From IMG/VR virus record IMGVR_UViG_3300050821_002714, positions 1-24,734 of that record: a stretch of 24,734 nt of DNA. One strand, 5' to 3'. Under the pieces are notes generated by a model. The model saw only the letters and a program-made list of their open reading frames with translations. It did not search any database and was not told the DNA's origin. The translations under genes were made by a program, and so were the position numbers. The stretch's first letter is position 1, and every line of letters starts with the position of its first letter. Below, piece after piece: positions 1 to 24,734 of this stretch. This DNA comes from a virus.

Positions 1-2019
1 CGTCCCGGCGAGCTGCCCGCCGTTGTGGCTGAGGACCGCCAGGGGGGTTTGTGCCATCAGCGACGACCGCATGCGCATCCCGAGCCCGAACACGTCCCTC
101 GGCTCGAACAGCAGGCCGCCGTCGGCGTCCGCGCAAGACTGCAACAGGTTCAACAGGGTGTCGGACCCTTGCGGGCCCATGGGGTTGGTCGCGTTCGGGT
201 CGCCGACGGTGCGGGGGGTGATGCCCTCCTCCTGGCACAACCGAACGAACCGGGTTCCGGCTGGTTCCCCGGCGTTGCCGCTCAGCGCATCTTGCTGGGG
301 CGGAACCCCGGCGCTGCTCACCGGGGGGGCGACGCCCGGGGAGAACACGGCGAGGTGCCCGAACGCGGTGTCGGTGATGTTCGCGGTCGTGTTGACCTGG
401 ATGGCGGTGACCTTGCCGAGGGTGCGCGTCCCGGACGTCACCAGGTTGGCGCCGAACGGAGTGGCGGCCGTCCCGACCCCAAAGCCGGTCTTGATGACGG
501 CCCCGCTCTGCTGCAACGTCACCCCCACGACGCACACCTCACCGTTGGTGACCAGTTGCGTGTTCAGGGTCGGATCCATGAGCTGCGTGCCGGTCTGTAC
601 GTCCCACGCGCCCAGCTCCAGCACCGGCCCCGTGGTGTTCCAGATGACGTCCCAGCGGGTGCCGCTGCTGCCGGAGGTGAAGAACCGCGCCACGACGGCG
701 CCGTTCGGCATGCCACCAGGGCCGACGGCCATCACCCAGGCGACCGTCAGCGACGTCCCGGTGTAGGCGGGAAGCTGCGCGTACCAGCTGCTGCTGTTGA
801 GCTGCGGCAGCGGCGCCGACCCGCCCACCCGGGAATCGGACGAAAGTGACGGCGCCCCGGTGAACAGCATCGCCGTGCCGCCGGTCGCCGACACCAGCGA
901 GGTGGACCCGGTCGCGTCCTCACACGGCCAATACGCGATCGCGCCCGGCTTGAAACGGGACGTCGACCGGTAGATCGGCGACGGGGCCGACGCGGTGCCC
1001 TGCCCGAGGCGGCGCAGGATCCCCGCCCCCTCGATCGGCGTCCACACATCGGTGCCGGACACGTCCCATTTGGGCGGGAATGACGACACCTCGCCGTGCA
1101 TTCGGTACCGGCGGTCGGTGATCTCCGTGCTGCCGTTCAGTGTCCAGGTGTTGCCCGCCGCGTCCGCGAACGAGGTCGCGCCGAGCGTCTGGGCGGTGAA
1201 GTCCGGGTTGGCGACCGCCGCCCCGCCGATGCCGTTGAGCAGCTGGAACGCGTTGATCCTCCCCGCCATGATCGAGGTGTTGCCGGGGCGCGGCTGCCCC
1301 GTCTCGCCCAGCACGATCGGCGCCGTCCCGCCAAAGACCGAGGTGGCGCCGGCGACGATCGGCGCCCCGAGCTGCGTCCAGCTCCCCGAGATGGTCGGCG
1401 CCGTCCAGAACGTGATCGTCCCGGTCGCGACCGCCAGCGTCACACGCAGGGCGAGCCGGGTGCCCGGCTGCGCAGAGACCGGCACGGTGGCCGAGTAGGC
1501 GGTGTCGGCCGTCCCGTTCGCCGACCACGCGAACCGGGGCACATTGGACCCGAACATGTACAGGATCCAGCTGTTGGACGCCCCGGAGGTCACATACCGC
1601 TGCGCGAGCGTCTGATACTGCGCCCAGTTTTCGAGGGTGACGTCGACGCGGATGTCGATGTCACCGGTGATATGGAACCCTGCCGCGTCCGGCGTCGAGA
1701 CGTTGTCGAGCCCGTACCGGCCGGGAACCCGCAGGCCCTTGGTGCCGTCGCCGGGGGTGCTGACCCGCAGCGGCGTGTTACGGCCGATCTGCCCGTAGTA
1801 CGGCGAGTTGGGGTTGCGGGGGGAGTAGCGGCCGTCCCTGTTGTTGAACGCCATCGTGGCGGTGGAGGCCTCGACGGACGACTGCTCGTCGGCCCGCCCC
1901 CGGTGAATGGCGATCTTGTCGTTGCCGCGCACCCCGGTGGGTGAGCCCTGCACCTGAACCCAGCTCCCGCCGAGCTGCAGCTCCACGCGGGCGTCCAGGG
2001 GCGACGTCGGGAAGACCAT
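1..2019 (-). CDS. Minor tail protein, 3' end beyond the window
   Basis: An open frame runs from an ATG at 2019, one base after the tape measure stop, to the left edge with no stop: at least 673 residues. Residues 1-95 resemble the N-terminal part of siphophage minor tail proteins, with an IHRGR segment near residue 38 and the NRDGRYSPRNPNSPYY motif near residues 59-74. Two long beta-rich, Gly/Ser/Thr-rich stretches follow (about 100-290 and 390-570). They read like concanavalin/LamG-type carbohydrate-binding folds, although that fold is inferred from composition only. Its place directly after the tape measure is where the distal tail or baseplate gene normally lies, so a role in the tail tip and host contact is likely. 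The frame has no stop inside the window, and its codons are strongly GC-ending throughout. Confidence 0.85.
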   Translation of the reverse strand, partial: MVFPTSPLDARVELQLGGSWVQVQGSPTGVRGNDKIAIHRGRADEQSSVEASTATMAFNNRDGRYSPRNPNSPYYGQIGRNTPLRVSTPGDGTKGLRVPGRYGLDNVSTPDAAGFHITGDIDIRVDVTLENWAQYQTLAQRYVTSGASNSWILYMFGSNVPRFAWSANGTADTAYSATVPVSAQPGTRLALRVTLAVATGTITFWTAPTISGSWTQLGAPIVAGATSVFGGTAPIVLGETGQPRPGNTSIMAGRINAFQLLNGIGGAAVANPDFTAQTLGATSFADAAGNTWTLNGSTEITDRRYRMHGEVSSFPPKWDVSGTDVWTPIEGAGILRRLGQGTASAPSPIYRSTSRFKPGAIAYWPCEDATGSTSLVSATGGTAMLFTGAPSLSSDSRVGGSAPLPQLNSSSWYAQLPAYTGTSLTVAWVMAVGPGGMPNGAVVARFFTSGSSGTRWDVIWNTTGPVLELGAWDVQTGTQLMDPTLNTQLVTNGEVCVVGVTLQQSGAVIKTGFGVGTAATPFGANLVTSGTRTLGKVTAIQVNTTANITDTAFGHLAVFSPGVAPPVSSAGVPPQQDALSGNAGEPAGTRFVRLCQEEGITPRTVGDPNATNPMGPQGSDTLLNLLQSCADADGGLLFEPRDVFGLGMRMRSSLMAQTPLAVLSHNGGQLAGT

Positions 2020-2020
2020 G

Positions 2021-4204
2021 TCAGCGCTTCCCCAAGACGACCTGGACGTTGCCGCCCCTGACCCGGATGCCGTGGCGGAGGATCTGGATCAGCGCCCTCT
2101 CCAGGTCGGAGCTGCCCTGCGGGAACACGAAATCGATCTCGACCTTCGACGTGCCGCCGTAGTGGTGGCTGGTGCGCCGGTGATGGTGCGTGGTCCGGTG
2201 ATGCGTCGTCCTGTGGTGGTGGGTGGTGCGGTGATGGGTGGTGCGGTGGTGGTGCGGGCGGTGGTGGGTGAGGTGCCGTGAGGTGCCCGCGCTCAGCGCG
2301 GAACCGGCAGTCGACGCCACCGACGACCCCATGGCCGCCAGGGTCTCCGACACGTGCACCAGCCCGCCGCGCCCCTGGAACGCCCTGCCGATCGCGTTCT
2401 CGGGATTCGCGTTGATGCGCATCGGGCCCGGCATGCCGGCGTGGACGGCCTTGGCGACCTTCCCGATCGCAGCCGAGGCGGCCCAGCTGCTGTCAGCGAT
2501 CCCGTCGGACAGCAAATTTACGATCGACTTGCCGGACAGGTACGGGTCGCCGGACCCCGACAACGGGCCCTCTTTGGCGGGCGAGAACGGTAGGAAACCC
2601 TTGATCTTGTTGACGATGCCGTGCACGGTGTCGCCGACCGCGCCGATCATCGACTTAATACCGTTGATCAGGCCCTTAATGATGTTCTTTCCCGCGTCAT
2701 AAAGGAGCGTCCCGAAGCCCTTTGCCAGATCGGTGATGATTTTTAGGGCCCCGTGAATGGCGTCCCCGGCCAATTTCTTTAGGTCGCCCCAGACCTTTCC
2801 CCAGCGCCCGTGGATGATGTCTAGAACGAGGTGGATGACGTTCTCGATGTTGTGGACCATCATGGAAACGAAATCCCGGATGTACGTCCACACGATCTTG
2901 ATCGCGTCCCAGACGATGCCCCACACGACCCGCCAGTAAGAGACCAGCTGGGTTAGCACGACCTTGAGCACATTCCAAATCACGGTCAGTTCGACGCCTA
3001 TTACCGTGGACACGTATTTCCAGACGGCTTTGACGTCGGTCATGACCTCCTTGCCGTTCTCCTTCCACCATTTCGTGATGGATTTAAGGATCTTCTCAAG
3101 TTCCTTGGCCGCGCCGGAGATGAAACCCTTGGTCGCCTTCTCGACGGCCTTGAAAGCCGTGCCCCAGGCCTGCGAAATGGCCTTACCGACCGCCTGAACC
3201 CCGTGCCGGAAGCCTTCAAAATGCTTGTAGGCGTACATCACCCCGGCCACGAGCAGCCCCACAGCGGCCACCACAGCCAGGACCGGCCACGTCGCCGCAA
3301 TAGTGGCAGCAGCAGCCGAGATCATCGACACGGTGTAGGCGCCGATGGCCACCAGCAGAATCCCGCCGAACACGCCCGCCAGGACCTTGAGGACGCCCGT
3401 GTGCTTGGATAGCCAGCCCATCGAGTTCGACAGCACCGGAATCAGGCCCATGCCCATCTGGGTGACCCACGCCTTGACCTTGTCGACCACCTGACCGACC
3501 TGGAACGCGAACGTCTTCTGGATCTCGGAGAAACCCCTCACGTTGCCCTGCGAGTCAACAGAGGATTTGGCCATGTCCTTGATGGTGGCGGAGGTCGCCT
3601 TGAAATTCGCGCCCACGGTGGCGAGCGCCGCGTTCGCGCCCGGCGCGGTACCCATGAGCCGCTTCAACGCCGCCGCGAATTCCGGCGTGCCCTCCTTGCC
3701 CGCCTTGGACGCCATCTGCGATAGATACTGCATGGCATCGGTGAGCCCATTCGCGCCGTGCAGCTTCTTCTTCAGCTCGTCCGCCGACACCCCGAACTCG
3801 GTGAAGGCCTTCTTCATCGGATTGGTCGGAACGAGCAGGCTCCGCAGTGCCTGAGCGAGGTTCTGTGACGCGCGCTGCGCCGTGAACCCGTGATTGGTCA
3901 TATTGGCCAGCGCTGCCGCCAAGTCATTGAATGAGATACCGGCCGCGCTGCCAGCGGGGATGATGTTCGCGAACGCGGCCGAGAAATCCTGAAGATTCGT
4001 CTTTCCGTGCGATATCGCGGTGACCATCTTCGAGGTGATGTCGCCAGCGGCCGACGCCTTCAGGTGGTAGTCGACCAGCACATCGGTGAGTGCCTTCGTC
4101 ACCGTGGTGACGTCCGCGTTCTCCGCCTTCGCGCCCTGGGCGGCGGCCTTCATCACCGTCAGACCGTCCGCGGCGTGGAAACCGGCGGACTCCGCGTAGT
4201 ACAT
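2021..4204 (-). CDS. Tape measure protein, C-terminal frame of a split gene
   Basis: This is the larger part of the tape measure protein, which sets tail length and lines the tail tube before DNA ejection. The frame contains the conserved phage tail tape measure core (ESAGFHAADGLTVMKAAAQG near its start, then long alanine-rich helices), and a hydrophobic region about residues 268-330 with two or three membrane-type helices. A region rich in Trp and Val follows (about 385-560). Residues about 643-681 are extremely His-rich. The first ATG, at 4204, is not a natural start: the frame is open upstream to about 4249 and continues the N-terminal frame 4159-5034 after a single base shift. The joined protein would be about 1004 residues. 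The minor tail gene starts one base after its stop. Confidence 0.85.
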   Translation of the reverse strand: MYYAESAGFHAADGLTVMKAAAQGAKAENADVTTVTKALTDVLVDYHLKASAAGDITSKMVTAISHGKTNLQDFSAAFANIIPAGSAAGISFNDLAAALANMTNHGFTAQRASQNLAQALRSLLVPTNPMKKAFTEFGVSADELKKKLHGANGLTDAMQYLSQMASKAGKEGTPEFAAALKRLMGTAPGANAALATVGANFKATSATIKDMAKSSVDSQGNVRGFSEIQKTFAFQVGQVVDKVKAWVTQMGMGLIPVLSNSMGWLSKHTGVLKVLAGVFGGILLVAIGAYTVSMISAAAATIAATWPVLAVVAAVGLLVAGVMYAYKHFEGFRHGVQAVGKAISQAWGTAFKAVEKATKGFISGAAKELEKILKSITKWWKENGKEVMTDVKAVWKYVSTVIGVELTVIWNVLKVVLTQLVSYWRVVWGIVWDAIKIVWTYIRDFVSMMVHNIENVIHLVLDIIHGRWGKVWGDLKKLAGDAIHGALKIITDLAKGFGTLLYDAGKNIIKGLINGIKSMIGAVGDTVHGIVNKIKGFLPFSPAKEGPLSGSGDPYLSGKSIVNLLSDGIADSSWAASAAIGKVAKAVHAGMPGPMRINANPENAIGRAFQGRGGLVHVSETLAAMGSSVASTAGSALSAGTSRHLTHHRPHHHRTTHHRTTHHHRTTHHRTTHHHRRTSHHYGGTSKVEIDFVFPQGSSDLERALIQILRHGIRVRGGNVQVVLGKR

Positions 4205-5034
4205 GGCCTTGGCCAGCTCCTGCGCGCCGGTGGCGGTGTCACCGACATCTTCAGCAGCCCGTCGGAGACCTGCTTGATCGGCCCGGTGAGCCGGTCATGG
4301 ATGACGTGCCCGGTCTCGCCCGCCGAGGTGGTCAGCCGCACCATCGACGACTGCCATGCGACGCCCATCTTGACGGACTCGACACCGACGGCCGCCCCGC
4401 CCACCACCAGGCCCTCCAGGGCGGTCTTCCCGACCCCGCGCAGCTTCTCCATGCCCGCGGCCATCGCCCCGGAGGCCTTGGACGACACGGCGGCGGCGGC
4501 GGCCTGCGCTTCGCCGGCCTTCGCGGAGCTGCCGGCCTGTGCGATCTGCGCCCGCTCGTTGGCCCGGGTTGCCCGCGTGGACAGGTCCGTCGCCTTGACC
4601 TGGTCGGCGGACGCCCGCGCCTCGGTTTTCTTGGCGTCGGCCGCGGCGAGCTCGGCTTTCGCGAGCTTGTCGACGGCGTCGGCTTCGAGCTTGTCGGCGT
4701 CGGCGGCGGTGATCGCGCCCTTGGCGAGCTGGTCGGCGGCGTCGTTGGCGAGCTTCTCGGCGTCGGCCGCGGCGAGGTTGGCCTTCGCCAGCGTGTCCGC
4801 CGCGGCGGCGGCGGCTTTCTGGGAGGCGGCGGCCTGTTCGCTGGCGGTCGCCGCACGCGACATGGCCCGCTGCGCGTTGTCGCCCGCCGTCGCCGCGGCC
4901 AGCCCAGCCCGGCGCATGGCCATGGCCATCTCGTCGGCTTTGACCTTGAGCAGGTCGGTGTCGGTGCGGGCCCCGGCGAAAGCGGCTTTGGCCAGGTTCT
5001 TGCCCGTCACGAGGATTTCGATCTCGTTAGCCAA
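4159..5034 (-). CDS. Tape measure protein, N-terminal frame of a split gene
   Basis: This is the N-terminal third of the tape measure protein. The start is TTG at 5034, with a GGAGG-type site about 12 bases upstream and the chaperone frameshift frame ending across it at 5027. Residues 45-200 form a long Ala-rich heptad-like coiled coil (repeats such as AADADKLEADAVDKLAKAEL). The sequence is tape-measure-like up to SDGLLKMSV, then turns into a Pro/Arg-rich tail of about 26 residues. In the -1 frame the DNA instead continues as DTATGAQELAKAMYYAESAG, the expected continuation of the family. An ancestral GTG-GAC appears to have lost one G near 4240-4245. It is therefore either a frameshift mutation or a sequence error; a separate functional protein is unlikely. 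Confidence 0.8.
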   Translation of the reverse strand: MANEIEILVTGKNLAKAAFAGARTDTDLLKVKADEMAMAMRRAGLAAATAGDNAQRAMSRAATASEQAAASQKAAAAAADTLAKANLAAADAEKLANDAADQLAKGAITAADADKLEADAVDKLAKAELAAADAKKTEARASADQVKATDLSTRATRANERAQIAQAGSSAKAGEAQAAAAAVSSKASGAMAAGMEKLRGVGKTALEGLVVGGAAVGVESVKMGVAWQSSMVRLTTSAGETGHVIHDRLTGPIKQVSDGLLKMSVTPPPARRSWPRPCTTRSPPVSTPRTV

Positions 5035-5604
5035 AGGGTTCCGCCTCCTCTCCGCTCCCGTATCCGGTCTCGTCGTCGGGTTTGCCCCGCTCTACGATCC
5101 GCACCATTCGCAGCAACTCGATGTCCTCGCCCATCAATTGCGACGGCAAGCAGCCGAACCGTTCGCACAAACCGACGATCAGTTCGGCGCGTGCTAGTTC
5201 ACCAGGCTTCCGTGCAACACCTCCATCGGCATCGATGCCATCAGGGCACTCTCGCCAGGCGTCGATCCGCTCTCCAAAGGGGCCGGAACGTCACCTACCG
5301 CTTCGATCCACGCGTTGACGATCTTCATGACGAACGCGAATTCCAGGGTCTTCAGCCCGTCGAAGTCCGGTACCAGCTGCTGCCCGGTGCGGTCGTCGTC
5401 GATGTTCCACGACACCAGGACCGTCGCGAACGTCTCCAGGAGGTTCCGGATGGCCGCGCCGCCGTTTTCCTCGGCGTTGTCACTGAGGTCGGTGATGGCC
5501 AGGAATTCCTCGGTGGACGCGGACCGGGCGCGGACGGTGAGGCCCTCGTATTCGGGCTCGGTGAACACGAGTTTGTAGATGGTGCGGGGGGCCTTGAATC
5601 CCAT
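5027..5604 (-). CDS. Tail assembly chaperone, -1 frameshift product (gpGT type)
   Basis: The -1 frame past the end of the shorter chaperone is open to a TAA at 5029-5027. From about 5213 it encodes PGELARAELIVGLCERFG, then CLPSQLMGEDIELLRMVRI and an acidic tail ending EEAEPFG. The segment LCERFG..PSQL..ED is the usual shape of the second tail assembly chaperone of actinophages. It has no start codon of its own in the right place. The length from 5604 to 5027 is 578 bases, one short of a multiple of three, which fits re-reading one base (193 codons, 192 residues plus stop). The frame ends over the tape measure TTG start, so the order chaperone, extension, tape measure is conserved. I do not see a canonical X-XXY-YYZ heptamer; the slip must lie shortly before the TAG at 5196. 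Confidence 0.7.
5194..5604 (-). CDS. Tail assembly chaperone (gpG type)
   Basis: This 136-residue acidic protein lies between the tail tube gene and the tape measure, the fixed position of the siphophage tail assembly chaperone, which coats the tape measure while the tube polymerises. The N-terminus (MGFKAPRTIYKLVF..PEYEGLTVRARS) and the following helical region (STEEFLAITDLSDNAEENGG, then VSWNIDDD) match the general pattern of actinophage chaperones. The start is ATG at 5604, shortly after the stop of the tail protein gene at 5614. The short form ends at TAG 5196-5194, and a -1 ribosomal frameshift would extend it by about 60 residues. Confidence 0.8.
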   Translation of the reverse strand: MGFKAPRTIYKLVFTEPEYEGLTVRARSASTEEFLAITDLSDNAEENGGAAIRNLLETFATVLVSWNIDDDRTGQQLVPDFDGLKTLEFAFVMKIVNAWIEAVGDVPAPLESGSTPGESALMASMPMEVLHGSLVN

Positions 5605-5613
5605 GGGTTTGCC

Positions 5614-6021
5614 TCAGCTCCAGGTCGGGACGACGCCGTTGGACAGGACACCCGGAACCGCAAAGGTGAAGTCACCGTTGGCCGCCCTGGTCAGCGTGTA
5701 GTCGGTGAACAGCACGGTCGGGGCCAGCGTCTTCGCGGCGACGACCATGGTCACCAGCCGCGCCACGGAGGTGCTGGGAATGGTCTTGAACACGTCGTGT
5801 TCGGCGTTCGCGGCCGGGTTGAACACGCCGTTCAGGGTGAGCGTGAAGTCGGCGAGGAGAAGAATGCGCTCGTACGCACTCTTGTCGATGCCGGTGACGT
5901 CCTGGACGCCGCGCGGGGTCGCGAATGCGATGTTCGTGAAGTCATTCTTGATGGCCTGCTGCGTGTTGGTGGAATCGTCCACCGATAGCGTTGTCCAACC
6001 TAGGCCGGATGTCTTTGCCAA
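5614..6021 (-). CDS. Tail tube-like protein, short paralogue
   Basis: This 135-residue protein sits just before the tail assembly chaperone, the usual place of the major tail protein. It shares a clear pattern with the larger product of 7015-7965: MAK..GLG at the start, DVTGI.kSaYERI in the middle, an FNP segment, then TRAANGDFTFAV and a short ending with W. I read both as members of one tail tube or tube-like family. The likely start is TTG at 6021, with a GAGGGG site about nine bases upstream; no ATG or GTG fits better. Which of the two forms the tube is not clear from sequence, but this one is closer to the chaperone and lacks an added C-terminal domain. Confidence 0.65.
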   Translation of the reverse strand: MAKTSGLGWTTLSVDDSTNTQQAIKNDFTNIAFATPRGVQDVTGIDKSAYERILLLADFTLTLNGVFNPAANAEHDVFKTIPSTSVARLVTMVVAAKTLAPTVLFTDYTLTRAANGDFTFAVPGVLSNGVVPTWS

Positions 6022-6026
6022 AGGAT

Positions 6027-6236
6027 TCAGCCCCTCTCGATTTTGTCTACTGCTTCGGTAAGCGCCGAATACACCGAGTTGCCGGGGAGGTATTCGACTT
6101 TCATCGCAACCAGCGGATCATTGGCCTTGATGTCGATGACGATCCGCGTGATGCGGTTGGGGTCGTTGGGGCCGATGGCACCGGCCCGTACGAGGGCGTC
6201 GAGGAACTTCTGCCGGTCCCCGAGGTTGATGGCCAT
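6027..6236 (-). CDS. Small hypothetical tail-module protein
   Basis: This 69-residue protein starts with ATG at 6236, three bases after the upstream stop. It begins MAINLGDRQKFLDALVRAG, then has IGPNDPNRITRIVIDIKAND, and ends in a charged helix (LTEAVDKIERG). It looks like a compact alpha/beta protein without membrane segments. I do not recognise a named family. Tight packing between tail genes suggests a minor structural or assembly role. Confidence 0.65.
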   Translation of the reverse strand: MAINLGDRQKFLDALVRAGAIGPNDPNRITRIVIDIKANDPLVAMKVEYLPGNSVYSALTEAVDKIERG

Positions 6237-6239
6237 GCG

Positions 6240-6707
6240 TCAGCCCTCCTCGATCTGGTCGCTGATCCGCTGCTGGTGCTCGGCGAAGTCCTCGGTCCAG
6301 AACTCCGCAGCGGTGTGCTCGTACGGCCGCTGACCGGTCGGATTCCCGCGCCAGTCACCGAACCGGCGAAAGAACCGCTCGGGCTTGTCCAGGCGCACCT
6401 GGTGCTCGGCGGCCTTGAAGCAGCGCTGGCCGGGTTCGAAGGTGAACGCGGTCAGGCCTTCGGGGGTGCGCTCTTCGACGTGCCGGCGGCTCTTGTCGTG
6501 CCGGATGTAGTGCGCCTGGCGCTGCCCGAGCTCGGTGGCCTCGTCGAAGGTGGACCGGAACCCGTTCAGGTACGCCGCGCAGTCCACCTCTTCGCAGGTG
6601 GCGGGCCGCCAGTGCGTGGATCTCGGGGCGATGATCTGGTACGTCTGGTACGCGGCGGCGCCCATCCGCGGGGGGATCCGCTGCCCGTCAGGGCTTGGCA
6701 TGGTCAT
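6240..6707 (-). CDS. Hypothetical tail-module protein with paired Cys
   Basis: This 155-residue protein overlaps the upstream gene by four bases (ATGA at 6707). It starts MTMPSPDGQRIPPRMG, then has a segment THWRPATCEEVDCAAYLNGF with two Cys four residues apart and several His and Arg residues (RQAHYIRHDKSRRHVEE), followed by FTFEPGQRCF. The spaced Cys/His could bind a metal, but no named fold is evident. Proteins of this general appearance occur among actinophage head-tail and tail genes; the function is not known to me. Confidence 0.7.
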   Translation of the reverse strand: MTMPSPDGQRIPPRMGAAAYQTYQIIAPRSTHWRPATCEEVDCAAYLNGFRSTFDEATELGQRQAHYIRHDKSRRHVEERTPEGLTAFTFEPGQRCFKAAEHQVRLDKPERFFRRFGDWRGNPTGQRPYEHTAAEFWTEDFAEHQQRISDQIEEG

Positions 6708-7015
6708 CTGGGCCGCCTCTCATGCGCGCGGCGGACCACGTCGAGGATGTGCTGGTCGGGCGGTGCCAGGTTCAGCTTCAGCTCGATCGTGCCGGGTGTG
6801 AACTTCAGCCAGCCCGGGGGCGCGGCGTCCGGCGCTTCGAGGGCATCGAGGGCATCGAGAGCTTCCATTGCCTTGCGTCGTCGCAGCGCGGGCACGCCCG
6901 TGTCACAGCACGCCTCACGCGGCCACCTGTCGGTCGGCGGGTCGAGCTGGTCGCCGTGGTACAGGCAGGTCTCGGGGAGCTGCTCCAGTGCGGCGCGGAT
7001 CGTTGAAAGGTCCAC
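6704..7015 (-). CDS. Small hypothetical protein with Cys/His N-terminus
   Basis: This 103-residue protein starts with GTG at 7015, overlapping the TAG stop of the tail protein gene by one base. The N-terminal half has CLYHGDQLD and EACCDTG, a possible metal site. A short internal tandem repeat (ALDALDALE, from a repeated gcatcgag unit on the plus strand) links to a C-terminal basic segment (LDVVRRAHERRPR). It overlaps the next gene by four bases. I do not recognise a family; from its position it belongs to the tail operon. Confidence 0.6.
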   Translation of the reverse strand: MDLSTIRAALEQLPETCLYHGDQLDPPTDRWPREACCDTGVPALRRRKAMEALDALDALEAPDAAPPGWLKFTPGTIELKLNLAPPDQHILDVVRRAHERRPR

Positions 7016-7965
7016 TAGAAGGTCACCGCCGTCAGGTTGCGCGTGTTCTGCACGGCGAACGCCAAGCTGGTGAAGCCACCCGTAGTGACGGTGACGGCCC
7101 GCACGTACTGGCGCAGGGTTCCGGCCGCCGCGATGCGCTGCGACTGCGGCGTCACCGCCGTGATCTGCGCGAACGCCATGCCCGCGACGTCGGCGAACGT
7201 GACGTTGTCGGCGCTGTCCTGGATCTTCACCGTGGCGTCGGTGCCGGTGAACCCGAACACCTGCAGGTAGGCCTGCGCCCCGAAGCCCGTCGAGTACTGC
7301 CATGACCAGGTGGGTGCGACGGTGTACGTCATGGAGATCGTCTGGCCGGGCAGTACCGGGTACGTGCCGGCCCCGGCGCCCACGGTGGCGCCGTTGACGC
7401 TGACGTTCGTCATCGTCCCGCCGGTGATCACGACCTGCACCGGGTAACCGCTGGTGTTGGTGACCGGCGTGGCCGAGGCCGGGACGGCTGGCGTGGTCAG
7501 GCTTGGCGCGCTGTTGAACGCGACCCCGTTCGTCGCCACGGTGTCGGTGCGGATCCCGGGGGTGAGCTGGTCGCCCCACTCCAACCCGAACCCGTCGCCG
7601 ACCGTCGCGACCGCGAACGTGAGGTCACCGGCCGCCGAACGGGTGCCGTCGTAGTTCAACTGCTTTCCCACCATCGACGCGGCCGGGGATCCGATCGCCG
7701 GGGTGTGGAAGTAGGAGGCGACCTGGTCGCCGAGCGGCAGCGCGGACAGCACCGGGTGCGCCCGGCCGGTCGACGGGTTGAAGAACGGCACGAAATCGAT
7801 ACCGCCGTCACGGCGGCCGCCGATCCGCTCATAGCCGGAAACGTTGATCCCGGTCACGTCGAACGTGGCGATGCTGCCGCTGATCTTCCCGACGCTGCCG
7901 ACGTCGTTGGACAGGTCGTACCCGCCGAAGTAGAAATTGGCGCCCAATCCGCCTTGCTTGGCCAT
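7015..7965 (-). CDS. Major tail protein-like, with an added C-terminal domain
   Basis: This 316-residue protein starts with ATG at 7965 after a strong GAGGAGGGA site. Residues 1-145 (MAKQGGLGANFYFGGYDLSN, DVTGINVSGYERIGG, TRSAAGDLTFAV) share the tail-tube-like pattern of the 5614-6021 product. Residues about 170-230 are a small Val/Thr/Gly-rich beta domain, and 240-316 are another beta-rich segment (GFTGTDATVKIQDSADNVTF) of the kind decorating phage tails. It follows the tail terminator gene, the usual position for a major tail protein. The tube subunit role is inferred from position; the decorations could be surface-exposed carbohydrate- or host-binding domains. Confidence 0.75.
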   Translation of the reverse strand: MAKQGGLGANFYFGGYDLSNDVGSVGKISGSIATFDVTGINVSGYERIGGRRDGGIDFVPFFNPSTGRAHPVLSALPLGDQVASYFHTPAIGSPAASMVGKQLNYDGTRSAAGDLTFAVATVGDGFGLEWGDQLTPGIRTDTVATNGVAFNSAPSLTTPAVPASATPVTNTSGYPVQVVITGGTMTNVSVNGATVGAGAGTYPVLPGQTISMTYTVAPTWSWQYSTGFGAQAYLQVFGFTGTDATVKIQDSADNVTFADVAGMAFAQITAVTPQSQRIAAAGTLRQYVRAVTVTTGGFTSLAFAVQNTRNLTAVTF

Positions 7966-7975
7966 TCATCCCTCC

Positions 7976-8440
7976 TCAGGGGGTCTGCGTCCACACGTCG
8001 TTCACGATGAGCGGGAGAGTGATGGTCATGACGCGCATCAGCTTCCCGTCCTGGTTGATGTAGCCCGCACGGGCGGACAGGCCCGGCCCGTTCGCGCCGA
8101 ACACGTCCACCTCGCGGATCAGGCCGTTCAACGTGAACGCCCCGTTGTACGCGGCCATCAGCTGGTCAACGGCGTCAACGATCTTCGGGTCGATCGCATC
8201 CAGGGGCGGCGCCGTCATGGAGGTGTAGAGCCGGATATTGAAGACCAACCGGCTCCCGGTCAGCGCCAGACCGGCCGAGATCGAATCCACGGCATCCGCC
8301 CACACCGCCGCCGTCAGACCGCTCGCCCCACCCGTGGGTGCGCTCTTCGGTTCGTGCCCGTTCACCGTGTCGAACAGGCCCAGCGACGACGCGTGAGAGG
8401 TCACCTGGTCGAGGACGGCGGCTACACCAAGGCCGGCCAT
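7976..8440 (-). CDS. Tail terminator / tail completion protein
   Basis: This 154-residue protein starts with ATG at 8440 in a TAATG overlap with the upstream stop. The sequence (MAGLGVAAVLDQVTSHASSL, RLVFNIRLYTSM, DPKIVDAVDQLMAAYNG, REVDVFGANG) has the alpha/beta pattern of siphophage tail terminator proteins, which cap the tail tube and join it to the head. Its position between the HK97 gp10-like gene and the major tail gene is the canonical one. The family assignment rests on pattern and synteny, not on a search. Confidence 0.7.
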   Translation of the reverse strand: MAGLGVAAVLDQVTSHASSLGLFDTVNGHEPKSAPTGGASGLTAAVWADAVDSISAGLALTGSRLVFNIRLYTSMTAPPLDAIDPKIVDAVDQLMAAYNGAFTLNGLIREVDVFGANGPGLSARAGYINQDGKLMRVMTITLPLIVNDVWTQTP

Positions 8441-8817
8441 TACAGCTGCCCCAAGTACTTCTGCAAGATGGGCTCGCAGATGGCGCGGCGCTCGTTCTTG
8501 ACCGTTTCCATGGCGCGCCGGAAGCTGCTGTACCCCTTGAATCGGGTGGTCTGGTTCCTGCTGCCCGTGCCTTCCAGCCAGGGCCCGTAGATGACGCCGT
8601 TGTCGTTGACGACCACGTCCACGGCGTTGACGACCACCTGGATTTGCGTCTGGTAGTACGGGGTCGAATGCACGATGGAGGCGGCCAGGTTCTGCTGCAC
8701 GAGCTCGTAGGCGCGGTCCGCGAGCGCCAGCTCCGCTTCGGCCATGTAGACGCGCAGGGTGATGTCTTCGAGGCCGGTGAACAGCGGCCCGTTCGCCACG
8801 AACGTCAGCTCGCTCAT
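8440..8817 (-). CDS. HK97 gp10-like head-tail joining protein
   Basis: This 125-residue protein starts with ATG at 8817, overlapping the upstream stop by four bases (ATGA). It contains LADRAYELVQQNLAASIVHS followed by PYYQTQIQV, then IYGPWLEGTG and RAMETVKNERRAICEPILQK. The helix plus a YGPWLEGTG segment is typical of minor head/tail-joining proteins of the HK97 gp10 kind in actinophages. It is cotranscribed with the connector and the tail terminator and probably acts at the neck. A much longer open frame upstream of this ATG is the shadow of the connector gene. Confidence 0.7.
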   Translation of the reverse strand: MSELTFVANGPLFTGLEDITLRVYMAEAELALADRAYELVQQNLAASIVHSTPYYQTQIQVVVNAVDVVVNDNGVIYGPWLEGTGSRNQTTRFKGYSSFRRAMETVKNERRAICEPILQKYLGQL

Positions 8818-9869
8818 ATGACCCTGCTTCGGGCCTTGCGGCCGAACGCCTGGATGCAGTCCTCTTGGATCTGGCCGATGCCGCGCCCGGTGAACTCCTT
8901 CTGGTGGTCGCCGGAGCCTTGGACGCGGGCGTACCCGGCGCCTTCCTGCAGCACCTGGTTGATGGCCAGGGCCAGGGCGAGATCCTTGACCAGGCCTGGT
9001 ATCTGGTGGCGGAGGATCGGCGCGGCGTTCAGGTGGGTGGCCGCCGTGGTGCCGAGGACGCCGCGCTCCACGACCAGTTGCCGGGGCGCGTAGATGGTGG
9101 ACCCGTTGTGCGCGGCCAGCACGGACCCGTCGTACGCCCGCTTGACGGTCAGGTTGTTGCCGATGATGTCGAGGACCAGCATCCGCTCGGTGTCCAGGGT
9201 GAGGGTCTCGTCGATCGCGTACGCCGAGCCGTTGGTGACGGCGACCTGGTCGTTCGCGGCCGACGCCGACAGGGGGGTCTGCAGGGTCTGCCCCGTCGTC
9301 ACCATGGTTTTGCCGGTGACGTTCATGCGCTCGGTATCGATGAGCAGGCTGTTGCCGACGCCGGTCTGTGAGGAGTCCGACACCTGGATGGTGGTGGCCG
9401 TCGCCGAGTTCACCGCGGCGGTGAGCGTGCCGGCCGGGGCGGTGTCGGCCCCGTACGCCCATAGGCCGGTGATGGCGGTGTCGCGTTGCGGTGTGGACGA
9501 CCCGCCGAATGCGTAGCTCTGGTCCCGCTTCAACTCCAGGTAGGTGAACGGCGGCCCCGAGTTGGCCGGTTCGAAGTTGCACGCCGACAGGGGGATCGTC
9601 TTCCCGCCGGAGGTCACGGAAGTGGGGATCGCGGCGAGGTCGAGCGCCCAGTCGCCGAACCAGATCCGCCACGGGTAGGAGTACTGGAGCGACGGCCAGT
9701 CGAAGTACTTCGTGGCCAGGACGGGGAAGAACTTGCGGTGCAGCAGACCCTCAACGTTGCGCGTCGCGGACTCAAGCGCCCGGTCGACCTGGAGATTGTT
9801 CCTGGCCGTCTCGGCCTGGTCCAGGCCGCGCTTGACGTCCTCACGCGTGGCTAGCCACCCGCTGCTCAC
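8814..9869 (-). CDS. Head-tail connector / adaptor protein
   Basis: This 351-residue protein starts with GTG at 9869 after an AGGAGGGGG site. Residues 1-60 (LATREDVKRGLDQAETARNN, LESATRNVEGLLHRKFFP) form the helical start seen in gp6-type head-tail adaptors that bind the portal ring, and the C-terminal region (IPGLVKDLALALAINQVLQE) is helical again. Between them lies an inserted beta-rich section, about residues 145-265, with two similar blocks each holding a DTERM motif (178-182 and 226-230), suggesting an internal duplication. Such an insert could project from the neck. Position between capsid and tail terminator supports the role. Confidence 0.7.
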   Translation of the reverse strand: MSSGWLATREDVKRGLDQAETARNNLQVDRALESATRNVEGLLHRKFFPVLATKYFDWPSLQYSYPWRIWFGDWALDLAAIPTSVTSGGKTIPLSACNFEPANSGPPFTYLELKRDQSYAFGGSSTPQRDTAITGLWAYGADTAPAGTLTAAVNSATATTIQVSDSSQTGVGNSLLIDTERMNVTGKTMVTTGQTLQTPLSASAANDQVAVTNGSAYAIDETLTLDTERMLVLDIIGNNLTVKRAYDGSVLAAHNGSTIYAPRQLVVERGVLGTTAATHLNAAPILRHQIPGLVKDLALALAINQVLQEGAGYARVQGSGDHQKEFTGRGIGQIQEDCIQAFGRKARSRVI

Positions 9870-9908
9870 TGTTCTTCACCCCCTCCTGGTCCCTTGCTTT
9901 CTTGGCCG

Positions 9909-9924
9909 ACAGCCCGAGGGCTGT
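9909..9924. repeat. Short perfect inverted repeat in the connector leader
   Basis: The sequence acagcccgagggctgt is a near-palindrome (six base pairs around a four-base loop in practice). It lies 40-55 bases upstream of the connector start, in the untranslated stretch 9870-10005. No T-tract follows on either strand, so it does not look like an intrinsic terminator. Confidence 0.55.
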
Positions 9925-9950
9925 GGGATTGGGTCGTATGAAGTTGTTGG

Positions 9951-9998
9951 CCTCGCGGGGCCCATGTCCCGATCCCGGTCGGGCGGTGCCCCGCGAGG
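9951..9998. repeat. Long perfect inverted repeat with a nested hairpin
   Basis: CCTCGCGGGGC at 9951-9961 is perfectly complementary to GCCCCGCGAGG at 9988-9998: an 11-bp stem around 26 bases. Inside the loop a second 5-bp stem forms (CCCGA/TCGGG on the minus strand). It lies just downstream of the stop at 10006, between that gene and the connector gene. No T-run follows, so a rho-independent terminator is doubtful. An RNA processing or stability element, or a protein-binding site, is possible. Confidence 0.65.
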
Positions 9999-10005
9999 AG
10001 CTCGG

Positions 10006-10452
10006 TCAGGCGGGCACCTCAGGGGGGTCCGCTGTAGGAGCCGGGGCCTTCGCTGACGCCGTCGAAGAGGCCCGCCGGCGGCTCCGGCCTGACCCAGTCG
10101 CGGGGCCACTGCCAGCCGTCGAACCGGCAGAAGAGGATTCCGGGCTGGGAGGGGGGTCCTGGGGCGAGGGGTTCTCCGTCGTTGGGGCAGGCGGTGGGGG
10201 GCCCGATGACGTTGGGGTCCTGCTCCCATTCGAGTCGGGCTGTTTTGCGGATGTCGAGGAGCTGATACCAGGAGATACGTCCTCACTCCCCTCGGGCGGT
10301 ACGGGTACGGCGTCGCTGGGTCCGCCGTGGACGGTCACGTTCGGCATCTCCGGCATAGCTCCCTCTTCCTCGTATTCGGCCCCGCGGCACTGCGGGCAGC
10401 AGGGAGCGCCCACCGAGTAGGCGCTCCCGCAGCCACGGCAGAACCACAACAC
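10006..10452 (-). CDS. Zinc-ribbon protein with a low-complexity C-terminus
   Basis: This 148-residue frame starts with GTG at 10452, one base after the upstream stop. The N-terminus has four cysteines in two pairs (WFCRGCGSAY and CCPQCRG), a compact zinc ribbon. The next part is MPNVTVHGGPSDAV, then acidic EGSEDVSPG, a pattern I associate with actinophage head-region proteins. From about residue 62 it becomes Ser/Pro/Thr-rich and codon use deteriorates. In the same stretch the -1 frame (10019-10282) has far better codon use and a recognisable protein. Either the true product shifts frame near 10283 or the two frames overlap as separate genes. The zinc ribbon part is secure; the C-terminal half is doubtful. 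Confidence 0.6.
   Translation of the reverse strand: MLWFCRGCGSAYSVGAPCCPQCRGAEYEEEGAMPEMPNVTVHGGPSDAVPVPPEGSEDVSPGISSSTSAKQPDSNGSRTPTSSGPPPPAPTTENPSPQDPPPSPESSSAGSTAGSGPATGSGRSRRRASSTASAKAPAPTADPPEVPA
10019..10282 (-). CDS. Second-frame protein without a normal start (CPNDG/FDGW type)
   Basis: Between a TGA at 10285-10283 and a TGA at 10021-10019 an 87-codon frame is open. It reads WYQLLDIRKTARLEWEQDPN, later ACPNDGEPLAPG and LFCRFDGWQWPRDWV, ending SYSGPP. Two single cysteines set in CPNDG and LFCRFDGW suggest a zinc-binding fold, and its third codon positions are much more GC-rich than those of the competing frame. No ATG, GTG or TTG precedes this sequence. It could be reached by a -1 shift from the zinc ribbon frame, start at a rare codon such as the ATC at about 10276, or be an intact gene disrupted by a missing base. 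Its position between capsid and connector suggests a head-tail junction protein. Confidence 0.5.
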   Translation of the reverse strand, partial: GRISWYQLLDIRKTARLEWEQDPNVIGPPTACPNDGEPLAPGPPSQPGILFCRFDGWQWPRDWVRPEPPAGLFDGVSEGPGSYSGPP

Positions 10453-10453
10453 G

Positions 10454-10924
10454 TCAGGCCGCCACGACCTGCGCGCCGTTGTCCCACGGGATGTAGGCCA
10501 TGGTCCACGCGACCTGGCCGGTGACCGTGGCCGTGGTCTGCTGGTTGATGACGCCGACGTCGAGCAGCCACGCCGACGTCATCACGTCCTGCACACCGCT
10601 GCCGGTGGCCAGGTCGGTGACCAGCGCGGACGCCGCCGACGACGGCAGGCTGAGGTGCACCCCGACGGGGGCGGCGAGGATGCTGCCGCCCGTGCACAAC
10701 GCCAGGGAGCTGCCCGCCGACGCGACCGCGTTGACCGACAGCGAGCACGCCAGGTTCTGGACCGCCGTCGTCACCTGGCCGATGAGGGCAACCAGCAGGA
10801 TCCGGCCGCCGGAGATGGTGAAGATGTTGCCGGCCGCGGTGGCCGGCAGGCCGGCCGCGGCGCGGCTCACCTGGATGCCGAGCGCGATCGTGCGGACGTC
10901 GGCGTTCTTGATCAGGGTCGTCAC
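10454..10924 (-). CDS. Hydrophobic head-region protein (decoration-like)
   Basis: This 156-residue protein starts with GTG at 10924, two bases after the upstream TAG. It begins VTTLIKNADVRTIALGIQVS and is rich in Ala, Val, Thr and Gly with few charged residues (ISGGRILLVALIGQVTTAV, PSSAASALVTDLATGSG), ending AWTMAYIPWDNGAQVVAA. The composition fits a beta-rich virion protein rather than a membrane protein. It lies two genes downstream of the capsid, so a capsid decoration or minor head role is likely. A much longer open frame upstream of this start is a shadow of the capsid and protease genes. Confidence 0.65.
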   Translation of the reverse strand: MTTLIKNADVRTIALGIQVSRAAAGLPATAAGNIFTISGGRILLVALIGQVTTAVQNLACSLSVNAVASAGSSLALCTGGSILAAPVGVHLSLPSSAASALVTDLATGSGVQDVMTSAWLLDVGVINQQTTATVTGQVAWTMAYIPWDNGAQVVAA

Positions 10925-10926
10925 GA

Positions 10927-11349
10927 CTACGCCCCCAGCACTTCGAGGTTGACGGCCCGCCGCTGCGCCACGAGGTCGTGCAGGATGACCGTGACCAGCC
11001 CCGCCGCGGACGCCGTCACCTTCACGTACGCGTTCGGGGCCGGGATCTGGCTGGTGAGGATCTCGAACAGCGACGTGTACGCCGACGCCTGCACGACGGT
11101 GTTCGCGGCCGTCTGGGCCACGCGGGTCCAGGCGTGGGTGCCGTTGGTGTCGGCCCGCTGGTAGTAGTGGTTGATGAGGGCGCCCGGGCTGACGTAGGCG
11201 CCGCCGAACGTCGGCGAGACGGTGATCGTGAAGGTGTCGGCGCCGGTGCACAGAATCGACGCTGCGGACGCGCCGCGCAGCTTGAACGCCTGCCCCGACG
11301 CGATGGGGATGAAATCGACGTCGCGGCCGAGGCCTTCCATTCCTGCCAT
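10927..11349 (-). CDS. Hypothetical head protein next to the capsid gene
   Basis: This 140-residue protein starts with ATG at 11349, with AGGAGA six bases upstream. It begins MAGMEGLGRDVDFIPIASG, then has TFTITVSPTFGGAYVSPG and HDLVAQRRAVNLEVLGA, a mostly beta-type pattern without membrane segments. It follows the major capsid gene by about 25 bases. A head decoration or stabilising protein is the most likely role from position; no named family is recognised. The well-formed ribosome-binding site, absent from most coupled neighbours, would fit high expression. Confidence 0.65.
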   Translation of the reverse strand: MAGMEGLGRDVDFIPIASGQAFKLRGASAASILCTGADTFTITVSPTFGGAYVSPGALINHYYQRADTNGTHAWTRVAQTAANTVVQASAYTSLFEILTSQIPAPNAYVKVTASAAGLVTVILHDLVAQRRAVNLEVLGA

Positions 11350-11373
11350 GACTGTCTCCTGTCTTCGAGTCGG

Positions 11374-12777
11374 TTACGGGCGGGCGGCGAGCTGGACGAC
11401 CGGGGACAGCTGCGGGCCGCCGTTGGCGGGGGTGATCGCGGACTGCAACCACGGCTTGCCGTCCACGCGCTCGATCACGCGGTACGCGGTGAGGTCCTGG
11501 CCGAACTTGTACTCGGCCGAGGAGCTGACCTGCATGGACATGCGGTCGCCGACGAGGTAGTAGGAGGGGTCGATGAACGAGATGTCGCCGGTAGAGCCGA
11601 GCGTCGGCACCTTCTCCGTGAAGTACACCGGGCGTCCGAGGATGGTCACCGGGGGCGTGTCCATGCCGCCCTGGCCGCCCGCGTAGCTGCCGATCCACAC
11701 CGGGCCGCCGCCGGTGCCGACCGACAGGGCCATGGTCGCCAGCTGCGGAAAGACGCTGATGTCGGCGATCCAGATGGCGCGGGCGAGGGAGCCCGGCAGC
11801 ATCTGGGCGTACATCTTGACGATGTTCTCCCAGAGCAGCGTCTTGGACGGCTGCCCAGCCTCGGCGGCGACGGTGACAGAGCACGGCGCCCCGACGTAGC
11901 CGAGCGGCTGCCCGACACCGGAACCGGTAAGGAACGCCAGGTCCTCGAACCAGCTGATGGCCTTCGGGAACGTGGAGTCGAAGAACCCGGCGAACGCGGG
12001 GGCGTCCTGCAGCAACTCGTTCGGCACCTCGGCGTAGGCGACGAGCTTGCGGGCGTCCAGGACGACGCGGCCGAAGCTCGCCGAGGACGCCTGAAGGGAT
12101 GCCGCCTCCTCCGTCCAGTACGCGGTGACACCACCCAGGACCGAACCGACGTGCGTGGTGTCGTCGATGACGGGGACCGGAACCCGCAGGCTCGACATCG
12201 GGATGACGGTGGCGCGGGGCCGCATGACCGCCGACTCCAGCGCGACCTGAAGGATCTCGTCCCGCAGAATTTCGGGGATCAGGAATCCGCCGTCGGCCGG
12301 GACCTCGGACCCGTAGGCGTTCTGGATCTCCGACAACCTGGCGAGCTTCGGAGCGAGGTTTGAGGTGAAGTCGCCGAAGCTGGATGCCTTGTGCCACGTC
12401 GCCCGCAGGAACTCGGCGGCGTCGGCGAACACCCCGTCGGCCTTCACGCCCAGCGCGTTGCGGTTGTAGAGGCTGTTGCGCGCCCCTCCCGGTAGGCCCT
12501 GCACGTACGGGCGCCGGTTGTGGGCGGGGCCGTCGGCGAACGACACGGGCGGCTTGGCGGCCGACCCGGAGTCCCGCAGGAACTCGGCCAGGACGAGCTG
12601 CATCTGCTCGCGGGCTTCGGCTTCGATCTCGCCCTTGTCGGCCTTGCGGAGCGCTGAGGCGTAGCCGTTGATGAACTCCCCGAACTTGTCCTTGGAGTCC
12701 CACAGCTCCTTGACCTTGGCCTTGTCCTCCAGGAACTCGTTCAGCGCGGCCGGGGAGTCCGGGATCGTGATCGTCAC
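11374..12777 (-). CDS. Major capsid protein, HK97 fold
   Basis: This 467-residue protein starts with GTG at 12777, overlapping the protease stop by four bases (GTGA). Residues 1-70 are charged and helical (EDKAKVKELWDSKDKFGEF, EAEAREQMQLVLAEF), like the delta/scaffold domain of HK97-type capsids that is usually cut off during maturation. The shell part begins near 155 with the family pattern GGFLIPEILRDEILQVALES followed by PRATVIPMSS. Other typical parts are LVAYAEVPNELLQDAP, FFDSTFPKAISWFEDLAFLT and the C-terminal YKFGQDLTAYRVIERVDG. The upstream ClpP-type protease fits a proteolytically matured capsid. Confidence 0.9.
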   Translation of the reverse strand: MTITIPDSPAALNEFLEDKAKVKELWDSKDKFGEFINGYASALRKADKGEIEAEAREQMQLVLAEFLRDSGSAAKPPVSFADGPAHNRRPYVQGLPGGARNSLYNRNALGVKADGVFADAAEFLRATWHKASSFGDFTSNLAPKLARLSEIQNAYGSEVPADGGFLIPEILRDEILQVALESAVMRPRATVIPMSSLRVPVPVIDDTTHVGSVLGGVTAYWTEEAASLQASSASFGRVVLDARKLVAYAEVPNELLQDAPAFAGFFDSTFPKAISWFEDLAFLTGSGVGQPLGYVGAPCSVTVAAEAGQPSKTLLWENIVKMYAQMLPGSLARAIWIADISVFPQLATMALSVGTGGGPVWIGSYAGGQGGMDTPPVTILGRPVYFTEKVPTLGSTGDISFIDPSYYLVGDRMSMQVSSSAEYKFGQDLTAYRVIERVDGKPWLQSAITPANGGPQLSPVVQLAARP

Positions 12778-13613
12778 TTGGTCGCCTCCTCGGCGGGTTG
12801 AAGCCACGCCGGGGGTGGCGCGGTGTCGTCGTTGAGCCAGGCCGGGAGCGGCGCGGCGTGATCGTCTGGGGCCGGTACGGGCGGCTGAGGGGCAGCCGGC
12901 ACGGGGGCGGGCGGTACGGGTACGGACTGCTCCGGCGCCTTGGGCGCGGGTTGCGGCAGCTCGGGCGCGTTCGCGAACACCGACAAGTCGAACTTCGCCG
13001 CCGCGGCGAGCGCCTCAGCGTCGGGGCGGTCCGACACCCGGTCAGCGAGACCCGCGGCGACCGCCTCATCCGCCGTGTACCAGGTCGTCGCGCGCATAGT
13101 GTCGCGCCACCCGTCCGCCTGCCCGCTGTGCCGGGCGTAGATGCTGGCCAGGTTGTCGGAGACCTTGTCGAGCATGTCGGCGTACTCGCGGAGCTCAGCA
13201 GCGTTGCCGCCGCCGTAGCCGTGCGCGTCGTGGATCATCATCATCGCGCCCGGCGCGATCTCGCGGATGGTCCCGGCCTGGGCGATGAAGCTGGCGGCGG
13301 AGGCGGCCAGGCCGTCCACGATGGTGGTGACGGCGCCCTGGCGCGCGGCGAGGCTGTTGTAGATCGCCAACCCATCGAAAACATCGCCACCAGGGCTGTT
13401 GATGTGCACCTCGAGGTCGCCTTCGATGCCGGCCAGCGTGGCGACGAAATCAACCGCCGAGACGCCGCCGAACATCCACGAGCCGCCGATCTCGTCGTAG
13501 ATGTCGACACGCGTCGGGCCGCCGGCGCTGTTGGTGACCCGGTACCAGCCAGCACCCTTGGGCTGGGCGAGCAAGTTGGAGATGCGGCGCACGGCCCGCT
13601 CGAACGCGTTCAC
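12774..13613 (-). CDS. ClpP-like head maturation protease
   Basis: This 279-residue protein starts with GTG at 13613, overlapping the upstream stop by four bases. Residues 35-195 carry the ClpP/S49 pattern: LEVHINSPGGDVFDGLAIYN (68-87), the nucleophile Ser105 in GLAASAASFIAQAG, and His128 in MMMIHDAHG; the third catalytic residue is not obvious by eye. After residue 205 a long Pro/Ala-rich linker leads to a short repeat-like end (PLPAWLNDDTAPPPAWLQPA). Such proteins cut the scaffold domain of the capsid precursor in the procapsid. Position directly before the capsid gene is canonical, and the C-terminal extension may act as a scaffold or capsid-targeting part. Confidence 0.9.
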   Translation of the reverse strand: MNAFERAVRRISNLLAQPKGAGWYRVTNSAGGPTRVDIYDEIGGSWMFGGVSAVDFVATLAGIEGDLEVHINSPGGDVFDGLAIYNSLAARQGAVTTIVDGLAASAASFIAQAGTIREIAPGAMMMIHDAHGYGGGNAAELREYADMLDKVSDNLASIYARHSGQADGWRDTMRATTWYTADEAVAAGLADRVSDRPDAEALAAAAKFDLSVFANAPELPQPAPKAPEQSVPVPPAPVPAAPQPPVPAPDDHAAPLPAWLNDDTAPPPAWLQPAEEATK

Positions 13614-13903
13614 CGCGCCACCTGCTGCCCGTTGCCGTTCACCGGCATGCCCGAGAGCGCCCCGGGCCCGGCCACGATGAGGCCCGACATCTGATCGCCC
13701 ACCGACTTGATCAGCTGCGCCCAGTCGCGCACGTCATCGCGTGCGAGCAGCACCGACAGGGTGGTGGAGGCGGTGCGGACCGTCAGGACCATCCGCTGCC
13801 CCGCTGGCGTATCCATCAGCGCGGCCGACAACTGCGCCGGGGTCTCGCCGAGCAGGCCGTTGCCAGTGTCGAACGGGGGCGGCTGCGGGTTCGGTGTCGT
13901 CAT
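13610..13903 (-). CDS. Small hypothetical protein between portal and protease
   Basis: This 97-residue protein starts with ATG at 13903, overlapping the portal stop by four bases. An in-frame GTG at 13924 would add seven residues but lies inside the portal gene. It begins MTTPNPQPPPFDTGNGLLGE, then PAQLSAALMDTPAGQRMVLT and VRTASTTLSVLLARDD, DWAQLIKSVGDQM. It is short, soluble and mixed alpha/beta. Coupling to both neighbours points to head assembly; no family is recognised. Confidence 0.65.
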   Translation of the reverse strand: MTTPNPQPPPFDTGNGLLGETPAQLSAALMDTPAGQRMVLTVRTASTTLSVLLARDDVRDWAQLIKSVGDQMSGLIVAGPGALSGMPVNGNGQQVAR

Positions 13904-15471
13904 GCCGACACCAGGGAGTTCCACGCGGCGAGCCGCATCTGCATGAGGGCCTCCAGGGCGTCAGGGGCGGGTTCCGCATCGGGTGCGGGGGCGGGCGGGG
14001 CCGGAACCCACCCGGGCGGCAGCGCAGGCTCTTGCGACGCCTTCTCGACCACGCCCATGTCGGGCAGGCCCACGGTCTCGAGGACGTCGGCCGGGTCGTA
14101 GCCGGCGGCAACGAGCGCCGCCGCCGCCTCCGACTTGTTTTTGAGTTCGAGCGCGTCGCCCTCCCTATTGCCGGTGACGGGGTCATCGAAGTCCATTTCG
14201 ACGCCCTCACCGGTGGAGCCGAAGAGCGGCAAATAGGAGCAGGCGAGGGTGTCTTTCCACCTGTCCAACCTGTCCATGATCAGGAACGACTCGAAATGCT
14301 CCTGCGCGGTCTCCGCGTTAGCGCGGTTGACGTCTTCGACGCTGCCCAGCATCGCCTTGTGCATCGCAAACGCCTCACGGATGACGTCCCTGCTGATGTT
14401 GCGGAGGTTCCCGAAATCCATGTCACGGATGGTGTGCGCGTTCGGCACCCAGGTGGCGCCCTGCTCCAGGACTGCGACGCGGTGCGCGGCGGCAACCCCC
14501 CGGTGCGTTTCCCGCCACCGGTTCGTCAGCTCATTCCATTCGTCATCCTGGAGCCTTTTATCAACCTGAATGACGCCGCCCGGGGTCGCCGAATTCAGGA
14601 AGAAATTCCTGTTCCAGGCGGCGCTGTATTTCGCGGCGTCGATGTCGATAAGGATGCTCTGAATGGGGCCGAGCCCGTGATAAGGATCGAACGGGTTCGG
14701 GTATTTGATCATGATCACGTCGTCGGGCATGAGCGGCACCAGCTCACCGCGGGGGCCCGTGTAGACGTAACCGGCCAGGTACTTCTCGCGGTCCGGGACC
14801 GGTTCCATGCGGTCGGGGCGGACCGTCCACAGCCCGAGCGGGAGGGATGAGCGCGGGTCGCGCTGGATGACCAGGTAGGCCTCGCCGGTCAAGTCCAAGT
14901 AGGTCTGGCTCAGCTCCCGCAGTGCGAACCCGCTCGTGAAGGGGTTGGGCTTCTTCCACACCGTCAGCGCCTGGTGCTTGATGACCTCGGTGCGCTGGTC
15001 GGAGCCTTTGTCGCCGGTGGTGTAGCGGCGGCGCCCGTCCACTGGTTGTTCCCGGTACATGCGCCATTGCTTCTTGGCGGTCTGCCGGGCCAGCATGCTG
15101 ACGATGCTGAACACGGTGCCCGAGGCCCCGTAGGCGCGCATGTAGCCTTCGGGGTCGCTGTTGCCGCCGCCGGACAGGCTCGTCAGGGAGTGGCTGCCGC
15201 CGCCGGCGTAGGGGACGGGGCTGGCGGGGGCCTTGGCGAGGATCTTCCCTATCAGGCTGGGCATCAGACGGCCCGCAGGACGGAGATGTAGGCCCGCTTC
15301 GAGGACGATGATCTTCGTGTTGGGGTCCGGGATGACCGCGCGGATCCGGTTGCCGATCTCCTCGAACTCGACCTCGGTCAGGCGCTCGGGGTACTTGAGG
15401 ACGAGGATGTCGCCGGGCCCGAGGGCCAGGCGTTCGACGTCGGTGACCGCGAGCAGCTCGGCGCCGGTCAT
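13900..15471 (-). CDS. Portal protein, preceded in frame by a small domain
   Basis: This 523-residue frame starts with ATG at 15471, overlapping the upstream stop by four bases. Residues 1-69 (VERLALGPGDILVLKYPERL, RIRAVIPDPNTKIIVLEAG) resemble a small actinophage protein usually encoded alone next to the portal. From Met70 (15264) the sequence MPSLIGKILAKAP reads like a normal portal N-terminus. The portal part (454 residues) has family features such as VFSIVSMLARQTAKKQWRMY, LTGEAYLVIQRD, DDVIMIKYPNPFDPYHGLGP and FFLNSATPGGVIQVDKRL. Portal subunits form the dodecameric DNA channel. No stop separates the two parts, so translation gives a fusion unless it restarts at 15264, where no clear ribosome-binding site is seen. 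The C-terminus is Pro/Ala-rich. Confidence 0.9.
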   Translation of the reverse strand: MTGAELLAVTDVERLALGPGDILVLKYPERLTEVEFEEIGNRIRAVIPDPNTKIIVLEAGLHLRPAGRLMPSLIGKILAKAPASPVPYAGGGSHSLTSLSGGGNSDPEGYMRAYGASGTVFSIVSMLARQTAKKQWRMYREQPVDGRRRYTTGDKGSDQRTEVIKHQALTVWKKPNPFTSGFALRELSQTYLDLTGEAYLVIQRDPRSSLPLGLWTVRPDRMEPVPDREKYLAGYVYTGPRGELVPLMPDDVIMIKYPNPFDPYHGLGPIQSILIDIDAAKYSAAWNRNFFLNSATPGGVIQVDKRLQDDEWNELTNRWRETHRGVAAAHRVAVLEQGATWVPNAHTIRDMDFGNLRNISRDVIREAFAMHKAMLGSVEDVNRANAETAQEHFESFLIMDRLDRWKDTLACSYLPLFGSTGEGVEMDFDDPVTGNREGDALELKNKSEAAAALVAAGYDPADVLETVGLPDMGVVEKASQEPALPPGWVPAPPAPAPDAEPAPDALEALMQMRLAAWNSLVSA

Positions 15472-15692
15472 TCGGCGCTCACCGACTGCTCGATGCGGTC
15501 CGCAGCTTCACGGAGCATCGCGACGAGGCCAGCGCGGAAGGCGATCATGTCGGCTTTGACCGTGATGGGAAGGACCGGATCGACGCCCGCGATTTGGCCG
15601 ATGGTGAGTGTCGTGGGGATCTCGACCGTGCCGAGGTCCACTTCGGTACCAGCGAAGACCAGCAGGACCGGCACGGAGAGCGCGGCGCTCAT
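15468..15692 (-). CDS. Small hypothetical protein upstream of portal
   Basis: This 74-residue protein starts with ATG at 15692 in a four-base overlap (ATGA) and ends in another ATGA overlap with the portal ORF. It has a beta-rich first half (VPVLLVFAGTEVDLGTVEIP) and an amphipathic C-terminal helix (FRAGLVAMLREAADRIEQSV). No membrane segment or metal site is evident. Position suggests head assembly; the function is unknown. Confidence 0.65.
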   Translation of the reverse strand: MSAALSVPVLLVFAGTEVDLGTVEIPTTLTIGQIAGVDPVLPITVKADMIAFRAGLVAMLREAADRIEQSVSAE

Positions 15693-15928
15693 TCGAGCTT
15701 CCAGTCCAGCAACAGCACTGTGACGCCCGTGACGACCCACCCGGCGATGGTGTGCGCATGGAACGCGCCGACATCCACGCAGGCCAACCCGGCGATGGTC
15801 AGGGCGCTGCCGGACAGGCGCTGCGCGACGGCCTTGGCGTGCGCGGCGGCCTGGCGTGCGGCCAGCGCGGCGATGCCGGGGACGCGGGGGCGCCTGCCTG
15901 GGATCGCACCGGTACTGATGGCCGCCAT
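15689..15928 (-). CDS. Small membrane protein, possibly leaderless start
   Basis: This 79-residue protein starts with ATG at 15928. The N-terminal 38 residues are basic and Ala-rich (RRPRVPGIAALAARQAAAHA), followed by two hydrophobic segments (SALTIAGLACVDVGAFHAHT and IAGWVVTGVTVLLLDW), so it is probably an inner membrane protein with a positive N-terminus inside. It is the first gene of the head operon after the 397-bp gap. It lacks a Shine-Dalgarno site, and a -10-like hexamer ends seven bases before its ATG. No family is recognised. Confidence 0.65.
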   Translation of the reverse strand: MAAISTGAIPGRRPRVPGIAALAARQAAAHAKAVAQRLSGSALTIAGLACVDVGAFHAHTIAGWVVTGVTVLLLDWKLE

Positions 15929-15935
15929 GCCGCAA

Positions 15936-15963
15936 ATCGTACGCCCTAAAAGCGCAGATTCAA
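15936..15963 (-). promoter_or_regulatory. Possible promoter for the head operon
   Basis: On the minus strand TTGAAT (15963-15958) and TACGAT (15941-15936) are separated by 16 bases; TACGAT fits the actinobacterial TANNNT -10 consensus. The -10 box ends seven bases before the ATG at 15928, so transcription would begin at or next to the start codon and give a leaderless message. The call rests on consensus resemblance plus the terminator upstream, which would otherwise cut these genes off. Confidence 0.4.
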
Positions 15964-16025
15964 CAGATCTTCCCGTTTACACGTGGTGAAACAGGAGAAT
16001 CTTCGGTCCGCCCTTCCGCCGGTAG

Positions 16026-16262
16026 GATTCGATCACCGCCGACCACCACCCCGGAAGGGCTCCGCCGATCGCCGCCCCGACCCTCCTCGACCGGTTCGCG
16101 GGCCTGATCGATGAACCCGAACCCGCGCGCACCCTGCGCGGGATGCTCCTCGTGGTCGCCGAGCATGTGGAGCGGCACGGGCGGGACTGCCCGCAACGGG
16201 CGGCAGCTGTTGACCTGCTCGCCGAGGCGGCCGACCTCGGATGCCAGGCGGTCGGGACCTGA
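16026..16262 (+). pseudogene. Plus-strand coding frame without a start, probable remnant
   Basis: In the gap between the Ro60 terminator and the head operon, a plus-strand frame is open for 78 codons from just after a TAG (16023-16025) to a TGA (16260-16262). Its codons are strongly GC-ending and it reads like real protein: APTLLDRFAGLIDEPEPART, LRGMLLVVAEHVERHGRD, QRAAAVDLLAEAADLG. It is the only plus-strand coding signal in the window. The first ATG is at 16143 and would give 40 residues; no ATG, GTG or TTG precedes it. It may be a 5'-truncated or frameshifted gene, or use a rare start such as ATC at 16032, which follows a GGTAGGA sequence. No family is recognised. Confidence 0.45.
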
Positions 16263-16274
16263 GCGGGGGCAGCG

Positions 16275-16302
16275 AAAAGCCCCGCCCACACGGGACGGGG
16301 CT
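16275..16302 (-). terminator. Intrinsic terminator after the Ro60 gene
   Basis: On the minus strand a 10-bp stem (AGCCCCGTCC pairing with GGGCGGGGCT, one G-U pair) with loop CGTGT is followed at once by TTTT. It begins 23 bases after the Ro60 stop. It would end the Ro60 transcript and separate it from the portal and capsid genes. No T-run follows on the plus strand, so it is one-directional. Confidence 0.8.
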
Positions 16303-16325
16303 CAACGCTCAGCAGCTACCGGGAC

Positions 16326-18026
16326 TCAGCCCGCAGAGACCCACGGCCAATCGGCGGAGCGACCCCTCTCAAGCATCGACAGGACCCGGAACCCTGCATC
16401 GGTCAGCCCGCCGATCGCCACCCGCAGCCCGCTACCAGACGGCGCGTGACCGCGCTCGTAGCCGGCCAGATTGAACGTGACCAGCGGCGTGGTCTGCGGG
16501 ATGACCCCGCCGACATCCTCGCCGCTCGCCTGCTCGTCGGTGAGGATCACCACCCGGGTGTGTCCAGCGAAGTGCTGGCGGAGAGCGGCGGCGGTATCGG
16601 TGCCGCCACCGAGGAAATACCCGCCGTCCTTCCACCGGTCGATGGACTTCAGCAGCGACTCGCCCCGCCGAAGCGGGAACTCCTTCGTCTTCACGCCCGG
16701 CGCGTCGTTGAAGTAGTACCGCGCGGAGGAGAACGACACCACGTCGGCCTGCTCGCACCGCTGCGCGAGGGAGATCCCGAACAGGGCCGCGGCGTCCCAC
16801 CGCATCAGCGTCCCGTCCTTGGAGAACCCGGCGTTCATCGACGAGCTGGTGTCCACCAGGATCAGCGTGCGCCCCTTCAGCGCCGGGATGTTCCCGATCG
16901 ACGCGGTGAGTGCCTTGTCGAGCGGGTGAGCCCACCGCAGGGACGGCGCGGCCCGGTACGCGGACAGGAACCGCATCGGCAGCTGCCGGGAGCGGGCGAC
17001 CTGCTCCGGGTCCGCCAGCTTCGCCGCGACCTGCTCGGCGAGCTTGTCGGAGACGCCGGCCTGGTCGAAGTTGCGGAGGTTCCGCAGCAGCGCCATGTAG
17101 CCCATGGACGGGATGACCGCGGACCACGCTGCGGCGTCCATGGGTCCCTGCAACCAGCCCGCCAGCGCCTCCCAGGTGATCCCTGCGTCCTTAAGCCTCT
17201 GCGGGTCGTTCAGGACGGCCCGGCGGTTACCGGCTGGCAGCGCCAGGAGCTCGGCGCGGGCGCGCAGCATGCCCAGCGTCTCGGGGATCGGGTTGTCGCG
17301 GCCGTGACGGCGGTCCAGGGCGTGGGCGAACAGGTCGCCCTGCCATGCCGCCCACGCCTCGCTGTGGCTGCCCGCGATCGGGTGCACGAGGTCGATGACA
17401 TCACCGAACCGGTAGCCGGTGGTGGCGGTGTCGTACTTCGCGAGGTTCCGCTCGGTGTAGAGCCGGGCGACCGCGTCGGCGACACCGCGCTTGACCGGCT
17501 TGGGCAGGTTCCGGCCGTACTTCGAGGTCCAGTAGGCGAGGATCTCGCCCGGCTCGTCGGCGCGCTGGAGTACGGAGTCGATGACGCGCCGGTTCGCGGT
17601 CGCCTGGTAGGTGAGGCTGTCGCCACCGAACACGGCCGCGCCCGGGCCTTGGCCGGCTTCGTGGGTGCGCCGCTCGCGGGCTCCCGCAGATTCCAGGCGC
17701 GCGTGGACGTACTCGGCCGCGCCGACGATGGACGCCGACCGCATGTTGCCTTCGCCGCGAAGCCATTCGAGGAGGCCCGCAGTCCAGTCGGGGTCGTCAA
17801 CGGCGAGATGCCGTACGAGCTGGACGTACCGGTCGTCGCGGTTCTTGGCGCGCTCGTAGAAGGTGTCTTCGCCGACGAGGTTGGTGACCGCGAGCAGGAA
17901 CAGTTCGCCCTTCGCGTCCCGGGCGAAGCCGGGTGCTCCTTCGAAGGTGCGGCCGGTTGGGGTCTGCTCGGACTTGACCGGGCTGGACACCGCGGCGCGG
18001 GTGACGGGCCTGTTGAACTTGGACAT
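16326..18026 (-). CDS. Ro60 / TROVE domain RNA-binding protein
   Basis: This 566-residue protein matches Ro60 (Rsr-like) proteins, rings that bind misfolded or single-stranded RNA ends in the central hole and Y RNA on the outer face. Residues about 40-365 form the helical TROVE/HEAT-repeat part (ELFLLAVTNLVGEDTFYERA, TAGLLEWLRGEGNMRSASI, MGYMALLRNLRNF). Residues 386-550 form a von Willebrand A domain with an intact MIDAS: D392-S394-S396 in VDTSSSM, T476 in GGGTDTA and D497 in ILTDE. The start is ATG at 18026 with GAGAGGAG upstream; an in-frame GTG at 18047 would lie before that site. An intrinsic terminator follows, and a Y RNA-like sequence lies directly upstream on the same strand. It sits between terminase and portal but is not a virion assembly gene, so it behaves like a phage moron. 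Confidence 0.92.
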   Translation of the reverse strand: MSKFNRPVTRAAVSSPVKSEQTPTGRTFEGAPGFARDAKGELFLLAVTNLVGEDTFYERAKNRDDRYVQLVRHLAVDDPDWTAGLLEWLRGEGNMRSASIVGAAEYVHARLESAGARERRTHEAGQGPGAAVFGGDSLTYQATANRRVIDSVLQRADEPGEILAYWTSKYGRNLPKPVKRGVADAVARLYTERNLAKYDTATTGYRFGDVIDLVHPIAGSHSEAWAAWQGDLFAHALDRRHGRDNPIPETLGMLRARAELLALPAGNRRAVLNDPQRLKDAGITWEALAGWLQGPMDAAAWSAVIPSMGYMALLRNLRNFDQAGVSDKLAEQVAAKLADPEQVARSRQLPMRFLSAYRAAPSLRWAHPLDKALTASIGNIPALKGRTLILVDTSSSMNAGFSKDGTLMRWDAAALFGISLAQRCEQADVVSFSSARYYFNDAPGVKTKEFPLRRGESLLKSIDRWKDGGYFLGGGTDTAAALRQHFAGHTRVVILTDEQASGEDVGGVIPQTTPLVTFNLAGYERGHAPSGSGLRVAIGGLTDAGFRVLSMLERGRSADWPWVSAG

Positions 18027-18032
18027 GGAAAA

Positions 18033-18059
18033 GGTCTCCTCTCGCACCGGGAGGAGACC
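18033..18059 (-). promoter_or_regulatory. Hairpin enclosing the Ro60 ribosome-binding site
   Basis: GGTCTCCTC (18059-18051) and GAGGAGACC (18041-18033) form a perfect 9-bp stem with a nine-base loop. The 3' strand holds the AGGAG site of the Ro60 gene, and TTTT follows directly, six bases before the ATG. It could hide the ribosome-binding site, and could also define the 3' end of the upstream Y RNA by termination or processing. Confidence 0.65.
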
Positions 18060-18298
18060 CGCGTTCAGAGATCGCGCCCGAGATCGATGTCGGCGAAGGA
18101 GACGTAGACGCTCTGCCGTTGAGCTACAGCGACCTTCCGGTCACCGGCGGGACTCGAACCCGCACCATCCCATTAACAGTGGAAGTAACCCTCACCTGCG
18201 CACCGGGCACGCTCTGAAGTTGTGTCCCTCCCGAGATCAGGTGTGACGCCCGGGATATTTCGCCAAATGAAGTACCGGGTGTCGAACGCACCGGGAGG
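18043..18298 (-). repeat. 12-nt direct repeats flanking the Y RNA region
   Basis: CCTCCCGGTGCG occurs at 18298-18287 and again at 18054-18043 on the minus strand. Its core CCCGGTGCG occurs a third time at 18207-18199, inside the Y RNA stem. Each outer copy is the 5' part of a hairpin stem. The segment CGGGAGG at 18233-18227 can pair with either outer copy, so the repeats offer mutually exclusive folds. Confidence 0.6.
18064..18218 (-). ncRNA. yrlA-like: Y RNA with a circularly permuted tRNA-like module
   Basis: The terminal stem is UUCAGAG (18218-18212) with CUCUGAA (18070-18064), then a 1x3 bulge, then GUGCCCG (18210-18204) with CGGGCGC (18080-18074). A further helix joins 18196-18190 to 18098-18092. 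Inside is a tRNA-like module in permuted order. It comprises an anticodon-type arm 18184-18168 (5-bp stem, loop CUGUUAA with GUU in the middle), a 4-nt variable region and a T arm 18163-18147 (GCGGG, UUCGAGU, CCCGC). Then come a 7-bp acceptor stem CGGUGAC/GUCGCUG (18146-18140 and 18133-18127) closed by CGGAAG, UA at 18126-18125 like U8-A9, and a D arm GCUC-AACGGCA-GAGC (18124-18110). Bacterial Y RNAs beside Ro60 genes are known to mimic tRNA. The fold is drawn by eye; ends and promoter are not determined. Confidence 0.75.
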
Positions 18299-18299
18299 G
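18226..18299 (-). ncRNA. Second structured RNA element upstream of the Y RNA
   Basis: An 8-bp perfect stem CCCTCCCG (18299-18292) with CGGGAGGG (18233-18226) encloses inner helices CCCGG/CCGGG (18279-18275 with 18253-18249) and ATTT/AAAT around a GGCG loop (18268-18257). It lies between the terminase stop and the Y RNA and contains no reading frame that looks coding. It could be a second, simpler Y-type RNA, a leader for the Y RNA transcript, or a processing signal. The rest of the gap, 18300-18360, shows nothing further that I can name. Confidence 0.45.
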
Positions 18300-18360
18300 T
18301 GCTGCCTTGAGGCTACGGCTTCCCGACCAAGATCGCATACCGGTTACCGCGAGACGGCGG

Positions 18361-19743
18361 TCACCCTAGCCAGCGCATGCGCGGGGTGCGGCCCATGTCC
18401 CGCTCGGCCGTCATGTACCTGACGCAGTCACACCCGTCGTCCATCTCCTTCACCGGCTCCTCCTTCAACTGCCCACCCGGCCGGATCGCCCACACATACC
18501 CCGGGAGCTCCTCCGCCGTGCACGTCGGCCGCTTCGCATCCACCAGGGACTGATCCCGCTCCACCACGCTGTCCCGCAAGATCGCCACCCGCGGCTTCCC
18601 GTCCCCGGCGAGCTTCATCCGCGACTGCACGGCCTGAATGCCCTCCGTCACCGCCTTGTGCGCCTTGGTCGTCGACATCCCGAGGTGCTTCTCCAGGGTG
18701 GCGCGGCCCTCCGCGTCGTGGTCGCAGATCAGCCCGCGCGGCTTCGGTTCGATCCACCTGCGGCGGCCGGCCTGGACGGCGGCCAGGAAAGGCTCGTCCC
18801 GCTGATCGACGCCCGGAACCGGCTCGGTGACGATGCCGAGGATCTGCTTGGCGTGGTCTTCCACCAAGCGGCCGGTGTGGAAGATCTCCCGGTACAGGTA
18901 CAGCCGGCCGTCCGGGTCTTCCGCCCAGCACTGGAGGACGAACGGGTGGGTGTACCCGAAGTCCACGACCCACCAGCGGGTCCAATGGTCGGGGATGGGG
19001 AACCGGTCGACGAGGTGTACGGCGTCGTCCCACTGCTCGTAAATGACGCCTTCGGCGCTAGCCCAGCGGCCGTCGACCAGCCGCAGCTTCCGGACGCCGG
19101 TGAGCTTGTTCAGGATCTCGAAGTACGCCGCGCCGCGCTCGGTAAAGGTGCCGTCGGTGTTGACGTAGGCGGGGTTGTCGCGGTGCCGGGAGGTGAGGCG
19201 GACCATGCCGCCCTGGTTGGCGCGCTGGTTCAGCCAGTGCTGCTCATGGGCGGGGTTGCACGCGGCGATGACCTGCTGCCACGGAAGCGCGGCGTTCCGC
19301 AAGCGGGTCAGGATCGCTTCCCAGTCGTCGACCACCAGCTCGGTGGCCTCGTCGGCGAACACCAGGTCGTAGTCGCTGGACATGATCTTCTCGGGCTTGT
19401 CGAGCCCGCCGACGACGATGCGGGAGCCGTTGCTGTAGCGGAACGCGGCGGCTTCCTTCTGTGACCCGCCGTACCAGCGGACGACCCGCTCGCCGATCGC
19501 CTCCTTAGCGACCTTGTTCTCATAGGTGACGAGGGTCGTGCTGCCGAGGGACACGGCGGTTTTGCGGACGATCAGGCACCGGATGCCGGGATGTTGCAGG
19601 CAGGCGAGGTGCAACCGGAACAGCGCGGCCACGCTCTTGCCGGTGCCGGCGGGGCCGTCAAGAACGACTTCGGAGTCTCGGGTCGAGAACAGCTTGAGGG
19701 CGGCGCCGCGCGGTTCGTACCGGTGGGTGAGGGCGGCGGTCAT
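18361..19743 (-). CDS. terL: Terminase large subunit
   Basis: This 460-residue DNA-packaging motor starts with ATG at 19743, overlapping the upstream stop by four bases. The ATPase part shows Walker A GPAGTGKS (30-37), Walker B LVFADE (127-132) with catalytic Glu132, and an ACNP coupling-type motif (161-164). The C-terminal RNase H-like nuclease shows its acidic residues in WWVVDFGYTHP (Asp261), LICDHDAEG (Asp341) and KEMDDGCDCVRY (Asp435-436 or Asp439). Length and order fit the family. A longer open frame continues upstream of the ATG, but that part is a shadow of the previous gene. The stop is followed by the Y RNA/Ro60 insert instead of the portal gene. Confidence 0.93.
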   Translation of the reverse strand: MTAALTHRYEPRGAALKLFSTRDSEVVLDGPAGTGKSVAALFRLHLACLQHPGIRCLIVRKTAVSLGSTTLVTYENKVAKEAIGERVVRWYGGSQKEAAAFRYSNGSRIVVGGLDKPEKIMSSDYDLVFADEATELVVDDWEAILTRLRNAALPWQQVIAACNPAHEQHWLNQRANQGGMVRLTSRHRDNPAYVNTDGTFTERGAAYFEILNKLTGVRKLRLVDGRWASAEGVIYEQWDDAVHLVDRFPIPDHWTRWWVVDFGYTHPFVLQCWAEDPDGRLYLYREIFHTGRLVEDHAKQILGIVTEPVPGVDQRDEPFLAAVQAGRRRWIEPKPRGLICDHDAEGRATLEKHLGMSTTKAHKAVTEGIQAVQSRMKLAGDGKPRVAILRDSVVERDQSLVDAKRPTCTAEELPGYVWAIRPGGQLKEEPVKEMDDGCDCVRYMTAERDMGRTPRMRWLG

Positions 19744-20312
19744 CGGCCGTGCGGGTCGTCGTAGATCTGCCCGTCGCGGCGTAGCCATTCCTGCGACTCG
19801 TGCCGCTCGGCCTCGAACAGCACGCTCTGTAGCCACCTGGCGAACAGGTCCTCGTCGCGCTGCTCTTCGATGTACGGCGGGATCGAATTGGTGGACCGCA
19901 CGGGAACGGTTCGGGTGGGGTCGCGGCTGTCGACCGCCTGAAACTCGACGATCAGACGACCAAACCACCCGGAGCCGAGGGGTTCGGCGCCCAGGAACCC
20001 GGCGTTCCCCGGTACGAGCGTCATGGTCCAGCCGGGCCGGTAGGTGTAGCGGTCGAGCTGCTGGCGGAGCCACGGCAGGGAGTCGTTCATGGCCGCCCTG
20101 TGGTCGTCGGGTGCGTAGATGTGGGTGCCGTCGTCGCGGACGCCCCTTGGCCGGTACGCCACGTCGCGGAACGTGGTGAGGGGTTCGATCGGCTCGGTCC
20201 ACAGTTCCGACAGCGGCGCGTACTCGGGCACCCGGTACGTCGTCGGCAGCGACCGCACGGTGAACCGTTTCCCGTCGGCCGGGCCGCCGCGCAGCTCGAT
20301 CGTGTACGTCAT
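19740..20312 (-). CDS. LRGGPADG-motif hypothetical protein
   Basis: This 190-residue protein starts with ATG at 20312 in an ATGA overlap and ends in an ATGA overlap with the terminase gene. It opens with MTYTIELRGGPADGKRF, a motif I have seen in short actinophage proteins of unknown role, then YRVPEYAPLSELWTEPIEPL. The remainder (WLRQQLDRYTYRPGWTMTLV, RLIVEFQAVDSRD, RWLQSVLFEAERHESQEWL) is soluble and mixed. Coupling to the terminase suggests a packaging or early function, but no function can be assigned. Confidence 0.7.
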   Translation of the reverse strand: MTYTIELRGGPADGKRFTVRSLPTTYRVPEYAPLSELWTEPIEPLTTFRDVAYRPRGVRDDGTHIYAPDDHRAAMNDSLPWLRQQLDRYTYRPGWTMTLVPGNAGFLGAEPLGSGWFGRLIVEFQAVDSRDPTRTVPVRSTNSIPPYIEEQRDEDLFARWLQSVLFEAERHESQEWLRRDGQIYDDPHGR

Positions 20313-20701
20313 ATGCGGGTCTCGTTGAGCACGTCGCCGCCGCGGCTGATGAGCCGCATCACGTGAGGGTCCAGGTCGTCTCGGACGATCACGGGCAGGC
20401 CGAAGAACGGGGAGTAGGCCGGATCCGGGCCCGTGCGCGTCTCGAATGCGAGGAGGAGCGACACCCACGCTTGGCGGCCGACTTCGACCCTGGCGGGGTC
20501 GGTGTCGCGGACGGGTGGCAGGCCTTTGATGAGGTCGGCGAGATGGCTGGCCAGGGCCTCGGCCGGAGGCAGGCTGAAGATCGAGCAGGTGGCGACGTCA
20601 GCCGTGTCGTACGCGGACCGGACCCGGTGGTAGTCCAGGGCGCCGCTGCCGCAGTCGCAGCCCGCGACGTGGGTGATGTGCTCGGGGATGGGGTCACTCA
20701 C
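20309..20701 (-). CDS. Hypothetical left-arm protein
   Basis: This 130-residue protein starts with GTG at 20701 and overlaps the upstream gene by eight bases. The N-terminus has HVAGCDCGSGALDYHRVRSA, with two cysteines and histidines that might bind a metal. Next comes LADLIKGLPPVRDTDPARVE, then a region ending FFGLPVIVRDDLDPHVMRLI. No named family is recognised; it is translationally coupled to both neighbours. Confidence 0.65.
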   Translation of the reverse strand: MSDPIPEHITHVAGCDCGSGALDYHRVRSAYDTADVATCSIFSLPPAEALASHLADLIKGLPPVRDTDPARVEVGRQAWVSLLLAFETRTGPDPAYSPFFGLPVIVRDDLDPHVMRLISRGGDVLNETRI

Positions 20702-20969
20702 CGGTTGCCGCCCATGCCAGCGTCTCGGCGGTCAGATAGGCGCGTACCCGTGGGAGGTCGCAGGTCAGTACCCGGTCGGCGAGGAAGGCGTTCTCTTCCC
20801 AGCCGCCTTCGTCGCGGATCTGTTCGAGGCGGGCGATCATGCAGAGCAGGTCGAGTTGCAGACCGGTTGGGGCGTCCGGGTCGCGGTTGCGTTCCATCCG
20901 GGCGTCCCGGTCTTGCGGTGACTCGGGCGGGAGGATCAGGTCGCCTTCGCGCGGCTGGTAGCGGCTCAC
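20694..20969 (-). CDS. Small hypothetical left-arm protein
   Basis: The likely start is GTG at 20969, eight bases after the upstream stop, giving 91 residues. An open frame continues further upstream but is Arg/Pro-rich and overlaps the previous gene. The protein begins VSRYQPREGDLILPPE, is strongly charged (DRDARMERNRDPD), and continues as a helix (LQLDLLCMIARLEQIRDEGG, VRAYLTAETLAWAATGE). The function is unknown. Confidence 0.6.
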   Translation of the reverse strand: MSRYQPREGDLILPPESPQDRDARMERNRDPDAPTGLQLDLLCMIARLEQIRDEGGWEENAFLADRVLTCDLPRVRAYLTAETLAWAATGE

Positions 20970-20976
20970 GCGCCCA

Positions 20977-21285
20977 TCATCCCCGCCCAAGTGCGCGTTC
21001 GGCGTCCACGAACTCCCGATGCCTGATCTCGCCCTCGGTCGGCTCCCCGTAGCGGGTGACGTGCCGGACCTCGGTGGCGACCAGGCGGGGGCGCGGATCC
21101 CAGCCCGTGTGCGGGCAGCTGCCGCCCACGCTGGCGACGTGCCCCTCAGTCCAGCGGGCACAGCCGCAGCTGAAGTACCACACCTTGATCGGCAGGTCGC
21201 TGAGCGGCTCTTCGATGCTCGCAGCTGCGACCTCCGCGCGTTGGGCCAGGGCGGCGTCCACCTCGAGCCAGAACGCGCCGTTCAC
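20977..21285 (-). CDS. Hypothetical protein, 5' end uncertain
   Basis: The first usable start, GTG at 21285, gives 102 residues (FWLEVDAALAQRAEVAAASI, KVWYFSCGCARWTEGHVA, GEIRHREFVDAERALGRG), with a CGC pair that may bind metal. The same frame stays open upstream to about 21377 with excellent GC-ending codons and plausible protein (TTFGPCILDAGHAALQHRD) but no start codon. Another frame opening at TTG 21382 (MTSSNDQSGDAG) looks like a good N-terminus that then degrades. The true protein may therefore start at 21382 and be broken by a frameshift near 21340-21350, with a full length of about 135 residues. The function is unknown. Confidence 0.55.
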   Translation of the reverse strand: MNGAFWLEVDAALAQRAEVAAASIEEPLSDLPIKVWYFSCGCARWTEGHVASVGGSCPHTGWDPRPRLVATEVRHVTRYGEPTEGEIRHREFVDAERALGRG

Positions 21286-21368
21286 GTCCCGGTGCTGTAG
21301 CGCGGCGTGGCCGGCGTCCAGGATGCACGGGCCGAACGTCGTGCCGGCCCGCGTCGCCGCTCTGGTCG

Positions 21369-21782
21369 TTAGAGCTGGTCAACGGGTACTCCCACGATCT
21401 CGTACGTCACCCCGCCCGACAGGGACACCTTCGTCTCACTGTCAGTGCCCAACAGCTTCGCTTCCCGTTCCGCCCACCCCCGGATCGCGTTCCACGCCGA
21501 AACGCGGTGTTCGACCGGCCCGGTCTTCGCGAGGGGGAGCAGGTGACTGATCGCTTCGTCGATCAGGGCGAGCTGCTCGGCGCGGTGCTGGGTGACCTCC
21601 AGGACAGGGACGGATTTGAGTGCCTGGATGTAGAGCTGGTGGGCGCGTTGCGGGGTGAACCCCATGCGGGCGCCGATTTGGGCGAAGGTGAGGCGTTGGC
21701 GGCGTAGTGCGACGACTTGGGTGCGTTTTTCGGCGGCGGTGATGGCGGTGTCGTCGCCGGGGTTGTGGGGTGGGTGTTTCAT
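21369..21782 (-). CDS. Helix-turn-helix protein, probable terminase small subunit
   Basis: This 137-residue protein starts with ATG at 21782, six bases after an AGGAGG site; a TTG one codon upstream is less likely. Residues 18-55 form a helix-turn-helix (AEKRTQVVALRRQRLTFAQI, RMGFTPQRAHQLYIQAL). A helical middle part (RAEQLALIDEAISHLLPLAK, WNAIRGWAEREAKLLG) would suit oligomer formation. The ending GGVTYEIVGVPVDQL is a short beta-type tail. Size, DNA-binding N-terminus and position before the large subunit fit a terminase small subunit that recognises the packaging site. Several genes lie between the two subunits, which is less usual, so a regulator is possible. Confidence 0.6.
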   Translation of the reverse strand: MKHPPHNPGDDTAITAAEKRTQVVALRRQRLTFAQIGARMGFTPQRAHQLYIQALKSVPVLEVTQHRAEQLALIDEAISHLLPLAKTGPVEHRVSAWNAIRGWAEREAKLLGTDSETKVSLSGGVTYEIVGVPVDQL

Positions 21783-21791
21783 CAACGCCTC

Positions 21792-22271
21792 CTACGTCAA
21801 TCCAAGGTTACGGGCGATCTGCGCGGCGTCGCGGTACGCGTCGGCCTTGGCTTCGGCGGGCCTCTGGTCGCGCCGGGCGAGGACGAAGATGCGCTCGATA
21901 CCGGCGGCGATCTCCTCGGCGACCTTGGCGCGGATGTCCCTCTCCAGATCGGCTAGGCGTTCGTTCACGCTGTCGTTGACGATCGCTTCGAGGGTGTCGC
22001 CCCACTGCTTGACGGTGACGTCGCGCATCGCCTTGGCCGCATAGGCGGGCAGGACGGCGGCGAGACCTCCCCGAATGTAGTCGTCCTCCGTGCCGTTGTG
22101 CGGGGAGGCGTGGACGGCCTCGGACGAGGCCCGCTCGAACGCTTCCACGAGCTCGTCGGGGACGGCTTGGAGGGCGGCGGGGTCAACGGTGATGGCACCT
22201 GTGCAGACGCGGCACATGCAGCCCTTGAGCGGGTCGTACGGTTCGGCGGCGGGGGGTTTACGCGGGGTCAT
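21792..22271 (-). CDS. Hypothetical protein with Cys cluster and coiled coil
   Basis: This 159-residue protein starts with ATG at 22271 in an ATGA overlap. Near the N-terminus KGCMCRVCTG places three cysteines close together, a possible metal site. The remainder is helical and highly charged (DELVEAFERASSEAVHASPH, ERLADLERDIRAKVAEEIAA, RRDQRPAEAKADAYRDAAQI), probably a coiled coil. No family is recognised. Confidence 0.65.
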   Translation of the reverse strand: MTPRKPPAAEPYDPLKGCMCRVCTGAITVDPAALQAVPDELVEAFERASSEAVHASPHNGTEDDYIRGGLAAVLPAYAAKAMRDVTVKQWGDTLEAIVNDSVNERLADLERDIRAKVAEEIAAGIERIFVLARRDQRPAEAKADAYRDAAQIARNLGLT

Positions 22272-22417
22272 CGGTTCTCTCCTCGTGCTCGGTCCTGGAT
22301 GTCCTGGCATTCCTGCGCGTACGCCTTGCGGTCGGCGCGTTTGTACTGCCGGTAGTGCCAGCCCCATACGGCCCATTCCCACCGTTCGAGGATCCTGGCC
22401 AGCGTGCGGCGCATCAT
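22268..22417 (-). CDS. Small basic hypothetical protein
   Basis: This 49-residue protein starts with ATG at 22417, overlapping the previous stop by four bases. It is basic and aromatic (RRTLARILERWEWAVWGWHY, then RQYKRADRKAYAQECQDIQD). The WEWAVWGW patch next to many arginines suggests an amphipathic helix that could lie on a membrane. Its existence rests on coupling to both neighbours and good codon use. Confidence 0.55.
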   Translation of the reverse strand: MMRRTLARILERWEWAVWGWHYRQYKRADRKAYAQECQDIQDRARGENR

Positions 22418-22566
22418 CCGAGCCATCCGGCGATGATCCCGACGCCCCACACCAGCCAGGTGACGACGGCGCAGAACATGACGATGTGGACGGCCTGGGC
22501 GAGCGCTGCGAGCAGCTGGTCCGCGCCGCGCTGCCGTACGGGCCTGGGCTTGGGTGCTTCCATCAT
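22414..22566 (-). CDS. Small single-pass membrane protein
   Basis: This 50-residue protein starts with ATG at 22566 (a second ATG follows directly), overlapping the previous stop. A basic N-terminus (APKPRPVRQRGADQ) precedes one hydrophobic helix (HIVMFCAVVTWLVWGVGIIA), predicting an inside-positive single-pass membrane protein. It forms a pair with the 33-residue membrane protein just upstream. The role is unknown. Confidence 0.6.
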   Translation of the reverse strand: MMEAPKPRPVRQRGADQLLAALAQAVHIVMFCAVVTWLVWGVGIIAGWLG

Positions 22567-22664
22567 TTGAGCCACCCTTCGCTCGTGGCCATGGCGATCC
22601 ATGCGAGGTTCGCAACGAGGCCGCCGAAGCAGACCCCGCCGAGCCAGTACAGGAACTTGGGCAT
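22563..22664 (-). CDS. Tiny 33-residue membrane protein
   Basis: The start is ATG at 22664 in a TGATG overlap, with AAGGAG about 10 bases upstream; the stop overlaps the next start. The sequence MPKFLYWLGGVCFGGLVANL followed by AWIAMATSEGWLK is almost entirely one membrane helix. The clear ribosome-binding site and coupling on both sides make it a credible gene despite its size. Confidence 0.6.
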   Translation of the reverse strand: MPKFLYWLGGVCFGGLVANLAWIAMATSEGWLK

Positions 22665-22873
22665 CACAGGCTGCTCCTTGTGGTGTGGGGTGCGGGCGGG
22701 AACTGGTCGCAGATCAGGCAGATTTGGGCGAGGAGCCTGCCGCCGTCTTCGCTACCGACGTACCGTTTGTTGACGGGCAAACCGACCCCGGCGAACCGGC
22801 GGCCGGCGTCCCGGCAGGCGGCGCAGACACCGCCGAGGGCGACGATCCGCTCGAACATCGGGGCGGCCATCAC
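22664..22873 (-). CDS. Small two-CxxC zinc-binding-like protein
   Basis: This 69-residue protein starts with GTG at 22873 (GTGA overlap with the upstream stop), or with the ATG directly after it. It has two CxxC pairs, VCAACRDAG and ICLICDQF, about 34 residues apart, typical of a small zinc-binding fold. The stretch between them (GRRFAGVGLPVNKRYVG) is basic. The function is unknown; a nucleic-acid or protein-binding adaptor is possible. Confidence 0.65.
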   Translation of the reverse strand: MMAAPMFERIVALGGVCAACRDAGRRFAGVGLPVNKRYVGSEDGGRLLAQICLICDQFPPAPHTTRSSL

Positions 22874-23463
22874 GCGCCCCCTGGTTCGGGTTGGTCGAGG
22901 GCGGTGCGCAGGCGGTCGAGGGTGCGGCGGAACGTCGCCCCCACGACGGGGCGGATGATCTCCAGTGCGGTGATCTGACCGCCGAGGAAGTCCAGGTGCG
23001 CGCGGACGCGTTCGATGGTGGCCTTGAGCTGCTCGGCGTGCCTCTGCCAGTCGGCGGCTCTCTGCTCACTGAGGGCGATCAGGCTTGAGGCGGTCGGTGA
23101 CCCGGGCGACTCGGCGCGCAGTCGCGCGATCTCGGCGCGGAGGGTCTCCACTTGGGCGTCTGGGTCGGCGGGGTGGTGGAACCAGCGACCGCCGTCCGAG
23201 GCCTGGTGCACGTCGCCGTGGTGGACGCGCAGGACGCAGGGGCCGATGGTGGTGTTGCGGAAGCCACCGACCATGGACACGCCGCACAGGTCGGCCTTGG
23301 CGAGCACCAGGGCCTCGTGGGCGGGGAGCACGGCGGCGAGGACTGCGCGCATGGTCCACTGCGGGACCGACTCAGCCTCTTCTCGCGGGAGGACAGAGCC
23401 CGGGTCGGAGACCGTCTGACGGATGAGCCGTTGCAGCTCGGCCGGGACCTGGGCGGGCTTCAC
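22870..23463 (-). CDS. Hypothetical protein with coiled coil
   Basis: This 197-residue protein starts with GTG at 23463 in a GTGA overlap. The first part (SVPQWTMRAVLAAVLPAHEA) is helical. The middle contains GVSMVGGFRNTTIGPCVLRV and HHGDVHQASDGGRWFHHP, rich in histidine. From residue 105 on it is a coiled coil (DAQVETLRAEIARLRAESPG, HAEQLKATIERVRAHLDFLG). No named domain is recognised. Confidence 0.65.
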   Translation of the reverse strand: MKPAQVPAELQRLIRQTVSDPGSVLPREEAESVPQWTMRAVLAAVLPAHEALVLAKADLCGVSMVGGFRNTTIGPCVLRVHHGDVHQASDGGRWFHHPADPDAQVETLRAEIARLRAESPGSPTASSLIALSEQRAADWQRHAEQLKATIERVRAHLDFLGGQITALEIIRPVVGATFRRTLDRLRTALDQPEPGGA

Positions 23464-23990
23464 TGGTCACCGCCGAACAGTTCCTGCGCGGCCTGCAACG
23501 GGGTGCGGGTATCGCGGTCGGACGGCTTCCCGCTGCTGAGGTCGGCGAGCCGGGCAAGGACGTGGGCCTCGCGGATCCGGGCCCCGGCGGTGTAGGCGCC
23601 CTCGTGGCTGGTCTGAGGTCTGCGTGTCGGGGTGGGCCGGGTGATGCAGGTGCAGTCCAGGAGGCTGCATGTGTGGCGGTCCGGGCAAGCGCCGAACTCG
23701 GCGGTGACGTTCAGGTGGCCGACGGCGTGGTGGTCGTCGAGGCAAACCCGGGGCTCGTCATCGGCGGCCTGGGCGTACATCGCGGCGACTCGCCGATCAC
23801 CCGCTGTGGGCCTTGTTGGCGGGGTGCCAGTAGTGCCCGCTGGGGCCTGCGTGATCGTCGGTGCCGCCTCGGGTGTGGGGTGAGGGGCGTGAGGCCGTGT
23901 GTGATCTTGTGGGGGCTGCGCGGGCGGGGCGTACGGGTCGCGGTGCCACCCGATGTAGCGGGCGACCCGTTCGAAGGCTGCGGTGATCAC
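23460..23990 (-). CDS. Hypothetical protein, Pro/Thr-rich then Cys/His-rich
   Basis: The start is GTG at 23990, in a GTGA overlap with the upstream stop; the frame extends further upstream but only as an Arg/Pro-rich shadow. The 176-residue protein begins VITAAFERVARYIGWHRDPY, has a disordered Pro/Thr-rich stretch (about 28-70), then CLDDHHAVGHLNVTAEFGAC and HTCSLLDCTC, a dense Cys/His cluster likely to bind metal. The C-terminus is helical (IREAHVLARLADLSSGKPSD). The function is unknown. Confidence 0.6.
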   Translation of the reverse strand: MITAAFERVARYIGWHRDPYAPPAQPPQDHTRPHAPHPTPEAAPTITQAPAGTTGTPPTRPTAGDRRVAAMYAQAADDEPRVCLDDHHAVGHLNVTAEFGACPDRHTCSLLDCTCITRPTPTRRPQTSHEGAYTAGARIREAHVLARLADLSSGKPSDRDTRTPLQAAQELFGGDQ

Positions 23991-24172
23991 GCGTCCTCCT
24001 TGGGGTGCTGCGGGCGTCCGGCTTCGAACTGCTGGCGGAGGAGCCGGGCTGCTTCCCGGTCGATCGCTCCCACCTGGGCGAAGAACGCATCGATCTGGGC
24101 GAGGCTCATTCCGGTACGGCGGGCCATGATGCGGCGGCCGATCCACGCGGCGACGCGGGCGCGGAGGCTCAC
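23987..24172 (-). CDS. Small basic hypothetical protein
   Basis: This 61-residue protein starts with GTG at 24172 and has four-base overlaps at both ends. It is helical and basic (SLRARVAAWIGRRIMARRTG, then MSLAQIDAFFAQVGAIDREA, RLLRQQFEAGRP). It could bind nucleic acid or form a small oligomer, but no family is recognised. Confidence 0.6.
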   Translation of the reverse strand: MSLRARVAAWIGRRIMARRTGMSLAQIDAFFAQVGAIDREAARLLRQQFEAGRPQHPKEDA

Positions 24173-24734
24173 GAGGTCGCCTCGCTGTGGCAGTCGTGCT
24201 CACACGGACCACCGACGCAGCTGCCGCACTTGCCGTCACGGCAGTCCGGGTCGATGAGCGGGTCGTCGGACGGGAGCGGATCGGCGGCCAGGGCCTTGGC
24301 GCCTCGCTGCGTGAGGGGGATCATCCGCGCCAGCCGCCCGTACTTCTCCGCGGTGGTGTGCCCATCCCACTGGGCGGCCGGGTGGTCCCACGGGACACGC
24401 GGCACGTGCCCGAACAGGTCACGGTCCGCGGGGCTGATGTGCCACGACAGCTGACCCATGGGGCTGCTGACGTAGACCACGAGCCAGTCGGGTTCGGCGG
24501 GGTCGCTGTAAGCGCAGACGCTCGGGAACAGGGTGGCGAGGAACGCCACGAGGTGGGCGCGTTCGCGGTAGACACCGGGCTCGGCCCAGGTGGCGGTGAT
24601 GGTCGCCGACTCCAGGAGGCCGGTGACCTCTTGCACCCGCTTCTCGTGATCGTCAGGGGCGAGGTAGTCGTTGGCGATTTCCTCGCCGATGTCCAACCAT
24701 TCAATGTTGGCGGCGGCTGCGCGGATCAGCGTGA
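24169..24734 (-). CDS. Hypothetical protein, 5' end beyond the window
   Basis: The frame is open to the right edge (TLIRAAAANIEWLDIGEEIA at the window end), so the start lies outside; an internal TTG at 24696 would give 175 residues but the upstream sequence looks coding. It includes VYRERAHLVAFLATLFPSVC, DWLVVYVSSPMGQLSWHISP, WDGHTTAEKYGRLARM and a C-terminal cluster with five Cys (CRDGKCGSCVGGPCEHDC). The WDGHTT.EKY segment is one I associate with conserved actinophage left-arm proteins of unknown function. Confidence 0.7.
   Translation of the reverse strand, partial: TLIRAAAANIEWLDIGEEIANDYLAPDDHEKRVQEVTGLLESATITATWAEPGVYRERAHLVAFLATLFPSVCAYSDPAEPDWLVVYVSSPMGQLSWHISPADRDLFGHVPRVPWDHPAAQWDGHTTAEKYGRLARMIPLTQRGAKALAADPLPSDDPLIDPDCRDGKCGSCVGGPCEHDCHSEATS

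What the first reader, a model, noticed from the sequence alone, without database searches (positions are those of the whole stretch)
16275..18299. A self-contained Ro60-Y RNA cassette inserted between terminase and portal
A full-length TROVE/Ro60 gene with an intact MIDAS has a Y RNA-like sequence just upstream on the same strand and its own intrinsic terminator downstream. It breaks the usual terminase-portal order and has no assembly role, so it looks like a moron. In Deinococcus and Salmonella, Ro60 with Y RNA works with exoribonucleases such as PNPase. A phage version could redirect host RNA decay, stabilise phage RNA or handle tRNA fragments. Ro60 in phages is known in general; this arrangement and its role here are not, to my knowledge, described.
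Basis: partly seen in the sequence, partly recalled or inferred. Interest (0 to 1): 0.85.

Follow-up and report, generated by a model that had tools for sequence, protein, structure and literature searches.

The report
Phage Ro60 cassette with paired Y RNAs
A virus of a soil actinobacterium carries, between two DNA-packaging genes, a gene for the RNA-quality-control protein Ro60 preceded by two different partner RNAs and a hairpin that hides the gene's ribosome-binding site; phage Ro60 with such RNAs is known in outline, but the paired RNAs and the hidden ribosome site appear undescribed and suggest that the unit regulates itself.

Summary
Window 16326-18026 (-) encodes a Ro60/TROVE protein (Pfam TROVE 1.9e-15; AlphaFold model matches vertebrate Ro60, Deinococcus Rsr and Thermus-phage phiLo Ro60; MIDAS conserved). 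The 5' interval holds two Y RNAs: a YrlA-type RNA with a tRNA-mimic module (18209-18076; 126 bits, E 5e-24 with a model trained without it) and, 5' of it, a 76-nt module-less Y RNA (18300-18225; 60 bits, E 3e-11). A third element, 18060-18032, is a hairpin that pairs the Shine-Dalgarno of Ro60. The same layout occurs in scores of actinobacterial phages and genomes: Ro60 SD unpaired probability 0.03 against 0.44 for other ORFs of the same loci. Relatives with the same terminase and portal but no Ro60 also lack the Y RNAs, so the cassette behaves as a moron-like unit. I file it as a new variant of a known kind, the Ro60-Y RNA RNP. Likely mechanism (anatomy shown, function inferred): a Ro60 RNP that can recruit host PNPase through the YrlA-type module, with Ro60 synthesis throttled by the SD hairpin, possibly by Ro60 itself. 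Expression and binding are untested.

The parts
16326..18026 (-). Ro60/TROVE protein, 566 aa, ATG at 18026; HEAT-like ring plus VWA domain with MIDAS
   Evidence: Pfam TROVE and phrog_850; AF2 model pLDDT 85, Foldseek to Ro60 1yvp, 2i91, 9nfa, Rsr 2nvo and phage phiLo 9l5y
18064..18218 (-). YrlA-type Y RNA: core 18076-18209 plus basal stem extension 18218-18212/18070-18064
   Evidence: R2 model 126.4 bits, E 5e-24; Rfam YrlA 28.5 bits; covariation in relatives; basal stem swap test over relatives p 2e-15, though the window's own basal stem alone is not better than swapped ones; MFE helices
18110..18163 (-). tRNA-like module: T-arm 18163-18147 (GCGGGTTCGAGTCCCGC), middle hairpin 18146-18127, D-arm 18124-18110 (within GTAGCTCAACGGCAGAGC)
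   Evidence: YrlA alignment, helices, conserved in relatives
18225..18300 (-). short module-less Y RNA: Ro60-binding-type stem with a small apical loop and no tRNA-like module
   Evidence: R1 model trained without the window: 60.3 bits, E 3.3e-11; inner-stem swap test p 1e-11 over relatives
18032..18060 (-). hairpin GGGTCTCCTC-ccggtgcga-GAGGAGACCT that pairs the Ro60 Shine-Dalgarno (AGGAG 18040-18036), followed by TTT; loop region contains CCGGTGCG, the Y RNA 5' motif
   Evidence: SD unpaired probability 0.0002 locally, 0.015 in the full leader; conserved in relatives; loop motif
16279..16296 (-). intrinsic-terminator-like hairpin plus T run after Ro60
16253..18357 (.). extent of the cassette, absent from relative L083, which has 378 bp with a 108-aa ORF there
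   Evidence: blastn of window to L083, L083 sequence
18361..20202 (-). terminase large subunit (flank; N-terminal part of the ORF probably overcalled)
   Evidence: Terminase_3 and phrog_2
13900..15471 (-). portal protein (flank)
   Evidence: Phage_portal 2e-56

Best explanation
It is a horizontally mobile Ro60-Y RNA cassette. SHOWN: one strand carries, in order, a module-less Y RNA, a YrlA-type Y RNA with a permuted tRNA-like module, a hairpin enclosing the Ro60 SD, Ro60, and a terminator. INFERRED: the leader and Ro60 come from one transcript whose Y RNAs accumulate in excess because the SD hairpin limits translation of Ro60 (in this phage, where a T run follows, it may also end the Y RNA transcript). 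Ro60 binds the stems of both Y RNAs. The YrlA-type RNA tethers Ro60 to host PNPase (and perhaps other tRNA-binding enzymes), as in the RYPER complex of Deinococcus, so that structured or damaged RNA is fed to the exonuclease. The module-less RNA binds Ro60 without tethering and so gates it. The SD hairpin, which in this phage carries the Y RNA 5' motif in its loop, may let free Ro60 repress its own synthesis.
For: Protein. Two Y RNAs. Covariation of the YrlA-type RNA: 98.8% of cells paired, 15 of 27 pairs changed on both sides, no shuffle of 500 as high, slid versions far lower. Arm-swap tests: basal stem p 2e-15, module-less inner stem p 1e-11, SD hairpin p 3.5e-4, control in the ORF p 0.39. 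SD occlusion: 135 Ro60 leaders, median P(unpaired) 0.033 against 0.435 for 375 other ORFs of the same loci, p 7e-24. All 301 R1 hits in 155 loci lie on the Ro60 strand, nearly all just 5' of Ro60. Relatives without Ro60 (L083, L086) have no Y RNA. RYPER mechanism of Rsr, YrlA and PNPase from the literature: PMC8394870, PMC7790460.
Against: No expression, binding or PNPase data. No promoter found, so a single transcript is assumed. Only 36 of 142 related leaders have a T run after the SD hairpin, so termination is not its general role. The Y-motif in the loop occurs in only 6 of 142 leaders. The swap test for the SD hairpin is weaker than for the Y stems. In L060, L070, L071 and phage Atuin some Y RNAs lie downstream of Ro60, where a leader role is impossible.
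Confidence: 0.6

Rival explanations
1. An ordinary phage Ro60-YrlA locus in which the hairpin before the start codon is simply the intrinsic terminator of the Y RNA; overlap with the SD is economy, not regulation.
For: In this window the hairpin is followed by TTTT, and 36 of 142 relatives have a comparable T run. Phage Ro60 and YrlA are known.
Against: Most relatives keep the SD paired without a T run; SD occlusion is far above other ORFs of the same loci.
Confidence: 0.25
2. The YrlA-type RNA acts mainly as a tRNA decoy against host anticodon nucleases or tRNA-directed defence, with Ro60 as its carrier.
For: Competitive inhibition of an anticodon nuclease by the tRNA-like domain was proposed for Salmonella YrlA (PMC7790460); many related phages carry Ro60 inside tRNA arrays.
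Against: The conserved module-less Y RNA has no tRNA mimicry; the window phage has no tRNA array in the 24.7 kb held; no defence-family match.
Confidence: 0.12
3. 18139-18210 is a real tRNA-Asn gene.
For: ARAGORN calls it.
Against: Rfam tRNA reaches only 20.8 bits (gathering 29) against YrlA 28.5 and R2 126 bits; the T-arm precedes the D-arm; in relatives ARAGORN gives a different isotype at the same place (Asn, Gln, Ile, Ser, Arg, Glu, Met, Thr).
Confidence: 0.01

Closest known systems
Deinococcus radiodurans Rsr-Y RNA-PNPase (RYPER)
   Same: Ro60-fold protein (Foldseek to 2nvo, E 9e-13) encoded next to a Y RNA; module thought to tether PNPase
   Different: Here a phage cassette with two Y RNA types in tandem and an occluded SD; PNPase tethering untested
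Salmonella rsr-yrlBA-rtcBA RNA-repair operon (YrlA, Rfam RF02553)
   Same: YrlA-type tRNA-mimic module; more than one Y RNA
   Different: RtcB/RtcA/RtcR not seen among the window genes examined; Y RNAs precede Ro60 rather than follow it; divergent sequence (28.5 bits to the Rfam model)
Ro-like RNA binding proteins of Streptomyces, Gordonia and Arthrobacter phages (Alone3, BRock, VanLee, Neville, Kela, Atuin)
   Same: Full-length Ro60 at 39-47% identity, with R2 Y RNA hits nearby in all six
   Different: Those sit in tRNA arrays or other regions, with no terminase or portal annotated in the stretches viewed; their Y RNAs are unannotated or called tRNA
Ro60 of Thermus phage phiLo (PDB 9l5y)
   Same: Phage Ro60, same fold
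   Different: About 21% identity; its RNA context was not examined

Membership tests
Ro60/TROVE protein | TROVE domain by sequence profile | tested here: met
   PF05731 57.4 bits, cut-off 23
Ro60/TROVE protein | Ro60 fold (HEAT-repeat ring plus VWA) | tested here: met
   AF2 pLDDT 85; Foldseek E 1e-15 to Ro60, TM 0.69-0.71
Ro60/TROVE protein | MIDAS residues | tested here: met
   D392, S394, S396, D497 invariant, T476 nearly invariant
Ro60/TROVE protein | binds Y RNA and misfolded RNA | not testable with these tools
   needs co-purification
YrlA Y RNA (RF02553) | Rfam gathering score | tested here: not met
   28.5 of 69 bits, E 0.0021; filed as YrlA-type, not as an RF02553 member
YrlA Y RNA (RF02553) | long 5'/3' stem with conserved motifs plus T-arm then D-arm module | tested here: met
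YrlA Y RNA (RF02553) | gene next to Ro60 | tested here: met
Module-less Y RNA | Ro60-binding-type stem without tRNA-like module, next to Ro60 | tested here: met
   R1 hit, E 3.3e-11; conserved in relatives
RYPER | physical tether to PNPase | not testable with these tools
   no interaction data
tRNA | canonical cloverleaf above gathering score | tested here: not met
   20.8 of 29 bits
Phage moron | extra unit absent from close relatives, with own terminator and promoter | tested here: inconclusive
   absent from L083 and L086 and terminator present; promoter not found

The most novel reading that the evidence does not exclude
Ro60 controls its own synthesis: the SD hairpin is a Y RNA mimic (its loop carries the Y RNA 5' motif CCGGUGCG in this phage and in five other loci), so free Ro60 binds and holds the SD closed, while abundant Y RNA titrates Ro60 and opens it. 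Two Y RNA types from one leader thereby set the ratio of PNPase-tethered to untethered Ro60.
Probability: 0.25. Interest if true: 0.72.

Novelty: new variant of a known kind. Interest (0 to 1): 0.5.

Why it matters
How cells and phages balance Ro60 against its Y RNAs is, to my knowledge, an open question. A conserved leader with two Y RNA types and an occluded SD gives a small, testable system in which the ratio may be set in cis. It also explains tRNA calls next to phage Ro60 genes (Alone3 tRNA-Ser, VanLee tRNA-Arg) that are better read as Y RNA modules, and it supplies covariance models that detect Y RNAs where Rfam at its gathering score does not.

Tried and rejected
Rfam at gathering scores finds nothing in the window, and only three tRNA-model matches over 18 relatives. 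ARAGORN tRNA-Asn rejected (isotype differs at the same place across relatives). DNA search of annotated phages found no near relative. PADLOC: no match. MAFFT alignment of the SD hairpin was not structure-aware and was replaced by arm-swap tests. Folding energy of the Y RNA core alone is not better than shuffles (z 0.53), nor is the short one (z -0.37); the evidence for both rests on homology and covariation. Model R1 missed the window's YrlA-type RNA (11.4 bits); R2 was built for it. A competing pairing between the SD-hairpin 5' arm and the Y RNA 5' strand (first idea) was dropped: with the complete leader each element folds on its own. The key papers (Chen 2014; Sim and Wolin 2018; Sim 2020) are not in the library, so novelty of the module-less RNA and of the SD hairpin could not be checked against them.

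Full report
WHAT WAS CLAIMED. A Ro60 gene with a Y RNA sits between terminase and portal as a moron-like cassette.

THE PROTEIN. The ORF 16326-18047 (-) matches TROVE (1.9e-15), VWA_2 (1.8e-4, below its cut-off) and phrog_850, RNA-binding protein (2.5e-46). The start is most likely ATG 18026. A model from 28 relatives (pLDDT 85, pTM 0.85) matches vertebrate Ro60 with RNA (1yvp, 2i91), human Ro60 complexes (9nfa), Deinococcus Rsr (2nvo) and Ro60 of Thermus phage phiLo (9l5y); nothing else is significant. The MIDAS residues are conserved. Membership in the Ro60 family is therefore tested and met; RNA binding is not testable here.

THE RNAS. Rfam YrlA aligns to 18169-18107 (-) with T-arm, middle hairpin and D-arm in the permuted order of YrlA, but below the gathering score. 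Relatives of Ro60 from IMG/VR and from GTDB genomes show the same motifs at a fixed distance from the Ro60 start. A covariance model of 25 such RNAs without the window hits 18209-18076 with 126.4 bits, E 5e-24. Its structure covaries: 98.8% of cells paired, 15 of 27 pairs changed on both sides, none of 500 shuffles as high. Directly 5' of it is a second, shorter Y RNA. A model of 32 module-less RNAs without the window hits 18300-18225 with 60.3 bits, E 3.3e-11, and finds 134 places in 75 viral loci and 167 in 80 bacterial loci, all on the Ro60 strand and nearly all in the kilobase 5' of Ro60. By my tally of those tables 58 of 75 and 76 of 80 loci have at least one hit, and many have two to five Y RNAs of about 75, 100-120 and 140 nt. 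Because the model describes the shared stem, it also recognises the longer forms. Arm-swap tests over relatives support the basal stem (p 2e-15) and the module-less inner stem (p 1e-11). Sequences are related, so these p-values overstate independence.

THE SD HAIRPIN. Between the YrlA-type RNA and the start codon is GGGTCTCCTC-ccggtgcga-GAGGAGACCT-TTTCC-ATG (18060-18024). It pairs the SD; P(unpaired) is 0.0002 locally and 0.015 within the full leader. Over 135 Ro60 leaders the median is 0.033, against 0.435 for 375 other ORFs of the same loci (p 7e-24; the effect holds in viral and bacterial loci apart). The controls are mechanically chosen ORFs, so some may not be real genes. The arms exchange together (p 3.5e-4; control windows in the ORF p 0.39). 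In 36 of 142 leaders a T run follows, so in those it may double as a terminator. In six leaders, including this one, the hairpin loop carries [CT]CGGTGCG, the Y RNA 5' motif, at the same place, -24 to -26; shuffles give 0.11 on average and never six. This suggests descent from, or mimicry of, a Y RNA 5' arm.

CONTEXT. L083, from the same metagenome, shares the terminase and portal block (portal 90% identical) and matches window 15681-16252 at 92% and the terminase end at 18358, but has 378 bp with a 108-aa ORF in place of window 16253-18357. L086 has terminase and portal close together without Ro60. Neither has a Y RNA at E below 10 with R1 or below 1 with R2. L085 has Ro60 and three Y RNA hits in the same interval with other ORFs before it; its Ro60 belongs to another supported group than the window's, whose sister is L004 (99% support), which suggests separate acquisitions. 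Across 163 Ro60s viral and bacterial rows interleave, with at least 16 changes forced by supported branches. Gain and loss cannot be told apart for the single site.

PHAGE ISOLATES. In Alone3 the annotated tRNA-Ser(gct) and in VanLee the annotated tRNA-Arg(tct) next to Ro60 lie inside R2 hits (locus 2270-2412 and 2204-2338) and are better read as Y RNA modules. R2 hits also occur near Ro60 in BRock, Neville, Kela and Atuin; annotated tRNAs elsewhere in these stretches give only weaker, mostly partial hits.

MECHANISM. By the literature, Rsr and YrlA form a double ring with PNPase that degrades structured RNA (PMC8394870, PMC7790460). I infer the same for this phage. The module-less RNA cannot tether by that route and would occupy Ro60 only. 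The occluded SD would keep Ro60 below its RNAs; autoregulation by Ro60 through the Y-like loop is a further inference at about 0.25.

NOVELTY. Ro60 in phages is documented in the library (PMC7824862) and in the PDB; YrlA-type RNAs and more than one Y RNA at an rsr gene are known (PMC7790460). The combination of a conserved module-less Y RNA, a YrlA-type RNA and an SD-occluding hairpin was not found in the papers I could search, but the central papers are not held, so this is a statement about the search, not about the field.

Noticed in passing
L002 2659-2674 against window 18259-18244: Two contigs of the same virus are identical over 5.5 kb except one 16-nt block inside the module-less Y RNA; in L002 the block continues as the reverse complement of the 5' strand of the neighbouring YrlA-type RNA. 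Template switching between tandem copies or an assembly chimera.
   Followed up: partly
L167 2274-2347 (phage Alone3), L170 2204-2275 (phage VanLee): Annotated tRNA-Ser(gct) and tRNA-Arg(tct) next to Ro60 appear to be YrlA-type Y RNA modules.
   Followed up: yes
L060 4923-5177, L070 4841-4916, L071 4822-5250, L169 4401-4828: Y RNA hits downstream of Ro60 instead of upstream.
   Followed up: no
L147, L149, L153, L155, L156, L160, L162, L163, L166 just before Ro60: A Streptomyces subgroup has the variant ...GAATTCGGGGGAATTC... (or close to it) at the SD hairpin, possibly a different switch.
   Followed up: no
L053, L054, L057, L061, L063, L065: Ro60 lies inside phage tRNA arrays (up to 21 tRNAs in 7.6 kb).
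   Followed up: no
L171 1729-2481 (phage Kela): An annotated RNA ligase directly precedes Ro60, fitting an RNA-repair setting.
   Followed up: no
window 21369-21785 (-): 138-aa protein matches phrog_645, labelled 'RNase E', 4e-16; it lies before the terminase and may instead be a small terminase or DNA-binding protein.
   Followed up: no

What the first reader, a model, noticed from the sequence alone, without database searches (positions are those of the whole stretch)
18109..18184. Complete four-arm tRNA mimic in circularly permuted order
Reading 5' to 3': anticodon-type arm with loop CUGUUAA, 4-nt variable region, T arm with UUCGAGU, acceptor stem closed by CGGAAG, U8-A9, D arm with GG in its loop, and a G at position 26. 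The chain is opened between positions 26 and 27, exactly where the Y stem attaches. All seven acceptor pairs form (two G-U). The GUU loop equals that of tRNA-Asn, so the module may have come from a tRNA-Asn gene or may interact with enzymes that modify or recognise it, such as Q34-type or T-loop modification enzymes.
Basis: partly seen in the sequence, partly recalled or inferred. Interest (0 to 1): 0.8.

Follow-up and report, generated by a model that had tools for sequence, protein, structure and literature searches.

The report
Phage Y RNA mimicking a whole tRNA
Beside its Ro60 gene this phage carries a small RNA that is predicted to fold like a complete tRNA, anticodon arm included, but with its parts in shuffled order; it is a second layout of a known RNA type, the bacterial Y RNA, and a common gene finder mistakes it for a real tRNA gene.

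Summary
It is the tRNA-like module of a Y RNA (18207-18076) beside a phage Ro60 gene (18047-16326). A covariance model built from 26 relatives without the window finds it full-length at 119.3 bits. Relatives show compensatory changes in the Y, anticodon-type, T, acceptor and D helices; even tRNA tertiary pair 15-48 covaries (162 of 167; shuffled mean 88.5). Loops follow tRNA anticodon-loop rules (U33 and R37 each in 90 of 94), but the triplet takes 33 forms, so a tRNA-Asn or Q34 story is not supported. Permuted tRNA mimicry in Y RNAs is known (YrlA, PDB 6CU1). Here are two permutations: the Rfam-YrlA one, open at the anticodon loop, and this one, opened at 26|27 with a closed anticodon hairpin. 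They alternate across a Ro60 tree. I found no print description of the second, but the key papers were not held. ARAGORN of 97 such modules tRNAs. Most likely role (inferred): Ro60-bound tRNA mimic and protein tether. Anticodon decoy is the bold reading. Expression and binding are untested.

The parts
18076..18207 (-). Y RNA with four-arm permuted tRNA module
   Evidence: R1 covariance model built without the window: 119.3 bits, E 1.3e-25, model 1-131 of 131
18185..18207 (-). 5' strand of the Y (putative Ro60-binding) stem, with conserved GGUGCG..AG and UUAC
   Evidence: pairs with 18103-18076; helices 1 and 2 have changes on both sides in 10 of 14 pairs; MFE
18168..18184 (-). anticodon-type arm UUCCA-CUGUUAA-UGGGA
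   Evidence: covariation at 30-40 and 31-39 in relatives; loop rules of tRNA
18164..18167 (-). variable region UGGU; U48 matches A15
   Evidence: 15-48 covariation in 162 of 167 modules
18147..18163 (-). T arm, loop UUCGAGU
   Evidence: RF02553 and RF00005 alignments
18127..18146 (-). acceptor-type hairpin, 8 pairs, GGAA loop
   Evidence: sequence; 6 of 7 counted pairs with changes on both sides in relatives
18109..18126 (-). U8-A9, D arm with GG in loop, G26
   Evidence: sequence
18076..18103 (-). 3' strand of the Y stem ending GAUCUCGGGC
18226..18299 (-). second, short Y RNA without tRNA module, just upstream
   Evidence: R1 match 18295-18229, 21.7 bits, E 0.002; fold z -1.98, 7 of 200 shuffles as good
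16326..18047 (-). Ro60/Rsr gene (TROVE + VWA); probable ATG at 18026
   Evidence: PF05731 E 1.9e-15; VWA_2 22.5 bits, under its cut-off of 27; PDB TROVE proteins 9L5Y/9KOP E 8.6e-20; D399, S401, S403, T483, D504 invariant in A1 (reading them as the VWA metal site is recalled)
18032..18060 (-). hairpin over the probable Ro60 ribosome-binding region
   Evidence: fold z -2.79, 2 of 200 shuffles as good

Best explanation
It is a Ro60-associated Y RNA encoded by a phage whose relatives are in actinobacteria and their phages. Shown by comparison: a Y stem carries a domain with all four tRNA helices and a covarying tRNA tertiary pair, in circularly permuted order, with the chain entering between positions 26 and 27 and a closed, tRNA-like anticodon hairpin. 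Inferred: phage Ro60 binds the Y stem; the domain is taken for a tRNA by host proteins (modification enzymes, PNPase or other tRNA-binding proteins) and so tethers or gates them on the Ro60 ring, as reported for D. radiodurans Y RNA and proposed for YrlA. The 26|27 entry and the YrlA-type entry in the anticodon loop are interchangeable ways to hang the same tRNA core on the Y stem; here the anticodon hairpin is left free.
For: Window RNA found full-length by a model built without it. Ro60 next door; a module of kind A, B or unclear beside Ro60 in at least 58 of 93 viral and 69 of 80 actinobacterial loci. On 47 relatives: 94.0% of cells paired against 75.1% shuffled, 280 double-changed cells against 87.6, covariation 0.523 against 0.167, 0 of 500 shuffles as high; slid controls 0.062-0.132. 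15-48 pair 162 of 167. Four-arm forms also in phage contigs under 55% G+C: of 29 modules with a Ro60 frame within 2.5 kb, 30-40 pairs in 18 (null 8.3, highest 16) and 31-39 in 26 (13.2, highest 22). The two layouts switch 21 times (18 forced by well-supported branches) on a quick tree of 90 Ro60 proteins and, read by eye, differ between related mycobacteriophages (Archie against LeBron and Douge). Published function, passages only: YrlA modified by DusA and TruB, RYPER with PNPase (PMC8394870).
Against: No expression, binding or probing data. Single-sequence folding is not unusually stable. RNAalifold omits the anticodon arm. The Rfam YrlA model scores 28.5 bits, under its cut-off of 69. R1 is not fully specific: 69.9 bits at a tandem tRNA-Asn pair. 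The tether role rests on work on other Y RNAs.
Confidence: 0.62

Rival explanations
1. Ordinary tRNA-Asn gene: the ARAGORN call 18210-18139, with the downstream acceptor/D-like sequence incidental.
For: ARAGORN call; such calls lie over 48 of 97 four-arm modules, 46 with the module's own anticodon; 4 of 45 mycobacteriophage records carry a tRNA feature there (Gardann twice, Wilder, Zakai).
Against: Its 5' half is the conserved Y-stem strand, found also in Y RNAs without any tRNA module. By my reading its acceptor pairs only 5 of 7. Rfam tRNA 20.8 bits, under the cut-off 29. The acceptor strand instead covaries with the downstream strand in relatives.
Confidence: 0.03
2. Permuted tRNA gene: the transcript is circularised or ligated and cut to yield a working tRNA, as in some algae (recalled).
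For: All four arms and a tRNA-like anticodon loop.
Against: The window's acceptor hairpin is capped by GGAA. Triplet and body rarely agree. The Y stem would have to be removed.
Confidence: 0.03
3. Anticodon decoy: the free hairpin is bait or competitive inhibitor for host anticodon nucleases or anticodon-loop enzymes, with Ro60 as carrier; the varied triplets follow the varied enzymes.
For: Loop rules as in real tRNAs with 33 triplets. Published suggestion that the YrlA tRNA-like domain could competitively inhibit an anticodon nuclease (PMC7790460, passages). Phage tRNAs that evade tRNA-targeting defences are described (PMC10264068, PMC11555353; abstract starts only).
Against: The closed hairpin is dispensable over evolution: YrlA-type modules with an opened loop replace it at the same place. 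Fragments of Salmonella YrlA were not detected. The triplet could drift neutrally. Four-arm forms lie beside Ro60 in 49 of 80 actinobacterial genome loci too (prophages among these not told apart).
Confidence: 0.17
4. The four-arm form is the fused junction of two tandem tRNA genes, kept as a structural relic without function.
For: The permuted order arises at a junction of tandem tRNA genes: the best control hit of R1 is a tandem tRNA-Asn pair with a short spacer, 69.9 bits.
Against: Good for origin, poor for 'relic': Y, acceptor, anticodon and tertiary covariation show selection, and the module is kept beside Ro60 from phage contigs of low G+C to Streptomyces.
Confidence: 0.05

Closest known systems
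YrlA (Rfam RF02553; Salmonella YrlA, PDB 6CU1)
   Same: Y RNA of Ro60/Rsr loci; T, acceptor and D arms in the same permuted order (alignment); circular permutation against tRNA is in print (PMC11472068, passages).
   Different: In the Rfam model the strand before the T arm pairs with the strand after the D arm, i.e. the anticodon stem is open at its loop. Here it is a closed hairpin and the Y stem enters at 26|27. Score 28.5 against a cut-off of 69.
Short bacterial Y RNAs without tRNA module (YrlB type; that YrlB lacks the module is recalled)
   Same: Y stem with GGUGCG and UACUUC; the window's upstream neighbour 18299-18226 is of this kind.
   Different: No tRNA module.
Permuted tRNA genes of algae and archaea (recalled)
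   Same: 3' half before 5' half.
   Different: Here a capped acceptor hairpin without CCA, a Y stem and a Ro60 neighbour.
tmRNA and plant-virus tRNA-like structures
   Same: tRNA mimicry by a non-tRNA.
   Different: Topology: tmRNA not permuted, the viral ones non-circularly permuted, Y RNA circularly (PMC11472068 Table 1 in passages).

Membership tests
Bacterial Y RNA (Ro60-associated) | Encoded next to a Ro60/Rsr gene | tested here: met
   TROVE/VWA frame opens 28 nt after the RNA end (probable ATG after 49 nt)
Bacterial Y RNA (Ro60-associated) | Long stem formed by the 5' and 3' ends, conserved in relatives | tested here: met
   helices 1 and 2: 99.5% and 83.3% of cells paired, 10 of 14 pairs with changes on both sides
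Bacterial Y RNA (Ro60-associated) | Binds Ro60 | not testable with these tools
   needs pull-down
YrlA (RF02553) | Score at or above the Rfam cut-off (69 bits) | tested here: not met
   28.5 bits; none at cut-off in 11 and 20 relative loci, which hold both layouts
YrlA (RF02553) | T, acceptor, D arms in permuted order | tested here: met
   model positions 24-84 aligned
YrlA (RF02553) | Stem between the strands before the T arm and after the D arm (open anticodon stem) | tested here: not met
   window: 4 of 5 pairs in that register (two G-U) against 5 of 5 in the competing hairpin. In 118 linker 21-22 relatives the hairpin's inner 4 pairs form in 86 (null 26.1, highest 38), the open stem 5 of 5 in 13 (null 4.0, highest 10), so a few of these may be open or ambiguous
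tRNA (RF00005) | Score at or above 29 bits in linear order | tested here: not met
   20.8 bits
tRNA (RF00005) | Anticodon-loop rules Y32, U33, R37 | tested here: met
   CUGUUAA; family 89, 90 and 90 of 94; real tRNAs 80, 83 and 83 of 83
Permuted tRNA gene | Processed to a mature tRNA with CCA | not testable with these tools
   sequence speaks against it: capped acceptor hairpin

The most novel reading that the evidence does not exclude
Ro60 particles of phages and actinobacteria carry bait tRNAs: complete tRNA mimics with a free, changeable anticodon hairpin that catches or inhibits enzymes reading anticodon loops (anticodon nucleases, t6A- or Q-type modifiers), so that phages defend the tRNA pool without making a translatable tRNA. 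The two permutations would be two settings, loop exposed or loop hidden.
Probability: 0.17. Interest if true: 0.85.

Novelty: new variant of a known kind. Interest (0 to 1): 0.6.

Why it matters
It shows a second way to hang a tRNA core on a Y RNA stem, with the anticodon hairpin intact and exposed, and that the two ways have been swapped repeatedly. That gives paired natural variants for asking what the tRNA mimic is for, an open question for Y RNAs. It also warns that a standard tRNA finder calls about half of these RNAs tRNAs (48 of 97), so phage tRNA counts near Ro60 genes may be inflated.

Tried and rejected
Specific tRNA identity: comparing D-arm plus T-arm bodies of 94 unique four-arm modules with 83 tRNAs of three actinobacterial genomes (19 isotypes, no tRNA-Leu among them) gave body/anticodon agreement in 16 of 94 (any tie; shuffled mean 7.7; 19 of 10000 shuffles reach it). 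Of 16 modules with a Glu body, 8 bear a Glu anticodon; of 6 with a Gln body alone, 1 bears a Gln anticodon. So some modules copy a particular tRNA, most do not, and the window's is not Asn-like.

t6A idea: U36-A37-A38 in 42 of 94 loops, but real tRNAs with U36 all have A37-A38 (27 of 27), so this adds little beyond the general loop rules.

RNAalifold on 47 relatives did not draw the anticodon arm. Alignment A3 misplaced the one-base length difference and was dropped for model building in favour of A4, which holds only relatives of the longer linker. R1 is not fully specific: in 40 tRNA-bearing control loci it gave 79 matches at E<=1, the best 69.9 bits at a tandem tRNA-Asn pair, the next 36.9. 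The five DUF2828 phage loci L374-L378 (Listeria, Escherichia, Vibrio, Bacillus, Staphylococcus phages) gave no R1 hit at E<=0.01. Promoter and terminator scans found nothing. The pattern scan also caught true tandem tRNAs (by eye L250, L293, L344 and others); one search had left them in, so I repeated its test with Ro60-bearing loci only.

Rows dropped: 286 raw candidates to 233 after filters for score, Y-type motif and no tRNA D arm upstream; of these 97 class A, 45 class B, 45 unclear, 46 without anchor; 183 unique anchored modules, 118 with linker 21-22. The filters used the motif CTTC (or TACC), so forms without it are missed. The 15-48 count covers 167 of the 183, those with a 4-pair D stem and A first in the D loop. 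The mycobacteriophage Archie arm, with 4 of 5 pairs and one mismatch, fell among the unclear. Some viral contigs were fetched twice (for example L002 and L034) and count once as modules but as separate loci; four of its 93 viral loci (L011-L014) came through DNA similarity, not Ro60; so locus shares there are lower bounds.

Novelty in print: searches listed no paper whose listing or read passages describe a closed anticodon hairpin in a Y RNA; Chen 2014, Wang 2018 and Sim and Wolin 2018 are not held, so this is open.

Full report
What was claimed and what is there. The finding describes a tRNA-like module at 18109-18184. Read on the minus strand, every element is present at the stated places: an arm UUCCA-CUGUUAA-UGGGA, four variable bases, a T arm, an acceptor-type hairpin, U-A, a D arm and a G. 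The acceptor hairpin actually has eight pairs closed by GGAA, and a 5-nt linker separates G26 from the Y stem. ARAGORN calls a tRNA-Asn at 18210-18139; Rfam at its cut-offs finds nothing, and with relaxed limits finds YrlA at 28.5 bits (E 3e-4, cut-off 69) and tRNA at 20.8 bits (cut-off 29).

Surroundings. The recognised genes run on the minus strand. Upstream is the terminase large subunit (ORF 20202-18361), downstream a Ro60/Rsr gene (18047-16326; TROVE E 1.9e-15), then portal, Clp-type protease and capsid. The window is a 24,734-base virus record. Nearest solved proteins by sequence are TROVE-domain proteins 9L5Y and 9KOP. So the RNA sits where bacterial Y RNAs sit.

Relatives. The Ro60 protein gave 10 viral loci, one of them (L001) identical to the window; a profile of 11 Ro60 proteins (A1) gave 80 viral and 80 actinobacterial loci (the best 80 of 267 and of 558). 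A script looked for T arm, adjoining hairpin, two bases and D arm (286 candidates; 233 after filters). They fall into two kinds: kind A (97, strict) with a closed hairpin before the T arm, and kind B (45) in which the strand before the T arm pairs with the strand after the D arm, the topology of the Rfam YrlA model; 45 were unclear and 46 lacked the anchor motif. At least 32 of 93 viral loci hold A and 26 hold B; of 80 genome loci 49 and 18.

Is the anticodon-type arm real? To avoid choosing by pairing, I took all anchored modules whose distance from the conserved UUC to the T arm is 21-22 nt (118). Taking the best of three registers, 73 form all five pairs (shuffled 16.6) and 112 at least four (shuffled 71.4); position pair 30-40 forms in 93 (shuffled mean 49.6, highest 65) and 31-39 in 102 (47.2, highest 64). 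The first three 5' bases are part of the anchor motif and cannot covary. In modules with linkers of 14-20 nt the kind-B stem is complete in 27 of 54 (null 2.3, highest 8); in the 21-22 group it is complete in 13 of 118 (null 4.0, highest 10), so that group is not pure. On 47 aligned four-arm RNAs the whole structure has 94.0% of cells paired (shuffled 75.1), 280 double-changed cells (87.6) and covariation 0.523 (0.167), with no shuffle of 500 as high; these 47 had been chosen with the hairpin, so for that helix one search is the fair test. RNAalifold on the same alignment draws the Y stem and the T, acceptor and D arms but not the anticodon arm.

Is it folded like a tRNA? The tertiary pair 15-48 lies between the D loop and the variable region and was not used for selection. 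It is G-C or A-U in 162 of 167 modules that could be read (shuffled mean 88.5, highest 110 of 5000); in nonredundant modules 120 of 125, linker 21-22 78 of 80, linker under 21 39 of 40. The window has A15-U48. In 94 unique strict four-arm loops, Y32 occurs 89, U33 90, R37 90 and A38 86 times; 83 real actinobacterial tRNAs give 80, 83, 83 and 61; loops shuffled within themselves give U33 30.2 (highest 45). Without choosing by pairing and in one fixed register, U33 occurs in 94, R37 in 106 and A38 in 94 of 118. The triplet itself takes 33 forms, GUU in 11 of 94.

Membership of the window RNA. A covariance model from 26 relatives without the window (A4, R1) finds 18207-18076 over all 131 positions at 119.3 bits (E 1.3e-25), and 18295-18229 at 21.7 bits (E 0.002), a second short Y RNA without a tRNA module. 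The control is not clean: in 40 loci with true tRNAs the best match is 69.9 bits, at two tandem tRNA-Asn genes. That is instructive: the permuted order is what one reads from the anticodon arm of one tRNA gene to the D arm of the next, so a tandem pair is a simple source for the module (inference).

How wide. Some hits without Ro60 are real tandem tRNAs. Of 62 new modules with linker 21-22 and a Ro60 frame on the same strand within 2.5 kb, 30-40 pairs in 38 (null 18.5, highest 28) and 31-39 in 51 (29.6, highest 42); of the 29 on contigs under 55% G+C, 18 (8.3, highest 16) and 26 (13.2, highest 22). An example at 29% G+C is UUCGA-AUGCUAA-UCGAG in L334. Mycobacteriophages of the Archie group carry a four-arm-like form after a DUF2828/DUF7788 'Ro-like' gene, with 4 of 5 pairs in Archie; read by eye, LeBron and Douge have kind B at the same place. 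On a quick tree of 90 Ro60 proteins, the kind of the nearest upstream module changes 21 times (18 forced by well-supported branches; shuffled mean 25.2; 10 of 500 shuffles as low), so it is only slightly clustered.

What is known. Passages of PMC8394870 say that YrlA resembles the D, T and acceptor arms, is modified by DusA and TruB, and that Rsr, Y RNA and PNPase form a degradation machine. PMC11472068 (passages) reports the circular permutation between tRNA and Y RNA structure 6CU1. PMC7790460 (passages) notes that YrlA fragments were not detected under tRNA cleavage and suggests that the tRNA-like domain might inhibit the nuclease. So permuted tRNA mimicry is known; the closed anticodon hairpin with entry at 26|27 is what I did not find in print, with the caveat that the primary papers were not held.

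How it works. Shown: structure conserved by selection, a covarying tRNA core pair and a tRNA-like loop, frequent company of Ro60. Inferred: Ro60 binds the Y stem, and the module recruits or occupies proteins that bind tRNA. The swapping of the two layouts suggests that the common part, the tRNA core, matters most; whether the free anticodon hairpin adds a task is the open and testable point. The GUU triplet of this copy carries no evident meaning: it varies across relatives, and the body of the module is nearest tRNA-His/Lys.

Practical consequence. ARAGORN reports a tRNA over 48 of 97 four-arm modules, 46 with the module's triplet, but over only 4 of 45 kind-B modules; 4 of 45 mycobacteriophage records carry such a label (tRNA-Asn in Gardann, two records, and Wilder; tRNA-Thr in Zakai).

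Noticed in passing
18299-18226 minus: A second, short Y RNA without tRNA module lies directly upstream of the four-arm one; by eye L002 (2600-2980) and L010 (2480-2910) have three Y RNAs of different kinds in tandem.
   Followed up: partly
18060-18032 minus: Strong hairpin covering the probable ribosome-binding site of Ro60 (z -2.79); by eye similar hairpins precede Ro60 in L002, L003 and L005. Possible control of Ro60 translation.
   Followed up: no
window 20202-16326 minus: Ro60 and its Y RNAs sit between terminase and portal genes, an insertion-like place; a DUF2828-type gene of Staphylococcus phage BE22 (L378) also follows the terminase small subunit gene.
   Followed up: no
phage records: Ro-like (DUF2828/DUF7788-type) proteins related to that of phage Archie match 658 phage records (Escherichia, Salmonella, Vibrio, Listeria and others). 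Five loci sampled gave no R1 hit; whether they use another RNA is open. L374 has a gene annotated as tRNA splicing ligase nearby.
   Followed up: partly
L042:1654-1785, L026:1847-1979, L136 module at 1861: Some modules closely copy one tRNA, anticodon included: Gln (loop UUCUGGU) and Glu (D arm GUCU or GUCC-AGCGGCCNA-GGAC with anticodon CUC).
   Followed up: partly
L261:2268-2637; L354:about 767; L360:3794: Four-arm-like modules in AT-rich viral contigs without a detected Ro60 frame in the fetched stretch; L360 has a nucleotidyltransferase-Nudix type frame by eye.
   Followed up: no
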